Shown: piece after piece, positions 1 to 64,000 of the stretch
How the letters are laid out: each line of letters starts with the position of its first letter
Numbering within the stretch: the first letter of the stretch is position 1
Origin: Segatella oris
Lineage (GTDB): Bacteria > Bacteroidota > Bacteroidia > Bacteroidales > Bacteroidaceae
Length of the DNA stretch: 64,000 nucleotides
Direction of reading: 5' to 3'
Assembly: GCF_900637655.1 (NCBI RefSeq)
Contig: NZ_LR134384.1
Span: 1,612,001 to 1,676,000 of the forward strand
The notes under the pieces: generated by a model
Databases searched by the model: none
What the model saw: the letters and a program-made list of their open reading frames with translations, nothing else
What the model was told of the DNA's origin: nothing
Position numbers and translations under genes: made by a program

Positions 1-1115
1 TGAAAAAGATTTTATTAAGTTTATCTGCCCTGTTGATGGGTGTAGTTTTATTTACGTCGTGTGATGATGATGATACTCCACAGCTACGTCCTGTGCCAAC
101 GACTGAAGGTGCATTTGTTATGTGTTCGGGAAACATAGGAAAGAAAATTCCTGGCTCAGTGAGCTATTGGGATTATTCAAAGAATAGCATCTCAAACAAC
201 GCTTTCAGTCAGGCGAATGGGCGTGGATTGGGTAGTACGCCTAATGATGGAGTCTGCTATGGCAGTAAGATCTATTATGTCGTTGATGGTGAAAATACTA
301 TCGAGGTGGTAGACAAGAACCAAAAGTCTATTAAACAGATAAAAACGACAGATTTGTTAGGCAAAGAAGAGGGGAAAAGTCCACGCCATATCATTGCTTC
401 TTATGGTGCTGTTTGGGTGACGACATACGGTGGATATGTTGCAGCCATAGATACAACGACGTTCGCGTTACGCAAGAGCTACAAGGTGGGTTCCTATCCG
501 GAAGGGCTCACAGTGGCTAATGGAAGACTCTATGTTGCAAATAGTGATTACAGTAAGGGCAACGGTTCTATCTCTGAAATCAATTTGGCTACAGACAAAG
601 TAACAGAACACAAGGTTGAAGGAAGTAAGAATCCACAGGCTATTTTTATTGACAGAACAGGATTTTACATATTAGATTGGGGTGGTTATGATGAAAATTG
701 GAAGCAAATAGGTGCCGGATTGAAAGTTCTCAAGGTAAAGAATGGAAAGGATATAGCTGAAGATGTTGTAGCCAATGCAACGAGTGCAACTTATTATAAC
801 GGTGTATTCTATACGGTAAATGCACCTTCTGGAGCTGCTTCTGTAAGCTATAGTAAATACAATACCTCTAATCATACAACATCTTCCATGAAGTATAGCT
901 ATGATGAAACGAAGTTCTCACCTTCTTATATCGCTGCAGATCCCGTGACAGGTCGCTTATTTTTATCTTTCTATGAGAAGGTTGGAGGTTATGCAAGCTA
1001 TGCAACAGCAGGCTATCTCAAGGAGTTTGATGCAAGCGGAAAGGAGCTTCATTCAGCCAAGATAGGTGTAGGCCCTTGTGCAATCTTCTTTAATACCAAG
1101 ATTAATTGGAAGTAA
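1..1115 (+). CDS. btuG: BtuG-like surface lipoprotein (beta-propeller, DUF5074 type), B12 capture
   Basis: The reading frame is open from base 3 and the codon before it ends in TG at bases 1-2, so the start ATG lies one base outside the window. A TTG or ATG near base 33 would cut the signal peptide in half. The complete protein is about 371 residues: a basic start, a hydrophobic stretch and the lipobox FTSC followed by four Asp, typical of a surface-exported Bacteroidota lipoprotein. The rest resembles a YncE-like beta-propeller, with repeated hydrophobic strands and TVANGRLYVAN and AADPVTGRLFLSF blade motifs. Known family: BtuG of Bacteroides binds cobalamin on the outer surface and hands it to BtuB. 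The immediate BtuF-like and BtuC-like neighbours support this over a generic propeller. The stop codon abuts the next ATG. Confidence 0.75.
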   Translation, partial: KKILLSLSALLMGVVLFTSCDDDDTPQLRPVPTTEGAFVMCSGNIGKKIPGSVSYWDYSKNSISNNAFSQANGRGLGSTPNDGVCYGSKIYYVVDGENTIEVVDKNQKSIKQIKTTDLLGKEEGKSPRHIIASYGAVWVTTYGGYVAAIDTTTFALRKSYKVGSYPEGLTVANGRLYVANSDYSKGNGSISEINLATDKVTEHKVEGSKNPQAIFIDRTGFYILDWGGYDENWKQIGAGLKVLKVKNGKDIAEDVVANATSATYYNGVFYTVNAPSGAASVSYSKYNTSNHTTSSMKYSYDETKFSPSYIAADPVTGRLFLSFYEKVGGYASYATAGYLKEFDASGKELHSAKIGVGPCAIFFNTKINWK

Positions 1116-2279
1116 ATGAAAAAGAGTTTCATAGCTTTTTTAATACTGATTATCGGTGTTTTCACTTCTTGTTCCCATTCCCAAATAGGGCAGGGAACAG
1201 GTGGTGGAGACACCGTTTACTTGGATAATGCCCGTCATCTGACGATTGTCAAATATAAAGGCTATACTGTTGTCAAACTGACAAATCCGTGGAAGCAGGG
1301 TAAAACGCTGCATACTTATGTGCTTGTTCCAAAAGGGAAAGCCGGCGACAGGGTATGCAAAGCGCTTCCCTCCTTGGTTGGTCAGGCGGCAACGATAGTC
1401 AGAACGCCCGTCAGAAAATCGGTAGTATTTTCGACGGTATATTGTGCATTGCTTTATGAGCTTAAGGCAGATGAAGCTATTAATGGCGTCTGTGATCTGC
1501 AATATATTTCTATTCCGGATGTGCAGAAGCGTGCACGGATGAAACCAACAGATGCTCGTTACATCGTTGATTGTGGGAATAGCATGGGTGCAGATATAGA
1601 GAAGATTATCGATTTAAAGCCAGAAGTGATGCTGATTTCACCTTTTGAAAACAGTGGAGGATATGGAAAATTAGAGAGTATTCATATTCCAATCATTGAA
1701 ACTGCTGACTATATGGAGACTTCTGCTTTAGGAAGAGCCGAGTGGATGAAGTTCTATGGACTGCTTTATGGGCGTGAGGAAGAAGCCTTTACCTTATATA
1801 ATGAGGTGAAAGACAGTTATGAAAAACTGAAGCAAAAAGCCCGTAAAGCGAAGATGGCTCTATCTGTTCTCACAGAAAAGAAGACCGGAAGTGTGTGGTA
1901 TGTCCCTGGGGGGCGTAGCGTGATTGGGAGTCTGTTACATGATGCAGGGGCACATTATGCATTTGCCAATGACACGCAGGCGGGGAGTCTCGCCCTGCCT
2001 TTTGAAACGGTTTTGGATAGGGCTGGTTCAAGTGATGTATGGCTGTTCAAGTACAATGAGCATCCGGCTACATTACAGGAATTGTCAGATGAATATGTCG
2101 GTTATCGCCAGTTTAAGGCTTTCCAGACTCAAAATGTCTTTGCTTGTGACTGTACACGCAGGCCATATTTTGAAGAAGTAAGCTTTCATCCAGACAGATT
2201 GTTGAGTGACATCATCCAAATTGTTCACCCTGATATTGCCGGTTTTGCTCCTATGTACTATTATGAGCGATTAAAATAG
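1116..2279 (+). CDS. btuF: Periplasmic B12/heme-type substrate-binding lipoprotein (BtuF-like)
   Basis: A 387-residue protein with a lipoprotein signal (FTSC at about residue 19) and the two-lobed fold of type III ABC binding proteins. The N-lobe has VYCALLYELKADEAINGVCD and the segment IIDLKPEVMLIS; the C-lobe has YVPGGRSVIGSLLHDAGAHYAF, the usual cue for metal, heme or cobalamin binding proteins. Its ATG follows directly on the stop of the BtuG-like gene, so translation is probably coupled. It would deliver cobalamin to the permease encoded 14 bases downstream. Siderophore or heme binding cannot be excluded from sequence alone, but the adenosyltransferase in the same cluster favours cobalamin. 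Confidence 0.8.
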   Translation: MKKSFIAFLILIIGVFTSCSHSQIGQGTGGGDTVYLDNARHLTIVKYKGYTVVKLTNPWKQGKTLHTYVLVPKGKAGDRVCKALPSLVGQAATIVRTPVRKSVVFSTVYCALLYELKADEAINGVCDLQYISIPDVQKRARMKPTDARYIVDCGNSMGADIEKIIDLKPEVMLISPFENSGGYGKLESIHIPIIETADYMETSALGRAEWMKFYGLLYGREEEAFTLYNEVKDSYEKLKQKARKAKMALSVLTEKKTGSVWYVPGGRSVIGSLLHDAGAHYAFANDTQAGSLALPFETVLDRAGSSDVWLFKYNEHPATLQELSDEYVGYRQFKAFQTQNVFACDCTRRPYFEEVSFHPDRLLSDIIQIVHPDIAGFAPMYYYERLK

Positions 2280-2293
2280 ACTGTAGAGAAAAG

Positions 2294-3331
2294 ATGTCTA
2301 AAGGTATAAGATATTGCATGTTGATGTGTGCGGGGATTGTGATTTTATTCGCATTAAACCTGATTGTGGGCAGTGTAAAGATACCCATAGCGGCGACTGT
2401 GCAATTTCTTTTCCCGTTTTTGAGTAGTGATGGAGCCATGTCTTTGCAGGCATCTCATCCTTCATGGCACTTCATTATCATGGATTCGAGACTTCCACAA
2501 GCCTTGACTGCGCTTCTGTCGGGTGCTTCCTTGGCTGTATGTGGCCTGTTGTTACAGACTGCTTTTCGCAATCCTTTGGCCGGTCCCGGCATCTTTGGTA
2601 TCAACAGTGGAGCAGGATTAGGTGTGGCTTTGGTCATGCTGTTGATGGGGGGAAGCGTAACAACAGCAGCCTTTTCGATGAGTGGTTTTATGGCTATTCT
2701 GCTGTCTGCATTCATTGGAGCCATGGTAGTTACTCTGCTGCTCTTTTTCTTTTCATCAATGGTCAGAAGCAGTGTGATGCTTCTTATCATAGGAATTATG
2801 ATAGGTTATCTGTCTAATTCGGCAATCTCCATATTGAATTTCTTTGCAACAGAGGAGGGAGTGAAATCCTATTTAGTGTGGGGATTAGGGAATTTTGGCG
2901 GTGTTTCCATGGCTCACATGCCTCTTTTTGCCTCGGTTGTCATCTTAGGTCTGACAGCTTCTCTTTTGATGATGAAGCCTTTGAATGCCTTACTTTTAGG
3001 AGAACAGTATGCCGAAAACCTTGGCATTAACACGCAACGGACACGTAACTTTCTGCTTGTTGTGACGGGAATTCTGACTGCAATCACTACTGCTTTCTGT
3101 GGTCCTGTAGCTTTTATTGGGTTAGCAGTGCCGCATATTGCACGCTTGTTGCTGTGCACCGACAATCACCATTGGCTTTTACCTGCAACTATTCTTACAG
3201 GAGCTGCAGTTGCATTGCTCTGTAACTTGCTGTGCTTCCTGCCCGGTGAGAGGGGAGTCATTCCGTTGAATGCAGTGACTCCTTTGTTGGGAGCACCTAT
3301 AATTATCTATGTTATCACCAAAAAAAGATGA
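2294..3331 (+). CDS. btuC: FecCD/BtuC-family ABC permease
   Basis: A 345-residue polytopic inner membrane protein with about ten hydrophobic segments. Family landmarks are visible: SRLPQALTALLSGASLAVCGLLLQTAFRNPLAGPGIFGINSGAG near the N-terminus, LGLNTQ-like LGINTQRTRN in the middle, and FCGPVAFIGLAVPHIARLL near the C-terminus. These are the conserved signatures of iron-siderophore and B12 permeases. The transporter works as a dimer with two copies of an ATPase, but no btuD-like ATPase gene follows here: the next gene begins 3 bases after the stop and encodes an adenosyltransferase. The ATPase may be upstream of the window or elsewhere. Confidence 0.9.
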   Translation: MSKGIRYCMLMCAGIVILFALNLIVGSVKIPIAATVQFLFPFLSSDGAMSLQASHPSWHFIIMDSRLPQALTALLSGASLAVCGLLLQTAFRNPLAGPGIFGINSGAGLGVALVMLLMGGSVTTAAFSMSGFMAILLSAFIGAMVVTLLLFFFSSMVRSSVMLLIIGIMIGYLSNSAISILNFFATEEGVKSYLVWGLGNFGGVSMAHMPLFASVVILGLTASLLMMKPLNALLLGEQYAENLGINTQRTRNFLLVVTGILTAITTAFCGPVAFIGLAVPHIARLLLCTDNHHWLLPATILTGAAVALLCNLLCFLPGERGVIPLNAVTPLLGAPIIIYVITKKR

Positions 3332-3334
3332 GTT

Positions 3335-3832
3335 ATGAAAATCTATACAAAAGGCGGAGATAAAGGGATGACGTCTTTGCTGCATGGAGAACGTGTTGCC
3401 AAGGATGATATCCGAATAGAAACCAATGGGCAACTTGATGAGTTGAATGCTTTATTAGGCATTGTTGTGGCCTTGATGAAGCCAAATCATCCGGATGCTT
3501 TGCGATTGCAAAACATACAGAAACTTTTAATGAAAATCATGGGGCAAATCGCTGATAACGGGCAAGAGCATTTGCGTGAAGATGCTTCTTTGTCTGAAAT
3601 GATTACAAGTTTAGAGCATTTTATTGATGCCGAAACGAGTAGAGAACGCTTTTCTTTCGTTGTTCCGGGTGGTTCGTTGTTGGCTGCTCACTTGCAATAT
3701 GCCCGTGCAAAGGCCCGTACATGTGAACGAAGAATGTGGACACTTCATCGTGATTATCCTTTAGATGAAACGGTGATGAAACTGATGAACCGACTGAGTG
3801 ATTATCTGTTTGTATTGGCTTTATGCGTCTGA
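3335..3832 (+). CDS. Cob(I)alamin adenosyltransferase, PduO type
   Basis: A 165-residue protein that transfers the adenosyl group of ATP to reduced cobalamin, forming coenzyme B12. The N-terminal ATP loop (IYTKGGDKGMTSLLHGERVAKDD, residues 2-24), the NGQLDELNALLG segment and the C-terminal FVVPGGS...ARAKARTCERR helix are the PduO-family signatures. It is slightly short at the C-terminus compared with many relatives. It lies 3 bases after the permease, so uptake and activation of the vitamin are encoded together. Confidence 0.9.
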   Translation: MKIYTKGGDKGMTSLLHGERVAKDDIRIETNGQLDELNALLGIVVALMKPNHPDALRLQNIQKLLMKIMGQIADNGQEHLREDASLSEMITSLEHFIDAETSRERFSFVVPGGSLLAAHLQYARAKARTCERRMWTLHRDYPLDETVMKLMNRLSDYLFVLALCV

Positions 3833-3885
3833 TGATGTTTTTGTGAAATCATTTTGCAGAACAATGCCTATTGGATTGCGTTGCA

Positions 3886-3973
3886 ATCTGCGTCAAGTCA
3901 CGCTGTAATCTGCATCAAATGACATGGTCATCTGCGTCACTTTACCGCCTCATCTGCGTCACTTTGCAAGTCA
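3886..3973 (+). repeat. 22-bp-period intergenic repeat array A
   Basis: Four units begin at 3886, 3908, 3930 and 3952, exactly 22 bases apart. Each starts ATCTGCGTCA or ATCTGCATCA and then diverges. It lies in the 482-base gap between the adenosyltransferase and the protease gene. The same register and core recur at five other gaps in this window. There are no unique spacers and no coding potential. Confidence 0.8.
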
Positions 3974-4173
3974 TTATGTATCAGTCAATTATACGTTTAC
4001 ATTTTAATAATCCGACAGGGAAATGTTGATTGCTCGTCGACTTTCATCTTTCAAAGTATATTAAGAATACATAGAACAACTTAATATGACTTGCTGGTTT
4101 GATGATGATGCCAAGTTTAATGCTGCTGATTAATAAGTGTAAAAATAAAAAAAGAGTCGTTTAAGAGCCGTTA

Positions 4174-4198
4174 AAGTGTTAAATTGAAGTGTTAAATT
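4174..4198 (+). promoter_or_regulatory. Paired 12-bp direct repeats upstream of the Deg protease
   Basis: AAGTGTTAAATT occurs at 4174-4185 and again at 4187-4198, a start-to-start spacing of 13 bases. The pair lies about 50-70 bases upstream of the -7 box of the protease gene, a usual place for an activator. The binding protein is unknown. Confidence 0.35.
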
Positions 4199-4244
4199 CG
4201 GATAAAGAATTAAGAGTTTCCGCTGATATTGCTGATTTTACTTA

Positions 4245-4252
4245 TATATTTG
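4245..4252 (+). promoter_or_regulatory. Probable -7 promoter element of the Deg protease gene
   Basis: TATATTTG matches the Bacteroidota -7 consensus TAnnTTTG. No good TTTG -33 box is seen at the expected 19-base distance, which would fit dependence on an activator. The leader to the ATG at 4315 would be about 55 bases. Confidence 0.5.
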
Positions 4253-4314
4253 TAATCAGTTTTGAATAAGAAAGAGTATTCATAAGTATAGAACGTAAAC
4301 TAAAAAAGATAAGT

Positions 4315-5793
4315 ATGAGAATGTTTGGTAAGTATGTTTTGGGTGCAATGTGCGTAGGTGCACTTGCCCTTTCTACAGGAGCTTTCATTAAGGTGAACGC
4401 TGCACCGGCGACAGAAGCAGTGGTTTCCGGCCAACCTGTTGACTTGACTTATGCTGCAGAGAAGGCACTTCCTGCGGTTGTTCATATTAAATATGTACAG
4501 AATTCTAAGGTTCAAACTGTAGAGATGGAGGATGACCCGTTCAGTGACTTCTTTGGACCTTTCGGCTTCTTTGGTTATCCTGACCAAGGAAACGGCAAGC
4601 AGAAGCGCAAGGTGCAAACACCAAAGAGGGAGGCAACCGGCAGTGGAGTGATTATAAGTCCTGATGGTTATATTGTCACTAACAATCATGTTGTGAATGG
4701 TGCAGACGAGTTAACGGTGACTTTGAACGACAATCGGGAGTTCTCTGCCCGCATTATTGGAACAGATCCCAATACGGATCTTGCACTCATCAAGATTAAT
4801 GGAAAGAACCTTCCAACTTTACCTATAGGTGACAGTGACAATCTAAAGGTTGGTGAATGGGTGCTTGCTGTGGGTAATCCCTATAACCTAAGTTCAACGG
4901 TAACCGCCGGAATTGTCAGTGCCAAGGCGCGTTCAATGGGCGGAGAAGGCTCTAATGGCCCTCAGATTTCCAGCTTCATTCAGACTGATGCAGCTATTAA
5001 TCCTGGAAACTCCGGGGGTGCATTGGTAAACGCCAAGGGTGAACTTGTAGGCATAAATGCCATGCTTTATTCACAAACAGGCTCTTATAGTGGTTATGGT
5101 TTTGCCATTCCAACGACTATCATGAATAAGGTTGTAAGTGATTTAAAGCAGTATGGTACAGTTCAACGTGCTGTTCTTGGTATTCGAGGTGGTGACGTAT
5201 TGAACTATATCAATGCACAGAAAGATGCAAATAAAGAGGTTGATTTGGGTACCAACGAGGGTGTTTATGTTGCTGAAGTCTCTGATGGAAGCTCTGCATC
5301 TGCAGCTGGTATCGTTAAAGGTGATGTGATAACGGAGGCTGATGGCAAGAAGATAACCAAGATGTCTGAGCTTCAGGAGTTGTTGTCGAAGAAGCGTCCT
5401 GGCGAGAAAGTAACGTTGACTTATCTCCACAATAAATCAAAACGGTCGAAGACAGTGACCTTGATGAATGCACAAGGCAACACGAAAGTGATTAAAACGG
5501 CAGACCTTGATGTGCTTGGTGCAAGCTTCCGTCCTGTTACAGAACAGCAGAAGAAGGAGTTTGATTTGAGCTTTGGTCTTGAGGTGACAAAGGTTGGAAA
5601 AGGTGCTATTAAAGATGGAGGTATCGAACAAGGTTTCATCATGCAATATGCTAATGACACACCTCTTAAGAGTATTTCAGACCTTCAGGAACTTGTTAAG
5701 AGTGCTTCAACCAGCAAGGATCCTGTGCTGATTGTCAAGGGAGTTTGGCCTTCTGGGAAGCGTGATTATAAGGTGGTCAAGGTCTCAGAATAA
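4315..5793 (+). CDS. degQ: Periplasmic serine protease of the HtrA/DegQ family
   Basis: A 492-residue envelope quality-control protease and chaperone. It has an N-terminal signal peptide (about residues 1-30), a trypsin-like domain with the catalytic triad H125 (TNNHVV), D155 (TDLALIK) and S233 (GNSGGAL), and two PDZ domains. The first PDZ starts around residue 285 (AVLGIRGGDV...GVYVAEV) and the second is near the C-terminus. A Phe/Gly-rich loop at about 74-90 matches the LA loop region of Deg proteases. It is monocistronic: a 480-base gap precedes it and a terminator follows. Confidence 0.93.
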   Translation: MRMFGKYVLGAMCVGALALSTGAFIKVNAAPATEAVVSGQPVDLTYAAEKALPAVVHIKYVQNSKVQTVEMEDDPFSDFFGPFGFFGYPDQGNGKQKRKVQTPKREATGSGVIISPDGYIVTNNHVVNGADELTVTLNDNREFSARIIGTDPNTDLALIKINGKNLPTLPIGDSDNLKVGEWVLAVGNPYNLSSTVTAGIVSAKARSMGGEGSNGPQISSFIQTDAAINPGNSGGALVNAKGELVGINAMLYSQTGSYSGYGFAIPTTIMNKVVSDLKQYGTVQRAVLGIRGGDVLNYINAQKDANKEVDLGTNEGVYVAEVSDGSSASAAGIVKGDVITEADGKKITKMSELQELLSKKRPGEKVTLTYLHNKSKRSKTVTLMNAQGNTKVIKTADLDVLGASFRPVTEQQKKEFDLSFGLEVTKVGKGAIKDGGIEQGFIMQYANDTPLKSISDLQELVKSASTSKDPVLIVKGVWPSGKRDYKVVKVSE

Positions 5794-5811
5794 AGACATT
5801 ATTTGACAGAA

Positions 5812-5840
5812 GGGGCGGGTAGCAATACTCGTTCCTTTTT
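5812..5840 (+). terminator. Rho-independent terminator after the Deg protease gene
   Basis: GGGGCGGGT pairs with ACTCGTTCC (nine pairs, three of them G-U) around a six-base loop, followed by TTTTTCTTTTT. It lies 18 bases after the stop codon. Confidence 0.7.
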
Positions 5841-5961
5841 CTTTTTGGTGTACAATAAACCTTGTAGTGTCGGAATGTATAAGGAATGGTGCTTGAAAGG
5901 ATTGCCTTTGTCTGCACATCTAATATCATTTCCAATAGAAAAGAAAATGGAGCTGATGGTT

Positions 5962-6486
5962 TTATTCTTCTGTTATGCGAAGGATGATGCTTGTGGCGCC
6001 AATGGTAAAAAGGCTGCCATCTGCGATGACTCTGCGCTCACGATTGCCTAAGATTTCGTTGTCGACAAAGGTTCCTGTATAGCTTGGCCCGTCACGCAGC
6101 ACATATTTGAGATTACCTTCTTTGTTGCGACTGACATTAATGATGCAATGTGTCATGTCAATGCTGGGATCATTGGTTTCGATAGGACAGTTGATATCAC
6201 TTCCTTTCATGTAGCGGCCAATGACATTATCACCCATTTGCAGGGGAATTACCTGTTTATAATGAAACACGTTCTCAATGACAACAATAGAGCCGCAACC
6301 TTTCTCGTTGGCTAATTCATTTAGTTGTTCATCCTTTTGAGCGTTGCGAAGTTTAGATACTCCCATGCGGATGCCAAAGTTCTTGCCACATTCCGGGCAT
6401 TCAAAAATCAGGGATTGGCCTGTCTGATATTTGGTTTCATCAAATGTAATGTAGTTATCACATTTCGGGCAACGTACACGTTTCAT
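5962..6486 (-). CDS. Zinc-ribbon plus FHA-domain protein
   Basis: A 174-residue cytoplasmic protein. The N-terminus carries a zinc ribbon with CPKC (residues 6-9) and CPEC (31-34), resembling the MJ0042/zinc_ribbon finger. The C-terminal half is a forkhead-associated fold: VIGRYMKGSDINCPIETNDPSIDMTHCII contains the GR and S..H motifs that read phosphothreonine, followed by GTFVDNEIL. It follows the HU/SPOR gene by 21 bases and probably shares its promoter. The phosphopeptide partner is not evident. The call as an FHA protein is firm; the biological role is open. Confidence 0.85.
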   Translation of the reverse strand: MKRVRCPKCDNYITFDETKYQTGQSLIFECPECGKNFGIRMGVSKLRNAQKDEQLNELANEKGCGSIVVIENVFHYKQVIPLQMGDNVIGRYMKGSDINCPIETNDPSIDMTHCIINVSRNKEGNLKYVLRDGPSYTGTFVDNEILGNRERRVIADGSLFTIGATSIILRITEE

Positions 6487-6507
6487 AAATAAAAGGCTGA
6501 AAGTAGT

Positions 6508-7560
6508 TTATTTAATATGCATCACCCAACAATCAGCAAACTCCGCTTTGTTGTTGAGTTTATTGACAATATTGCGTGCCTCTCGTTCTGAAGCATATTC
6601 TCCATAAATGACTTTTGTGCGGTTGTTCTGTGTAAGCACGCCTGCTTCTGTGTAACCTTTACGATGAAGCTCACGCACAAAAAGCTTTGCATTCTTGCGA
6701 GTAACTCTGCTGGCCAGCACAATGCAGTAGTAGTTCTTGGGTGCGGCTGCCGGAATGAGGTCTGCTTTTATCTTGTTATTGTCTGCAGTCTGCTTTTGTT
6801 GTACAGTTTCAACGGCTTTCTTAGTTATATCTTTTGTGATATGAGTTGTCGCATTTCCTATAGTCACATCCTTGGGCATGATATATGTAAGAAAGTCTGT
6901 ATCGATTTTGTTTCCAGTCATAGTTGCTATGTCTCCATTACCCAAAGACGAGGGTAACAACAAGAATACCAATATGGCAATACATGCAATGGCGATGTTT
7001 CTTACTACGCTTCGGCGAATAGTATAAGCCTCTTCTTCTTTTTCTTCGCCATTGGCGGTTGTGTTGAAATCTAAGAGCTGTGCTTTTGGTTGCGGCGCTA
7101 CAATGTTCACCTCCTGTTCGGTTTCAAACGTTTCCACAGCATCTAATCGTTTGAATTCAAAGCAACTAAGTCCATAAAGGGCAGGAGTGAGGAGTCCGGC
7201 TTCACAAGGTTCGAAAGTATAGTGCCCCTCATCATTGATAAATAGAGTGCCTAAGTCTTTCAACTCGTATTTACCTTCTCTCTCAAGTATTTGCTTCATT
7301 TCTTCTGTTTCCTGCTCTATGCGACACAATGCTTCTGGATAACTGATATCGTAAGCCTCAACATAGGATTGTGCAAGAAGAGAATCGTTGATTTTAAGAA
7401 GGGGATTAAAGCCGACAGTTCGTGTTGGCGGAAGAAACGAAAAGTCTCTCTCGTCAAAACGCGCAGCCGTATAATGTGCCATAAATCCACCGAAAGCAGG
7501 GATTATGACACAGTCATTTGTGAGCAAAAGTATTTCTATATGTCTTTCTAACTCTATCAC
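6508..7560 (-). CDS. HU-CCDC81-like and SPOR-domain membrane protein
   Basis: A 350-residue protein with three parts. Residues 1-140 look like the tandem bacterial HU-CCDC81 domains (start MIELERHIEILLLTNDCVIIPAFGGF). A single hydrophobic segment near residues 188-206 follows a basic RRSVVRN stretch, so the HU part should be cytoplasmic. The C-terminal 75 residues (YYCIVLASRVTRKNAKLFVRELHRKGY...) form a SPOR domain, which binds denuded septal peptidoglycan in known cases. The combination suggests a link between the division site and a DNA-binding-like or protein-binding fold inside the cell. The start at 7560 lies just downstream of a full consensus promoter. Confidence 0.85.
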   Translation of the reverse strand: MIELERHIEILLLTNDCVIIPAFGGFMAHYTAARFDERDFSFLPPTRTVGFNPLLKINDSLLAQSYVEAYDISYPEALCRIEQETEEMKQILEREGKYELKDLGTLFINDEGHYTFEPCEAGLLTPALYGLSCFEFKRLDAVETFETEQEVNIVAPQPKAQLLDFNTTANGEEKEEEAYTIRRSVVRNIAIACIAILVFLLLPSSLGNGDIATMTGNKIDTDFLTYIMPKDVTIGNATTHITKDITKKAVETVQQKQTADNNKIKADLIPAAAPKNYYCIVLASRVTRKNAKLFVRELHRKGYTEAGVLTQNNRTKVIYGEYASEREARNIVNKLNNKAEFADCWVMHIK

Positions 7561-7565
7561 GTTTG

Positions 7566-7596
7566 CAAATTTAGTACTTTTATTTTAGGTTTCAAA
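7566..7596 (-). promoter_or_regulatory. Consensus promoter of the HU/SPOR-FHA operon
   Basis: On the minus strand, TTTG (7593-7596), a 19-base spacer and TAAATTTG (7566-7573). The start codon at 7560 begins only five bases after the -7 box, so the mRNA would be leaderless or nearly so unless a later start is used. Confidence 0.75.
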
Positions 7597-7643
7597 GTGT
7601 TGTGATGAAAAATCATCAAGAAAAATTTATTTGTGCTTTTTAT

Positions 7644-7674
7644 TTTGCAGACTATTATAAAAGTCGTATCTTTG
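7644..7674 (+). promoter_or_regulatory. Consensus promoter of rfbC
   Basis: TTTG at 7644-7647, a 19-base spacer and TATCTTTG at 7667-7674. This is the full Bacteroidota housekeeping promoter, about 30 bases upstream of the rfbC start codon. Confidence 0.85.
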
Positions 7675-7705
7675 TGCCAAAGAAAGAACAAATTCTTATT
7701 AGAAA

Positions 7706-8254
7706 ATGGAGTATAAGCAAACGGAAATTAAAGGTGTTTATATCATCGAACCGCATGTTTTTAATGATGCTCGTGGCTATTTTTTTGAAGCGTGGAAAAA
7801 TGAAGAATTCCAACGGTATGTAGGAAAGATTAATTTCATTCAAGACAACGAGTCTAAGTCTTCTTATGGCGTGTTGCGTGGCTTGCATTATCAGAAAGGC
7901 GAGTATTCACAGGCTAAATTGGTACGTGTCATCAAGGGTAAGGTGCTTGATGTAGCTGTTGATATCCGTAAGAGCAGCCCCACTTTCGGTAAGTATGTTA
8001 TGGTAGAACTGTCAGATGAAAACAAGCGTCAGTTCTTTATTCCTCGTGGTTTTGCCCATGGTTTTCTTGTTTTGAGTGAAGAAGCCATTTTCACTTACAA
8101 GGTTGATAATGTCTATGCTCCTCAGCATGAGGCCAGTATTCGCTGGAATGATGAAGATATTCACATAGAATGGCCAATAGAAACAAAAGATGTGCTTACA
8201 TCAGAAAAGGATCTCAAGGCATCGTCATTGAAAGATGCAGAATTGTTTGATTGA
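7706..8254 (+). CDS. rfbC: dTDP-4-dehydrorhamnose 3,5-epimerase
   Basis: A 182-residue cupin enzyme that epimerises dTDP-4-keto-6-deoxyglucose at C3 and C5 on the way to dTDP-L-rhamnose for surface polysaccharide. Family motifs: the N-terminal GVYIIEPHVFNDARGYFFE, the catalytic His in VLRGLHYQKG, the AVDIRKSSPTFGKYV strand and IPRGFAHGFLVLSE. The length is standard. The other rhamnose genes (rfbA, B, D) are not adjacent. The stop overlaps the next start as TGATG. Confidence 0.95.
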   Translation: MEYKQTEIKGVYIIEPHVFNDARGYFFEAWKNEEFQRYVGKINFIQDNESKSSYGVLRGLHYQKGEYSQAKLVRVIKGKVLDVAVDIRKSSPTFGKYVMVELSDENKRQFFIPRGFAHGFLVLSEEAIFTYKVDNVYAPQHEASIRWNDEDIHIEWPIETKDVLTSEKDLKASSLKDAELFD

Positions 8255-9057
8255 TGAGCAAAAATATTTTTAGATACGCTTTTCTGCTGTTTGCTGTCAG
8301 TTGTCTTCTTATGGCATGCAGTAACCGAAAGCATGGAATATCTTTGGCTTCTTCTGAAGATCAGGTAGCAAAGAAAATGCTCCAGGGAGTTTGGTTGAAT
8401 GAAGACGAGGACAATCCAGCCTTTCGTGTTGTCGGTGATACTATTTTCTATCCGGACAGTACGTCGCAGCCTGTTTACTTCCAGATATTCAAAGACACGC
8501 TTGTGCTTCATAGTTCGAATACAGCCAAGTATCTGATAGTTAAGCAAGCACCTCATCTTTTTATCTTCAAAAACCAGAATGGCGATATTGTTAAGTGTGT
8601 AAAAACAACTGATCGTTCATATCTTGCGTTTTTTGGAGAGTCTCGCCCCGTGGCTCTGAACCAGAATAAACTTATCAAACGTGACTCGGTTGTTATCTAT
8701 GGAAACGAGCATTATCATTGGTATATACAGGTGAACCCCACTACTTACAAGGTAGCTAAGCAGACTTATAATGACAATGGAGTTGAGGTGGATAATGTTT
8801 ATTTTGATAATATCATCCATTTGAGCCTGTTTCGTGGCGGTACACAAGTTTTCAGTCGCGACTTTCGAAAGAATGATTTCAAGCGTCAGGTACCTTCAGG
8901 TGTGTTGAGCCAGAGTATTCTGAGTGATATTATCTATACAGAAACCAATACAGCTGGTTTCCATTTCCGTGCCAATGTTTGTGTGCCGGATAGTCCTACA
9001 AGTTATCAAATAACCATTATTATCGGGTTTAATGGTAAGATGAGTTTGACAGTATAG
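8254..9057 (+). CDS. Lipoprotein, DUF4738-like
   Basis: A 267-residue secreted lipoprotein (lipobox LMAC at about residue 23). The ATG at 8254 overlaps the rfbC stop by one base; the TTG three bases earlier is less likely. The C-terminal half (HYHWYIQVNP...VFSRDFRKNDF...) resembles the Bacteroidota DUF4738 lipoproteins as I remember them; a database search would settle this. Function unknown. It appears translationally coupled to rfbC. Confidence 0.75.
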   Translation: MSKNIFRYAFLLFAVSCLLMACSNRKHGISLASSEDQVAKKMLQGVWLNEDEDNPAFRVVGDTIFYPDSTSQPVYFQIFKDTLVLHSSNTAKYLIVKQAPHLFIFKNQNGDIVKCVKTTDRSYLAFFGESRPVALNQNKLIKRDSVVIYGNEHYHWYIQVNPTTYKVAKQTYNDNGVEVDNVYFDNIIHLSLFRGGTQVFSRDFRKNDFKRQVPSGVLSQSILSDIIYTETNTAGFHFRANVCVPDSPTSYQITIIIGFNGKMSLTV

Positions 9058-9195
9058 CTTTTCATACGCACATTATTATGCTCCAAAACAGAATTAATTA
9101 GGCTTTTGATGAACTTTGGTGCTATTGAAGAGAATTATATGTTAAATTCCTTCAAGTATTTTTACACTTGGTAGTTTCAACTACCAAATGCGAAT

Positions 9196-10149
9196 TTACT
9201 TAAGTTTTTTGTAAAAAACAAATTTCGGTGTCCTAAAGTTAAGTTTCTTCCTGGGTCTGTCATTTAATTTGGCTTCTATTGCAGCAATATACTGCGTTGA
9301 GAGTTTGTTTATATTACATCTTTTATCGATATACTGCCTGATTAGCATATTCCGATTTTCTACAGCTCCCTTCTGCCAGGGGCAGTGTGGATGTGCATAA
9401 TATACGCTGCATCCTAAAGATTTTTCAATGTCCTCATACTGCATAAACTCCGGTCCGTTGTCGGTAGTTATGGTATGTACGGCATTCTTTATGGGTCTCA
9501 AAGCCTCTGTTACGGCCTTGGAAACCTCACGGGCCGTCTTGTATCTTGCTAACTTTCTGATAATTCCAAGATTGGTACTTCTCTCCACCATGGTTAATGC
9601 CGATGAGTTTCCCGGGCCGATGATCAGATCCATCTCCCAGTCTCCGAACCGCTTTCCGTCAGCACAGGCAGGACGTTCGTCTATGCTTTTCCGATTCCCC
9701 GAGAGTATCTTTTTGTCTCTTTTAAGCCAGTGGTTCCTGTATTTGAACTGGAAACGACAGTACTTATAGATGTCTCCACCGGCATTACGGTCCCGCCAGA
9801 TGTACTTGTATATGGTCGTGTGAGACACACACTTCCTGCCAAGTGTCTTCATACGCCCGCATATCTGCTGTGCAGACCATCCCATCCTTAGATATTTACT
9901 GATGTTCCGCCACATCTCAGGAGTCATCTTGCGAGGTCTCTGATAGCGTCGCTTGCGCCTTCTTGCTCTCCTGACGGCAACCGTATAGGTGTATTTACCC
10001 GTATATTCTGAGGAGTTACGCTCTATCTCACGGTATACTGTACTTCTGTGGACGCTTATTGCTTCTGCAATTGCTTTCTTGGACATTTCTTTTTGGAGTA
10101 AGACAGAAATTGTGTATCTTTGCTCCGAGGTTAATTGATGGAACTTCAT
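9196..10149 (-). CDS. IS30-family transposase
   Basis: A 317-residue DDE transposase. The N-terminal helix-turn-helix (LTSEQRYTISVLLQKEMSKKAIAEAISVHRSTVYREIERN) is the IS30 signature. Catalytic residues are seen in DWEMDLIIG, TITTDNGPEF and KGAVENRNMLIRQY. The gene is intact and its stop lies three bases inside the left inverted repeat, so the element may be active. Confidence 0.93.
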   Translation of the reverse strand: MKFHQLTSEQRYTISVLLQKEMSKKAIAEAISVHRSTVYREIERNSSEYTGKYTYTVAVRRARRRKRRYQRPRKMTPEMWRNISKYLRMGWSAQQICGRMKTLGRKCVSHTTIYKYIWRDRNAGGDIYKYCRFQFKYRNHWLKRDKKILSGNRKSIDERPACADGKRFGDWEMDLIIGPGNSSALTMVERSTNLGIIRKLARYKTAREVSKAVTEALRPIKNAVHTITTDNGPEFMQYEDIEKSLGCSVYYAHPHCPWQKGAVENRNMLIRQYIDKRCNINKLSTQYIAAIEAKLNDRPRKKLNFRTPKFVFYKKLK

Positions 10150-10170
10150 AATACAAAATTAATTAATCTT

Positions 10171-10251
10171 GGGGAGACCGTGGTCTCCCCTTTGTTTAAT
10201 ATATGTTTAATCGTAATCTTCTGTTTCGCTCTCGGGGGCTGCGAGCCCCCG
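10171..10251 (-). other. Two strong hairpins in the IS30 transposase leader
   Basis: GGGGAGACC and GGTCTCCCC (10171-10179 and 10182-10190) form a nine-pair stem with a two-base loop, 21 bases upstream of the transposase start. A second stem (10233-10240 with 10244-10251, eight G-C-rich pairs, three-base loop) lies further upstream. Such leaders may limit transposase translation from outside transcripts; this role is inferred. Confidence 0.5.
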
Positions 10252-10328
10252 CCGCTGGGCACCCCCCTCGGTGTTTTTCATAGTTCTTTGTAAACTATTT
10301 GTCACCGGAGACTGTCGCATTTACTAAT

Positions 10329-10535
10329 TTAAACTGCAGATATGTAAATATGTCCTTCTTCTTTTTCTCCTATATATTGACGATAATATTGATTGAAGGG
10401 GAGGGGTGAAGGGCCTAAACTATAAGGCCTATTATCCGCTCGTTTACCATGTTGTTTGACAAGTAATTGCTGCATATTTCGCCAATATTGTGTCGTATCC
10501 ATAAAGGTTTCGAGAATTGTTCTGGCTTCAACCAT
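10329..10535 (-). pseudogene. Small gene truncated at its 3' end by the IS30 element
   Basis: A 68-residue frame from ATG 10535. Its stop codon (10329-10331) lies inside the right inverted repeat of the IS30 element, so the native C-terminus was lost to the insertion. The same frame continues upstream of the ATG without a stop for about 27 codons (SPDETTFTITKEQ) but has no ATG, GTG or TTG there, so the N-terminus may be incomplete too. Near its end it reads FNQYYRQYIGEKEEG. I recall a similar YYRQYVGY segment at the end of some Bacteroidota lipoproteins, but this is weak. Function unknown. Confidence 0.55.
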
Positions 10536-10609
10536 CTGTTCTTTTGTAATGGTGAAGGTTGTTTCGTCAGGGCTCTTGCTTCTTAGACTGTCAGTATTAA
10601 GGATGATAT

Positions 10610-11254
10610 CTAATTGTTAAAGGAAACAGGTGCTGTTTTCATGCCAGGAAATGCAGAAAGAACAAGCTGATTGTGATTCAACTTACGCATAACAATCTTT
10701 CGATTTTCGTTATTTTCAGTCTTAATTTTCAACGTATCGCCACATATAACATAAGGAGTAAAATAGGAATAGAACCCAAATTTTGCCCAAGAATAGGTAA
10801 TATCATGCTCTGAAATGTTCAATACAAGTTTGTGAAGTGTGCCTTCTTTGATGTTACTGAGCCATATTCCGTGGAGTTGTGTGGTGTCAACGGGCGACTT
10901 GATGAATTTAGTCTTTTCCTTTTCTCTAAAGGGAAGCCCCGTGATTTCAAGGGAACTATCATTTAAAGAAAGGATAACACATTCATAATTCTTAGACTTC
11001 TGATAATTGAGTCGTAGGCTATCATGATTGATTTTGTAGCTATCGAAGTACATAACCGTGTCTCCTATTGCAGGATCATAATAGACTTCAGCCTTTGAAA
11101 TGGTGAGTGCTTGTGCCATGTTCAAAGGTTTCTTACTGACACTTTCCCATTCTCCAAGGAGTTGATGAGCATTGATGGCTTTCTTTTCGGTTGTAGAACA
11201 GGCCGCTGAAAAGAGTAAAGTCAGCGCAGCAAAAAGGATAGAAAATGTCTTCAT
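10610..11254 (-). CDS. Lipocalin-like lipoprotein
   Basis: A 214-residue lipoprotein (lipobox SAAC at residue 19). It appears to hold two related segments, each opening with a G.W motif: LLGEWESVSK (about residue 32) and LHGIWLSNIK (about 125). That resembles the lipocalin-like families common in Prevotella. Its ATG overlaps the stop of the preceding gene as ATGA, so the two are coupled. Ligand unknown. Confidence 0.7.
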   Translation of the reverse strand: MKTFSILFAALTLLFSAACSTTEKKAINAHQLLGEWESVSKKPLNMAQALTISKAEVYYDPAIGDTVMYFDSYKINHDSLRLNYQKSKNYECVILSLNDSSLEITGLPFREKEKTKFIKSPVDTTQLHGIWLSNIKEGTLHKLVLNISEHDITYSWAKFGFYSYFTPYVICGDTLKIKTENNENRKIVMRKLNHNQLVLSAFPGMKTAPVSFNN

Positions 11255-11763
11255 AACTTGTATTTCTCTTTTAGTTTCAAAACAAAACTATTCAGTCTCT
11301 CATCTTCTTTGGCAATGATGATGCCTTGGTTTTTAGCGTACATGAAATAGAAATGTGTTGGTGTTTCTATGATTTTGTAGAGTTTGTCATAGGTGACAGT
11401 GCTTTGTTCTGTATCGGTCTGACTCTCAAAATGGTCGTTGAAAAGCGAAATTTTGAATTTGGTCATGCTACTTAATACCTTGTTCTGTTCGTAGAGTTTA
11501 GCTGCTCTGCGGTCTCTCCGCTTTCTTATATACCAGTTGTAGAAAGCTGTTAAGAGAACAGCGAATATGCTTAGCTTGGCAGTGAGCATAGGATCATGAG
11601 TGGCGGTAGAAAAGATACAGGGGCCCCATATAAGTAGCATGGCGATGCTTGCAATGGTGGCAGAGCGGTTGAAATGATATTCCGTGTTGCTTATAACGCG
11701 GTTGAACATGATGAAATCCTCCTTGAGAGGTTTCTTGGTTATAATTACGTTAGCTTCTTCCAT
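11251..11763 (-). CDS. YcxB-like membrane protein
   Basis: A 170-residue protein from the ATG at 11763; an upstream extension to 11805 lacks typical features. Two hydrophobic segments (about residues 35-75) are followed by a basic RKRRDRRAAK stretch. The soluble C-terminus (FKISLFNDHFESQT...YDKLYKIIETPTHFYFMYAKNQGIIIAKED) matches the layout of YcxB-like domains. It is coupled by a four-base overlap to the downstream lipoprotein. Function unknown. Confidence 0.7.
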   Translation of the reverse strand: MEEANVIITKKPLKEDFIMFNRVISNTEYHFNRSATIASIAMLLIWGPCIFSTATHDPMLTAKLSIFAVLLTAFYNWYIRKRRDRRAAKLYEQNKVLSSMTKFKISLFNDHFESQTDTEQSTVTYDKLYKIIETPTHFYFMYAKNQGIIIAKEDERLNSFVLKLKEKYKL

Positions 11764-11943
11764 AATGGTAAGTTTGAGAGAACAAATATAGAAAATATTG
11801 TTCAAAGTTATATGGCTTCAGTGCGCTTTTCTTTCTTTTTCCATACAATCATAAAGTTTTTGTGGTGTAACAAAGTGCTCGTTTTATCCATTTCTATCCT
11901 AAAAATGTGGTGAAATATGAGCAGTATAATAAAATAAAAGCAT

Positions 11944-11951
11944 TATCTTTG
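11944..11951 (+). promoter_or_regulatory. -7 element of the ECF sigma gene
   Basis: TATCTTTG is 37 bases upstream of the start codon. No TTTG is found at the -33 distance. Confidence 0.5.
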
Positions 11952-11988
11952 TAAAAGAAAATAACCGATAACTAATCAAAACACAGGT

Positions 11989-12510
11989 ATGAAAACCATC
12001 TGTACTGACTTTAGCGTGATTGCTGACTATTATCGAAGGCACTACGAAGAGGTGAGACTTTTCGTTGCCAAACGGCTCATGCAACATGGTGAAGAGGCTG
12101 AGGACATCGTGCAGAATGTCTTTCTAAAGCTCATGACGGCAGACAAGATGATTACTCCCGTGACCCTACCTTGTTTGGTATATACGACTGCTCGCAATCT
12201 GATTTGTGATTATTGGCGTCATCGTCACTATGTTGATAATTACGAACATTATATTAAATCTAATGGTTTGAAAACTACTGATGACAATCCCATGTCGGTC
12301 TGTTCTGTTGCTGAAACTCAGGAATTTCTTGAGCAGGGTATAGCTCGTTTAACTGTCAGACAACAGCGTGTGTATCGTCTCCATATTTATCAAGGTATGA
12401 AAGTCAGTGAAATATCCAAGGCTTTGGCTGTGAAATATAAAAGTGTGGAGCATTGTTTGGGAGATGCGAGAAAGGGAGTAAGGGAGTTTATGAAGAGGGA
12501 GTTGGCGTGA
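11989..12510 (+). CDS. ECF-type RNA polymerase sigma factor
   Basis: A 173-residue sigma-70 family protein with region 2 (VRLFVAKRLMQHGEEAEDIVQNVFLKLM ... ARNLICDYWRHRH) and region 4 (LTVRQQRVYRLHIYQGMKVSEISKALAVKYKSVEHCLGDARK). It is followed by a strong terminator, with no anti-sigma or SusC gene next to it, so its signal must come from elsewhere. Region 4 uses YKSVEHCL in the recognition helix. Confidence 0.9.
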   Translation: MKTICTDFSVIADYYRRHYEEVRLFVAKRLMQHGEEAEDIVQNVFLKLMTADKMITPVTLPCLVYTTARNLICDYWRHRHYVDNYEHYIKSNGLKTTDDNPMSVCSVAETQEFLEQGIARLTVRQQRVYRLHIYQGMKVSEISKALAVKYKSVEHCLGDARKGVREFMKRELA

Positions 12511-12533
12511 ACATGGGCCTTACCTATATAATT

Positions 12534-12580
12534 AAAAAGCCTCTTTTCTTTCTTAATAACTGTGAGAAAAGAGGCTTTTT
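12534..12580. terminator. Strong bidirectional terminator
   Basis: A perfect 16-base inverted repeat (12534-12549 with 12565-12580) with core AAGCCTCTTTTC and A/T runs on both sides. It ends the sigma-factor transcript and could also act on leftward transcripts passing the OmpH gene. Confidence 0.9.
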
Positions 12581-12671
12581 ATATTTATATTGTCTTGCAA
12601 AATAAGCTTTTGCAGGCTCTATTTACATATTCTTCCCTGTTCTTTTTGAGGAGAGGGACGAGGAAAGTCTC

Positions 12672-13292
12672 CTATTTCTTTGCAGGAACTGAAGCTGCCA
12701 TCTTTGCTGAAGGCTTATAGGCTTTATTCAGACCGGCAATGACTTCATTGGTAATATCCAATGCCTTGTCAGCATAGAGCAGATTATCACCGGCTTTACT
12801 GAGGATGAGACTGTATTTCTTGTCTTTGTTATAAACCTTCAGATAGTGCTGAATACTGTCGCGAAGCGCATTGTTATATTTTTCAGTTTCAGTCTGGAAC
12901 TCTGTACTTAAGCGTTGATTGAGCACCTGAAGATCTGAGTTCTGCTTCTGAAGACCAGCGTTAATAGCCTCTGCTTGCTCACGAGTGTAAGCGTTTTGCT
13001 GTACTTTCTGCTGGAAGTTTGCAGCTGCAGCTTGCAGTTGTTGCTGTTTTGTTGCGAGGGTATTCTGGATGTTTTGTCCTTTCTTCTGAAGCACCATAGA
13101 ATAGTCTTTGCAGAATTGATACTGGCTCATGATGCTGTCTACCTCGACATAGGCAATCTTCATTTCTTTTGATGTAGGCTGAGCGGCATCAGATTTTGCA
13201 TCTACTTTTGGGGCAGACTGGTTGCAACTTGTCATAGCCAAGGTTGCAATTGCAGCCACAGCCATTGTCTTAAGAATGTTTTTCTTGTTCAT
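12672..13292 (-). CDS. OmpH/Skp-family periplasmic chaperone, lipoprotein form
   Basis: A 206-residue protein with a lipoprotein signal (MTSC at about residue 23), then KIAYVEVDSIMSQYQF, the usual start of the OmpH/Skp fold, and a long Gln-rich coiled coil (about residues 65-140). It ends with LILSKAGDNLLYADKALDITNEVIAGLN, the C-terminal strand and helix of the family. Skp proteins hold unfolded outer membrane proteins in the periplasm. It lies 34 bases after a small membrane protein gene and probably shares its promoter. Confidence 0.88.
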   Translation of the reverse strand: MNKKNILKTMAVAAIATLAMTSCNQSAPKVDAKSDAAQPTSKEMKIAYVEVDSIMSQYQFCKDYSMVLQKKGQNIQNTLATKQQQLQAAAANFQQKVQQNAYTREQAEAINAGLQKQNSDLQVLNQRLSTEFQTETEKYNNALRDSIQHYLKVYNKDKKYSLILSKAGDNLLYADKALDITNEVIAGLNKAYKPSAKMAASVPAKK

Positions 13293-13326
13293 TTCCTTTT
13301 ATTTGTTTTTTGTTTTTAATCTGTTG

Positions 13327-13521
13327 TTAATATGCCCTGTTGTTCTTGCGTGCTTCTTTATCCTGATCAATAACACAGTGGATGCCTTGTTTCCGCAGCC
13401 CGGGATTATCGTGAATATGCTGTGAAGAGAACTTCCCATTCTTCTGAAAGATGAGCTTTATGCCTAATAACGCCATAGATATAGCAATTATTAACACGCT
13501 CAATACTAATGTCTTGATCAT
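13327..13521 (-). CDS. Small conserved single-pass membrane protein
   Basis: A 64-residue protein with one N-terminal membrane helix (about residues 3-23) and a short basic tail containing GKFSSQHIHDNPGLRKQGIHC and DQDKEARKNN. This tail pattern recurs in small Bacteroidota membrane proteins in my memory. A full consensus promoter immediately upstream supports a real gene. It is first in a two-gene unit with the OmpH-like gene. Function unknown. Confidence 0.7.
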   Translation of the reverse strand: MIKTLVLSVLIIAISMALLGIKLIFQKNGKFSSQHIHDNPGLRKQGIHCVIDQDKEARKNNRAY

Positions 13522-13564
13522 TTTTATTACTTTTGCAGTGAACCTCTTGGCACTTAAATATGGG

Positions 13565-13595
13565 CAAAGGTAATATAAATCGACAAAAGAACAAA
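13565..13595 (-). promoter_or_regulatory. Consensus promoter of the small membrane protein-OmpH unit
   Basis: On the minus strand, TTTG (13592-13595), a 19-base spacer and TACCTTTG (13565-13572). The leader to ATG 13521 is about 37 bases. Confidence 0.8.
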
Positions 13596-13622
13596 ATAAA
13601 ACAAAATAAAAAGATATAAAAA

Positions 13623-15080
13623 ATGAGTAATGTAGAACTAAGACCTGCTCGCGTGTTTGAGCAGTTTGCAGAGATTAATAAGATACCTCGTCCTTCTAAA
13701 CACGAGGAAAATATGATTGCATATCTTAAGAAGTTTGCAGCTGAGCGCAACCTTGAAGTGCAGGAAGATGAAACTGGTAATGTCATTATCCGTAAGCCTG
13801 CAACCAAAGGTATGGAGCATTTGGCAACGACAATCCTGCAGAGTCACATGGACATGGTATGCGACAAGTTGGTTGATGTAGATTTTGATTTCCATAAAGA
13901 TGCCATTCAAACCTATGTCGATGGTGATTGGTTACGTGCCAAAGGTACGACACTTGGTGCTGATGACGGTATCGGTTGTGCCATAGAATTAGCTATCCTT
14001 GACAGTAATGACATTGAGCATGGCCCAATAGAGTGCGTTTTTACGCGTGACGAAGAGACAGGATTGACTGGTGCATTTGGTATGAAGTCTGGTTTCATGA
14101 CAGGCAAATACCTCATCAATCTCGACTCTGAAGATGAAGGACAGATATTCATTTCGTGTGCAGGTGGCATCAATACAACGGTTACTTACGATTTCACACG
14201 TGAGGATGCACCGGCAGATTTCTTCTTCATGCAGGCTTCGTTGAAGGGCTTGAACGGTGGACATTCGGGCGATGATATTAATAAAAAGCGTGCAAATGCC
14301 ATTAAGATAATGGCTCGTTTCCTTTATATGGAGCAGAGCAAAATGGAACTTCGCTTGGCACAATGGAACTCCGGCAAGATGCATAACGCCATTCCACGTG
14401 ATGGAAAGGTAGTTTTTGCTGTTCCTGCTGACCGTAAAGAAGAGGTGATGGCCGACTGGAATGTGTTCACTGCAGGTGTTGAAGATGAGTTCCATGTAAC
14501 AGATCCGACAATGCATTGGGGCATGGAGAGTGTTGATCGTCAGCAAGTGATGCCACAGCAGACTTCTCGTGGTCTGATATTATCATTGCAGGCACTTGAT
14601 AATGGCCCGCTTACAACTTGCCAGGATGAGGCACTTGCCTATATGGTTGAGACCTCAAGCAATGTTGCCAGCGTGCAAAGTGAAGCCAATAAGGTTGTGA
14701 TTGTGGCCAGTCAGCGAAGCAATGTGATGAGTAATCTCACGAATATGGCCAATACGGTCAAGGCTGTTTTCGAACTGAGTGGTGCCAAAGTGGTTCAGAA
14801 TGATGGTTATCCTGCATGGAAGATGAACCCTAACAGTAATCTTGTTAAAATCACGGTGGACGCTTACAAGAAGCTGTTTAAGAAAGAACCAACCGTGAAA
14901 GGTATTCATGCCGGACTTGAATGTGGTCTCTTTTCTGAGAAATATCCGGAACTTGATATGGTTAGTTTCGGGCCAACTCTGCGTAATGTTCACACGCCGG
15001 ATGAGTGTCTGTATATCCCAACCGTACAGATGGTATGGGATCATCTGCTTGAAATTCTGAAGAACATTCCACAAGAATAA
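13623..15080 (+). CDS. pepD: Aminoacyl-histidine dipeptidase (peptidase D)
   Basis: A 485-residue M20-family metallopeptidase that cleaves Xaa-His and other dipeptides in the cytosol. Zinc-site segments: LQSHMDMVCD (about residue 76), LGADDGIGCA (metal-bridging Asp), TRDEETGLTGAFG (catalytic and metal Glu) and LNLDSEDEG-like INLDSEDEG. The C-terminal KGIHAGLECGLF supplies the last ligand. Length is standard. It stands alone and ends at a terminator shared with the convergent nth gene. Confidence 0.95.
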   Translation: MSNVELRPARVFEQFAEINKIPRPSKHEENMIAYLKKFAAERNLEVQEDETGNVIIRKPATKGMEHLATTILQSHMDMVCDKLVDVDFDFHKDAIQTYVDGDWLRAKGTTLGADDGIGCAIELAILDSNDIEHGPIECVFTRDEETGLTGAFGMKSGFMTGKYLINLDSEDEGQIFISCAGGINTTVTYDFTREDAPADFFFMQASLKGLNGGHSGDDINKKRANAIKIMARFLYMEQSKMELRLAQWNSGKMHNAIPRDGKVVFAVPADRKEEVMADWNVFTAGVEDEFHVTDPTMHWGMESVDRQQVMPQQTSRGLILSLQALDNGPLTTCQDEALAYMVETSSNVASVQSEANKVVIVASQRSNVMSNLTNMANTVKAVFELSGAKVVQNDGYPAWKMNPNSNLVKITVDAYKKLFKKEPTVKGIHAGLECGLFSEKYPELDMVSFGPTLRNVHTPDECLYIPTVQMVWDHLLEILKNIPQE

Positions 15081-15107
15081 AATCCTATAGGTAATAAGTA
15101 ATGAAAC

Positions 15108-15158
15108 AGCCTCACTTTCAACAGTTCCTATTAAGGACTTTGAGAGTGAGGCTTTTCT
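15108..15158. terminator. Terminator between pepD and nth
   Basis: AGCCTCACTTTCA (15108-15120) pairs with TGAGAGTGAGGCT (15141-15153) with one G-U pair, followed by TTTT. It lies between convergent genes. Confidence 0.8.
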
Positions 15159-15175
15159 ATGAATTACTTGTCAAA

Positions 15176-15865
15176 TTACGGTTTCTTTACCGCTGTTTCA
15201 GACGGTGCAGAAGCTTGTTTCTCTTTCAATATCTTGACTCCTGTTGGGCAGAACGTACTGAAAGGGCAGTCTTGGCATTGTGGTCTTTGACTTTTGCAAA
15301 TATATCTTCCATGTAACAATAGCCAGTGATGTGCATTTCCTACATCTGCTTTTGGTATGTATTTCATCAGTTCCAACTCCACTTTCAAAGGTGTGTTTGC
15401 CGTTTCAGGAACGAGTCCCAAGCGGTGGCTGACACGGTAAACGTGGGTATCAACGGCCAAGGTTGGCTTTCCAAACCACACGGCTTGTACCACATTAGCC
15501 GTCTTTCTACCTACTCCCGGAAGTTGGGTCAAGTCATCCGTGTTGTCGGGAACCTCGCCATTGAAACGCTCCACCAGTATTTTTGCCATCTCACTCAGGT
15601 GGTGTGCCTTGGAGTTTGGATAGCTCACGCTCTTTATCAGTTGGAAGATATCCTCCCAATCAGCCTGTGCCATAGCCTCGGCTGTAGGGTAGTGGCGAAA
15701 GAGTTCGGGCGTAATCATATTGATTCGCTTGTCTGTACACTGTGCACTGAGTAGTGTGGCCACAATCAACTGAAAGGCACTCCCAAACTCAAGTTCGGTG
15801 GTAACCGGGCCTTGTTCCTTTCGGAAGTAATCTAAAATATAATTGAATCTTTCTTTTCTTGTCAT
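15176..15865 (-). CDS. nth: Endonuclease III, base-excision DNA glycosylase/AP lyase
   Basis: A 229-residue helix-hairpin-helix glycosylase that removes oxidised pyrimidines. The HhH motif LPGVGRKTANVV contains catalytic K121, and D139 sits in AVDTHVYRVSHRLG. The four Cys of the 4Fe-4S cluster are C190, C197, C200 and C206 with the usual 6-2-5 spacing. The C-terminal tail is slightly longer than in E. coli. The start at 15865 agrees with the family. Confidence 0.96.
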   Translation of the reverse strand: MTRKERFNYILDYFRKEQGPVTTELEFGSAFQLIVATLLSAQCTDKRINMITPELFRHYPTAEAMAQADWEDIFQLIKSVSYPNSKAHHLSEMAKILVERFNGEVPDNTDDLTQLPGVGRKTANVVQAVWFGKPTLAVDTHVYRVSHRLGLVPETANTPLKVELELMKYIPKADVGNAHHWLLLHGRYICKSQRPQCQDCPFSTFCPTGVKILKEKQASAPSETAVKKP

Positions 15866-15869
15866 GCGG

Positions 15870-15900
15870 CAAAAGTATAAAAAATATAGTATCTTTGCAA
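15870..15900. promoter_or_regulatory. Overlapping divergent promoters of nth and the DUF2461 gene
   Basis: Minus strand: TTG (15898-15900), 20 bases, TACTTTTG (15870-15877), only four bases before the nth ATG. Plus strand: TATCTTTG at 15890-15897, 23 bases before the DUF2461 ATG, with no clear -33 box. The two polymerase sites overlap and should exclude each other. Confidence 0.6.
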
Positions 15901-15920
15901 CAATAGATAGATAAAAAACA

Positions 15921-16625
15921 ATGAATACAAAAAGAATATTAGGTTATTTACATGAACTTTCGGCTCATAACAACCGGGATTGGTTTCATGAACATAAGGC
16001 AGAATATGACATATGCAGGCAGAATTTCGAGGAAGGAGTAGCACAAGCCGTGGCAACTATTGCGCAGTTTGATGCCTCTATCTCGCATATCACGCCCAAA
16101 GATGCCTGCTATCGTTTCAATCGTGATACGCGTTTCAGTGAGGATAAGCGCCCCTATAAAGAACATTTCGGAGCTTATATCTGTGCACATGGCAAGAAAT
16201 CGTTGCGTGGAGGCTATTATCTTCATCTGCAACCAGGCCAATGTCTCTTAGGCGTTGGTTCCTACTGGCTGCCTACAAACATTCTAACGGCTTGCCGAAA
16301 TGAGATTATGGGTAATATCGATGAATGGAGAAAATGCGTTGAGAATGGGAAGTTTGTTAAGCTTTTTGGCTATCCTAACGAGGGAAAATGGGATGAACCG
16401 GGTGGAAAGGGCTTTGGATTGGCAAGTCTAAAGACTGTTCCAAAAGGATTCCCACGCGATTATGAGTTCGTGGAATACCTGCGCATGAAAGATTATTGCT
16501 GTTGGCATGCCGTATCAGATGAATTCTTTGAAGGCGACAGTTGGCTCAAGGAAATCACTGATATTTTTAAGACAGCCAAGCCAATGATGGACTTTATGAA
16601 CAATGTTATTGATGACTACGAATAA
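15921..16625 (+). CDS. DUF2461 family protein
   Basis: A 234-residue protein of the DUF2461 (TIGR02453) family. Typical segments are LHNNRDWFHEHK-like SAHNNRDWFHEHKAEYD, RFNRDTRFSEDKRPYKEHFGAYI, GGYYLHLQPGQCLLGVGSYW and KGFPRDYEFVEYLRMKDYCCW. Biochemical role is unknown. Its 3' end overlaps that of kdsB by 20 bases in convergent arrangement. Confidence 0.9.
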   Translation: MNTKRILGYLHELSAHNNRDWFHEHKAEYDICRQNFEEGVAQAVATIAQFDASISHITPKDACYRFNRDTRFSEDKRPYKEHFGAYICAHGKKSLRGGYYLHLQPGQCLLGVGSYWLPTNILTACRNEIMGNIDEWRKCVENGKFVKLFGYPNEGKWDEPGGKGFGLASLKTVPKGFPRDYEFVEYLRMKDYCCWHAVSDEFFEGDSWLKEITDIFKTAKPMMDFMNNVIDDYE

Positions 16626-17349
16626 AGTCTTCGGCACGTTGTAGGTCTTCCGGAGTGTCTATACCCACAGTTTCGACGTTTGTGATGCCCACTTTTATGC
16701 GATATCCGTTCTCCAACCAACGCAGTTGCTCAAGGCTTTCGGCCAGTTCGAGTGACGATTGGGGCAGTCGGGTGATTGCTTTCAGTACTTCGGTGCGGTA
16801 AGCATAGATACCTAAATGCTTCAAGAATGGGTATTTCTTGAGCCATTCTTGCCTTTCTACACTACGCACAAAGGGTATGATGCTGCGGCTGAAATACATG
16901 GCATAACCGCGATTGTCAACTACAATCTTGGGCGAGTTGGGGTTTTCTACGGCCTCAATACATTCGAAAGGTTTTCCTAATGTGGCAATCTGTGTGTCTT
17001 CATCCTCGAAGCAATGGCACAGCGTTTCAATCTGACTCTGGGCAATAAAAGGTTCGTCACCTTGTATATTTACAACAACATCGAAGTCGCCTCCAACTTT
17101 TTCAAAGGCCTCTTCAATGCGGTCTGTACCACTATGGTGCTCGGTTGAGGTCATCACGGCCTTGCCTCCGAATTCCATAACCTTATTGTATATACGCTCA
17201 TCGTCGGTTGCAACGTAGACCGCATCCAACACTTTGGCCGCCTGTTCATATACATGTTGAATGACAGGCTTACCTGCCAACAGAGCCAAAGGCTTGCCCG
17301 GAAAGCGCGTTGAAGCATAGCGGGCGGGAATTAATCCAATGAATTTCAT
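16606..17349 (-). CDS. kdsB: 3-deoxy-manno-octulosonate cytidylyltransferase
   Basis: A 247-residue enzyme that makes CMP-Kdo from CTP and Kdo for lipopolysaccharide core. The nucleotide-binding start GLIPARYASTRFPGKPL and VVNIQGDEPFI, plus the LGIYAYR and E-LEQLRWLENG segments, are diagnostic. Standard length. A TAATTTTG box (17375-17382, minus strand) lies about 26 bases upstream of the start. Confidence 0.96.
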   Translation of the reverse strand: MKFIGLIPARYASTRFPGKPLALLAGKPVIQHVYEQAAKVLDAVYVATDDERIYNKVMEFGGKAVMTSTEHHSGTDRIEEAFEKVGGDFDVVVNIQGDEPFIAQSQIETLCHCFEDEDTQIATLGKPFECIEAVENPNSPKIVVDNRGYAMYFSRSIIPFVRSVERQEWLKKYPFLKHLGIYAYRTEVLKAITRLPQSSLELAESLEQLRWLENGYRIKVGITNVETVGIDTPEDLQRAEDFIRSHQ

Positions 17350-18086
17350 TTTGTATAGTTTCTTATTATTACCGCAAAATTAATAAAAAATAGGATAAAA
17401 ACATAGGAAATAAATCCTAAAAGCTTATTTTTTGTTCCTCTTCTTCCTTATAGATAAGCTATAATATCATGCAGTTAAGATACTTTCTTCCAGAGATATA
17501 GCGTGTAATGTAAGTTGCTTGGTTTATGATTCCACTACCAATGTGATTGGATGACAAATGCAGAAACCTCCTTTTTCTGTAAATATTCTTAATCAGTTTT
17601 TAACATATCCAGAGGAGACCAAATAGAAAAGCAGATGCCATAAAATGGAGATGTTTTTCTGATTTCAAAGGCTTTGGCCTGTAATCTCATTCATAATGTG
17701 TTGTAATTTGGCTTAAGTTACGTAGTCTTTTGAGTCAGATTGGAGTGTATTCCAATGCAGATTGCACCGTGATTTGATGCAAATTGCAACATCTTTCTGC
17801 GTGATTTGACATTGTAATTTTTACTTAATTCTGTAATAACTTGATAGTCAACAGATTATAAATCCGTAAAAAATAGCCTGTATGTAGAGTAGGGGAGAAT
17901 TCTATTTCAAATCAGTGAGCCTACAGAATGCAATCGTAAATATCTTTCAATTGAATTAACACATAAATCGTTTATCGGAATTATAAGGTTTAGGTTGCTT
18001 GTAACAGGTTGATGATGAAAGAAAGAAAACTATATATTTAGGGATAGATAACATTCAGAATATTATAATAAAAAACGCTAACTTAT
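17350..18086. other. Long intergenic region between kdsB and the MORN gene
   Basis: About 740 AT-rich bases between divergent genes, with no convincing coding frame. It holds the kdsB -7 box at its left end, repeat array C near 17.73-17.82 kb, and nothing else I can name. Confidence 0.6.
17728..17822 (+). repeat. 22-bp-period intergenic repeat array C
   Basis: Equivalent hexamers stand at 17736 (CAGATT), 17758 (CAGATT) and 17780 (CAAATT), each 22 bases apart, with a weaker fourth at 17802. The best unit contains TTGATGCAAATTGCAACA. Same register and strand as the other five arrays. Confidence 0.7.
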
Positions 18087-18117
18087 TTTGTTGTCTTCTA
18101 TTATTTTCTTATCTTTG
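18087..18117 (+). promoter_or_regulatory. Consensus promoter of the MORN-repeat gene
   Basis: TTTG (18087-18090), 19-base spacer, TATCTTTG (18110-18117). The GTG start at 18144 follows after a short leader of about 20 bases. Confidence 0.85.
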
Positions 18118-18143
18118 GCCTTGAAACTATAATAGAGAATACA

Positions 18144-19256
18144 GTGAAAAAACTTATATTATTCATATACGCTTTGCTTATGCCTCTGTTTTTGTCGGCA
18201 CAAAAGATTGTTTTGGGGTCGTGTACTACGCATGATGGAGGACAATATAAGGGACAGATGATGAACGGGAAACCGAATGGAAAGGGGCATACCGTATTCA
18301 AGAATGGCGATACCTACGAAGGAGAATATATCAAAGGAAAGCGTGAAGGTTATGGTGTTTATTCGTTTTCGGATGGTGAACGCTACGAAGGACAATGGTT
18401 TCAAGACCAGCAACACGGGCGTGGTACCTTTTATTTTGCCAATAACAATAAGTATGTAGGCCTTTGGTTTCGCGATTATCAGCAGGGACAGGGCACGATG
18501 TACTATTATAATGGCGACAAATATGAGGGGAATTGGGTCCAGGATAAGCGCGAGGGAAAGGGGCGTTACACCTATTCGAGTGGCGCATATTACGAGGGTC
18601 AGTGGAAGAATGACCAGAAGAGTGGCCGTGGTTTCTTTGATTGGGGGGACGGAACTACATATGATGGTATGTGGGCTAATAATCAACGGTCTGGAAAAGG
18701 GACGAATAAATATGCCGATGGTGACGTATATATAGGCAATTGGGCTGATGACATACAGAATGGCCGAGGCATCTATAAGTTTCAGAATGGCGATGTCTAC
18801 GAGGGAGATTACGTTCAGGGAGAACGCACCGGAGAAGGTATCTTCAAGTATGCCAACGGAGATCGCTATACAGGACATTTTGAAGATGGGGCCAAGAGCG
18901 GTCAAGGCACGTTTGAATGGCGTTCGGGTGATGTCTATATCGGACAGTGGAAGAACGATCTGCAGAATGGTCATGGCAAGCTGACAAAGAAAGCCGGTGA
19001 CAAGTTTGAAGGTGAATTCAAGAACGGAAAGATTGAAGGAGAGATTATCATTCACTATGCCAATGGCAGCCGTTTCAAGGGAACTTACAAGAAAGGTCTG
19101 CGCAATGGTGCTGCCATTGAAGTGGACAAGAATGGCAACCGGTTTGAAGGCAGTTATGTAGACGACCGCCGTGATGGTTGTTTTGTAGAGAAAGATCGTA
19201 ATGGAAACATTACACGTACAGGTCGCTATGAGCTTGGTCGCCGTTTTGAAGACTGA
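18144..19256 (+). CDS. Secreted protein made of fourteen MORN repeats
   Basis: A 370-residue protein starting at GTG 18144, with a signal peptide (cleavage likely after LFLSAQ). From about residue 30 to the end it consists of about 14 MORN repeats of 23 residues, each GDxYxGxWxxxxxxGxGxxxxxx, such as GDTYEGEYIKGKREGYG. The reading is regular, with no frame loss. MORN repeats form an elongated beta sheet that binds lipids or proteins in known cases. In this setting the protein would be periplasmic or exported. A lysozyme near 41 kb carries the same repeat type. Confidence 0.92.
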   Translation: MKKLILFIYALLMPLFLSAQKIVLGSCTTHDGGQYKGQMMNGKPNGKGHTVFKNGDTYEGEYIKGKREGYGVYSFSDGERYEGQWFQDQQHGRGTFYFANNNKYVGLWFRDYQQGQGTMYYYNGDKYEGNWVQDKREGKGRYTYSSGAYYEGQWKNDQKSGRGFFDWGDGTTYDGMWANNQRSGKGTNKYADGDVYIGNWADDIQNGRGIYKFQNGDVYEGDYVQGERTGEGIFKYANGDRYTGHFEDGAKSGQGTFEWRSGDVYIGQWKNDLQNGHGKLTKKAGDKFEGEFKNGKIEGEIIIHYANGSRFKGTYKKGLRNGAAIEVDKNGNRFEGSYVDDRRDGCFVEKDRNGNITRTGRYELGRRFED

Positions 19257-19281
19257 TTAGAGAATTTCAATTTGTTTGGAA

Positions 19282-19728
19282 ATGATAGTTGACAGAATAG
19301 AAAATCTTGGGAAATATGTGGCCTTGCATCCGCTTTTTGCAGATGTTGTCACATTCATGCAGACGCATCAGCTCGTGCAGCTTGAAGAAGGAAAGCATGC
19401 TATCAAGGGCAAAGAACTGTTTGTGAACATTGAAACATGTAAAGGAAAAACGCAGGAAGAAGCAGTGTTGGAATATCATCGGCGTATGATAGACATTCAG
19501 ATGCCGCTCACGACAGACGAGGTTTTTGGCTATTCACCAGTTGAAGACTTGCCCGAGGTGACGTTCGATGAAGAGAAAGACATTGCAAAAATCTCCGGTA
19601 TTTCGGCACAGACCTATGTGAAAGTAAAGCCTGGACAGTTTGCCGTTTTCTTCCCGCAGGACGCTCATGCACCATGTATTGCTGATGCAGAATGTATGAA
19701 AAAGGCTATTTTCAAGGTTAAAAAATAA
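19282..19728 (+). CDS. YhcH/YjgK/YiaL family protein
   Basis: A 148-residue cupin-like protein starting at ATG 19282; the TTG six bases earlier is unlikely. Family marks: HPLFADVVTFMQTH, VLEYHRRMIDIQMPLTTDEVFGYSP and FAVFFPQDAHAPCI, which contains the conserved metal-binding His. Relatives (YiaL, NanQ) act on sugars or sialic acid anomers. The neighbour glgB starts 12 bases downstream, but a shared role in glycogen metabolism is not shown. Confidence 0.88.
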   Translation: MIVDRIENLGKYVALHPLFADVVTFMQTHQLVQLEEGKHAIKGKELFVNIETCKGKTQEEAVLEYHRRMIDIQMPLTTDEVFGYSPVEDLPEVTFDEEKDIAKISGISAQTYVKVKPGQFAVFFPQDAHAPCIADAECMKKAIFKVKK

Positions 19729-19740
19729 TTGCATTTGACT

Positions 19741-21813
19741 ATGGAAACAAAGAAAGAAATCTCAAAAAAGAAGATTGCTAAGACTGTGAAGAAACCTCAG
19801 ACCACGAAACATATCGGTCTTGTTAAGAATGATCCGTATTTGGAACCCTATGAAGATGCCATTCGCGGACGCCATGACCATGCCTTGTGGAAACTCTCAC
19901 AGCTGACCCAAGAAGGCAAGAAGAGTTTGTCGGATTTTGCAAGTGGCTATGATTACTATGGTCTCCATAAGCTTTCCCGTGGTTGGGTTTTCCGTGAATG
20001 GGCACCGAATGCCACGGCTATCTATTTGGTTGGAGATTTCAATAATTGGCAGGAGGATGAAAAATATCTTGCTAAACGCATTGAAGGGACGGGCAACTGG
20101 GAACTTCGTTTGCCTGAAAAGGCCATGCATCATGGTGATCTGTTTAAGATGCATGTGAAGTGGAATGGAGGAGAAGGAGAACGTATTCCTGCCTGGGCAA
20201 CGCGTGTTGTGCAGGATGAGGTGACTAAGATTTTCTCAGCACAGGTATGGAGTCCCAAGGAAACTTACCAATGGAAGAAGAATAATTTCAAACCTCAAAC
20301 CTCTCCGTTGTTAATTTATGAATGCCACATCGGAATGAGTCAGGATGCAGAAAAGGTGGGCACCTATACGGAGTTCAAGGATAATGTGCTGCCCCGAATA
20401 GTCAAAGATGGCTATAATTGCATTCAGATTATGGCCATACAGGAGCATCCCTACTATGGTTCTTTCGGCTATCATGTCAGTTCGTTCTTTGCTCCTTCAA
20501 GTCGTTTCGGTACCCCTGAGGAGCTGAAGGCTTTGATTGATGCAGCCCATGCCAAGGGCGTTGCGGTGATTATGGATATAGTTCATTCACACGCTGTAAA
20601 GAATGAAGTGGAAGGGTTGGGTAATCTTGCAGGCGATCCCAACCAGTATTTCTATCCGGGAGAGCGTCATGAGCATCCTGCATGGGATAGTCTTTGCTTT
20701 GATTATGGTAAAGATGACGTTATACATTTCCTGCTGTCAAACTGCAAGTATTGGCTTCAGGAATTCCATTTTGACGGCTTCCGCTTCGATGGCGTTACCT
20801 CAATGCTCTATTACAGCCATGGATTGGGTGAAGCATTTGGCGGATATGGCGATTATTTCAATGGTCATGAAGACGACAATGCCATTTGTTATCTCACCTT
20901 GGCCAATAAACTTATCCATGAAGTCAACCCCAAAGCTATTACCATTGCAGAGGAAGTGAGTGGCATGCCTGGCCTTGCTGCCAAGTTTGAAGATGGTGGA
21001 TATGGCTTTGATTACCGTATGGCGATGAACATTCCTGACTTCTGGATTAAGATCATTAAAGAGCAGAAAGACGAAGACTGGAAGCCAAGTTCAATCTTCT
21101 GGGAGGTGAAAAACCGGCGCGCTGATGAGAAAACAATCTCTTATTGTGAGAGTCATGACCAGGCATTGGTAGGCGACAAGACCATTATTTTCCGTCTGAT
21201 AGATGCTGATATGTATTGGCATTTCAAGAAAGGTGACGAGAACGATATGGCTTTCCGTGGTATAGCACTCCACAAAATGATACGTTTAGCTACGGCTTCG
21301 ACAATCAACGGCGGTTATCTTAACTTTATGGGAAATGAGTTCGGGCATCCCGAATGGATTGATTTCCCGAGAGAAGGCAATGGCTGGAGTTACAAATATG
21401 CGCGCAGGCAGTGGAACCTCGTTGACAATAAGGAACTTGATTATCACTATTTGGGAGACTTTGACTGCGAAATGTTGAAGGTAATTAAGGATGAACGTAA
21501 CTTTATTCGCACTGCCATTCAGGAGGTTTGGCATAACGACGGCGATCAAGTTCTGGCCTATATGCGTGGTGATTTGCTCTTTGTATTCAACTTCTCACCG
21601 ACAAAATCGTTTACGGATTATGGCTTTCTCGTTCCGGTTGGCAGCTATAATATTGTGCTCGACACCGATAATAAGGCCTTTGGAGGGAACGGTTTCAATG
21701 ATGATGCGTTGACGCATTTTACAAATTACGATCCACTCTACGTCAATGAACACAAAGAGTGGCTTAAACTTTACCTGCCAGCACGTACAGCTTTGGTTTT
21801 AAAGAAAAATTGA
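19741..21813 (+). CDS. glgB: 1,4-alpha-glucan branching enzyme (GH13, eukaryote-like subtype)
   Basis: A 690-residue enzyme that creates alpha-1,6 branches in glycogen. ATG 19741 is chosen; the in-frame TTG at 19729 is unlikely. An N-terminal CBM48 (REWAPNATAIYLVGDFNNWQ) precedes the GH13 barrel. The barrel motifs are MDIVHSHAVKN, FRFDGVTSM (nucleophile Asp), TIAEEVSGMP (acid-base Glu) and ESHDQAL (transition-state Asp). The sequence resembles the GH13_8 branch with plant and animal enzymes. The Lys-rich N-terminus is not a signal peptide. Confidence 0.95.
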   Translation: METKKEISKKKIAKTVKKPQTTKHIGLVKNDPYLEPYEDAIRGRHDHALWKLSQLTQEGKKSLSDFASGYDYYGLHKLSRGWVFREWAPNATAIYLVGDFNNWQEDEKYLAKRIEGTGNWELRLPEKAMHHGDLFKMHVKWNGGEGERIPAWATRVVQDEVTKIFSAQVWSPKETYQWKKNNFKPQTSPLLIYECHIGMSQDAEKVGTYTEFKDNVLPRIVKDGYNCIQIMAIQEHPYYGSFGYHVSSFFAPSSRFGTPEELKALIDAAHAKGVAVIMDIVHSHAVKNEVEGLGNLAGDPNQYFYPGERHEHPAWDSLCFDYGKDDVIHFLLSNCKYWLQEFHFDGFRFDGVTSMLYYSHGLGEAFGGYGDYFNGHEDDNAICYLTLANKLIHEVNPKAITIAEEVSGMPGLAAKFEDGGYGFDYRMAMNIPDFWIKIIKEQKDEDWKPSSIFWEVKNRRADEKTISYCESHDQALVGDKTIIFRLIDADMYWHFKKGDENDMAFRGIALHKMIRLATASTINGGYLNFMGNEFGHPEWIDFPREGNGWSYKYARRQWNLVDNKELDYHYLGDFDCEMLKVIKDERNFIRTAIQEVWHNDGDQVLAYMRGDLLFVFNFSPTKSFTDYGFLVPVGSYNIVLDTDNKAFGGNGFNDDALTHFTNYDPLYVNEHKEWLKLYLPARTALVLKKN

Positions 21814-21824
21814 TGATTTAATAA

Positions 21825-22979
21825 ATGTCAGCCGATTTAATCACAAAACATAGCACACGCCCTTACAGAGTGGTGTGTGCATTGTTGTTCTTAGTATTCA
21901 CATTCTGTTGTCTCTACTGTTATCAGGATAACTTGTTGGCCATGGGTCAGCACGTACTTTCAAATGGACAGACCCATTATAGCCGTTTGATTGGTACTGT
22001 TATCATCACATTTGTACTGTGGTTGATGCAGATTTGTCTTTATATGTTGACTCGGGTGAAGGGGAGATTTCATATTTTGACCTATGTGCCTTCCATTGTC
22101 TGCCTGACTGCATTGACTTCTATTGATAGTAATATTGTGCATGGAGTCACTTTAGGTTGGTGGTGGTTGACGGCACCACTCCTGATAGTTGTCGACGTCA
22201 TTCTGCTGTTCTATGTCCGTCAGTTACAGGCTTATGAACCGCAGGATTTCTCTCATGGTTTTCTTGGTCGGCGTGCATGGATCAATTATAGCGGTCTGTT
22301 GGTCTTGTTAGTCTTTGTGATGCTTTGTTCAAATCATCGTCAGGTGCTCCATGCCCGATTGGAGATAGAGCAGTGTATAGAAGCAGGTGATTATCAAAAG
22401 GCAGTCAAGGTGGATGCGCATTCTTTACATACGGACTCTACTTTAACGAGTTTGCGTGTCTATTCCCTGTCTTTAGCAGGCCTGCTTCCCGATAAATTAT
22501 TCGAATACTCCTTAGTTGGCGGTTCGTCAGTCATGCTCCCTGACAATCCCAATGTGTGTTATCTGATATGCGGAAAAGCCCCTTTTTATCAGCGTTTAGG
22601 TGGCATGTTTCGGCAGAAGATGAGTGCAATGCATTACCTTCGTTTTATTCATCAGCATCATTTAGCTACGTCTGTGGCTCATGATTACTTGCTTTGTGCC
22701 TATTTGTTGGATGGTGACTTGGAAGCTTTCGTACATGCAATTGGAAAGTATTACAATTTGAAACAACCACTTCCCAAACATTATCGTGAGGCTCTTGTGC
22801 TTTATGCTCATCTGCGTTCCAACCCATATATCGTCTATCATAATAGTGTTATGGAGGCTGATTTTGCCGATTTCCAGTCGCTTATCAAGCAATATAGCAA
22901 TCTTAATGAGCGTCTCTCGGCTCTTCGAGATACCTATGGAAACACCTATTGGGTGTATTATTATCGGATGAAACATTAG
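21825..22979 (+). CDS. Polytopic membrane protein, DUF6057-like
   Basis: A 384-residue protein with five hydrophobic segments in the first 180 residues and a soluble, helical C-terminal half that looks like TPR-type helices (EIEQCIEAGDYQKAVKVDAHSLHTDS...). I associate the start (LYCYQDNLLAMGQHVLSNGQTHYSRLIG) with Bacteroidota DUF6057 proteins, which are often longer. Function unknown. It starts 12 bases after glgB and may be co-transcribed. Confidence 0.65.
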   Translation: MSADLITKHSTRPYRVVCALLFLVFTFCCLYCYQDNLLAMGQHVLSNGQTHYSRLIGTVIITFVLWLMQICLYMLTRVKGRFHILTYVPSIVCLTALTSIDSNIVHGVTLGWWWLTAPLLIVVDVILLFYVRQLQAYEPQDFSHGFLGRRAWINYSGLLVLLVFVMLCSNHRQVLHARLEIEQCIEAGDYQKAVKVDAHSLHTDSTLTSLRVYSLSLAGLLPDKLFEYSLVGGSSVMLPDNPNVCYLICGKAPFYQRLGGMFRQKMSAMHYLRFIHQHHLATSVAHDYLLCAYLLDGDLEAFVHAIGKYYNLKQPLPKHYREALVLYAHLRSNPYIVYHNSVMEADFADFQSLIKQYSNLNERLSALRDTYGNTYWVYYYRMKH

Positions 22980-23014
22980 GGAAAGTCCTCTGTCTGTCAT
23001 GTGGACAGGTCAGA

Positions 23015-23265
23015 GAGGCTGAAATTCGGGAAAACAATGTTTCGGGATGCCCCGACGAGTTGTTTTCTTGAAAAATGAGCCGTTGGGATGCCCCGAAGCC
23101 TCAAAATCTTGAAAAACAAGCTTTCGGGGAGTCCCGAAGCCTTAAAATCTTGAAAAACAAGCTTTCGGGATGCCCCGAAGCTCGAAAAATCTGAAAATCA
23201 AGCTTTCGGGATGTCCCGAAGCCTCAAAATCTTGAAAAATAAGCTTTCGGGGAGTCCCGAAATAC
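23015..23265. repeat. 41-bp palindromic tandem array
   Basis: Six copies of a 16-base palindrome TTCGGG-nnnn-CCCGAA begin at 23041, 23083, 23123, 23164, 23205 and 23246, spaced 40-42 bases. The centres vary (ATGC, GAGT, ATGT) but the half sites are kept. The linkers are also conserved (AAAATCTTGAAAAACAAGC). It begins about 40 bases after the membrane-protein stop and ends 180 bases before an IS256 element. Confidence 0.85.
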
Positions 23266-23441
23266 GTTTATCACTTATGGAAATCAGAACAATCCAAAAA
23301 GGCCGGAGGGTGCACCAAAATTTTACCTTCTGACACATACACTCCCCGACTTTTATACGCGGAAAAAGGGTAAACTGGACAGCAATAGTCGCGTAACTGC
23401 TCATAGGGTTGGGTAATACTGCTGTGTTTCAGCCAATCCGC

Positions 23442-24737
23442 ATCGGTAGTGTCCTATAAAAGTGTGTAAGCCCATTTTATTCTTATCTTTGTACTTGAAA
23501 ACAATAAAGAAACGAACAGATGAAGCTTACACATTCACAAATTTCGGAAATTCTTTCGAATTACACAAGCAGTAGCGAGGGTTTTGTCACCCTTCTGTCT
23601 TTAATTATGAACTCCTTGATGTTTCATGAACGGGAGCTTTTCGTCAGTGCAAACGGCAATGAGCAATACAACGGTTTCCGTTCTCGACGTTGGTACAGTC
23701 ACGGCTTTGAGTTTTCCCTGCGCGTCCCCCGCAGCCGCAGTGGCAACTTCTATCCCGTTCTCCTGGGCCTGATACGCAATGAAAGCGAGGAACGTGTGAG
23801 GCTGTTCAACCTTCTCTACACCAAGGGACTTACTACGCAACAGATAGGCGAGTTCTCCGACAGCATCTATGGCCGCGCTTACAGCAGGCAGCAGGTTTCC
23901 TATCTGTCCAGGTGTTGCTGTGAAGACGTTGAGCAGTGGCTCGGCCGTGCCTTGTCCCCGCATTACTTAGCCGTCTACATTGACGCCACCTTTATCTCCA
24001 CCCGCAGGGACGGGCAGGTATCCAAGGAGGCCTACTATACCATGCTGGGGGTGTTGGAGGACGGAAGCAGGGAAGTGCTCACCGTAGTCAACCATCCCAC
24101 AGAAGGGGCCGTATGCTGGAAAGAGGAGCTTGAGGCGTTGAAAGAAAGGGGCGTCGAGGGAATTGACCTTGTCGTTTCCGATGCGCTGCAAGGCATAGAG
24201 AATGCCGTCTGTGCTGCCTTTCCGTAGGCAGCCCACCAGTTCTGTGTGGCACATGTCAAGCGACAGATACTTGGTAGCGTATCCCATAAGGATAAGCCGG
24301 AAGTGGTCCGGGAACTTGGCGAAGTGTTTTCCTTGGAGAACAAAGAGATGAAATCCTTGCAGGGATACGGACATTTCATTACTTTTGTAACCAAATGGGA
24401 AAAGAAGTACCCAACCTTGAGAAGGTATAAGGCGGAGCGTAACGCAGCTTACTTCACGTACATGGACTTCCCCATAGAAGTACAAAGGTGCATATACACG
24501 ACCAACTGGATTGAAAGGTTAAACAGAAAATACAAGAGAACCGTAAGTATGAGGACCTCTATGCCGTCAGACAAGTCAGTGATATTCCTATTGGCTGCTG
24601 TGGCTGTGGAGGAAACAAAGAAGACATATGCCAGAAGAATATATCAATTTAAAAACTGGAAACAGAAGATAGAAAACGAATGGAAAGAGAGAATAGAATA
24701 GAAGGAATACTTACACACTTTGAAAGACAGTACCGAT
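23442..24737 (+). mobile_element. IS256-family element 1 (disabled)
   Basis: Imperfect terminal inverted repeats lie at 23442-23470 and 24710-24737 (shared outer ATCGGTA and inner AAAGTGTGTAAG). The enclosed length is about 1.3 kb, right for the family. A promoter-like TATCTTTG lies at 23484-23491, just before the transposase. No target duplication is visible. Confidence 0.8.
23520..24701 (+). pseudogene. IS256-family transposase with internal amber codon
   Basis: One frame of 394 codons is interrupted by a single TAG at 24225-24227. Upstream 235 residues carry the first two acidic motifs (YIDATFIS and VVSDALQGI). The same frame resumes right after the stop with AAHQFCVAHVKRQ and holds the third motif (TTNWIERLNRKYKRTV). 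The expected residue at the stop is Gln, so a C-to-T change in CAG explains it. The downstream 151-residue piece has its own GTG, but splitting a DDE domain makes function unlikely. Confidence 0.9.
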
Positions 24738-24825
24738 AATACTTTTATAAAGTATCATATTAGCAATAATTAAAAATAGGTTGTATAATTTCAACTGTGT
24801 CAAGGCTCTAATCCTTTATATTTTT

Positions 24826-24870
24826 CCTCATATGGATGACACGATTTCTAATCGTGTCATCCATATGAGG
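24826..24870. other. Perfect 20-bp inverted repeat inside IS256 element 2
   Basis: Arms at 24826-24845 and 24851-24870 are perfectly complementary (CCTCATATGGATGACACGAT and its complement) with a five-base loop. It lies 22 bases past the transposase stop. A run of T precedes it on the plus strand and A residues follow, so it may act as a terminator for the transposase or as a shield against read-in. Confidence 0.8.
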
Positions 24871-24891
24871 AACCTTTCTTCCGAGGTAAAG

Positions 24892-26098
24892 TTACATGAT
24901 TTTAAAACGTTCTCCAAATTTTATTGCTAATTGTTGTGATATCTGAGACCAGTTTGCAAGTGGCATAGTCCATTTCTTACGTATATTCCAGTATACCATA
25001 TATACAAGCTTTTCGGGAGAAGTATCGGACGGGAAGACTCCTCTGTTCTTTGTTACCTTACGTACTTGTCTGTGGTAGCCTTCAACCGTGTTGGTGGTGT
25101 ATATCAGCTTACGTATCGCAGGTGTATACCGGAAGTATTCCGTGAGGCGTTCCCAGTTGTCACACCATGATTTTATGACGATGGGATACGTTTCTCCCCA
25201 CTTGCTCTCGAGTGTGTCCAACTGTGTTTCCGCAGTCTCTTTGCTAACGGCACCATATACAGTCTTAAGGTTACGGAGGAACTCCTTTTGATGCTTACTG
25301 CCAACGGTGTTTGATAGAGCTGCGTATTTGATGGACAATACAGAGTTGGACACTTGTATTGGGGAATACGCTCTGTATAATATCAGGGAAGCCTTTCAGA
25401 CCATCAACACAGCATATCAATATATCCCGGACACCTTTGTTTTGGAGGTCGCTCAGAACCTCTAACCAGAAGTTTGCACCTTCACTCTTGGAGATATACA
25501 TACCAAGAAGTTCCTTGTGGCCTTCCTTGTTGATGCCTAAGACGTTGTAAATGGCGCGTGAGACCGCACGTCCGGTTTCGTCCCTCACCTTATAATGGAT
25601 GGTATCCAGCCAGCATATTGCGTATACAGGGTCAAGCATTCGTGAACGCCATGCCTTGATTTCCGGCAGTACTCTGTCTGTGATGGAACTGATGGTTTCT
25701 GCAGATAGTCTGGTACCAAATTCACGCTCAAAACACTTGCTGATATCGCGGGTACTTGTACCAAAAGCATACATGTTTATAATCTGATCTGCCATACCTT
25801 CTGCAAGGATTGTCTCGCACTTTTTGACGGTCTGCGGTTCAAAGGAACCGTCACGGTCACGAGGTGTCTCAACAATGACCGCACCATAACAAGTTTGTAC
25901 TTGCTTAGGCATTTTACCATTACGGCGATTGCCTTGTGAACGCTCTTCAGAAGTGAGATGGGCATCCATCTCACCTTCAAGAGCAGCATTTAAAATACGC
26001 TCCAACATTGGTGCCAAAGCACCATCCTTACCAAATAACGGTTCTCCATTACGAAGCTGCTCCGCAGCTCTCTTGTAATCAATTTCTTTGTTATCCAT
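24892..26098 (-). pseudogene. IS256-family transposase with single-base frameshift
   Basis: The first 267 codons (from ATG 26098) contain WLDTIHYKV and CCVDGLKGF, then run off at HQIRSSIKHRWQ and stop at 25295. The next frame continues the protein with VGSKHQKEFLRNLKTVYGAV and the third catalytic motif (TTNTVEGYHRQVRK) to the stop at 24892. The break fits one extra G among 25306-25307 (plus strand). No slippery heptamer is evident, so I treat it as a mutation rather than programmed frameshifting. Confidence 0.9.
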
Positions 26099-26156
26099 AA
26101 AAAATAAACTGTATAAAACTATTTTTTATTGTAGCCTGACACAGTTTACTTTACAC

Positions 26157-26511
26157 TCTCAGCAAATATGATTAACGACACAATTGCCTAACTTTGCACT
26201 TGCGTATAGAATCCGCCAGTTGTATTTTGAGGTGAAAGAACTTTAAAGTGAACTCAAGTATGATTGGATTAAATTAAACTCGATACTCTTTCTCGGCTTA
26301 TAGAGAATACATTTTCCTGATTGAGAAAAAGAACTTGCTGTGAAAGACTGATGCCATTAAGAATAGGAGAAACTTGCAGGATGATTAATTCTGTCACTTT
26401 TATCTTTTGACATTACAAAAGGCTTCACCGTCTTTCTCTGCTTCACTTATGCGTAGATATATTCCTTATTTCCCGTTCAGCTTATCCCCAGAATCGAAGA
26501 AGTTTTAAAAG
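26157..26511. other. Gene-free stretch beside IS256 element 2
   Basis: About 350 AT-rich bases between the IS256 right end and the small-RNA terminator. I see no coding frame, repeat array or promoter in it. Confidence 0.5.
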
Positions 26512-26598
26512 AAAAAAGCGATGACCTTCACAGGTAACCGCTCCAAATCTTCAATAGGTATTAGTCTTCTTTAAGGTAAAAAGATTGTTTTCAGGATA
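26512..26598 (-). ncRNA. Candidate small RNA, about 87 nt, with its own promoter and terminator
   Basis: A full consensus promoter reads leftward into this stretch, and a terminator hairpin closes it: AGCGGTTACCT (26532-26542) with AGGTCATCGCT (26517-26527), GTGA loop, one G-U and one mismatch, then a T run. No coding frame is seen between. An internal AATCTT/AAGATT pair may form a second stem. It does not clearly match a family I can recall; a divergent 6S RNA is possible. It is separated from the M6 protease gene by about 100 bases and reads the same way as that gene but downstream of it. Confidence 0.55.
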
Positions 26599-26604
26599 AC
26601 GATA

Positions 26605-26635
26605 CAAAGGTAAAGCTTTTTTTTGGATTACCAAA
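26605..26635 (-). promoter_or_regulatory. Consensus promoter of the candidate small RNA
   Basis: On the minus strand, TTTG (26632-26635), exactly 19 bases, then TACCTTTG (26605-26612). No gene start follows on this strand for over 500 bases, which leaves an RNA as the product. Confidence 0.75.
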
Positions 26636-26725
26636 TGTTTCGCAATTTTTTTTGATAAAAAATCTTATTATTATCATTTGGCGAGTGAAAATTGGTAGAA
26701 ATATCATCTCACTCCTTTTGTTATT

Positions 26726-28435
26726 TTATTTCACAACAATCTTTTTATGATTGATGATGTAGATACCTTTGTGTAATTTCTCTGTATTTGTTCCTAAATA
26801 TCTGCCGTCAAGAGTGAATATTCGGTGGTCTTCTTGTGCATTGACCGTTGGAGAGTGAATGCCGGCCGGATGTTTGTAATCAGCAATGTATCTAAATGTA
26901 ACTTTCCCGTCTTCACTGATGCTGATATTGTCAAGCGCTTGGTTTACCTTATAATAATTAGCGTTGAGTGTTGTCTTTTCATTTATATCGCCTTGCGAAT
27001 ACCACCAAAAGTTTGGTATGTTAGCGTCGAAGTTCAGCTTTTTTACATTGGATGTGCCTGGGAATACATCGCCTTTGAGTTGTTCCAAGTATTTGCGTTG
27101 TTCCTGCTTATTCAGTTCTTTATAGTTAGGTTCAGTGCTTTCGTGTCGTTGAATCTTATAAGATGACATGCAAAGTCCATCGGCTGGAACAACTGCAATA
27201 CGTGGTTTGCCTGGTGTATTGTTCGGGTAATCGCCCATGTTAACTTTATCATAGTCCCAAACTTTATATACCAATAGCCCTTTGTTACTTGCACCTTTAT
27301 ACCAATCTGTTTGGATGATATTCTCTAAAAGAAAGTATTCATCCTTGTCATTAGGGTTTGTTATCTTATAAACAACACCTCCGTCATTAGCTGTCTGCTC
27401 CATTGTCATGCTACTTTCTGTTGTCAGTAATTGAATGTTTACAGGCCAGTTCATCTGTTTTTTCTCCCATGCAGTGTAGGGCATTGGTATAAAACCACCA
27501 TTACCAGCATATTCACCTCCATCCATTAAATCCCAGAATTCCATTTCCTGATTATTTAGATAAGCTGATGATGTGAGAGGGTAGATATCGGGTAATCCCA
27601 TGGCATGAGAAAACTCATGGCAAGTAACACCAATACTATTGATTTGCATTGTATGGTCTTGTGCATTGGCACGATGTCTGATGAGACTAGGAAAGAGTTC
27701 TGCTCCAATACTGAAATTGTAGACATTTTTATTTCCAATTTTCAGTGAAGCATCATTGATGACACTTGTACATGCCCATACTGATGTTGCACCTCCACCA
27801 TTGTTTTGGCCTAAGCCGGCATAAACTACGTAAACACAATCTATGTATCCATCGTTGTTTGAATCTAATCGGTCAATGTTAGTGACCATGGTCTTTACTT
27901 GATTTATGGCATCTCGTACGAGATCCTGTGGGCGTTCATCATCTCTGTTGTTGGCTTTCTTTCCTCCATAGTAGGTCATGTAGTTTGGCAAGTCAATAGG
28001 TCCATAGATATCGAAAACCGGTTCAAAGGCTCCACGGCTTGTGGCTTTGAAGTATTGTGACACGCTTCCATAATTTTCATCATTGCCGTTTCCTCGATCT
28101 GAAATAGCGCCTGGTGCATTAAAGAAGTCGTAGAAAGCTTCCTTGGGGTCTTTTACTTGAAACTTCACATCCTTGAAGTTGGCAAGGATAACGAGGATAT
28201 GAGGCTTTCCCGTATGAGGAGTATAGCGTGTATTAGGATCGATGGCTCGTGTCTTGACTCCCTGAAAATTGTCGGGATGTTTGCGGGGAGTTATGAGTTG
28301 TGCCTCTGCACTTCCCAATACAGGTACAGGTACCATTTTCCCGTCATATCTTCTAACAAGTGTTGTGTTCTCTTGGTCTGCATGGCTTGAAAGTGATGAT
28401 GCCATTAAGCAAACTGCAAGTAAAAATGTCTTCAT
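26726..28435 (-). CDS. Secreted M6-family metalloprotease with C-terminal sorting-like domain
   Basis: A 569-residue exported protease. A signal peptide (residues 1-19) is followed by the M6 domain with the zinc motif HEFSHAMGLPD (H273, E274, H277, D283) and the Met-turn region MEFWDLMDGG. The C-terminal 60 residues (IFTLDGRYLGTNTEKLHKGIYIINHKKIVVK) have the beta-strand and KGIYI pattern of type IX secretion (Por) sorting domains. It is probably delivered to the surface or medium and may degrade host proteins. It stands alone on the minus strand. Confidence 0.9.
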   Translation of the reverse strand: MKTFLLAVCLMASSLSSHADQENTTLVRRYDGKMVPVPVLGSAEAQLITPRKHPDNFQGVKTRAIDPNTRYTPHTGKPHILVILANFKDVKFQVKDPKEAFYDFFNAPGAISDRGNGNDENYGSVSQYFKATSRGAFEPVFDIYGPIDLPNYMTYYGGKKANNRDDERPQDLVRDAINQVKTMVTNIDRLDSNNDGYIDCVYVVYAGLGQNNGGGATSVWACTSVINDASLKIGNKNVYNFSIGAELFPSLIRHRANAQDHTMQINSIGVTCHEFSHAMGLPDIYPLTSSAYLNNQEMEFWDLMDGGEYAGNGGFIPMPYTAWEKKQMNWPVNIQLLTTESSMTMEQTANDGGVVYKITNPNDKDEYFLLENIIQTDWYKGASNKGLLVYKVWDYDKVNMGDYPNNTPGKPRIAVVPADGLCMSSYKIQRHESTEPNYKELNKQEQRKYLEQLKGDVFPGTSNVKKLNFDANIPNFWWYSQGDINEKTTLNANYYKVNQALDNISISEDGKVTFRYIADYKHPAGIHSPTVNAQEDHRIFTLDGRYLGTNTEKLHKGIYIINHKKIVVK

Positions 28436-28489
28436 TATTGTAATTTTGTATTGTTGTTAATCTTAAGTGGTAGGGATAAATGAGGGTGT

Positions 28490-29278
28490 TTACCTGAAAA
28501 AATACTGTCCTTTATTTCGCGTTTGTTTGCCGAATTCAATGGCATGATGCGGGCAATAATGGTAGCAGGCAAAGCAGGTAAGACAACTGTTGTTGTGTTT
28601 CCACACGGGAATTTGACCATGTCCTCCTTCAATATTGGATGTTGGACAGACATTGGCACAGATACCACATTTTACACAACGCTGCTTCTCGACATGGAAA
28701 GGCTTGTCTGTAATGAGCCTGTTTACGAAATAAGAACCTAAAATCTTACTGTTAATCCATGGCCAATGACTCAGATACATGCGGTTTACACAATGCTCAC
28801 GGTCGTAAATCTGCCCGCAATAAGTTTGCAACAACGCCGTTGCCTGCTGTCGTTTCTCTGTTGCAACCTCCCTGGTATCTACATTCATGAAAGGCAGTCC
28901 AACATAGGTGTTAGGCATTTTCAATGAGAAAGTGGCATGCGTATGTAGTCCGATTGTTGCAAGATCTTCGTTAAGATAGTCCATAGCCTGTCCGATATCA
29001 TCGCCTGCAGTGCATAGTGCATAGCAATAGTGTGCAGAAAGTGAGTCTGAATGTTGACATGCAGTCAGCTTCAGATTTCCGATAAACTTCCTGACGAATA
29101 GTGGTGGGCGCCAGCCATGAATAGGAAACATGAAGCCAATACGCTCATCTCTTTCCAAGGTATAAGCATATTGGCTTTTTACAACATCAGGAATAGAATA
29201 GAGTTTCTCTCCTGTGATTTGAGCAACTTTCCGAGCTACCCAACGAGTGTTTCCTGTTGCAGAAAAGTAAAATATCAT
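28490..29278 (-). CDS. EFR1-family ferrodoxin (flavodoxin-like plus two 4Fe-4S clusters)
   Basis: A 262-residue protein with an N-terminal flavodoxin-like fold (MIFYFSATGNTRWVARKVA) and a C-terminal ferredoxin with two clusters, CVKCGICANVCP and CLTCFACYHYCP. This is the EFR1 layout common in anaerobes. It likely carries electrons between FMN and FeS centres in the cytosol; partners are unknown. Its ATG overlaps the end of the DUF1573 gene by four bases. Confidence 0.9.
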   Translation of the reverse strand: MIFYFSATGNTRWVARKVAQITGEKLYSIPDVVKSQYAYTLERDERIGFMFPIHGWRPPLFVRKFIGNLKLTACQHSDSLSAHYCYALCTAGDDIGQAMDYLNEDLATIGLHTHATFSLKMPNTYVGLPFMNVDTREVATEKRQQATALLQTYCGQIYDREHCVNRMYLSHWPWINSKILGSYFVNRLITDKPFHVEKQRCVKCGICANVCPTSNIEGGHGQIPVWKHNNSCLTCFACYHYCPHHAIEFGKQTRNKGQYFFR

Positions 29279-29670
29279 TTATTTTCTGATTCGGTCATTA
29301 CTCCTTCAATATAAAGACGAGTCATTTCAGTTTTGGCATTACTGTGAACGGTAATACTCTTCTTGAAATGTCCGGCAAACAGTGTGGAACCATTATAAGT
29401 GACCTTGATTTCTCCTTTTTGTCCTGGCATGATAGGCGTCTTAGTGTAAGTAGGAACCGTACAACCACAACTTGCCATTGCCTGATTAATGACCAAAGGG
29501 GCGTCTCCGGTGTTTGTGAACACGAAAACGGTTTGACGAACAGGATTACTTTTTGGGAAAGTCCCAAGGTCAATAGTTACCTTGTCGAATTTAATCTCTG
29601 CCTGTTTCTGGGCAGATGCCATTGTAAAGAATGACATAAGCATGAATGCTATAGCTAATAATTTCTTCAT
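29275..29670 (-). CDS. DUF1573 periplasmic protein
   Basis: A 131-residue protein starting at ATG 29670 (MKKLLAIAFML); the frame extension to 29715 lies upstream of the likely signal peptide. After the signal it is a single Ig-like DUF1573 domain: DLGTFPKSNPVRQTVFVFTNTGDAPLVI, then the conserved ASCGCTVPTY and PGQKGEIKVTYN. A TATTTTTG box at 29700-29707 (minus) is 30 bases upstream. Function unknown, possibly redox or metal-linked because of the CGC motif. Confidence 0.88.
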   Translation of the reverse strand: MKKLLAIAFMLMSFFTMASAQKQAEIKFDKVTIDLGTFPKSNPVRQTVFVFTNTGDAPLVINQAMASCGCTVPTYTKTPIMPGQKGEIKVTYNGSTLFAGHFKKSITVHSNAKTEMTRLYIEGVMTESENK

Positions 29671-29799
29671 ATTCCTCTCTATTAATATTGAATTATGTGC
29701 AAAAATACGAAACATTTTGAATTCTTACCTTTTATATATAAGAATTTTATAGATTATTAATCAAATTCTTTCACTTTCATTGAGTTTTTTTCTCGTGTG

Positions 29800-31464
29800 C
29801 TAATGTTTAGGAAACAAAAGCTCATAGTCTCTTTTCAAGGCGGGATGAGTCCATGTTTCCGGCACAAAATGCCAGTTGTTATGAGGTTGGGCATCTATTA
29901 TTTTGTGATGTTCTATATACTCCATGATAATACTTCTTTGATCTTTTGAACTGATGAATTCAATTCTCTGGGAAATCTCTTGCAATGGAATTCCTGCACC
30001 ACGTGTCAGTAATTCTCCTCCGCCATTGCCTCGATAACTATTCATGGCAACGCGATATGTTCTGTTTTCTTCAAAGGATTGTCCATTAGACATACGGAGA
30101 ATATGTACTTTTTGTCCATCGGGTTGTGTGACATCAACTTCATAATCAATGCCGGCAGCAGTGTCGAAGTTGAATGCAAGATTATGCCAATGCCAATGAC
30201 CATCGGTTTCTTGGTCCATAAGCATAATGTGGTCATTTGGGTTTTGCATGGTTGTAACCCATTGATCATAACTCATTTCTAATAATAATCGTACTTCCTT
30301 ACCGGTCATTCTGACTACATAGAGCTGATTTTCATACGTATAAAGATTAAAAAGATCACTCACATGAATATCTCCTTCGTGTATACATGCATCGAATTTC
30401 AAAGGAGCATTGAGTGAAATGTCGGCTCCTGTAAAGTCTAATTGAATATCGTGTATGAGATCAGAGAATGCAGATGAACCGAAAAAGCTGTCGCGAGTAT
30501 AGATAGAATGTGTAAAGGTTCCAATCTTTCGACCGACATATTGCTTCACTTTCTCTATGTCAGAAGAGAAGTGTTCCATGAAAGTCTGATCAATTTTTTC
30601 ATTATCAATATTCACAAGTTGGGCATCTGTTGATGCCAAATGTATTTGTCCTTGCGGACTTTTCTCAAAGTTTAAGCTGCATTCACTGATGTAATGTGCA
30701 TTACTTGAAGGATTGATGATATAAATCTTTCTCCCATCCTTTTCAATACATTCTCTTTTTAATCTATGGTCGTGTCCACAGAGGATGAGGTCAACACCTG
30801 ATACTTTTTGTGCTGTTTTTATACTTTCATTTTCATTGCCATTTGTATCTTGAATTCCCCCTTCAAAGCCCGAATGAAAGAGTCCGATGACTGCATCTGC
30901 ATGTTCAATCTCACGTACATGTTTCACCCATTTTGCCATACAGCTTGGTATATCCAGAAAAGTCATGCCCTGCCACAGGTTTTCATGCAGCCAATAGGGG
31001 ATGCTTGGAGTCAGCATACCGATAAAAGCAATCCTTATTCCTGCTATTTCCCGGATTGCATACGGCTTGAAGTAAGGCTTTAATGAATTGTTACAAACAA
31101 TATTAGCTGCAAGGATATCATAATTTGCTTCAGCTGCATATTTGTCGTAAACAGCATGTCCTGTTTCGATATCGTGATTTCCTATGGTCTGCAAATCATA
31201 CCCAAGGACATTCATAACACGCGCTGCAACATTTTCCATAGACGGCTGCACATAATTGCAATAATAGCATGAAGGCTGTCCTTGCAGCACATCTCCGCCA
31301 TCTACAAGCAATAAATGTTGGTCGTATTTACAGCGCATTTGCTTCACGTATGATGCTATGCGTGCCATAGAGCCCTTGCAGGGATGCCCCTCAATAAAGT
31401 CAAAAGGGAAGAAGCATCCATGTATATCGGTTGTATGGAGTATCTTAATCGTGAATTTACTCAT
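29800..31464 (-). CDS. 5'-nucleotidase/2',3'-cyclic phosphodiesterase-like metallophosphoesterase
   Basis: A 554-residue protein with the two-domain UshA/CpdB layout. The metal-site motifs are LHTTDIHGC, LVDGGDVLQG, TIGNHDIE, GLFHSGFE and LCGHDHRL. The C-terminal domain ends with MNSYRGNGGGELLTRGAG. There is no signal peptide at the chosen start, unusual for a family that is mostly periplasmic. The gene overlaps the upstream glycosyltransferase end by 8 bases, so it is likely translated with it. Confidence 0.88.
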   Translation of the reverse strand: MSKFTIKILHTTDIHGCFFPFDFIEGHPCKGSMARIASYVKQMRCKYDQHLLLVDGGDVLQGQPSCYYCNYVQPSMENVAARVMNVLGYDLQTIGNHDIETGHAVYDKYAAEANYDILAANIVCNNSLKPYFKPYAIREIAGIRIAFIGMLTPSIPYWLHENLWQGMTFLDIPSCMAKWVKHVREIEHADAVIGLFHSGFEGGIQDTNGNENESIKTAQKVSGVDLILCGHDHRLKRECIEKDGRKIYIINPSSNAHYISECSLNFEKSPQGQIHLASTDAQLVNIDNEKIDQTFMEHFSSDIEKVKQYVGRKIGTFTHSIYTRDSFFGSSAFSDLIHDIQLDFTGADISLNAPLKFDACIHEGDIHVSDLFNLYTYENQLYVVRMTGKEVRLLLEMSYDQWVTTMQNPNDHIMLMDQETDGHWHWHNLAFNFDTAAGIDYEVDVTQPDGQKVHILRMSNGQSFEENRTYRVAMNSYRGNGGGELLTRGAGIPLQEISQRIEFISSKDQRSIIMEYIEHHKIIDAQPHNNWHFVPETWTHPALKRDYELLFPKH

Positions 31465-32539
31465 ATATTCCGATATATTTCCGAGCTATATTTACATAGT
31501 CATGATGCCGCTCAATATAGGCGATACTCTCACGTTTGAGCGTGTCAATACGCTCTGGGTGAAGCACTAATTGTTTGAGAACGTGATACACACTGTCTTC
31601 ATTGGGTTGTACATTCATAATGGGCCGAAGCTCCGTTTCGCCTAAAATCTCATAGTTTTCAGGTTCTCCGCCACCAATACAGATAAGTCCTCTATTCATA
31701 GCTTCCAATGAATTCATAGACGGAGTGTAGCTGTAGAGCTGATCAAGAATGGCATCGCATCCCTCCATCATTTTGACATAATCAGCAAAAGGAATGCTTT
31801 CTGCAATTTTCAGAACGATTTTTTCAGGATATTCTTGTGCTATCTTTTGTGCAGCCTTGAGCATGATATCCGTTCCTTTGTAGGCACTCCGTTCCTTGTT
31901 TATACCGATAAAGAGGTGGAGTTTGCCCTCAAATGGCCGAGGAAACCGATGAAGTGGAACAATGGGAAATGGGCAGAAGCTGGTTTTCTCAGGAAAAATG
32001 GGATGATAACAAGCCCAATATTCATAAAGCCCGGCAACGATATGGTCACAGTCTTTCGCTATATATTGGCACAATTCTGCTTTTGGTGTTCCTATCCAAT
32101 CCTTTATATATTGCTGTGACTCCTGGTCTTTTCGTATGCTTTTCCCTATATTGAAGTCACTGTATCGCAAAGGGAAGCGTGTTATACACTCATGAACCCA
32201 ATAGTAATCCATGCCAAAGGCCCCTAAGACAGTATGACGGTTATGTTTTCGCAGATAGTTGTAGAAGAAGCGAAGTCGCTCTGCTTTCAGCTCGAAAAAC
32301 ATGGGGTTGATGAGTTGAACTATGTCATAGCCACGCAGTTTTGGAAGTAGAAAGAGCAGACGGGCATAGAGTCTTACACCACCAAGTCGGCCTTTTGGCC
32401 GACTGACATCTATGTCGCGCGGATAGTTTTTCCAGAAATCTCCGTTGGAAACAACCGTGACTTCATGCCCCAACTTGCGCAAACCTTGCGCCAAAGTTGC
32501 ATGTACATTACTGTATTCTCCTAACAGAAGTATTTTCAT
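31457..32539 (-). CDS. Glycosyltransferase, GT-B fold
   Basis: A 360-residue GT-B protein. The start MKILLLGEYSNVHATLAQGLRKLGHEV is the N-terminal Rossmann strand and the loop that holds the acceptor. The C-terminal half has FIGINKERSAYKGTDIMLKAA and the donor-site segment SYTPSMNSLEAMNRGLICIGGGEPEN. It overlaps both neighbours by a few bases, forming a tight three-gene unit with the GT2 gene and the phosphoesterase. Probably acts in surface glycan synthesis; donor and acceptor unknown. Confidence 0.85.
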   Translation of the reverse strand: MKILLLGEYSNVHATLAQGLRKLGHEVTVVSNGDFWKNYPRDIDVSRPKGRLGGVRLYARLLFLLPKLRGYDIVQLINPMFFELKAERLRFFYNYLRKHNRHTVLGAFGMDYYWVHECITRFPLRYSDFNIGKSIRKDQESQQYIKDWIGTPKAELCQYIAKDCDHIVAGLYEYWACYHPIFPEKTSFCPFPIVPLHRFPRPFEGKLHLFIGINKERSAYKGTDIMLKAAQKIAQEYPEKIVLKIAESIPFADYVKMMEGCDAILDQLYSYTPSMNSLEAMNRGLICIGGGEPENYEILGETELRPIMNVQPNEDSVYHVLKQLVLHPERIDTLKRESIAYIERHHDYVNIARKYIGIYE

Positions 32540-33522
32540 AGAAGCGTTGTTGCAATGATAATTCTGCGCCCCCAGCTACTTTTACAGAGCTTTTGAAAGA
32601 CTCGATACTTGGCTGTATAGTTCTTTTCGGGCAGAGGAAACAGACCATGAGCACGCAACCTTTCGCATGTTTCTTCAAGTCTTGACAGGCTATGTGTCAG
32701 TCGGGCCGTGTTATAAAGATGATCCATGGAAAGTTGTGCTATGCGCCGTTGCAGGGCAAACTGCTTCGATTGAGGAAGTGTGTTGAGTTGTTCTTGCAGG
32801 TGAAGGATAATTTTTTCTGTGTTCTCGAGCCTTTGAATGCGACTGCGTTTATCGTGTTGATGCAGCACAGAAGCCTTGTGTTGTCGATAGAAATAGCTCT
32901 TAGCCGACGTTGCGAAAAGACGGTCGGCATGCAACATCAACTGTGCAGTAAACTCTTCATCTTCGGCATAATAGTTCATGTCGGAGCGGAAACGAAGCCC
33001 TTGCAACATGTCTTTCTTGAAAATATAACACCACGAAGCTCCTCTTATGTTGTGTGACTGCATATAGGCTGCACCGGTAAAAGGCCCTTCAATATCTTCG
33101 GTAATGGTGACTGAAGGCGAGTATGCTACATCGAAAACTATCATGTCCGGATTATGGTATCTGGCGATATCTAAGCAATGTTCATAGGTCGGTTGCAGCA
33201 GATAATCATCTCCGTCAATCAGTTGTATGTATTTTCCTTTGGCCATGTCTATACCCCGGTTTCGCGATCTGCTAATTCCCTGATTGGGTTGGCGCACATA
33301 GATGATATCATCACAAATATCAAGCAGTGTGCTGATAGCAGGCGTGTCGCTTCCGTCATCAATCACAATAATCTCCCGACTGTCATTGCTGAGCGACAAA
33401 TTGCGTATGCTGTCTATGCATGAACGGAGCATTGTCGGGTCGGTATTGAATGTCGGGATGATGAAGCTCACCAATGGAGTCTTGTCATATTTTCGTAAGT
33501 CTTGCGAGTTGGGCATAGTCAT
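32536..33522 (-). CDS. Family 2 glycosyltransferase
   Basis: A GT-A enzyme of about 328 residues. LVSFIIPTFNTDPTMLRSCIDSI and IIVIDDGSD are the nucleotide-binding part, and LIDGDDYLLQPTYEHCL holds the DXD-type metal motif. Positions 33516 and 33522 are both possible ATG starts. The earlier ATG at 33537 overlaps the -7 box and cannot be used from that promoter. First gene of the glycosyltransferase unit. Confidence 0.9.
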   Translation of the reverse strand: MTMPNSQDLRKYDKTPLVSFIIPTFNTDPTMLRSCIDSIRNLSLSNDSREIIVIDDGSDTPAISTLLDICDDIIYVRQPNQGISRSRNRGIDMAKGKYIQLIDGDDYLLQPTYEHCLDIARYHNPDMIVFDVAYSPSVTITEDIEGPFTGAAYMQSHNIRGASWCYIFKKDMLQGLRFRSDMNYYAEDEEFTAQLMLHADRLFATSAKSYFYRQHKASVLHQHDKRSRIQRLENTEKIILHLQEQLNTLPQSKQFALQRRIAQLSMDHLYNTARLTHSLSRLEETCERLRAHGLFPLPEKNYTAKYRVFQKLCKSSWGRRIIIATTLL

Positions 33523-33534
33523 GATTTTGTGGAA

Positions 33535-33565
33535 CAAATATAAGAAAAAATCTCTCTGCGGCCAA
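33535..33565 (-). promoter_or_regulatory. Promoter of the glycosyltransferase unit
   Basis: On the minus strand, TTG (33563-33565), 20 bases, TATATTTG (33535-33542). Transcription would begin within a few bases of the ATG at 33522. Confidence 0.65.
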
Positions 33566-33703
33566 GAATAAGCCGATTTTATTTTGAAAGGGGAGCGTTT
33601 GTAGCTTTAATAGCGAGAAACTTTAAGCTTTAATCATGCCCTTAGAAACTAGTGGTTATTATCAAATATAACGCATGAAACTGTTGATTTAATTTACTAT
33701 TGA

Positions 33704-33735
33704 TTTGCATTTGCCTCTAAAATTTATTATCTTTG
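33704..33735 (+). promoter_or_regulatory. Orphan consensus promoter
   Basis: TTTG (33704-33707), 20 bases, TATCTTTG (33728-33735). The next gene on this strand starts 730 bases away and has its own -7 box, so this promoter may make a short RNA. No clear terminator is seen; the first 100 bases include CGAAA/TTTCG and GGCC/GGCC pairings. Confidence 0.5.
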
Positions 33736-33819
33736 CCAAGGGGAAGAATGCGAAAGTGTTTTTCCTTTTTTCGTTTATAGGCCGCGGACAGACAATGAAA
33801 GCATGCAAATGGCCTGATA

Positions 33820-33925
33820 ATCTAAGTCAGATTACATTCTGAAGTGCGTCAAATCAGTGTGTAAAGTGACTTGTTTTGCAGATAAATATGAGGCATATTG
33901 TACCATGAAATGATGCAGATGAGTA
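33820..33925 (+). repeat. 22-bp-period intergenic repeat array D (degenerate)
   Basis: Related hexamers stand on a 22-base grid at 33828 (CAGATT), 33850 (CAAATC), 33894 (CATATT) and 33916 (CAGATG); the position at 33872 has decayed. The second unit contains GTGCGTCAAATCA. Confidence 0.6.
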
Positions 33926-34403
33926 AATAATTTGTTGTTTACGGAAAAACAGAACAATGCAAGATAACTTTTATTGTAATGTTTTCTGATTATTTTTTAT
34001 TATTTTTTGGAGCGAGATAAAGAGTCAATCTAAATGAAATATCAGTGCAGTACGATATACCTGGAAAAGCTATATAAATCGGGAGAACAAAGAAATGTAG
34101 AACTTTAGAACTTCAAAATTTCTTTTCTATAGATAGATGAAGTAATTTCGTATGAAATGTTTCAATCTGTCGACAGCATTCTTTATAGTGGAAGATGAGT
34201 CGCAGGCAGGGTGTGCCTTTCGCTATGAAAAGACAAAAACAGAGGTGAAATAAACTAAAACTATGGTTTGCACAACTGATTTTATAGATTTTGTATGCCC
34301 GCAACTTGAGGGTGTGGGATAGTGAACTTGCTTTGTTTCGATGAAGTTTCAATAAAAAAAACAATTTCTTTTTGTTTTATTTTCCAAATTCATAAATAAT
34401 TAC

Positions 34404-34411
34404 TACATTTG
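34404..34411 (+). promoter_or_regulatory. -7 element of kdgK
   Basis: TACATTTG is 54 bases upstream of the kdgK start; a weak -33 match (TTTC, 34381-34384) stands 19 bases before it. Confidence 0.5.
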
Positions 34412-34464
34412 CGTTGACAAACATATTAATTAATCTATCATCAGATAAAACAAGTAGAATCAAA

Positions 34465-35487
34465 ATGAGTAAAATCGTTACATTGGGTGAAATCATGCTT
34501 CGCCTATCGCCAAAGGGTAATTATCGCTTTGTCCAGAGTGACTCTTTTCAGGTTATTCCGGGTGGCGGTGAAGCTAATGTGGCCGTCAGCCTTGCAAATT
34601 ATGGACATGCTTCTTACTTCGTATCGAAGCTTCCGGCTCATGAAATTGGTCAGATAGCCGTGAATGGTTTGCGCCGCTATGGTGTCAACACAGATTATAT
34701 TGTGCGTGGCGGGGATAGAGTAGGGCTTTATTATGCGGAGACCGGTGCAAGCATGCGTCCTTCAAAAGTCATTTATGATAGGGCTAACAGTGCCATTGCA
34801 GAGGCAGATCCTTCAGATTTCAACTTTGATGAAATCATGGAGGGTGCAGATTGGTTCCATTGGAGTGGCATCACTCCTGCAATCAGTGATAAGGCTGCAG
34901 AGCTTACCCGATTGGCTTGTGAAGCAGCCAAACGCCATCATGTAACAGTTTCGGTAGACCTGAATTTCCGTAAGAAGCTGTGGACATCAGAGAAGGCAAT
35001 CGCTGTGATGCGTCCTTTAATGAAATATGTAGACGTATGTATCGGCAATGAAGAAGATGCACAGTTGTGCCTTGGTTTCAAGCCGGATGCCGATGTTGAG
35101 GGTGGAAAGACCGATGCAGAAGGCTACTATGGCATATTCAAGGGCATGATGAAGGAGTTTGGTTTCAAATATGTTGTCTCCACATTACGCGAAAGTTTCT
35201 CTGCTACTCACAATGGTTGGAAAGCACTGATCTATGATGGTAAGGAATTTTATCAAAGTAAGCATTACGACATCAACCCCATCATCGATCGTGTTGGTGG
35301 TGGTGATTCTTTCTCTGGCGGTTTAATTCATGGCATGCTTACCTACAAGGAACAAGCTAAGGCTTTGGAATTTGCAGTAGCAGCAAGTGCATTGAAGCAT
35401 ACTATTCCTGGCGATTTCAACGTGGTTTCAACTTCAGAAGTGGAGAGTTTAGCCGGTGGTAATGCCAATGGCCGTGTTCAACGATAA
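34465..35487 (+). CDS. kdgK: 2-keto-3-deoxygluconate kinase (PfkB family)
   Basis: A 340-residue sugar kinase starting at ATG 34465; a TTG 51 bases earlier in frame is unlikely. The PfkB motifs are IPGGGEANVAVSLA (about residue 31) and RVGGGDSFSGGL, with catalytic Asp281. It phosphorylates KDG to KDPG in the breakdown of hexuronates and pectin-type sugars. The aldolase gene follows after 15 bases, so the two steps are in one operon. Confidence 0.93.
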   Translation: MSKIVTLGEIMLRLSPKGNYRFVQSDSFQVIPGGGEANVAVSLANYGHASYFVSKLPAHEIGQIAVNGLRRYGVNTDYIVRGGDRVGLYYAETGASMRPSKVIYDRANSAIAEADPSDFNFDEIMEGADWFHWSGITPAISDKAAELTRLACEAAKRHHVTVSVDLNFRKKLWTSEKAIAVMRPLMKYVDVCIGNEEDAQLCLGFKPDADVEGGKTDAEGYYGIFKGMMKEFGFKYVVSTLRESFSATHNGWKALIYDGKEFYQSKHYDINPIIDRVGGGDSFSGGLIHGMLTYKEQAKALEFAVAASALKHTIPGDFNVVSTSEVESLAGGNANGRVQR

Positions 35488-35502
35488 TTTTAGATAAAAG
35501 AA

Positions 35503-36174
35503 ATGGCAAGATTTAATAAGGTACAAGTACTTACTGCTATGAAGGAAACGGGCATGGTTCCTGTATTCTTCAATAGTGATATTGATATTTGCAAGCAAGT
35601 CATTAAGGCCTGCTATATGGGTGGTGTCCGTGTTTTCGAGTTTACAAATCGTGGTGACTTCGCCCACGAATTGTTTGGAGATTTGGTGAAATGGGCAGCA
35701 AAGGAGTGTCCGGAACTTATCCTTGGAGCAGGTACTGTGATTGATGCACCAACAGCAGTTCTGTATCTTCAGTTGGGAGCTAACTTCATTGTAGGCCCTA
35801 ACTTCAATCCAGAGATTGCTCCTGTCTGCAATCGTAGATTGGTTCCTTATTCTCCGGGCTGTGGAAGTGTCAGTGAGATGAGTGATGCACAGGCTGCAGG
35901 CTGCGATGTAACCAAGGTTTTTCCGGCAGGCAATGTAGGTGGCCCTTCTTTTGTTAAGAACGTTTTAGGGCCATTGCGTTGGAGCAATATCATGGTGACA
36001 GGGGCTGTTTCTCCTGACGAAGAGAACCTTACTAATTGGATAAAGGCAGGTGTGCTTTGTGTTGGTATGGGTTCGAAATTGTTTCCGAAAGACGTCATTG
36101 CTGCTAAAAACTGGCAGTATATCACAGACAAATGCATTGAGGCATTAGGGTATATTGCCAAGGCTCGATCATAA
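35503..36174 (+). CDS. eda: KDPG/KHG aldolase
   Basis: A 223-residue class I aldolase that splits KDPG into pyruvate and glyceraldehyde 3-phosphate. The Schiff-base lysine is K138 ([10 protein letters not shown]) and the catalytic Glu is E46 (RVFEFTNRG). [17 protein letters not shown] and [12 protein letters not shown] are conserved active-site loops. Direct partner of kdgK. The following sensor-kinase frame overlaps its last 20 bases. Confidence 0.95.
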
Positions 36175-39100
36175 GTTACGACATATAAAAGGCTTCCTAT
36201 TGCTTCTGATAGGAGGTCTTTTCCTTTTTTCTGCTTGTAGACCGGAATACAAATCAGAGGTTGACAAGTTGAATGATATCTCATATTCTTTTCACTATCG
36301 TAATCTTGATTCAACCAAGTACTATGCAAACAAGGCTTTGAAATTAAGTAAAGATTACGATAATGGATATGCAGAAGCTTTGAATAATTTAGCCTTTGTA
36401 AGTATTGTCAAGATGAATTATGACAATGCTTACAAATTATTGAATGCGGTTTTGAAGGCTACAGATAATCAGTTTGAGCTTCTTGTGGCCGACATTCAGT
36501 TCATGCGTTTATGCCAACGTCAGTCCAGAAACAAAGACTTTTATATCTATAGAGAGAGCGCTCTTCACAGACTTCATCGCATCAAAGAAGAACAGTCAGG
36601 TCTTACTTCAAGGCAATTAAAGCGATTAACTTACGCAAAGTCAGAGTTTGATATTGTCAATTCCACCTATTTTTATTATATAGGTCTGCGTAAGCAGGCT
36701 ATTGAAGCATTGGATAATATCGATCCATATGGTGCCATCCAGCAAGACACGGCACAGTTGTTGTCCTATTACTACAATATTGGTTCGGGTGGAATGATAA
36801 CCTCTGGAACAAGTAGGGAAATCATCCAGAAAGAGTTCGACTATCTTGTGAAATGCTATCTGTTGGCTCTACAGCACAATTATCCATTTTGGGAAGCCAA
36901 CTCAATGCAGGCTATCAGCGAACATTTACAAGATAAGAAACAACGCGATATGCTGATAGCTGATAATCTACCTACCATGAAGTTTCTTAATGTTGACCAC
37001 ATGCCAGACTCTTTGTTGGCAGGAAATCTTGCCCAACGATCGCTTGATATCTTCATCAGATATGGGGATGTCTATCAGATTGCGGGTGCCTATAGAACGT
37101 TGGCACAGTGCTATTGGCATATCAATGACTATCATTCGGCTAATATCTGCCTTAACGATGCATTGCTGCGTGACACAGTTATTCAACGCGCTCCAGACCT
37201 TGTGGCTTCTATTCGCGAGCAGATGTCATTGGTTTATTCGGCAATAGATGATAAAACTCAGAGCGATTTCAATCGCAATATCTATCTTGACATGCAGGAA
37301 AAGACACGCCAGGATCGTCAACTTGAAGCTCGTGCAGACCAGCTTAACAAGTCAGCATCGACATTGAATTTTATGATTGGGGCTGTTGTTTTCATGATAG
37401 TTATCGTGATACTTCTCTTGATTTTCTTTGACAGAATGCGTGTGCGAAGTGACAAGAAGTTTTCTATAGAGCGACTTTTTGCACCTTTGGATGAATGGCA
37501 GGAACGTGAAAAGAAAATCAGGCTACAGCAGGAGGATAACTTCGAACAGGTGGATGAACAAATCCAAATGGAGAGTTTGCACCTCTCTGACAACTTGAGG
37601 AGAAACATTGAGCAGCGGGCTAAGATTGCTCTCGTCAATAGTATTACTCCACTTATCGACCGTATTATCCACGAAATCAACTGTTTGCGTAATCGCCATG
37701 AGACAGACAAAGTGAGATTAGAGCGGTATGCATACATCAGTGAACTTACCAATCAGATTGGTGAATATAATAATGTGCTGACGCAATGGATACAGCTTCG
37801 CCAAGGACAGCTTAGTATTAAGGTCGAGAGTTTCGCCCTTCAGGAACTGTTTAATATCGTGGTCAAGGGTTATATGAGTTTCAGATTGAAAGGTATCTCC
37901 CTGAAAGTTAAACCTACAGATGCTGTTGTCAAGGCTGATAAAACATTGACTCTGTTCATGATTAACACTCTGGCTGATAACGCACGCAAGTATACTCCGC
38001 AAGGAGGTTGTGTGACTATCTATAGTCAGACTACTGAAGAAGCGGTGGAAATCGTGATAGAAGACAATGGACAAGGTATGACCGAAAAGCAGGTTTTGCA
38101 TTTGTTTGATCACAAAACCATTGTTGATGAGTCGTTGAAAGAAAGCGAGTTGATTCCAGAAGAGAAGTCTCATGGCTTCGGTTTGATGAATTGTAAGGGC
38201 ATCATTGATAAGTATCGAAAAATCAGTTCAATCTTTTCTGTATGCTCTATCAAGGTGGAAAGTGAGATTGGTAAAGGCAGTCGCTTTGCTTTCAGGCTTC
38301 CTAAAGGCGTATTACGCTTGCTTTTTGTTTTCTCATTTCTTAGTCTTTCGTCTTCTATATTTGCATCTTCATATCTCTTGAAAAAGGCTGCAGCTTTCGC
38401 TGACAGTGCTTATTTTTGTAATTTGAATGGCAGATATGAGACGACTTTAGATTATGCTGACAGTTGCAGAACCTATTTGAATAAATATTATCGGTTGCTT
38501 GGTCTCCAGGAAACTGCTGATACTTTGCGGTATATAGAAACAGAAGTTACACCTGTAGAGATTACATGGTATCACCGTCATTTACGCTTCGACTACAATG
38601 TTATCCTTGACATTCGTAATGAAACTGCTGTTGCTAATCTTGCTTTGCATGATTGGGATGCTTATCATTACAATAATAGGGTCTATACATTACTGTTTCG
38701 TGAGACCTCGGCTGATAATAGTTTGGGAGAGTATGTACGTGTAATGCAGCGGTCAGAAAACAATAAAAATGTGGCTATCATACTTCTTGTATTGCTTCTT
38801 ATATTGATTTTTCCTGCCTATTATTTTCTTTATTACCGGCATCGTCTATATTACAGACTGGCTGTGGATCGTGTTGATAAAATCAATGCTGTTTTGTTAT
38901 CAGACCTAACTCCTCAGGAAAAACTCAGCAATATCAATAAAATCTGGGCACAGGCTAACTTGTTGCTCAAGGCTACAAACTCCAAGTTGAACGATGTTGT
39001 TGAAAAGATTAGGCTTGCACTTGCTAATAAAATAGAAGACGATAATAAGCAGTCAATAAGTCTGGAATTGGCAAAAGATGAATTGCATAGGATTATTTAT

Positions 39101-39649
39101 GAAAATCAACGACTGCACATCAGCAATAATGTGCTTGACAACTGTCTGTCAACGCTAAAGCATGAGACGATGTATTACCCCTCGCGCATACGTCAGTTGG
39201 TGGATGAAAAGGATAAAAATCTTAATGCTATTAACGAAGTTGCACTTTATTATAAACAGCTTTACGCCTTGCTGAGTGAACAAGCTATGGTACAAATAGA
39301 CAATAATCTAAAAGCGAATTCGCAATTAGTGAACTATCTTCTTGAACTTCTTAAAAAGATAAGTGGAGAAAAGAACTTAGAAAAAACATTGGTAGAAAAA
39401 GATAATCAATATGTCATTATACGTTTGATATTACCTTCACTTCATCTTTCTGATGCACAATGTGCAGCATTATTTACGCCATTATCTATCAATATCAATT
39501 ATATGGTGTGTCGTCAGATAGTCAGAGAAATAGGAGAAACGACAAATCTTAGAGGTTGTGGTATAGAGGCAAGTCATCTTCCTGATGATGCAGGAACACA
39601 GATTGAAATCACTCTTCCACGTCAGTTGAATATAAAATTAAACTCATGA
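36155..39649 (+). CDS. Large membrane sensor kinase of the DUF5112/DUF5113 type
   Basis: A 1164-residue protein. The only plausible start is TTG 36155, giving a lipoprotein-like signal (FSAC, C28). Residues 35-390 are TPR-like helices outside the inner membrane. A membrane helix (404-425) leads to a DHp-like helix with H506 (RIIHEINCL) and an ATPase domain: N box [12 protein letters not shown] (604-615), EDNGQGM (636-642) and [12 protein letters not shown] (672-683). A second hydrophobic stretch (719-738), a second outer segment and a third helix (872-894) follow, then a coiled coil with a degenerate kinase-like tail. It overlaps the response regulator gene by four bases. Confidence 0.85.
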
Positions 39650-40371
39650 ATAACTTTAAAATTATTATCGTTGAAGATGTACCATTGGAGTTAAAAGGTA
39701 CGGAGGGTATCATTAAGAATGATATTCCGGAGGCAGAAATCATAGGAACAGCAGAAAATGAAACCGCTTATTGGAAGCTGTTGAAAGACCACCAGCCCGA
39801 TTTGGTCTTGCTTGATCTTGGACTCGGGGGGAGTACAACGGTTGGTGTAGAGATTTGTCGCCATACAAAAGAAACGCATCCTGAAATTAAAGTGTTGATT
39901 TTCACAGGCGAAATCTTGAATGAGAAGCTTTGGGTTGATGTCTTGGATGCGGGATGTGATGGTATAATTCTCAAGAGTGGGGAACTTCTGACACGTGGAG
40001 ATGTCTCCAGTGTTATGGATGGAAAGCGTCTTGTTTTCAATCAACCCATCTTAGAAAAGATAGTATCTCGTTTCAAAGCAAGCGTCGATAACCAGTTGAT
40101 GCGGCAGGAAGCTTTGATTAATTATGAAATTGATGAATACGATGAACGCTTTCTTCGCCATCTTGCTTTGGGGTATACGAAAGAACAGATAACTAATCTT
40201 CGAGGTATGCCTTTCGGCGTAAAGAGTTTGGAAAAGCGTCAGAACGAATTGGTTCAGAAGTTATTCCCTGATGGTAATGGTGGCGTTGGCGTCAATGCAA
40301 CACGTTTAGTTGTGCGGGCGCTTGAACTTAGGATCTTGGATATTGATAATCTACGACCGGATGAAGAATAA
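39646..40371 (+). CDS. Response regulator, receiver plus DUF5932-like output domain
   Basis: A 241-residue regulator. The receiver domain has acidic residues near the start (VEDVPLE), phosphoacceptor D57 (LVLLDLGLGG) and the switch Lys in GIILKSGE. The C-terminal part (FLRHLALGYTKEQITNLRGMPFGVKSLEKRQNELVQKLF) has a helix-turn-helix resembling LuxR-type output. Co-translated with the sensor kinase by an ATGA overlap. Confidence 0.9.
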   Translation: MNNFKIIIVEDVPLELKGTEGIIKNDIPEAEIIGTAENETAYWKLLKDHQPDLVLLDLGLGGSTTVGVEICRHTKETHPEIKVLIFTGEILNEKLWVDVLDAGCDGIILKSGELLTRGDVSSVMDGKRLVFNQPILEKIVSRFKASVDNQLMRQEALINYEIDEYDERFLRHLALGYTKEQITNLRGMPFGVKSLEKRQNELVQKLFPDGNGGVGVNATRLVVRALELRILDIDNLRPDEE

Positions 40372-40972
40372 ACGAAAACAGCGCTATCTTGGGAACATTA
40401 TGGTGTTCTTGGCTGCAGGTCAGCTTCTTGTTATACTGTTGTCGTGGCTGCTTTCTGCGGCTTTACCTGATCTGTCGGTGCATTCCTTGCTCAGTAGTGA
40501 AGGGATAAGATGGTTCTTCGGACGTTTTTCATATAATATTGCCACGCCTATGACCGCTTGGTTGATTGTTGCAACGATTGCCTATGGTTGTCTTTCATCA
40601 TGTGGAATCTTGGAATTGCGCCGCCCAATCGACTTCCGTCAGCGCATAGCTCTGCGGTTTGTGGTTTATGAAATCATCGCTTTTGCGGCTATTCTTCTGT
40701 TACTGACGCTTGTACCTCATGCCGTATTGCTGAGTGTCGATGGCAACATTCTCTCTCGTAGCTTTGTGAATAGCTTCATCCCTTATGTCTCTTTTGTTGT
40801 TTGTGTGATTTCTGTCAGCTATGCTTACATGTCAGGAAAGTATACCTCTAAAGCTGATATTTTCAATATGCTCTGTGAAGGAAGCCGCAAACTTGCACCA
40901 ATTTTCGTGCTTTATGTGCTGTTCATGCAACTTGTTTTTTCTATACTTTTCGTGTTTTCAAACGGCGGATAG
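40361..40972 (+). CDS. Membrane protein coupled to the two-component system
   Basis: A 203-residue protein from ATG 40361, which overlaps the regulator stop by 11 bases. It has about five membrane helices separated by short loops and a basic N-terminus (KNKRKQRY). I do not recognise the family. The tight overlap suggests it belongs to the same operon and may be a target or accessory of the sensor. Confidence 0.7.
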   Translation: MKNKRKQRYLGNIMVFLAAGQLLVILLSWLLSAALPDLSVHSLLSSEGIRWFFGRFSYNIATPMTAWLIVATIAYGCLSSCGILELRRPIDFRQRIALRFVVYEIIAFAAILLLLTLVPHAVLLSVDGNILSRSFVNSFIPYVSFVVCVISVSYAYMSGKYTSKADIFNMLCEGSRKLAPIFVLYVLFMQLVFSILFVFSNGG

Positions 40973-41030
40973 CCGCATTTAACTCCTTATTTGTATCCGT
41001 CTATTGACCACAAAGGAAATGGAAAATGCT

Positions 41031-42170
41031 TTATCGCAGCTCATTACAAAACTTATCAAACTCATTTTGATACCCATTAAACACGTTGATGTCTACAAGA
41101 CCATGGATGCCTTTTACTCTTCCATCAGGTGACAGTTGCCAATAAACCAGCTTTACATCAGGCTTATATTCTCCGTAACGTGCAATCCAAACCCGATATT
41201 TAGCTTTGAGATCAGGAGCTTCTGGAAGGTAACGATTAACGAAAATCTGGCTGATATAAAGAATTGGTCTGCGTCCCGTTGCTTTCTCTACAATGCGGAG
41301 CCATGTTCTCACTGCTTTGAAAAGTGCTTTTGTTCCTCCCATTCTATGTATTTGTGAGGGTAGGGGTTCGACGTCAAGAACAGGTGGAAAGTCTCCCTTT
41401 TTAACGGATGAATTTTTCAAAAAGTTGTATGCTTGCTGTGCAGCCGGCGTCTTTGTGGTAAAGAAGTGATAGCTGCCAACCTTGAAACCTGCAGCTTTTG
41501 CATCGCGATAGTCCTTTTTGTAATAAGGATTTTGCAGGCTTTTTCCCTCGGTACTCTTCAGATAAATGAAACTGATTGGATAGTCAATGCGCCCTGTTAC
41601 CTTTTTCTTACTGATTTTCCCCAGGCCAACAATGCGCAGTTGATGCCATTTAATACCATAATGTTTCTTTCCAATGACGTGCTGATACTTAGAGATATCA
41701 ATGCCATAAATACGGTTATTGGTATAGTTCAAGCGTTCTCCGTGAAAGTGACCATGGTGCCATTCGCCCGCTTTCAGTTCGTTATTGGCAGTTATAGCCA
41801 CTCCAAAACCGTCACGTTTTCCATTTATCCAGTTTCCTTCATAGTATGTTCCATCTTTTGATTGATAGACACCATAGCCCTGCGGTTGTGCATCTTGATT
41901 GAAGAAACCAATGTAACGATTTCCTATACTGTCAGTACAAGTGCCACTTATCAGCGTGTCATTTCTCCAAGTTCCCTCATAGATATTCCCGATGGAATCG
42001 CGCATTTTTCCATTTCCTTGTCGCTTTCCATCTATCACATAGCCTTGATATATGGTGCTTCCTCTTTTTACAATGCCATAATTGAGTTTCTTGTTAATGC
42101 TCATTTTACCACAAGAAGCAAAGCAAAGAGCAATGACAGATAAAATTCCTATTTGATATATCCTGTTCAA
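41031..42170 (-). CDS. GH25 lysozyme with N-terminal MORN repeats (lipoprotein)
   Basis: A 379-residue protein with a lipoprotein signal (FASC at about residue 20), four or five MORN-type repeats (IYQGYVIDGKRQGNG, IYEGTWRNDTL, YYEGNWINGKRDGFG and others, about residues 40-145) and a C-terminal GH25 muramidase. The GH25 active-site motifs are YGIDISKYQ, FIYLKSTEG and PPVLDVEP. It would cut peptidoglycan from the periplasmic side or at the cell surface, with the MORN part as a possible binding module. It lies 3 bases after the upstream gene. Confidence 0.9.
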   Translation of the reverse strand: MNRIYQIGILSVIALCFASCGKMSINKKLNYGIVKRGSTIYQGYVIDGKRQGNGKMRDSIGNIYEGTWRNDTLISGTCTDSIGNRYIGFFNQDAQPQGYGVYQSKDGTYYEGNWINGKRDGFGVAITANNELKAGEWHHGHFHGERLNYTNNRIYGIDISKYQHVIGKKHYGIKWHQLRIVGLGKISKKKVTGRIDYPISFIYLKSTEGKSLQNPYYKKDYRDAKAAGFKVGSYHFFTTKTPAAQQAYNFLKNSSVKKGDFPPVLDVEPLPSQIHRMGGTKALFKAVRTWLRIVEKATGRRPILYISQIFVNRYLPEAPDLKAKYRVWIARYGEYKPDVKLVYWQLSPDGRVKGIHGLVDINVFNGYQNEFDKFCNELR

Positions 42171-42173
42171 ATC

Positions 42174-43112
42174 TTATTTTCCTAAATGAAAAAGTTCTTT
42201 AATTTGTTCACTATCATGATAGTCATTCTGCAGTTTTATGCCTACAAAACGCCCTTTATTCATATAAGTTGGAACGAAAATCATACTTCCCGGTCGTGCA
42301 AATTCGGCTGGACAAGGGCTTGAAAAACGTGATGTAATGGCCATGGCATCAAGCATTTTTGTGATTTTCCATGGCACAATGGTGATTGCATTTACGCCAT
42401 GAGGTGTCTTCCTGTCCTCTGTTTCGAGGAGCAATATGCTGTTATGTTTGTCTTTAGCAATGGCAGAGCAGTGTTTCTTTTCAGTTTCCCCTTTTGTGTT
42501 TTTATAGGTAGCTGTATACTCATCTGCACGATGGATACTTATTTTTCCATTCCTGTTAAATCGTTGGAGCAGGGCTATCGCCTTCTCTAATGTATCCCTT
42601 CGCATATGGATCTTTGTTGCATACTTGGCCACTATATCGTATCCTATGTCTTGAACACCATGCACTCGCAGATAGTATCTCAGTTCATGTTGCTGTTGTT
42701 TCAGGCTGTTGAGTTCATGTTGACAGGCTTTCAACTGATGAACGATAAGTTGTGCAGGTTTGATTGCAGATACCAGCAGATCCATAGTGTCTGCAATGGC
42801 AGTAACGATGCGTCCTCTGCATGATGGATAGAGCCAATTTTGATTTATCCAAAAGCCATCAGTGTGTTTATGAATAGGGTGAATATCTTTGACTTTCCAT
42901 GCCATTCCATTTAATAAGGTGTCTGTACTAATGGTTGAAAAAAAGAGATTATTCCCCATTTCATCGCTGATTTGGTAATATCGTTTAAGGTCTATCTGCG
43001 TGAGTGCTTGCCTTGCATATGCAGTATTATCTGGCCATAGACGATAAGTGCACCATGAAATCAGCACCATTGAAATAGCAGCAAGCACCCCAAAAAGCTT
43101 TCTTTTTTTCAT
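42174..43112 (-). CDS. Uncharacterised single-pass membrane or exported protein
   Basis: A 312-residue protein. The N-terminal hydrophobic segment (residues 5-27) is followed by a soluble part with a helical middle (VHQLKACQHELNSLKQQQHELRYYL) and a strand-rich end (AITIVPWKITKMLDAM...GSMIFVPTYMNKGRFVGIKLQ). No family recognised. It sits between the LolA-like and GH25 genes with gaps of 31 and 3 bases, so it probably acts in the same envelope unit. Confidence 0.7.
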   Translation of the reverse strand: MKKRKLFGVLAAISMVLISWCTYRLWPDNTAYARQALTQIDLKRYYQISDEMGNNLFFSTISTDTLLNGMAWKVKDIHPIHKHTDGFWINQNWLYPSCRGRIVTAIADTMDLLVSAIKPAQLIVHQLKACQHELNSLKQQQHELRYYLRVHGVQDIGYDIVAKYATKIHMRRDTLEKAIALLQRFNRNGKISIHRADEYTATYKNTKGETEKKHCSAIAKDKHNSILLLETEDRKTPHGVNAITIVPWKITKMLDAMAITSRFSSPCPAEFARPGSMIFVPTYMNKGRFVGIKLQNDYHDSEQIKELFHLGK

Positions 43113-43143
43113 CAGAAAACAATATTCTGCACTAAAAGTGATA

Positions 43144-43752
43144 TTATCTCAAATCTATAATCTCGGCTTTTGGGAAGTCTTTGGCTTTGAAACTGAAAAT
43201 CGCATCGCTTTGATCTTTTGCCTTAAAGTTACTTATATTGATTGTAGTCCAGTTCTCTCCCTGTCGCATTTTAACTTGAGAAGGAATATGGTTTTTGCCA
43301 ATCGTGATGTATAGTTCCTGGATACTACGCTTCTTGTTCTGTGCAGTCATGTGAACATGATAGGCACTTCCTTGACTCTTCATACTCAGATTATAACCGC
43401 TTTTATAGATTGTTATGAACTTGTAAGGATTCATCTGAGCCTGCTTAGCCTCGTTTGGTGTGGTTACATTTACCTCATTGGTAGCTTTCATGTAAGTCCA
43501 CTGCGTTTTTCCATTAAACCAAACTGTGGCCTCCGGGGTATGTGCGTAGAACTTGTTTCCTTTGATAGCGATAGTGCCATTGGTTGCTCCGAGGGCATTT
43601 CCACGGATAGAAAAGTTGGCACTTGCACCTCCGTTACGGCCAATTACGGTAGCCGTCTTATCAAGTATCTTCATTGCTTGCTCCGAATTCTGTGCCACAC
43701 AACAGAATGAAGTCAATATCATACACGAGAGAAGGATAATCTTTTTCATCAT
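43144..43752 (-). CDS. lolA: LolA-like periplasmic lipoprotein carrier
   Basis: A 202-residue protein with a signal peptide (residues 1-21) and a LolA-type fold: AMKILDKTATVIGRNGGASANFSIRG, FYAHTPEATVWFNGKTQWTYMKATNEV and ISNFKAKDQSDAIFSFKAKDFP. It should ferry lipoproteins or other lipids across the periplasm. A TATCTTTG box (43776-43783, minus) is 23 bases upstream. The ftsK gene lies upstream on the same strand, a common Bacteroidota pairing. Confidence 0.85.
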   Translation of the reverse strand: MMKKIILLSCMILTSFCCVAQNSEQAMKILDKTATVIGRNGGASANFSIRGNALGATNGTIAIKGNKFYAHTPEATVWFNGKTQWTYMKATNEVNVTTPNEAKQAQMNPYKFITIYKSGYNLSMKSQGSAYHVHMTAQNKKRSIQELYITIGKNHIPSQVKMRQGENWTTINISNFKAKDQSDAIFSFKAKDFPKAEIIDLR

Positions 43753-43834
43753 ATTTCTTGTTTTTTAATTTCCTGCAAAGATAAATAATTTATCTGAACT
43801 TCAATAGAGTTAGCCTGTTATTAAATAAGAAAGA

Positions 43835-43850
43835 TGTTAAAGGTGTTAAA
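43835..43850. promoter_or_regulatory. Paired TGTTAAA motifs upstream of the LolA-like gene
   Basis: TGTTAAA occurs at 43835-43841 and 43844-43850, about 55 bases upstream of the lolA -7 box. The same heptamer pair is part of the repeats before the Deg protease, with a different spacing. Confidence 0.25.
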
Positions 43851-43952
43851 GAGATGATGTCGCAATTACATGAATATGGTGAAAGATAGAGACTCTTTTA
43901 CTTGTCGCATATCATTCTCATTGATAATCAATTACTTGCAAACGTGTTTGCA

Positions 43953-44034
43953 ACTTGCGTCAAATCATGATGCAACTTGCATCAAGTTACGCTGCAATCT
44001 GCGTCAAAATGCGTGATGATTTGACGCAAATTGA
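43953..44034 (+). repeat. 22-bp-period intergenic repeat array B
   Basis: Units start at 43953 (ACTTGCGTCA), 43975 (ACTTGCATCA) and 43997 (ATCTGCGTCA), exactly 22 bases apart. At the fourth grid point (44019) the core appears inverted (ATTTGACGCAAAT). It lies in the 413-base gap between ftsK and the LolA-like gene, which otherwise shows only the lolA promoter. Confidence 0.8.
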
Positions 44035-44166
44035 AAGCTTGTTTGGCTATACTTATATTTTATGACAACGTAGTTGACAGAAGCATCTCAAACAAAATAC
44101 AGCTGTACCGGACTCTAATGAATTCTTATGCAACTGTATTCTTTAATTACTTTTCTATGAATTTTC

Positions 44167-46665
44167 TTAGCTACGGAGCTGAAGCAGAAGGCTGTTCAAC
44201 TGGTTTTCGTCTTGAATAAGCACTTCGCGTGGCTTGCTTCCTTGTGCAGCCCCCACGATACCTACTTGCTCGAGTTGGTCCATCAAGCGGCCTGCACGGT
44301 TGTAACCAATAGAGAAACGGCGCTGTATCATACTGGTGGAGCCTTGCTGTGAAAGTACAATTGCATGGGCGGCCTCCTCAAAATAGGGGTCAAGTGTGGA
44401 CATGTCAGCACTGCCACTGCCTATACCGCCACCACTGTTGTCATCAATGGGTTCGGGAAGTTCCATTGGTTCAACGGGCCCCGGCTCTTCCATGATGTAG
44501 TCGTTGATGCGTTCAATCTCCGGCGTATCAACGAAAGCACACTGTACACGAACGGGTTCGTTGCCGTTAAGAAACAGAAGGTCACCACGTCCTACAAGCT
44601 GATTGGCTCCTGAACGGTCGAGAATGGTGCGTGAATCAATCTGTGAACTCACGCGGAATGCCATTCTTCCCGGGAAGTTAGCCTTGATATTACCGGTGAT
44701 AATCTTTGTAGTTGGTCGCTGTGTAGCAATTACCATGTGAATACCTACGGCTCGGGCAAGCTGTGCAATACGTGCAATTGGGAGCTCAATTTCTTTACCT
44801 GCAGTCATGATTAAGTCGCCGAACTCATCAATAATGACAACAATATAAGGCATATAGTCGTGACCTTTCGTCAAATCTAACTTGTGATTGACATATTTTG
44901 CGTTGTATTCTTTGATGTTCTTTGCACCGGCAACTTTCAAAAGATCATAGCGATGATCCATGAGTGCACAGAGACTGTTGAGTGTTCTGACGACTTTGGT
45001 TACATCGGTGATAATAGGTTCTTCATCGTTCTCTGGCAGACAGGCCATGAAATGGTCTGAAATCTTGTGGTAAACACTGAATTCTACCTTCTTTGGATCA
45101 ACAAGAACGAACTTCAGTTCATTTGGATGCTTCTTATATAATAATGAAGTGATTATAGCATTCAAGCCGACAGACTTACCTTGTCCCGTTGCACCGGCAA
45201 CAAGCAAGTGTGGGATTTTAGCCAAATCAACCATGAACACCTCGTTGGTAATGGTCTTTCCAAGAGCCAGCGGAAGCTCCATCTTTGTCTCTTTGAATTT
45301 CTTTGAGTTCAGAATACTCTCCATTGAAACTATCTGCGGCCTCTTATTTGGTACCTCAATACCAATAGTTCCCTTTCCAGGGATAGGTGCAATAATTCGG
45401 ATGCCAAGTGCAGAGAGACTCAAAGCTATGTCATCTTCAAGGTTTCGGATCTTGGAAATGCGTACGCCTTCAGCAGGGGTTATTTCGTAAAGTGTAATCG
45501 TTGGGCCTACAGTAGCCTTGATTTCGCGGATAGATACACCGAAACTATTGAGCACTTCTACAATGCGTGCGTTGTTAGCTTTGATTTCATCCATGTCGAC
45601 ATTTGGCTTGTCTCCGTCGTCATATTTCTTGAGAAGATCAAGCGTAGGCTTCTTATATTTCGTGAAAGGTTCAAGCGGATCGATAGGAGTATTGAGGATT
45701 TCCTCAATGTTAACTACATCACTTCCGGCTTTTTCTTCATTCTTTGCTACCTCTACAGTCAGTTTGTTGTCGTTGCTCTCTGTAGCGTTTAGAGGAGTCT
45801 CTGCCTTGGGAGAAAGATTTACTACAGGAGAAGTTGCTGTAGAAGTGTGTGCTGAATTGTCAACATTATCGTAGTTGGTGAAGTCAAGAACAGGTGCAGG
45901 GATATCATTTGGTAAACCATCTTCAATTGTAGGCTCATCCTCAATAGCTTCATCAGTAATGTCTTCTGATATATCTTCCTGGGGTGTTTCCGTTGTCTGG
46001 GACTCATGATTTGTAACGGAGAATTTTACCTTTGAGGTGAGATATTTTACCGGATTCATCGCTTTTCTGACGACGTTAATAGTCTCTGCACTTAGATATG
46101 TAAGGAAGGCAAGTGCTGTAAAAAGAAGTATGCCAATTAATCCTGGTGCACCAACTATGTTTTCCAAATGCTGAACACAAAACAGTCCATGTTCTCCACC
46201 AGGGTTAAAAAAGAGATTACCCATAATGGGGGAAAGGAATTTTGCAAAGGTTATAGAACACCAAATCATTGTCAGCATCATGCCGAAAAACCATTTCCAA
46301 AGGTTTATGGTATAGATTTTCATCAGTTTTAAACCAACTAAAATGATGAAAGCAGGCATGATAAAAGCAGGAATTCCAAAGTTGACAGCTATGAAGAAAT
46401 AGGCCATGATAGCCCCGATGGAACCGCAATAATTTGTAAACGAATGATTAGTGTTTACCCATTCTCCTGGTCTTAACCCTTCAAGCAGGCTTTGGTCACC
46501 TTGTCCTGTGGAAAAGAAAGAAACCATTGCAATGATGACAAAGATTGCAATGAGAAGGAGTATTAATCCTAAAAGAAAGTCTGTTTTTTCGTTGCTGAAT
46601 ATATTACGGAAGCCGACTGCCTCTCCCAAGTTCTTAGGTTTGCGGTCAGATTTTTTTCTTGCCAT
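44167..46665 (-). CDS. ftsK: FtsK/SpoIIIE DNA translocase
   Basis: An 832-residue protein from ATG 46665. Four N-terminal membrane helices (about residues 20-190) anchor it at the septum, followed by an acidic, Pro/Thr-rich linker. The motor has Walker A GATGQGKSVGLN and Walker B YIVVIIDEFGDLI, with TQRPTTKIITGNIKANFPGRMAFRV downstream. The winged-helix gamma domain (RRFSIGYNRAGRLMDQLEQVGIVG) reads polar DNA sites. It pumps chromosomes towards dif during division. A TAATTTTG box lies 25 bases before the start. Confidence 0.96.
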   Translation of the reverse strand: MARKKSDRKPKNLGEAVGFRNIFSNEKTDFLLGLILLLIAIFVIIAMVSFFSTGQGDQSLLEGLRPGEWVNTNHSFTNYCGSIGAIMAYFFIAVNFGIPAFIMPAFIILVGLKLMKIYTINLWKWFFGMMLTMIWCSITFAKFLSPIMGNLFFNPGGEHGLFCVQHLENIVGAPGLIGILLFTALAFLTYLSAETINVVRKAMNPVKYLTSKVKFSVTNHESQTTETPQEDISEDITDEAIEDEPTIEDGLPNDIPAPVLDFTNYDNVDNSAHTSTATSPVVNLSPKAETPLNATESNDNKLTVEVAKNEEKAGSDVVNIEEILNTPIDPLEPFTKYKKPTLDLLKKYDDGDKPNVDMDEIKANNARIVEVLNSFGVSIREIKATVGPTITLYEITPAEGVRISKIRNLEDDIALSLSALGIRIIAPIPGKGTIGIEVPNKRPQIVSMESILNSKKFKETKMELPLALGKTITNEVFMVDLAKIPHLLVAGATGQGKSVGLNAIITSLLYKKHPNELKFVLVDPKKVEFSVYHKISDHFMACLPENDEEPIITDVTKVVRTLNSLCALMDHRYDLLKVAGAKNIKEYNAKYVNHKLDLTKGHDYMPYIVVIIDEFGDLIMTAGKEIELPIARIAQLARAVGIHMVIATQRPTTKIITGNIKANFPGRMAFRVSSQIDSRTILDRSGANQLVGRGDLLFLNGNEPVRVQCAFVDTPEIERINDYIMEEPGPVEPMELPEPIDDNSGGGIGSGSADMSTLDPYFEEAAHAIVLSQQGSTSMIQRRFSIGYNRAGRLMDQLEQVGIVGAAQGSKPREVLIQDENQLNSLLLQLRS

Positions 46666-46740
46666 GCTCTTATTATATTGTATTTCTTGCAAAATTAACG
46701 TAAAAATCCGAGAAATGGCGTTCTTTTCATAACTTTTTTC

Positions 46741-46748
46741 TAATTTTG
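46741..46748 (+). promoter_or_regulatory. -7 element of the exonuclease-rlmI-tilS genes
   Basis: TAATTTTG ends 12 bases before the first ATG (46761). A matching minus-strand TAATTTTG (46690-46697) serves ftsK, so the two genes diverge from a 95-base region. Confidence 0.5.
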
Positions 46749-46760
46749 CAAATTAGAGTT

Positions 46761-47444
46761 ATGTATTTAATGATGAAGAAAACAATATATAGTAAGTTCG
46801 ATAAGAGACTGATAACTGCCCTTCCTGCGGCTCAATTTCCAGGAAGAATCATAACTGTTATCAGTGAGGCCGATGCAGATAAAGCTGTTGATTATCTGCT
46901 GTCATGTGATATTTTGGGCGTTGATACCGAGACAAGACCGACCTTTCATAAAGGTGAACAGCACAAAGTAGCCTTGCTTCAAGTGGCTTCACGTGACACA
47001 TGTTTTCTTTTCAGACTTAATGATATAGGAATGCCAGCATCGGTAATCAGACTCTTGGAAGACAGAACTGTTCCAAAAATTGGATTGTCATGGCATGATG
47101 ATATCCTTTCTCTTCACCGTCGTTCAGAGTTTGAACCAGGTTATTTTATTGATTTACAGGACATCGTTGGAAAGATAGGAATAAAAGATTTAAGTCTTCA
47201 AAAACTCTATGCCAATATCTTTCATCAGAAGATTAGCAAGCGGCAGCGTCTTACAAACTGGGAAGCCGGAGTGCTTACTGACAAGCAAAAGCAATATGCA
47301 GCGACGGATGCCTGGACGTGTATAAAACTATATGAAGAAATCAGACGGCTGTATAAAACCAAGGAGTATAAACTTGTTGTACCTGTAGAACCCAGCAGGT
47401 CAGAGGGGACTCCAACAGAAAAAGCAATGGCTAAATTAGCATAA
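46761..47444 (+). CDS. 3'-5' exonuclease, RNase D-like DEDD family
   Basis: A protein of about 227 residues; ATG codons at 46761, 46770 and 46773 are possible starts. The DEDDy motifs are visible: LGVDTETRPTF (Exo I), GLSWHDDILSLH (Exo II) and YAATDAWTCIKLYE (Exo III). It is only the nuclease domain, without the HRDC domain of full RNase D. Next gene is rlmI after 61 bases. Confidence 0.9.
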   Translation: MYLMMKKTIYSKFDKRLITALPAAQFPGRIITVISEADADKAVDYLLSCDILGVDTETRPTFHKGEQHKVALLQVASRDTCFLFRLNDIGMPASVIRLLEDRTVPKIGLSWHDDILSLHRRSEFEPGYFIDLQDIVGKIGIKDLSLQKLYANIFHQKISKRQRLTNWEAGVLTDKQKQYAATDAWTCIKLYEEIRRLYKTKEYKLVVPVEPSRSEGTPTEKAMAKLA

Positions 47445-47505
47445 TGAAATGGTGATAATAGCTCGTTCAGAGGCTTTATTAATCAATTGAAATTCTAAAA
47501 TACTT

Positions 47506-48687
47506 ATGTATAAGTCAATCTATCTTAAAAAAGGGAAAGAGGAATCATTGAATCGTTTTCATCCTTGGATTTTTTCAGGGGCAATTCATCATATGGATGA
47601 TAATATAGAGGAGGGGGAACTTGTCAATATATTCACGGCTTCAAATGAGTTTATTGCGGTTGGACATTATCAAATTGGGTCGATTGCTATACGTGTATTG
47701 ACGTTTTCAAAGGTGGAAATCAGTTATGATTTCTGGTGCGATCGACTGAGTAGTGCTTTGAAAATGCGCCAAAATGTTGGGATTGCAGATAATAATGTGA
47801 ATAATACTTATCGTTTGGTACATGGCGAAGGAGACTATCTTCCAGGCTTAGTAATTGATTGTTATGGCGAAACTGCAGTCATGCAAGCGCACAGTGTAGG
47901 CATGCACGTGTGCCGTGAAGAAATCTGCCGGGCACTGATTAAAGTAATGGGGGAGCGTATTAAGCATGTTTATTATAAAAGCGAGACAACACTTCCCTTC
48001 AAAGCAGAACTTGGACAAGAGAATGGTTTCATGTATGGTGAAACGGATAATGATATTGCTATAGAGAATGGCTTGAAGTTCCATGTAGACTGGCTTCGTG
48101 GTCAAAAGACCGGTTTTTTTGTTGATCAACGGGAAAATCGAAACCTTTTAGAGCATTATGCAAAAGGGAAAAGCGTGCTGAATATGTTTTGTTATACAGG
48201 TGGCTTCTCTGTATATGCCATGCGAGGTCAAGCCAAATTAGTTCATTCTGTGGATAGCAGTGCAAAGGCTGTTGAATTGACAAACCGAAATATAGCCTTG
48301 AATTTTCCAGATGATTTGCGTCATGAAGCATTTTGTGAGGATGCTTTCAAATACTTGGATAATAATGATAACAAGTACGATTTGATAATCCTTGATCCAC
48401 CGGCTTTTGCCAAACATCGTGCAGCTTTACGCAATGCATTGAAAGGTTATACACGTTTGAATGTAAAAGGTCTGCAACGTATCAAGCACGGTGGCATTTT
48501 ATTTACTTTCAGTTGTTCACAAGTTGTATCGAAAGAACATTTTCGTAATGCTGTATTTACAGCAGCAGCACAGGCTGGTCGCAAGGTGAGGATACTTCAT
48601 CAGCTGCATCAACCGGCAGATCATCCTATCAACATCTATCATCCGGAGGGGGAATATCTGAAAGGTTTAGTTTTATATGTTGAGTAG
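47506..48687 (+). CDS. rlmI: 23S rRNA m5C1962 methyltransferase, RlmI-like
   Basis: A 393-residue protein with an N-terminal PUA domain (LNRFHPWIFSGAI...GELVNIF) and a C-terminal SAM-dependent Rossmann methyltransferase. Motifs: VLNMFCYTGGFSVYA, HSVDSSAKAVELTNRN, YDLIILDPPAFAK and LFTFSCSQVVSKEHF, which holds the catalytic Cys. Its end overlaps the tilS start by 11 bases, so translation is coupled. Confidence 0.92.
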   Translation: MYKSIYLKKGKEESLNRFHPWIFSGAIHHMDDNIEEGELVNIFTASNEFIAVGHYQIGSIAIRVLTFSKVEISYDFWCDRLSSALKMRQNVGIADNNVNNTYRLVHGEGDYLPGLVIDCYGETAVMQAHSVGMHVCREEICRALIKVMGERIKHVYYKSETTLPFKAELGQENGFMYGETDNDIAIENGLKFHVDWLRGQKTGFFVDQRENRNLLEHYAKGKSVLNMFCYTGGFSVYAMRGQAKLVHSVDSSAKAVELTNRNIALNFPDDLRHEAFCEDAFKYLDNNDNKYDLIILDPPAFAKHRAALRNALKGYTRLNVKGLQRIKHGGILFTFSCSQVVSKEHFRNAVFTAAAQAGRKVRILHQLHQPADHPINIYHPEGEYLKGLVLYVE

Positions 48688-50026
48688 TTTTGCTCATAGA
48701 ATTAAGTTGTTCATAGATAGAAACCTTCTGCTGAAGCCTGGAGGTTTTTATCTTGTTGCCTTGAGCGGGGGCTGTGATAGTGTTGCCCTACTTCGGGTCA
48801 TGATTGAACTTGGCTATCATATTGCAGTCATTCATTGTAATTTTCAATTACGAGGTGAAGAATCAGAACGTGATGAACGCTTCTGTGAAGAACTGTGTAA
48901 CTCACAAAAAGTCCCATTTCATCGAGTTCATTTTGATACAAGAGAGTATGCAGAACTTCATCATATCAGTATTGAAATGGCTGCACGTGAACTGCGTTAT
49001 CAATATTTTGAACAGTTAAGAAAGGATATCTGTGCTGACGCTATACTTGTGGCACATCATCAGGATGACACTGTTGAAACTGTATTGTTAAATTTAATAC
49101 GTGGCACCGGCATTCACGGTTTGCAAGGAATTAAGCCAAAGAACGGTCATGTTATACGTCCTTTATTGCCAATGACACGCAATGATATAGAGAATTATCT
49201 TTCTTCTATTCAGCAGACTTTTATCACTGATAGCAGCAATCTTATTGCAGACATCAAACGTAATAAGATAAGATTGAAAGTATTACCATTGTTGCGTGAG
49301 ATAAATCCTTCGGTATCAGAAAGTATAACTTTAACTGCTAAACATTTGAATGATGCAGCAAAAGTGTTTGATAATGCCTTGCAAGAGAGTGTTGAGAGGG
49401 TGACTTTAGTTCGTAAGGCTGACCGATATGTTGTGGATATAGACAAATTAGAACGTGAAATTTCGCCGGAGCAGACACTATATACCATTCTGAAGAATTT
49501 TTCGTTTTCATCTGCTCAGATTGAGAATATGGCATACTCACTTGATGCACCGACAGGGAAAAAGTGGTTATCGAATACGCATGAAGCCGTTATTGATAGA
49601 GGAACGCTTGTTATAGCCCCGCTTTTGGATGCGTCAAATAAGGTTTTAAAAGTGCCGGAAACAGGGTGCTACGTTTGGGATGATAAAGTTAAATTTAATA
49701 TCACATCACATGTTATAACCCCTGAATTCAAGCCAAGTCACGACCCTGATAAAATAACTATAGATGCCGAAAAGGTGTTTTTCCCTTTGATAATCCGTTA
49801 TGCACGGCAAGGAGATAGATTTCATCCTTTTGGTATGGCAGGTAGTAAATTGGTCAGTGATTACTTGACTGACCTGAAGCTGTCATTAGTAGATAAACAA
49901 CGACAAATCGTTATTGAAGATGCTAAAGGAAAGCTACTATGGATTGTCGGACGAAGAATTGACAACCATTTTGGTGTTACGAATCAAACAAAGGGAGTGC
50001 TGATTCTGGCTCTTATGAATGAATGA
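48677..50026 (+). CDS. tilS: tRNA(Ile)-lysidine synthetase
   Basis: A 449-residue ATP-dependent enzyme that turns C34 of the minor tRNA-Ile into lysidine. The PP-loop motif SGGCDS is at residues 30-35, followed by AVIHCNFQLRG and AHHQDDTVET. The C-terminal domain (IIRYARQGDRFHPFGMAGSKLVSDYLTDLK) recognises the tRNA acceptor. Standard length for Bacteroidota. Confidence 0.95.
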   Translation: MLSSFAHRIKLFIDRNLLLKPGGFYLVALSGGCDSVALLRVMIELGYHIAVIHCNFQLRGEESERDERFCEELCNSQKVPFHRVHFDTREYAELHHISIEMAARELRYQYFEQLRKDICADAILVAHHQDDTVETVLLNLIRGTGIHGLQGIKPKNGHVIRPLLPMTRNDIENYLSSIQQTFITDSSNLIADIKRNKIRLKVLPLLREINPSVSESITLTAKHLNDAAKVFDNALQESVERVTLVRKADRYVVDIDKLEREISPEQTLYTILKNFSFSSAQIENMAYSLDAPTGKKWLSNTHEAVIDRGTLVIAPLLDASNKVLKVPETGCYVWDDKVKFNITSHVITPEFKPSHDPDKITIDAEKVFFPLIIRYARQGDRFHPFGMAGSKLVSDYLTDLKLSLVDKQRQIVIEDAKGKLLWIVGRRIDNHFGVTNQTKGVLILALMNE

Positions 50027-50077
50027 CATTTGCAATAGCACGTGAATGCTCAATTCTATAGAATTATTTCATTGTAG

Positions 50078-50108
50078 TTTGATATATTGGATTTTTTGTC
50101 TAAATTTG
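50078..50108 (+). promoter_or_regulatory. Consensus promoter of mazG
   Basis: TTTG (50078-50081), 19 bases, TAAATTTG (50101-50108). The ATG at 50113 begins four bases after the -7 box, so the mRNA from here would start at or just after it. Confidence 0.8.
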
Positions 50109-50112
50109 TGGC

Positions 50113-51009
50113 ATGGAGAAGCGAAGTCATACAAGAGAAGAGAAAATGCAGGCGTTTGGACGTTTGCTTGATATACAGGACAGGCTTAGAAAAGAGTGCC
50201 CTTGGGATAGAAAACAGACGTATGAAAGTCTGCGTCCAAATACAATTGAAGAGGTATATGAATTATGTGACGCACTGATAAAAGGCAATCAGAAGGAAAT
50301 TTGCAAGGAGCTGGGCGATGTTATGGAGCATGTAGTCTTTTATGCCATGTTAGGACAAGAGACAGGAGACTTCGACATTGCTGATGTCTGCAATGCACAG
50401 GCAGACAAACTAATGTTCAGACACGATTTCATTGATTGGAACCAAGGTGGAAATTGGACTGTTACGAATCCCGATATGGTAATTAATCCACAAGGACAGG
50501 TTGTCTATAAGGACGAAGAACAGAAGGGAAACGCAACTAAACCGATGACAGCTTCAGAGGTTTCCACTACATGGGAGCAGCGCAAACAACAGGAACGTGG
50601 TGGAAACAAGACGGTTCTTTCAGGGGTTCCTGAGTCGTTACCATCTCTCATCAAGGCATACCGAATACAGGACAAGGCACGAAATGTGGGCTTTGATTGG
50701 AAACAAAAGGAAGATGTGTGGGACAAAGTACGCGAGGAACTTGGCGAACTTGAGGTAGAATTGAAGAAAGAAGACAAAGATAAGTCTATCGGAGAATTGG
50801 GAGATTTCCTTTTCAGCATTATCAATGCTGCCCGCCTATATCACCTCAATCCTGATAATGCATTGGAACGAACCAATCAGAAGTTTATCCATCGCTTTGC
50901 ATATGTGGAACGAAAAGCAAAGGAAAAGCATAAGCAACTGAAAGATATGACTATAGAAGAGATGGATAAACTGTGGAATGAAGCAAAGACTATAGAAAAC
51001 AATATATAA
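50113..51009 (+). CDS. mazG: MazG-type nucleoside triphosphate pyrophosphohydrolase
   Basis: A 298-residue protein with two MazG domains. The first has EEVYELCDALIKGNQKEICKELGDVMEHV with the metal-binding ExxE and ExxD motifs. The second has EELGELEVELKKEDKDKSIGELGDFLFSI. It hydrolyses NTPs, helping to clear abnormal nucleotides or tune ppGpp. I keep ATG 50113 because HTREE before the first domain looks conserved in my recollection of relatives. ATG 50146 is the alternative and would give a normal leader. The lipoprotein gene follows after 10 bases. Confidence 0.92.
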   Translation: MEKRSHTREEKMQAFGRLLDIQDRLRKECPWDRKQTYESLRPNTIEEVYELCDALIKGNQKEICKELGDVMEHVVFYAMLGQETGDFDIADVCNAQADKLMFRHDFIDWNQGGNWTVTNPDMVINPQGQVVYKDEEQKGNATKPMTASEVSTTWEQRKQQERGGNKTVLSGVPESLPSLIKAYRIQDKARNVGFDWKQKEDVWDKVREELGELEVELKKEDKDKSIGELGDFLFSIINAARLYHLNPDNALERTNQKFIHRFAYVERKAKEKHKQLKDMTIEEMDKLWNEAKTIENNI

Positions 51010-51019
51010 ACTAAAGCAT

Positions 51020-51580
51020 ATGAAAAAGTTATTTTATTTCGGCGTAATCTTGCTGAGCATGATGAGTATAGTCGCATGCAAGCATAGGCAAAGCGCATCG
51101 AATGTAGGGATGAAAGACAGTATGGAAGATGTTGGTTTTGCAGATACTACCGTTTATGGCGTATGTGGAGAAAACACATCAATGCATAATATTGAATTGA
51201 TTACTGACTTAGGTGACACGCTTGAATATACTGCATTGGATGACGGAAGAGACTCTACCGTTATTTTAGGTGGCCTTTTGTCAGGCGACCGTCTGGCGGT
51301 TATCGGTCATGAAGTTGATGGCGAACGCTTTGCACAGCGTGTGATTAACTTGACTACTTTGCTTGGAAAATGGGTTAGTATAGACAGGAATTTCGAGATA
51401 CTTGAGGGCGGACAGATCAAGAGCAATGTAAAGGCTGAGACAAATCCATGGACAGTTTGGAAGATCTGTAATGGCAAATTATTGCTGAATAAGGATACTT
51501 TCATGATAGATAACTTGGGTGCAGACTCGCTTTATATCGAGAACAAAGAGGGCATCTTCGCTTTTAAGAGGGTAAAGTAA
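51020..51580 (+). CDS. Lipocalin-like lipoprotein
   Basis: A 186-residue lipoprotein (lipobox SIVAC at about residue 20). The C-terminal part (LLGKWVSIDRNFEILEGGQIKSN...WTVWKICNGKLLLNKDTF) resembles the lipocalin-like domain of Bacteroidota lipoproteins. Ligand unknown. Probably in one unit with mazG and rnz. Confidence 0.75.
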   Translation: MKKLFYFGVILLSMMSIVACKHRQSASNVGMKDSMEDVGFADTTVYGVCGENTSMHNIELITDLGDTLEYTALDDGRDSTVILGGLLSGDRLAVIGHEVDGERFAQRVINLTTLLGKWVSIDRNFEILEGGQIKSNVKAETNPWTVWKICNGKLLLNKDTFMIDNLGADSLYIENKEGIFAFKRVK

Positions 51581-51653
51581 GGCTCATATCTACGCAATAT
51601 GTGCGTGAATATTAAGTTTAAGCCCCATTATATAATACTCGAAAAGCTACGCT

Positions 51654-52568
51654 ATGGAACCATTTAAAATCCATATTCTCGGCTGTGGATCGGCCTTGCC
51701 GACTCTCAGTCACTATGCTTCCTCACAGGTTGTTGAAATCAGAGAGAAGCTTTTTATGGTTGATTGTGGTGAGGGAACGCAAATGCAACTCAGGCGAAAT
51801 AAAATACGTTTCACGAAGTTGCAGGCTGTTTTTATTTCTCATTTGCATGGAGATCATTGTTTTGGATTGATTGGTATGATTAGCACTTTCGGGATGTTGG
51901 GGCGCACAGCCCCCTTTCATGTGTATGCACCGGAAGCATTAGGTCCAATTCTGCAAATCCAATTGGACTTCTTTTGCAAAGGGTTGGGATTTGATGTCAA
52001 GTTTCATCCCATTGATACAACCCGGAAAATCGTGATTTATGAAGACCGAAGTCTGACGGTTGAAACAATTCCTCTTGAACACAGAACCCCAACATGTGGT
52101 TTCTTGTTCAGGGAAAAACCCAAATTGCGACATATAAATCGTGAGATGATTGATTGTTATGAAGTGCCTTTGAGCCAATTGAATAACATCCGGACAGGCA
52201 TGGATTGGACAACACCTGAGGGCGTGATTATTCCCAATGAAAGGCTGACAACTCCTGCTGATCCGTCAAGAGCCTATGCTTATTGTAGTGATACGCGCTA
52301 TATCCCCACGCTTCATGAGTTGATAACCGGTGTAGATACACTTTATCACGAAAGCACCTATGCAGAAGATAATGCATCGCGTGCCCAGTTATATTGGCAT
52401 TCCACAGCACGCCAGGCAGCGACGGTGGCGCGTGATGCTCATGTAGGGAAGTTATTGTTAGGGCATTTCAGTGCCCGCTATGATGATGACAAATGTCTTC
52501 TTGATGAAGCCAAAGCTGTTTTCAAAAACAGTTGGTTAACAAATGAAGGACTTGTGTTTAACGTTTGA
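51654..52568 (+). CDS. rnz: Ribonuclease Z, tRNA 3'-end processing
   Basis: A 304-residue metallo-beta-lactamase fold nuclease that trims tRNA 3' trailers. The zinc motif HLHGDH spans residues 63-68. AYCSDTRYIPTLHELITGVDTLYHESTYAEDN holds further ligands and the HST loop, and LLGHFSARY the last His. Standard length. Confidence 0.95.
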   Translation: MEPFKIHILGCGSALPTLSHYASSQVVEIREKLFMVDCGEGTQMQLRRNKIRFTKLQAVFISHLHGDHCFGLIGMISTFGMLGRTAPFHVYAPEALGPILQIQLDFFCKGLGFDVKFHPIDTTRKIVIYEDRSLTVETIPLEHRTPTCGFLFREKPKLRHINREMIDCYEVPLSQLNNIRTGMDWTTPEGVIIPNERLTTPADPSRAYAYCSDTRYIPTLHELITGVDTLYHESTYAEDNASRAQLYWHSTARQAATVARDAHVGKLLLGHFSARYDDDKCLLDEAKAVFKNSWLTNEGLVFNV

Positions 52569-53353
52569 TAGGTGGTGATTTAAAAAGAAAAGAAAATACA
52601 TCGTTGAGATGAACTATTATTGCCTCATCAGCTATTTCTTCATCTTGAATTTAACATAATCAGCCATATGGCAATGTATAGTTCCAAATTTTACACTACA
52701 TTTTGACTTTTGCTAAATTTATTTACAAATGACTTTATAATATTCACAGATTTGAAATGAAAGCATCCTAAGCTTTCAATAATGCTTATTTTTTAGCTCT
52801 TCACAATTTCTTGACTATCAGATTGTTATAAAACTTAAGGAGAAGTACAAGGCAAAATCACAATAAAAAGCGATGTGATTTGTGTTGAATTAAGTCGTAA
52901 TTTGTACCATTTCATCGTGTGTTTTGATGCAAATGGCAGTATGTTTTGAGTCAAATTGCAACGCATAATGCCTGAAGTTGTAAGCCAAAGAAAGGGAAAT
53001 GAAGACATTGAAGCTATAAAGAGGCTTTACACATGCGCTGAAAAGTGACTTTTGTTTCTATTTGGTGTCCCTCTGAAATGTTAAAAACGAGCAGTAATAT
53101 TTACAGAAAGGAAGAAATGTTTAGCTTTATATGCCCTTTTTCTGTATTGCAAGTATCTTCTTTAGTCTTATGCCTTGTTAAACCACTTCACCGCAAAGAG
53201 AGAGTTTTGTACGATTAAGATAGACAGTCATCCTTAAGGATGTTTTCAGGAAAATGCCTTTAATTATTGTTAAATTTGTTTTAGGATTACAATAAAATCC
53301 ATAACTTTGTACACAAATAAAGGTTTCAGTAATTTGAAGAATTGTAATCGTTT
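52569..53353. other. Long intergenic region after rnz
   Basis: About 785 AT-rich bases without a credible coding frame. It holds repeat array E, two -7-like boxes (TAAATTTG at 53271-53278 and TAACTTTG at 53302-53309, the latter likely serving the next gene), and a perfect 14-base palindrome CATCCTTAAGGATG at 53229-53242. Confidence 0.6.
52880..52980 (+). repeat. 22-bp-period intergenic repeat array E
   Basis: Grid positions 52886 (TGAATT), 52908 (CATTTC), 52930 (CAAATG) and 52952 (CAAATT) are each 22 bases apart. The best units read TTTGATGCAAATGGCA and TTTGAGTCAAATTGCA. Confidence 0.7.
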
Positions 53354-53665
53354 ATGGCAAAATCTCTACTTAAAATATTTTTCTTTGCGATTTTCTTTTG
53401 GGTGTCTCCTGTAGCGTTTGGTGCTACGGAGAATATGAATGCAATGGACATTCCCGGTGCTCATGAGATTGAAATTACGATTAGTCAGACAACATTACGC
53501 GTTACAGGGGGCGCCGGTCAGGTGCTTTATATCTATAATGTTGCAGGAGTCTGTGTCATGACGCTTCGGGTGGATAGCAACGACAAGCGTTTCGATTTGA
53601 ACTTGGCCAAGGGCTGTTATATCGTAAAGGTGGGTAGAACTGTCAGAAAAGTTTCAATACATTGA
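53354..53665 (+). CDS. Small secreted protein resembling a stand-alone type IX sorting domain
   Basis: A 103-residue protein: a signal peptide (residues 1-23, ending AFGA) and then one beta-sandwich-like domain with QVLYIYNVAGVCVMTLRV, DLNLAKGCYIVKVGRTVRKVSIH. This pattern matches the C-terminal signal domain of type IX cargo, but there is no cargo before it. It may be a minimal secreted protein or a decayed remnant. The L,D-transpeptidase gene begins 39 bases later. Confidence 0.6.
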   Translation: MAKSLLKIFFFAIFFWVSPVAFGATENMNAMDIPGAHEIEITISQTTLRVTGGAGQVLYIYNVAGVCVMTLRVDSNDKRFDLNLAKGCYIVKVGRTVRKVSIH

Positions 53666-53704
53666 TATTCCCTAAAATCAGTTTTGTTCATAACGGATAA
53701 CTCA

Positions 53705-55279
53705 ATGTATCGCATATTCTTGTTTTTGCTTTTAGTTGTAGCATTCTTCAGTTCTTGTAGTAATAGGTCAAGAAATCCTAATCTGCATCTTCAATTGTCA
53801 GATTTTGAGGCATTGAACACATCCGACTACGCATTAAATTCACACCGTATTCATCATTATTTGGAACAAGTGGCTCTGTCCGATACAGAAACTACAGGCG
53901 TTGATGGTCGTGCAAAAAGTTATTACCTCCATGGTGGTGAATTCATTTGGGTGAGTCGTCAAGGGGTTAATCATCAGGCTGACACTTTACTTGCCTATCT
54001 GCAAAGGGTAGACGAATTGGGATTTAGTAAGAGTAGATTCAGTGTTTCCAAAATAGAAGCAGACTTGAGAAGGTTCCATTTGTTGGATTTTGATAAGGGA
54101 GAGCATGCTATAAACAAGGTTCTGGGCCGTTTGGAATACAATCTGACGAAAGCTTATCTGCGCTATACTATCGTGCAAAATTTTGGTTTAGTCAACCCTT
54201 CGCGCTTGCTGAATAAGCTTGACAGAAATGAAAGAGACACCGTTCGGGTAAGCTATCGTGGCCTTTTCGATATTCCAATGAAGACTGTGGGAAAGCAATT
54301 CTGTAAGGAAGCATTGGCTAAAATCACCCATGACAGCGTGGGGAGTTTTCTTCATGAAATACAACCTAAAAGTGAATTGTATAGCCAACTGAAAAGCTTG
54401 TTAGCTGTTACAACTGACAAGATGATGCGAAGTAGGATATTATGCAATATGGAACGTTGTCGCTGGAGATACTATGATGAGCCAGGCAAGCATCAAAAAT
54501 ATGTGCTTGTCAACATTCCTTCTTTCCATTTGCGCGCTGTAAACGGAAGAGAGGTGTTGGAGATGAAAATAGGATGTGGAACAACTGAAACGAAAACACC
54601 GCTCTTGACAAGCTGTATTATGCGCATGGATATCAACCCGCAATGGGTAATTCCACGTAGCATTACAGAGAAAAACATAGCAAACCACTTTGGTGACAGA
54701 CAATATTTCGATAGTCATCGTTACTTTGTCAGAGATCGTAAAACAGGACAGAAAGTACCGTTTGATCGAATAACACAGGACATGTTCTACAGCAAAGATT
54801 ATCTTGTGATACAGAAAGGTGGCATCGGTAATTCATTGGGAAGGATTATCTTTCGGTTCAATAATTCGTTCAGTGTGTTTCTACATGACACCAATCGGCA
54901 TAACGTTTTCTCTCAAGAGAATCGGGGAGTGAGTCATGGTTGCATACGTGTAGAGCGTCCTTTTGATCTGGCTGTATTCTTGTTGAAAGACAAAAACGAG
55001 AGTTTAATCCGTAAACTTCATTATTCCATGACTGCAGAAATAGGTGGGGAAAGTTCTGTGCTGCCTGAAGAAGAAAAGAAAATGATAAGGAAACAAAAGC
55101 CAGATACTTTGCAGCGCTCCATGTTGATCAGTTCCCTGAAGGTGGAACCACAGATACCTATCTTCATCACCTATTTCACAATTTACCCTGATGTGAATGG
55201 CAAGTTGCAGTATTTCAGTGATGTATATGGCTATGATAAGGTTATATTCGATGCCCTCAAAAGCTTTGGTGTAAAGTGA
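53705..55279 (+). CDS. L,D-transpeptidase (YkuD), lipoprotein
   Basis: A 524-residue protein from ATG 53705, with a lipoprotein signal (FSSC). An N-terminal part of YcbB type (HGGEFIWVSRQGVNHQADTLLAYLQRVDELGFSKSRF) and a central YkuD catalytic domain with SHGCIRVERP, whose Cys is the nucleophile. It would make 3-3 peptidoglycan cross-links or anchor proteins to the wall. It ends as TGATG with the sigma-factor start, so the two are coupled. Confidence 0.9.
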   Translation: MYRIFLFLLLVVAFFSSCSNRSRNPNLHLQLSDFEALNTSDYALNSHRIHHYLEQVALSDTETTGVDGRAKSYYLHGGEFIWVSRQGVNHQADTLLAYLQRVDELGFSKSRFSVSKIEADLRRFHLLDFDKGEHAINKVLGRLEYNLTKAYLRYTIVQNFGLVNPSRLLNKLDRNERDTVRVSYRGLFDIPMKTVGKQFCKEALAKITHDSVGSFLHEIQPKSELYSQLKSLLAVTTDKMMRSRILCNMERCRWRYYDEPGKHQKYVLVNIPSFHLRAVNGREVLEMKIGCGTTETKTPLLTSCIMRMDINPQWVIPRSITEKNIANHFGDRQYFDSHRYFVRDRKTGQKVPFDRITQDMFYSKDYLVIQKGGIGNSLGRIIFRFNNSFSVFLHDTNRHNVFSQENRGVSHGCIRVERPFDLAVFLLKDKNESLIRKLHYSMTAEIGGESSVLPEEEKKMIRKQKPDTLQRSMLISSLKVEPQIPIFITYFTIYPDVNGKLQYFSDVYGYDKVIFDALKSFGVK

Positions 55280-55818
55280 TGGAATACAATGAAAAAGAGA
55301 TTTTGGAGGCATTGAGGAACGAAAAGACTAAATATCATGCCTTTTCTCAATTAGTGGAGCACTATCGCGAGCCGCTATATTGGCGTATCAGGCGCATTGT
55401 CATAGCGCATGAAGATGCAAATGATGTCTTGCAGAATACGTTTATAAAGGTGTGGAGTAATATGGACAAGTTCCAAATGCGTGCCCAGTTTTCTACATGG
55501 ATTAATCGTATTGCTATCAACGAAAGTCTGGATTTTCTCCGCTCCAAGAAAGATAAAATAAGCACAGATGAATATGGTGGTGTGGCAATAAGACTACTGG
55601 CTGATAACTATTTTGATGGTGATGCGACACAAGCACTGCTGCAGGAGGCAATCGCAACATTGCCGGAAGTACAGCGAACAGTCTTTAATTTGCGTTACTT
55701 TGACGAAATGAAATATAACGAGATGAGTCAAGTTTTAGGAACAAGCGAAGGAGCTTTGAAAGCAAGTTACCACTTGGCAGTGAAAAAAATCTGTGATTTT
55801 TTAAAGCTGCGTGATTAA
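55279..55818 (+). CDS. ECF-type sigma factor, envelope-stress operon
   Basis: A 179-residue sigma factor from ATG 55279. Region 2 has LYWRIRRIVIAHEDANDVLQNTFIKVWSNMDKFQMRAQFSTWINRIAINESLDFLR. Region 4 has LPEVQRTVFNLRYFDEMKYNEMSQVLGTSEGALKASYHLAVKKI. The next gene encodes a membrane protein that is likely its anti-sigma factor. Confidence 0.92.
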   Translation: MEYNEKEILEALRNEKTKYHAFSQLVEHYREPLYWRIRRIVIAHEDANDVLQNTFIKVWSNMDKFQMRAQFSTWINRIAINESLDFLRSKKDKISTDEYGGVAIRLLADNYFDGDATQALLQEAIATLPEVQRTVFNLRYFDEMKYNEMSQVLGTSEGALKASYHLAVKKICDFLKLRD

Positions 55819-55868
55819 ACTTTGGTAAACACTTTACGTCAAAAGGATAAGAAAAGGAATTTAATGAT

Positions 55869-56231
55869 ATGGAAAAATACGAGCAGGAACTTTTAGAAAA
55901 GTTTGGAAAGAGCAGGCCTTTTACCGTCCCCGATGGTTATTTTGAGGATTTCAGTGCCCGCCTAATGAACAGTCTGTCAGACTCAAATGACACAAAACGA
56001 GTATTAACTTTCCGTTCTAAGAAGTTTGTTCGATTATTCCGCTATACGGCAGTAGCCTGCTTTGTAGCAGTATTTTCTGTGTTGGGCATTAATAGTTTCT
56101 TGACAGCTGAGAATTCTATAGAGGCACCTGTGGCAGAACAACACTATAATGGAGATAAACTATTCGACCAAATAGCAGATTATGCAATGATGGATAATGA
56201 AGATTACTATGCAACACTTTCTGATAATTAA
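55869..56231 (+). CDS. Probable anti-sigma factor, single-pass membrane protein
   Basis: A 120-residue protein with a cytoplasmic N-terminus (FGKSRPFTVPDGYFEDFSARLMNSL), one membrane helix (about residues 57-76) and a short acidic periplasmic tail. The FTVPDGYFE motif is typical of small proteins following ECF sigma genes in Bacteroidota. It lies 50 bases after the sigma gene. Binding to the sigma factor is inferred from position. Confidence 0.7.
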   Translation: MEKYEQELLEKFGKSRPFTVPDGYFEDFSARLMNSLSDSNDTKRVLTFRSKKFVRLFRYTAVACFVAVFSVLGINSFLTAENSIEAPVAEQHYNGDKLFDQIADYAMMDNEDYYATLSDN

Positions 56232-56238
56232 ATGTAGA

Positions 56239-56688
56239 ATGGAAATGAAAAGAATATTATTACCCCTTGTTGTCATGCTTTTTACAGCATTACAACTTGT
56301 GGCTCAAGTTCCAGATAGAGGGCGTCCGAAGTTCGATCCAAAAGCCTTTGAAATGAAAATGGAGCAATACGTATCGACAGCTGCAGGTTTTACACCCGCT
56401 GAAGCCAGTAAGTTCTTCCCGATTTATCGTGAGATGCACCGCAAGTTAAGAGGATGTTTTGATGAAATGCGTATGTATCGGCACGTCGATACCAATGATG
56501 ATGAAGCGTCATATAAAGCGATTAAGCGATTAGATGAAATTGATTTGGAAATGAAAGAATTGCAACAGCGTTATCATGCAAAGCTTTTGAAGGTTGTTCC
56601 TGCAGGTAAGGTGATGAAAGTGATTAAGGCAGAAGAACGCTTTCATCGTCAAGCTTTCAAGCAGATTTTAGAAAGTCCGAAAAACTAA
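56239..56688 (+). CDS. Spy/CpxP-like periplasmic protein
   Basis: A protein of about 149 residues (ATG 56239 or 56245) with a signal peptide and a charged, helical body: AAGFTPAEASKFFPIYREMHRKLRGCFDEMRMYRHV...LDEIDLEMKELQQRYHAKLLKVV. The TPAEASKFFPIYREM segment recalls the LTxxQ helices of Spy-type chaperones. Such proteins are usual last members of sigma/anti-sigma stress operons here. Confidence 0.75.
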   Translation: MEMKRILLPLVVMLFTALQLVAQVPDRGRPKFDPKAFEMKMEQYVSTAAGFTPAEASKFFPIYREMHRKLRGCFDEMRMYRHVDTNDDEASYKAIKRLDEIDLEMKELQQRYHAKLLKVVPAGKVMKVIKAEERFHRQAFKQILESPKN

Positions 56689-56692
56689 ATAG

Positions 56693-57424
56693 ATGCAAAG
56701 GTATTTCATTTATCTCAGCTATGATGGCTCAGCTTATCACGGGTGGCAAATTCAACCTAATGGTATTTCTGTACAGGAGAAGCTTCAGGAAGCTCTTTCC
56801 AAACTTCTTCGGCAGAAGATAGAGATTGTTGGAGCCGGGCGTACTGACACGGGAGTACATGCTCGAATGATGGTTGCCCATTTTGATTTTCCTAAAAGTA
56901 TAGAAGAAGAACAGCTGAGGTATAGGCTTAATAGGCTGTTGCCACGTGATATTACTATCAATAAAGTGATACCTGTGGAAGCGGATATGCACGCACGCTT
57001 TTCGGCAAAATGGCGCACGTATCGGTACTACATTCATACACAAAAAAATGCTTTTCTGCGTCATTATTCCTATGAAAGTCCTTATAAACTCGATTATCAG
57101 TTGATGAATCAGGGGGCAGAGCTACTGAAAAGTCACACAGATTTTGCAGCATTCTGCAAGACCGGAGCCGACAATAAGTCCACACTGTGTACTATAAGAG
57201 AATGCAAATGGGTGCAGACTTCTGCTATTTCGTGGTACTTTGAGATTACAGCTAATCGCTTTTTAAGAAATATGGTGCGTGCAACCGTGGGGACTCTGTT
57301 TCTTTTGGGACGTCATCATATTTCGCTTGATGATTTGGATTACATCTTACAAGAAGGTGATCGAAGTAATGCAGGAGAGAGTATGCCTGGTCATGCTTTG
57401 TTCTTGGAGAACATAGAATATTGA
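56693..57424 (+). CDS. truA: tRNA pseudouridine(38-40) synthase
   Basis: A 243-residue enzyme that isomerises uridines in the anticodon arm. Catalytic Asp52 lies in GAGRTDTGVHA. FSAKWRTYRYYI, TDFAAFCKTGADNKST and FLRNMVRATVGTLF are conserved. It starts 4 bases after the Spy-like gene, so it is probably in the same operon. Confidence 0.95.
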   Translation: MQRYFIYLSYDGSAYHGWQIQPNGISVQEKLQEALSKLLRQKIEIVGAGRTDTGVHARMMVAHFDFPKSIEEEQLRYRLNRLLPRDITINKVIPVEADMHARFSAKWRTYRYYIHTQKNAFLRHYSYESPYKLDYQLMNQGAELLKSHTDFAAFCKTGADNKSTLCTIRECKWVQTSAISWYFEITANRFLRNMVRATVGTLFLLGRHHISLDDLDYILQEGDRSNAGESMPGHALFLENIEY

Positions 57425-57432
57425 ATTAAAAA

Positions 57433-58350
57433 ATGTGGTTACTATTAGCATTCCTTTCAGCAACACTGTTGGGATTTTATGATTCGTTTAAGAAAAAGGC
57501 ACTTCATGACAATGCTGTCATCCCAATATTATTTTTGAATACTGTTTTTTCTTCATTAATATTCTTGCCTTTTATCTTTTTGTCTTCGTTTACTCGGATT
57601 TTAGAAGGCAGTATATTCTTTGTATCACAAGGAGGTTGGGAAGTGCATCGCTTCATTCTTCTAAAGAGTTTAATTGTCTTGTCCAGTTGGATTTTCGGCT
57701 ATTTTGCCATGAAACATTTGCCTTTGACAATTGTTGGGCCGATTAATGCCACTCGTCCGGTGATGGTTCTTGTTGGAGCTTTATTGGTATTTGGTGAGCG
57801 ATTGAATGGCTGGCAATGGATAGGTGTGGCCCTTGCTGTGGTGTCTTTCTTGCTGTTAAGTAAGAGTGGCAGGAAAGAAGGAATTAATTTCAAGCATAAC
57901 AAGTGGATATATTTCCTCGTGTTTGCTGCACTATTGGGGGCAATTAGTGGACTCTATGACAAATATCTGATGGCAAGTCCGCAGAATGGTGGTGTAGGTA
58001 TAGACAGGATGATGGTTCAAAGCTGGTATAACATCTATCAGATGGGGATGATGGGAAGCGTGATGCTCCTGCTATGGTGGCCTACTCGAAAACGCACAAC
58101 ACCTTTTCATTGGGATTGGACTGTAGTTTTAATCTCCTTGTTCTTATGTGTTGCCGACTTTGTTTATTTCTATGCGTTAAGCTTACCTGGTGCAATGATA
58201 TCCATAATCAGCATGATACGTCGAGGCAGTGTGTTGGTGAGTTTCCTTTTTGGAGCACTATTTTTCCATGAAAAGAATCTCAAAGCTAAAGCATTCGACT
58301 TGGCACTTGTCCTGCTTGGTATGATATTCCTCTATATTGGTTCAAGATAG
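57433..58350 (+). CDS. EamA/DMT-family transporter
   Basis: A 305-residue protein with about ten membrane helices in two EamA repeats. The first repeat ends with GPINATRPVMVLVGALLVFGERLNGWQWIGVALAVVSFLLL and the second with GAMISIISMIRRGSVLVSFLFGALFFHEKNLKAKAFDLALVLLGMIFLY. The substrate is unknown. It starts 8 bases after truA. Confidence 0.88.
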   Translation: MWLLLAFLSATLLGFYDSFKKKALHDNAVIPILFLNTVFSSLIFLPFIFLSSFTRILEGSIFFVSQGGWEVHRFILLKSLIVLSSWIFGYFAMKHLPLTIVGPINATRPVMVLVGALLVFGERLNGWQWIGVALAVVSFLLLSKSGRKEGINFKHNKWIYFLVFAALLGAISGLYDKYLMASPQNGGVGIDRMMVQSWYNIYQMGMMGSVMLLLWWPTRKRTTPFHWDWTVVLISLFLCVADFVYFYALSLPGAMISIISMIRRGSVLVSFLFGALFFHEKNLKAKAFDLALVLLGMIFLYIGSR

Positions 58351-58397
58351 TTAGGGTGGGATAGAGGTGTGTTGTTGAATTAATTTGTCAGATTATC

Positions 58398-58428
58398 TTT
58401 GCTTTTTGATATAAAACTTGTATCTTTG
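58398..58428 (+). promoter_or_regulatory. Consensus promoter of dapA
   Basis: TTTG (58398-58401), 19 bases, TATCTTTG (58421-58428), 30 bases before the dapA ATG. A second TATCTTTG-like octamer (58394-58401) overlaps the -33 box. Confidence 0.85.
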
Positions 58429-58458
58429 TAGACAAGATTGATCGTAAAACAATATAGC

Positions 58459-59346
58459 ATGGCACGTAACATTTTCAAGGGCTTAGGAATTGCCTTGATA
58501 ACACCTTTCACCTTAGATGGTAAGGTTGACTACAAATCATTGAAGCGTCTTTTGGAATATCAGTTGGCTAACGGTGCTGATTTTCTGTGCATTTTAGCTA
58601 CAACAGGAGAGGCTCCTTGTCTGACAGCTCAGGAGAAAGAAGAACTTACGGCATTTATAAAAGACATTGTAAGAGGCCGAATTCCAATTCTTAAATATTG
58701 TGGAGGCAATAATACTGCTGCGGTTGTTGAAGAGATTAAGACTACAAATTGGACTGGAATTGACGGTATCCTTAGCATTTGTCCATATTATAACAAACCT
58801 TCTCAGGAAGGTCTTTATCAGCATTTCAAAGCGATAGCAGAAGTTAGTCCGTTACCAATAGTCCTCTATAATGTTCCTGGTCGTACGGGAATTAATATGA
58901 AAGCTGAAACAACTGTAAAGTTGGCCAGAGACTTTTCTAATATCATTGCAGTGAAAGAGGCCAGTGGAAGTCTTGAGCAAGTGGATGAGATTATTAAGAA
59001 TAAACCTGATTATTTTGATGTTATCAGTGGTGATGATGCCTTGACATTCTCTATGATAGCGAGTGGTGCAGCAGGTGTTATCTCTGTGATTGGAAATGCA
59101 CTTCCTCGGGAATTCAGCCGCATGATACGTCTTGAGTTTAAGGGGGAATATGAGCCGGCACGTAAGATACACCACATGTTTACCGAACTTTATTCCTTAC
59201 TGTTCGTTGACGGTAATCCTGCAGGTTGTAAGGCATTGCTGAATGATATGGGGATGATTGAGAATGTGCTTCGGCTTCCGCTTGTTCCAACAACCATAAC
59301 AACAAAGCAGAAGATGGCCGACATTCTGAAAGAGTTAAGAATTTGA
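58459..59346 (+). CDS. dapA: 4-hydroxy-tetrahydrodipicolinate synthase
   Basis: A 295-residue aldolase from ATG 58459 (a TTG at 58438 is unlikely). It condenses pyruvate with aspartate semialdehyde, the first step of lysine and diaminopimelate synthesis. Catalytic K166 (AVKEASG), Y137 (LYNVPGRTG) and TTGE (48-51) are all present. Standard length. Confidence 0.95.
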   Translation: MARNIFKGLGIALITPFTLDGKVDYKSLKRLLEYQLANGADFLCILATTGEAPCLTAQEKEELTAFIKDIVRGRIPILKYCGGNNTAAVVEEIKTTNWTGIDGILSICPYYNKPSQEGLYQHFKAIAEVSPLPIVLYNVPGRTGINMKAETTVKLARDFSNIIAVKEASGSLEQVDEIIKNKPDYFDVISGDDALTFSMIASGAAGVISVIGNALPREFSRMIRLEFKGEYEPARKIHHMFTELYSLLFVDGNPAGCKALLNDMGMIENVLRLPLVPTTITTKQKMADILKELRI

Positions 59347-59426
59347 TAGAAACTTAAATGAAGAGAGTTAACAGATTAATTTCTCTTTAAAAACGCTAAA
59401 AGACACATGAACACAAAGGAAAAAGT

Positions 59427-59450
59427 CTGTATTTCTTTTGTGAAATACAG
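59427..59450. promoter_or_regulatory. Inverted repeat around the -33 box of the 59.5-kb small RNA
   Basis: CTGTATTTC and GAAATACAG form a perfect nine-pair inverted repeat whose six-base loop holds most of the TTTG -33 box. It could be a regulator site. On the minus strand a T-rich tail follows, so a terminator is the other reading. Confidence 0.4.
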
Positions 59451-59467
59451 AATAATAGTTATCTTTG
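59437..59467 (+). promoter_or_regulatory. Consensus promoter of the 59.5-kb small RNA
   Basis: TTTG (59437-59440), exactly 19 bases, TATCTTTG (59460-59467). It is followed within 75 bases by a terminator and no start codon with a ribosome site. Confidence 0.8.
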
Positions 59468-59472
59468 CATTG

Positions 59473-59541
59473 TGTTTTTCATGGTATTAGATTATTAAGG
59501 TTAAAGAAAAGATTGGTTGTCGTGAGGCAATCAATCTTTTT
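59473..59541 (+). ncRNA. Candidate small RNA, about 69 nt
   Basis: The transcript would begin near GTGTTTTTCATGGT, continue as an unstructured A/T-rich stretch with TTAAGGTTAAAG, and end in a terminator: AAAGATTGGTTG (59508-59519) with CAATCAATCTTT (59528-59539), eight-base loop, then TTTTT. It sits between dapA and rnpB. The 5' part resembles leader-like small RNAs I recall from Bacteroides; a family assignment needs a search. Confidence 0.65.
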
Positions 59542-59571
59542 AGTTTGCGATCAATAAAGTTATCTATTTAT

Positions 59572-59602
59572 TTTGTCATACCCTTATTTTCCTTTATCTT
59601 TG
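59572..59602 (+). promoter_or_regulatory. Consensus promoter of rnpB
   Basis: TTTG (59572-59575), 19 bases, TATCTTTG (59595-59602), placing the start of transcription close to the P1 helix at 59609. Confidence 0.88.
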
Positions 59603-59608
59603 CAGGCA

Positions 59609-60021
59609 GAAAGCAGTGTCCCGGCTCTGTTGCTGGCATAATTTCATATGCGAGAGGAAAGTCCGGGCAGCATAGGATACTCCACTTCTGAAAATAGAAG
59701 CTATTGGTGACAGTAGGTGTCGACAGAAGAAAACAACCGCCATAAATTGGGATACTGACTGGTTTTCCGGTCAAGTCTTTTTGTGGTAAGGGTGAGAAGG
59801 TGGTGTAAGAGACCACCAGCTGACGGGTGATCGTCAGGCTGTGTCATCTGGAGGCTGCAAGTTCATGTATACCGTAGACTGAGGGTTGTCCGCCTGAAGG
59901 ATTTCGAATCCGCTACGGAGGGTAGAATGCTTAAGCCGTGGGGTGACTCATGGATTAGATAAATAACAGGGCTTCATCTTCGTGATGAATACAGAACCCG
60001 GCTTATCAGGGCGCTGCTTTC
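59609..60021 (+). ncRNA. rnpB: RNase P RNA (type A)
   Basis: About 413 bases. P1 pairs GAAAGCAG (59609-59616) with CTGCTTTC (60014-60021). The universally conserved GAGGAAAGTCCGGGC (59654-59668) and ACAGAACCCGGCTTAT (59991-60006) form the catalytic core pairing P4. A T-rich tail follows P1. It is the ribozyme that matures tRNA 5' ends. Confidence 0.97.
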
Positions 60022-60057
60022 TTTTTCTTTTCGTTATAACTCCAAATCACTTTCAAT

Positions 60058-60495
60058 ATGAATTTTACATTAAACGAGACTGATTACAAGGTAGATGACC
60101 TACAACAATCCATTTTGAGAGTTGTTAACACGTGGGGAGACTCACAAAACTTCCCACAGATGAAAGATTACGGAGTGACCAAAGAGTCGTTGTTATCTTA
60201 TCTCTTTGATAAGCAATCCATTCTTGACAGTATGGGAAGTGAACGCTTTCAGCTGACACTGTTAGGAATTTTTGTCGTCATTCCCATTTTTATAGCTTCA
60301 TTATTCCCTGAAAAGAATTTACCGTTTGGACCATATACAGCGATTGTATGCGGGGTAGGGGGTGCGTTTCTTTTTGGACTTCTTAAGCTGTTCATGAACT
60401 TTCTCATTCGTAAAAGGCTTGCAAAATTGTATGATGAGGACCATGAAGCATATATAGTGCAAGTGCTTTCATACCGAGATAAGCATTTGAAATAA
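60058..60495 (+). CDS. Small membrane protein with two helices
   Basis: A 145-residue protein: a soluble N-terminus (LNETDYKVDDLQQSILRVVNTWGDSQNFPQMKDYGV), two membrane helices (about residues 66-82 and 90-112) and a basic tail. No family recognised. It starts 36 bases after rnpB. Confidence 0.65.
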   Translation: MNFTLNETDYKVDDLQQSILRVVNTWGDSQNFPQMKDYGVTKESLLSYLFDKQSILDSMGSERFQLTLLGIFVVIPIFIASLFPEKNLPFGPYTAIVCGVGGAFLFGLLKLFMNFLIRKRLAKLYDEDHEAYIVQVLSYRDKHLK

Positions 60496-60497
60496 AA

Positions 60498-60524
60498 AAA
60501 CTTGGGATTATCTATCCCAAGTTT
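60498..60524. terminator. Terminator of tRNA-Cys, possibly bidirectional
   Basis: AAACTTGGGAT (60498-60508) pairs perfectly with ATCCCAAGTTT (60514-60524). On the minus strand a run of seven T follows, matching the tRNA transcript end. Confidence 0.8.
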
Positions 60525-60528
60525 CAAG

Positions 60529-60599
60529 AGGCACCTAGCAGAGTCGAACTGCTCTACACGGTTTTGCAGACCGTTACCTAACCGATCGGCCAAGGTGCC
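60529..60599 (-). tRNA. tRNA-Cys (GCA anticodon)
   Basis: A 71-base cloverleaf. The acceptor stem is GGCACCT/AGGTGCC with a U discriminator, as usual for Cys. The anticodon arm ACGGT-CTGCAAA-ACCGT shows anticodon GCA, and the T arm has GTTCGACTC. CCA is not encoded. Confidence 0.95.
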
Positions 60600-60657
60600 A
60601 TAATTGCTGATTTGCGGTTGCAAAGGTATAACAAAAAAACTATTTGACCAAATATAT

Positions 60658-60828
60658 CTACTGTTTTTTTCGTTCCTTTTTGCATTTATCATAAAATGCA
60701 CAGCCTGCACATTTGTAGTCTTTGCACTTAATATTCTGGTTTATAGATTTATAGATGCCTCTTATAGCGAATGTAACTGCCAAAGCTATAACCAGAAAGA
60801 TGATAATATATTGTATGAGTATTCCCAT
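60658..60828 (-). CDS. FeoB-associated Cys-rich small membrane protein
   Basis: A 56-residue protein: one N-terminal membrane helix (ILIQYIIIFLVIALAVTFAI), then KCKDYKCAGCAFYDKCKKERKKQ with four Cys. This matches the FeoB-associated Cys-rich membrane protein family (virus attachment p12 type). A promoter lies about 105 bases upstream. No feoA or feoB gene is next to it. The tRNA-Cys gene follows 58 bases downstream on the same strand and may be in the same transcript. Confidence 0.8.
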   Translation of the reverse strand: MGILIQYIIIFLVIALAVTFAIRGIYKSINQNIKCKDYKCAGCAFYDKCKKERKKQ

Positions 60829-60932
60829 TCATTAAAAATAAACGGACAGAATTATACATTTTTTACATATATAAAGTCTGCCCGTATAATCAACCAGTTT
60901 TCTAATAATCAATTCATCAATTCATTTGTTTG

Positions 60933-60963
60933 CAAAGATAATTCTTTGCCGTTAGATATGCAA
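60933..60963 (-). promoter_or_regulatory. Promoter of the Cys-rich protein/tRNA-Cys unit
   Basis: On the minus strand, TTG (60961-60963), 20 bases, TATCTTTG (60933-60940). The leader to the ATG is about 98 bases. Confidence 0.65.
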
Positions 60964-61072
60964 TCCTCATTTTTAATGATTTTCATTCAATGAGTTATTT
61001 TTCTTTTTATCCATCGTAATGGAAACTATGTTCCAAAATATTGGAAATCAAAGTGTTATATGATGATTTTTA

Positions 61073-61155
61073 ATTTGCGTCAAGTTATGCTGTCATATGA
61101 TGCTAATTGCACTGTATTCTGATGCAAATCACACGCTAATCTGATGCAAATTAAA
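61073..61155 (+). repeat. 22-bp-period intergenic repeat array F
   Basis: Grid positions 61081 (CAAGTT), 61103 (CTAATT), 61125 (CAAATC) and 61147 (CAAATT) are exactly 22 bases apart. Units read TTGCGTCAAGTTATGC, then GATGCTAATTGCAC, CTGATGCAAATCACAC and CTGATGCAAATTAAAA, linking the two core variants in one array. Confidence 0.8.
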
Positions 61156-61322
61156 AACTAACCTGAACGATATTGAAATTCAGGATAATTTTGATGATAA
61201 GCTATGTTTATTCAGATGTAAATGCGGTATGTATTGTGTTATCGTCTAACTTATGTTTTATTATATAATCATCATTATGATAAATTAACGATATATGAAA
61301 GATAACTTTTAATATATTCACC

Positions 61323-62132
61323 CTATTTCACGGTAAGATGAAAACAACCTTGATGAACTTCGTACTTGATGTGGCAGCGGTTTTGTTTTCTCATGTCGTT
61401 CAATACCTCGCTGAGAACCCATTTCAGTGTGTCATTCTGTACAGAACGATGCTTTTCATTTGGTGCTTCTACAGTTTTATATCTATTGTAACAAATATCT
61501 ACCGTTGTTCCATAAAGATGACAACTGTTTACTGTTGCATTGCCATTATGGTTTCGAAGTTTATCTACATCCTCTTTAGAACGCATGACACTCGTGATGA
61601 TAATCTTATGCAAAGGGATGCCTTTAGTTTGCAATGAATCAAAAAAGTTGTGCCCGATATCCTGCAACAGTATGGCGGCTTTGGGCACCAGATAAGGAAT
61701 ACTTGACTTTAAGTTGTCAACATAATAATATGGATTTCCACCAACATATACAAGTTCTTCCTTTCTGTTTTCTGCCTCTTCACGGTTTGCAACCGGATTA
61801 ACACCTAATGCCTGAGCAGACAGAAGTTGCACATCGTTCTGGTCAGGGAATGCCTTACCGAAGTTTGGTACACTGTAAATTCTGTTTTTTACAACCGAGC
61901 CATCAGCATTAAAAAAGGTTGAAGCATGTAGTTGAGAAGACTTTGTTTGAGCATATTGCGCCGTTGTTTGATGCGTGTTGAGTGTGTCTGTTTGGGGCGA
62001 CTTCGATTTCTCCATGATGCCATCTGGGTGTATTTCCTTGTTGGCAATCGACGGAAAAAGACATCGAATGAAACTAAGAAAGACAACACTAAGGCCGAAA
62101 CCCTGTAAAAAACGATTTTTGGAAATCTTCAT
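61323..62132 (-). CDS. DUF5715 family exported protein, M15 peptidase-like
   Basis: A 269-residue protein with an N-terminal membrane anchor or signal (residues 8-28) and a Thr/Gln-rich linker. The C-terminal domain has TSVMRSKEDVDKLRNHNGNATVNSCHLYGTTVDICYNRY and YEVHQGCFHLTVK. The SxHxxGxxxD and H-x-H arrangement resembles the zinc site of M15 D-Ala-D-Ala peptidases. A role in peptidoglycan trimming is likely but inferred. It diverges from phoH. Confidence 0.8.
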   Translation of the reverse strand: MKISKNRFLQGFGLSVVFLSFIRCLFPSIANKEIHPDGIMEKSKSPQTDTLNTHQTTAQYAQTKSSQLHASTFFNADGSVVKNRIYSVPNFGKAFPDQNDVQLLSAQALGVNPVANREEAENRKEELVYVGGNPYYYVDNLKSSIPYLVPKAAILLQDIGHNFFDSLQTKGIPLHKIIITSVMRSKEDVDKLRNHNGNATVNSCHLYGTTVDICYNRYKTVEAPNEKHRSVQNDTLKWVLSEVLNDMRKQNRCHIKYEVHQGCFHLTVK

Positions 62133-62163
62133 GACCCTATAAATAAACTTTTATTCAGCAGTG

Positions 62164-62212
62164 CAAAGATAGACCAAATATTTTGTAATCTCAAAAAAAA
62201 ACTCTACTTTTG
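62164..62212. promoter_or_regulatory. Overlapping divergent promoters of DUF5715 and phoH genes
   Basis: Plus strand: TTTG (62182-62185), 19 bases, TACTTTTG (62205-62212) for phoH. Minus strand: TTTG (62192-62195), 20 bases, TATCTTTG (62164-62171) for DUF5715. The two promoters overlap by about 14 bases. Confidence 0.8.
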
Positions 62213-62238
62213 CAAGTAAATTTTAAGAAGCTCATACA

Positions 62239-63285
62239 TTGATAGAGAAGCATATATTTCTTGAAGATATTGATCCTGTTGTTTTCTATGGCGTCAATAA
62301 CAGTCATCTGCAGATGATTAAATCTCTCTTTCCCAAACTGAGAATTGCTGCGCGGGACAATGTCATTAGAATTCTTGGCGACGAGGAAGAGATGGCTAAA
62401 ATAGAGGAAGATTTGGCTTCAATACAAAGACATGTGCTAAAATATAATTCCATTTCCGATGAAGATATCCTTGACATTGTAAAAGGCAGAAAGACTAAAG
62501 CTGAAGGTGTTAAGGATGTTTTAGTTTACAGTGTGTCGGGAAGACCGATTAAAAGTCGGTCGGGAAATCAGCAGAAACTTGTTGATGCCTTTTCTAAAAA
62601 TGATATGATATTCGCTGTTGGTCCTGCCGGAACGGGAAAAACTTATTTAAGTATTGCTCTGGCAGTAAAGGCGCTCAAGGAGAAAACTGCAAAGAAAATC
62701 ATCTTGAGTAGGCCTGCTGTCGAAGCTGGTGAAAAGTTGGGGTTCTTGCCTGGCGACATGAAAGATAAAATTGATCCTTATCTTCAACCTTTATATGATG
62801 CGCTTGAAGATATGATTCCGGCAGTCAAATTGCAAGACATGATGGAAAAACATGTTATTCAGATTGCCCCACTCGCTTTTATGCGCGGACGCACATTAAG
62901 TGATGCAGTAGTTATTTTGGATGAAGCTCAGAATACAACTCCGCAGCAAATAAGAATGTTCCTGACCAGAATGGGCTGGAATACGAAGATGATTATCACG
63001 GGTGATATGACTCAAATAGATTTGCCTAAAGAGCAGAAAAACGGTCTTAAGGAAGCATTGCATATTCTTGGCAAAGTAGAAGGTATAAGCGTGATTAATC
63101 TTTCCCAGAAAGATATTGTAAGGCACAAGCTTGTCACTCGGATTGTTGATGCCTATGATGCTTTTGATAAAGTGAAAGATCAGGAGCGTGAGGAAAGAAG
63201 ACAAAAGCCTCCCAAAGAGCGAAGAAAACAGAACTTAGAAGAAGAATATACAATATTAGAAAATTCAGACAACGACTTTAATTAA
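62239..63285 (+). CDS. phoH: PhoH-family ATPase
   Basis: A 348-residue protein starting at TTG 62239, the only start that keeps the conserved N-terminus ([19 protein letters not shown]). The P-loop GPAGTGKT is at residues 128-135 and the Walker [18 protein letters not shown] follows. PhoH proteins are helicase-like ATPases linked to RNA handling. The promoter is 27 bases upstream. purC starts 9 bases downstream. Confidence 0.92.
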
Positions 63286-63293
63286 TATTGAAA

Positions 63294-64000
63294 ATGAAAG
63301 CTTTAACAAAGACAGATTTCCATTTCGATGGACAGAAAAGTGTTTACCATGGTAAAGTTCGTGATGTATATAACATCAACGATGATTTAATGGTAATGGT
63401 TGCAACCGACAGAATTTCTGCTTTTGACGTGGTCTTGCCAAAGGGAATTCCGTTCAAGGGACAAGTGTTGAACCAGATTGCTGCTAAATTTCTGGATGCA
63501 ACAAGTGACATTTGTCCAAACTGGAAAATGGCAACTCCTGACCCTATGGTAACAGTTGGGCTTAAATGTGAAGGCTTTCGCGTTGAGATGATTATCCGTT
63601 CTATCCTCACAGGCAGTGCTTGGCGTTCTTATAAAGAGGGTTGTCGTGAGCTATGTGGCGTTAAACTTCCTGATGGAATGCGTGAAAACGAGAAATTCCC
63701 TGAGCCAATCGTCACTCCGACGACAAAGGCTGATGAGGGGCACGACTTGAATATTTCCAAGGAAGAAATTATAGCACAAGGGATTGTTTCAAAAGAAGAT
63801 TACGAAATTATAGAGGATTATACCAAGAAACTCTTCAAGCGTGGACAGGAAATAGCAGCTAAGCAAGGACTGATTTTGGTTGACACAAAATATGAATTTG
63901 GTAAGCGTGATGGAAAGATTTATTTGATAGATGAAATCCATACACCAGACTCAAGTCGTTATTTTTACGCTGAAGGCTACGAAGAGAAACTTGCAGCAGG
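63294..64000 (+). CDS. purC: SAICAR synthase (purine biosynthesis), 3' end outside the window
   Basis: Open from ATG 63294 to the window edge, 235 codons so far; the full enzyme is about 310 residues here. It joins aspartate to CAIR. Motifs: GKVRDVYNI at the ATP loop, [48 protein letters not shown] and [22 protein letters not shown]. Adjacent to phoH, a common pairing in the phylum. Confidence 0.95.

Follow-up and report, generated by a model that had tools for sequence, protein, structure and literature searches.

What is a row of short sequences, held in an exact 22-bp register, doing in the gap between lolA and ftsK (both identified by Pfam), and how far does such a register extend beyond this locus? 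The window in which it lies is the whole stretch of 64,000 nucleotides analysed here, i.e., bases 1,612,001–1,676,000 of the 3,168,212-base single contig of its own genome, hereafter G000. A sequence-only reading of the window had placed the cores TGCGTCA, TGCATCA and TGCGTCA and an inverted TGACGCA on a 22-bp grid, and the letters bear this out, the four motifs standing at 43956, 43978, 44000 and 44022, exactly 22 bp apart, within an array that our 22-phase model delimits at 43949..44033. The same reading had reported a recurrence in other gaps; according to the model all six gaps that it named do hold arrays of one 22-bp unit, the remaining five being located at 3847..3983 (HMM score 87.2), 17674..17820 (97.1), 33803..33934 (71.0), 52865..53002 (69.2) and 61071..61175 (76.3), with no strand assigned to any of the six. 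The earlier observation is real, and the phenomenon is larger than first reported.

The 22-bp arrays and their unit

The training set of the array model comprised the window and 20 samples of 20 kb taken systematically from G000 (464 kb in all); the model was symmetrised by the analyst, so that its mirror symmetry is partly built in; genes were called with a simple codon-usage gene caller. The model finds 44 arrays in the 464 kb, of ~6 units each and amounting to 5,788 bases in total, and 53 arrays in a contiguous 400 kb, which represents one region, picked for its many pair-pattern matches, and has some arrays in common with the former set. As 38 of the 44 arrays fall in 400 kb of samples, extrapolation gives ~300 arrays per genome. 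Two control models (one column-permuted, one complement-only) yielded no array in 200 kb, as against 24 with the true model. Exact matches to the pair pattern TTGCRTCAN14YTGCRTCA number 72 across the whole genome, and its reversed-pattern control has none; when the gap is left free between 2 and 32, there are 85 matches (control, 1), 81 of which are, by our own count, at the exact 22-bp step. Furthermore, the copy between lolA and ftsK and two sister arrays are independently listed at period 22 by Tandem Repeats Finder. The 22-bp arrays are not due to chance. They are not CRISPR arrays either, consisting of contiguous 22-bp units without spacers.

The consensus of the G000 unit, TTGMNKCAAATTRCNNNGYAAT, is identical to its reverse complement when read about either of two points separated by 11 bp (a palindromic 22-bp cyclic unit necessarily has two dyad points) and can be read as an 8-bp half-site, CAAATTRC, which changes orientation at every 11-bp step, 3-bp spacers lying in between. 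The dyad is no artefact of the symmetrised model because it is displayed by the free bases of the seed matches: in 24 such matches the sequence at the 14 positions that the pattern does not constrain is AATTACCTTGTAAT, with 3.29 of 6 complementary pairs compared to a column-permuted mean of 1.60, and none of 2,000 permutations was as high. Conservation along the unit, as described by the 22-phase model, is uneven (0 to 1.2 bits per position), a circumstance that fits a footprint and not a uniform decay, and the register is kept with only 10 phase breaks in the 5,788 bases. Among the ten symmetric pairs of positions in G000 units, seven lie below the Watson–Crick expectation and three exceed it by less than 2 of 205; positions 3–5, 14–16 and, weakly, 9–21 are correlated in a non-pairing sense, and the two halves of the unit are not fully independent.

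The likeness between G000 units is 0.486 for non-adjacent units of one array, 0.486 between arrays and 0.541 for adjacent units; the greater resemblance among units of the same array that a neutral minisatellite should display is not found, non-adjacent units being as different as those of separate arrays. The “expanding minisatellite” offered by the sequence-only reading is, as judged from this unit likeness, a poor fit in G000, but some local duplication is visible and the arrays of two relatives, G092 and G025, are far more homogeneous, within-array likeness being recognizable by eye in the former and in much of the latter.

The contention that the unit always lies on the plus strand did not survive: the pair pattern matches 33 times on the plus and 39 times on the minus strand, and the unit is near-palindromic. 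An analogy with signals tied to replication direction fails as well, both strands being used and no half-circle split giving a strand contrast; the best contrast, over 63 arrays, is 7 compared to a shuffled mean of 14.3, with 498 of 500 shuffles equal to or above the observed value. The orientation flip proposed as a check gave no replichore bias, and a KOPS-like replication-oriented signal is rejected.

Placement, turnover and the period in the genus

Neither among the 44 arrays of the 464 kb nor among the 53 of the 400 kb is there one that overlaps a gene by more than 15 bp. In the 400 kb the median distances from an array to its flanking genes are 232 and 255 bp, and all four orientations of the flanking genes are represented; there is about one intergenic array per 8,000 bases in the G000 stretches examined. 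When occupied gaps are counted, merging close arrays in one gap (53 arrays, 49 gaps), their spacing in the 400 kb has a CV of 0.47 and 6% of the intervals are shorter than 4.9 kb, whereas random placement gives CVs of 0.86–0.94 and 42–46% of such intervals. The placement nulls made use of all gaps, of transcription-unit-like boundaries and of gaps of at least 300 bp; 0 of 5,000 shuffles matched the observed CV or the 4.9-kb fraction, and the fraction below 2.5 kb was matched by 0, 1 and 1. Distances measured from array to array in the same 400 kb have a CV of 0.55, the shortest being 744 bp. The best reading of these data is that the arrays are mostly at least ~5 kb apart.

The vicinity of ftsK, to which the sequence-only reading had drawn attention, is incidental. 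The ftsK–lolA junction was searched in 39 other genomes, 29 loci being fetched and 28 evaluated, and all 28, which belong to the genus, are array-free (gaps of 0–216 bp), so that only G000 has an array there and an ftsK-linked function is rejected. One of the 28 junctions, that of L140 (94 bp), contains a brief and imperfect repeat of 21/22 bp (lag 22, 0.66; lag 21, 0.61), which was not counted as an array. At the 52.9-kb junction an array is present in 0 of the 17 orthologues that keep the neighbour of ~305 aa; G012, which has a different neighbour, carries an unrelated 22-bp array in this place. Compared to those of G023, the ftsK–lolA and 52.9-kb gaps are longer in G000 by 300 and 604 bp, the latter gap measuring 1115 bp in the window vs. 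511 bp, array-free, in G023. Because the orthologous junctions are array-free, the arrays at the two sites surveyed represent lineage-specific gains, and both sites display the lineage-specific presence at conserved junctions that would be expected of a MITE- or BrickBuilt-like element.

Matches to the array model of G000 occur in 17 genomes, among them the window's own, out of 120 from the genus (36 candidates were scored in each). The exact G000 unit is found in 0 of 35 same-genus genomes and 1 of 24 same-order genomes, as isolated and seemingly fortuitous matches in 3 of 100 further genomes of a family sample, and nowhere in a named genome collection, which may omit the window's own records. 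Indeed, unit sequences differ from species to species in the genus sample, and what is kept is the period: a lag test on intergenic DNA detects lag-22 arrays in 10 of 17 other genus genomes, these arrays being absent in the sampled DNA, in several cases with few gaps, of G003, G004, G009, G010, G028, G031 and G034. In the genus outside G000, lag 22 accounts for 54 array-bearing gaps, each of the other lags from 12 to 43 for at most 6, and lag 44, the double of 22, for 35. The stretches of G092, G108, G001, G085, G020 and G004 (the last of which gave no array) had been chosen by their match to the G000 model; without the five model-picked genomes lag 22 is still found in 30 gaps vs. at most 3 at other lags. 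The model also matches somewhere in the genomes of G076, G084 and G034, the stretches of which were chosen independently of these matches, and scraps of G012 (340 and 335 bases) and G054 (422 bases) were left out of the analysis. The autocorrelation of intergenic sequence that had been proposed as a check reveals that 22 is the commonest repeat period in the sampled genus genomes. The density of lag-22 gaps is strongly different between species, the same count giving 5 in 400 kb of G023 and 26 in an equal length of G000. In stretches of 14–40 kb from 13 genomes of other families, lag 22 is found in one gap (G058) and other lags in 5. The intergenic DNA of G009 (L099 and L100) displays a 7-bp autocorrelation ladder (lags 14, 21, 28 and 35) in place of 22.

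The turnover of sequence can be seen within a single genome. G025, which the G000 model does not match, has 17 arrays belonging to 10 unit families in 180 kb; a contiguous 140 kb of this genome contains 13 arrays, each of them in a called gap and neighbours often being of different unit families, with a spacing CV of 0.36 and a minimum of 5.3 kb, a regularity reached by 2–7 of 5,000 random gap choices. With a stricter cut-off (12 arrays, CV 0.47, 64–122 of 5,000) the effect is weaker. The palindromic character of the unit outside G000 is a tendency, not a rule: on average 13.5 of 22 positions are matched vs. 11.2 in shuffled units, and 18 of 57 arrays, one of the 57 being from another family, are palindromic at p ≤ 0.05, so that an “always palindromic” unit would be too strong a description.

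A putative protein platform, flank modules and folding

If the sequence of the unit is free to change, what could be the reason for the conservation of its step? Our preference, which is tentative, goes to the arrays being a phased platform for a putative oligomeric DNA-binding protein of changing specificity, carried on dispersed elements. The array would be a row of one half-site (CAAATTRC in G000), alternately inverted every 11 bp, an arrangement that would place successive half-sites on almost one face of the helix; a sequence-specific DNA-binding protein able to oligomerise may fill this row as a phased nucleoprotein segment, the geometry of the protein–protein contacts setting the 22-bp step, and its DNA-reading surface and the half-sites would change together between lineages and between paralogues within a genome. 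The resulting complexes could serve the chromosome as domain or anchoring sites, or could exclude a second element within ~5 kb. A fixed step with a changing sequence is in fact expected if protein contacts set the geometry and the DNA code drifts with the reading surface. Furthermore, the spacing is common to arrays of unrelated sequence, which argues against sequence-specific crowding alone and in favor of either a chromosome-level role or an exclusion mediated by something that the elements share. Selection on spacing, as in a phased protein-binding array, had already been put forward by the sequence-only reading and is the best-supported interpretation, given the exact period combined with uneven conservation, the lack of Watson–Crick excess inside G000 units and the retention of the period in relatives while the sequence changes. 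On the other hand, the folding relative to the matrix null and the axis excess described below favor some base pairing, the ten unit sequences of a single genome would call for several proteins, a conserved positional role is not suggested by sites that are lineage-specific, and 7 of the 17 sampled genus genomes have no array. Rather unlikely is the more far-reaching proposal of a genus-wide chromosome-organising system in which selection would keep the geometry (22-bp, alternately inverted half-sites, with an array every 5–10 kb) and the code would turn over within and between genomes as diversifying oligomeric DNA-binding proteins and arrays co-evolve.

At least some of the arrays form the core of dispersed non-coding elements, the flanks of many arrays in G000 being homologous to each other. 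Family-I arrays have a T module beyond one end and a C module beyond the opposite end. At 17.8 kb the array is flanked, on the plus strand, by a T module (TGTAAA..TTTTTAACA..ACCAAATAGAAA; 17578..17634) and a C module (TTGATAGTCAA..CGTAAA..TTAACA; 17841..17978); the array at 52.9 kb is the core of an element in reverse orientation, with the C module at 52700..52820 and the T module at 53053..53106, both on the minus strand, the limits of all four modules having been set by eye. The array at 33803..33934 has a family-II flank resembling L007_766, L002_12452 and two L017 copies. The G000 sequence searched contains 24 matches of the T module at 24 arrays and 43 of the C module at 33 arrays, the C module containing TTGATAGTCAA and the GCGTATTTG..CAAATACGC inverted repeat, which can be matched on both strands; no match is farther than 85 bp from an array. 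Either module is present at 36 of 91 arrays, both at 21 and neither at 55. These conserved flanks suggest an element of ~450–500 bp, and two L006 arrays 6.8 kb apart (at 6583 and 13383), with 286-bp flanks 89% identical, are probably the outcome of a recent copy event.

In other species a C-module relative is found beside a clear array in G108 (E 2e-6), the units of which themselves resemble the G000 model; G028 has two (E 1e-5 and 6e-5) with no clear array adjoining (lag-22 identity 0.55 and 0.48), and in G025 and G012 the matches next to clear arrays are weak (E 0.05–0.7, one 6). Five short stretches of the same family and other genera were used in the module search only. G108 being the sole clear case, sharing of the C module between species with different arrays is suggested, not shown. 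The signal of simple flank motif counts is weak: outside G000, TGATWRTCA, CAAATAYGC and YTTTGTAAA occur 5, 8 and 3 times with an array (of 56) vs. 8, 2 and 4 times without (of 170), the corresponding values in G000 being 9, 5 and 3 (of 53) vs. 11, 12 and 5 (of 138). A C-rich interspersed repeat of the CCTCCCCCAGCCCCTCCCAAGGAGGGGA type is seen near arrays of several species (L003, L004, L020, L056 of G092 and L085 of G025).

The confinement of all module matches to the immediate neighbourhood of arrays, 21 of which have both, together with the relative in G108, the gap excess of G000 over G023 at two junctions whose orthologues are array-free and the L006 pair, would be accounted for by a non-autonomous mobile element having the flank modules as its working ends, a recombinase supplied in trans, a passive minisatellite as baggage and target exclusion of the transposition-immunity kind as the cause of the spacing. 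We consider this explanation unlikely. A passive minisatellite leaves unexplained both the fixed period over unrelated units and the position-specific constraint; inverted terminal repeats are not evident by eye, the aligned family-I ends showing no inverted repeat and resembling each other as direct repeats; no autonomous copy was noticed in passing; and 55 of the 91 arrays have neither module.

A role in nucleic-acid structure, as long or serial RNA hairpins or as cruciforms in supercoiled DNA, has a certain appeal; A-form RNA completes a turn in 11 bp. The folding of arrays is more favorable than that of mononucleotide shuffles (mean z −3.3) and than that of arrays drawn from the matrix (mean z −1.02 over 91, one locus being counted twice), a single hairpin is the fold of 14 of 91, and the copy between lolA and ftsK forms one long outer stem. 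Units tend to face inward, those on the left rightward and those on the right leftward (correlation −0.285 over 89 arrays, reached by 0 of 2,000 permutations), and a whole-array axis exceeds the 95% null in 14 of 88 arrays, 4.4 being expected. Folding, axis and inward facing speak for a partial global inverted symmetry, and these results are the main support for a structural role. In G092 the bases beside one dyad covary (A–T 20, G–C 14, G–T 2, A–C 0, after removal of a double-counted array), but the covarying units are partly local copies, and at the second dyad the outer pair is never Watson–Crick (A–C 18, G–T 12, one array being counted twice). The arrays at G092 loci L051–L057 are built from blocks of two half-site variants, GACTC/GAGTC and GGCCC/GGGCC, and some of them switch variant once near the middle. 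A structural role nevertheless seems quite unlikely to us: the symmetric positions of G000 units have no Watson–Crick excess, and a unit-level hairpin with compensatory change is rejected there, no such covariation being found, even if whole-array folding is still somewhat above null; only 14 of 88 arrays beat the axis null; arrays between divergent, convergent and tandem genes alike do not suggest a terminator; and an Rfam scan of the window at gathering scores returned RNase P, FopS sRNA and tRNA, none of them at an array. The FopS-family sRNA (RF04319) stands directly before the RNase P RNA (RF00010) at 59472–60021 of the window.

Finally, neutral minisatellites devoid of any role, with accidental period and spacing, would agree with the difference in density between G023 and G000 and with the non-conserved positions at the two sites surveyed, but are made very improbable by the distribution of periods in the genus, the spacing shuffles and the uneven per-position constraint.

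Known repeat systems and significance

Several known systems share some of these properties. REP/BIME sequences are intergenic palindromic repeats present in hundreds of copies in one chromosome; the arrays resemble them in being many, intergenic and palindromic, and differ in their 22-bp in-register organization, their species- and array-specific units and their ~8-kb spacing. Plasmid iterons and centromere arrays of the parC/ParR type are direct repeats with a step of 11 or 22 bp that an oligomerising protein recognizes, and the specificity of this protein varies among otherwise similar systems. The step is the same, but there the protein reader is known, whereas here one would have to be postulated, and a single plasmid site beside the gene of the protein contrasts with hundreds of chromosomal sites in G000. 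In transposition immunity of the Mu/Tn7 type the spacing of elements is set by exclusion over kilobases; unlike this, the spacing described here holds also between arrays of unrelated unit sequence.

A separate tandem array with a 41-bp unit (~5 copies, with a CTTTCGGGATGCCCCGAAG hairpin in the unit) is present at 23031–23261 of the window, and in the G000 sample set, window included, three gaps pass the test at lag 41. In Porphyromonas gingivalis the PgRS elements also carry 41-nt repeats, and 41-, 23- and 22-nt tandem direct repeats have been described in strain W83, the excerpted account giving no locations (PMC4596501). The closest parallel in that account is BrickBuilt, a minisatellite inside a MITE of P. 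gingivalis with 19 copies, a 23-nt unit and IS5-like terminal inverted repeats (PMC4596501). BrickBuilt and the present arrays have in common a Bacteroidetes host, a short tandem unit with conserved and variable positions and an always intergenic location, and its leader and tail modules round the repeats are reminiscent of the G000 flank modules (PMC4596501). The two differ in copy number (19 vs. ~300) and unit length (23 vs. 22 bp); IS5-like terminal inverted repeats are not seen by eye in the G000 elements, and the excerpted account of BrickBuilt is without inverted half-sites, turnover of sequence at a fixed period or regular spacing (PMC4596501). A search of open-licence papers returned no recognised description of such arrays in Prevotella.

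Repeats that keep their period and their genomic spacing but not their sequence find no match among the repeat classes compared, and the exact 22-bp step associated with differing sequences in several relatives points to what may be an unrecognised chromosome-wide system. Were the arrays occupied by protein, they would constitute a map, visible in the sequence, of kilobase-scale units of the chromosome, as well as a natural series of co-evolved protein–DNA codes; were they mobile, their spacing would record a long-range exclusion independent of the repeat sequence. Whichever reading holds, public genomes suffice to test the 22-bp rule.
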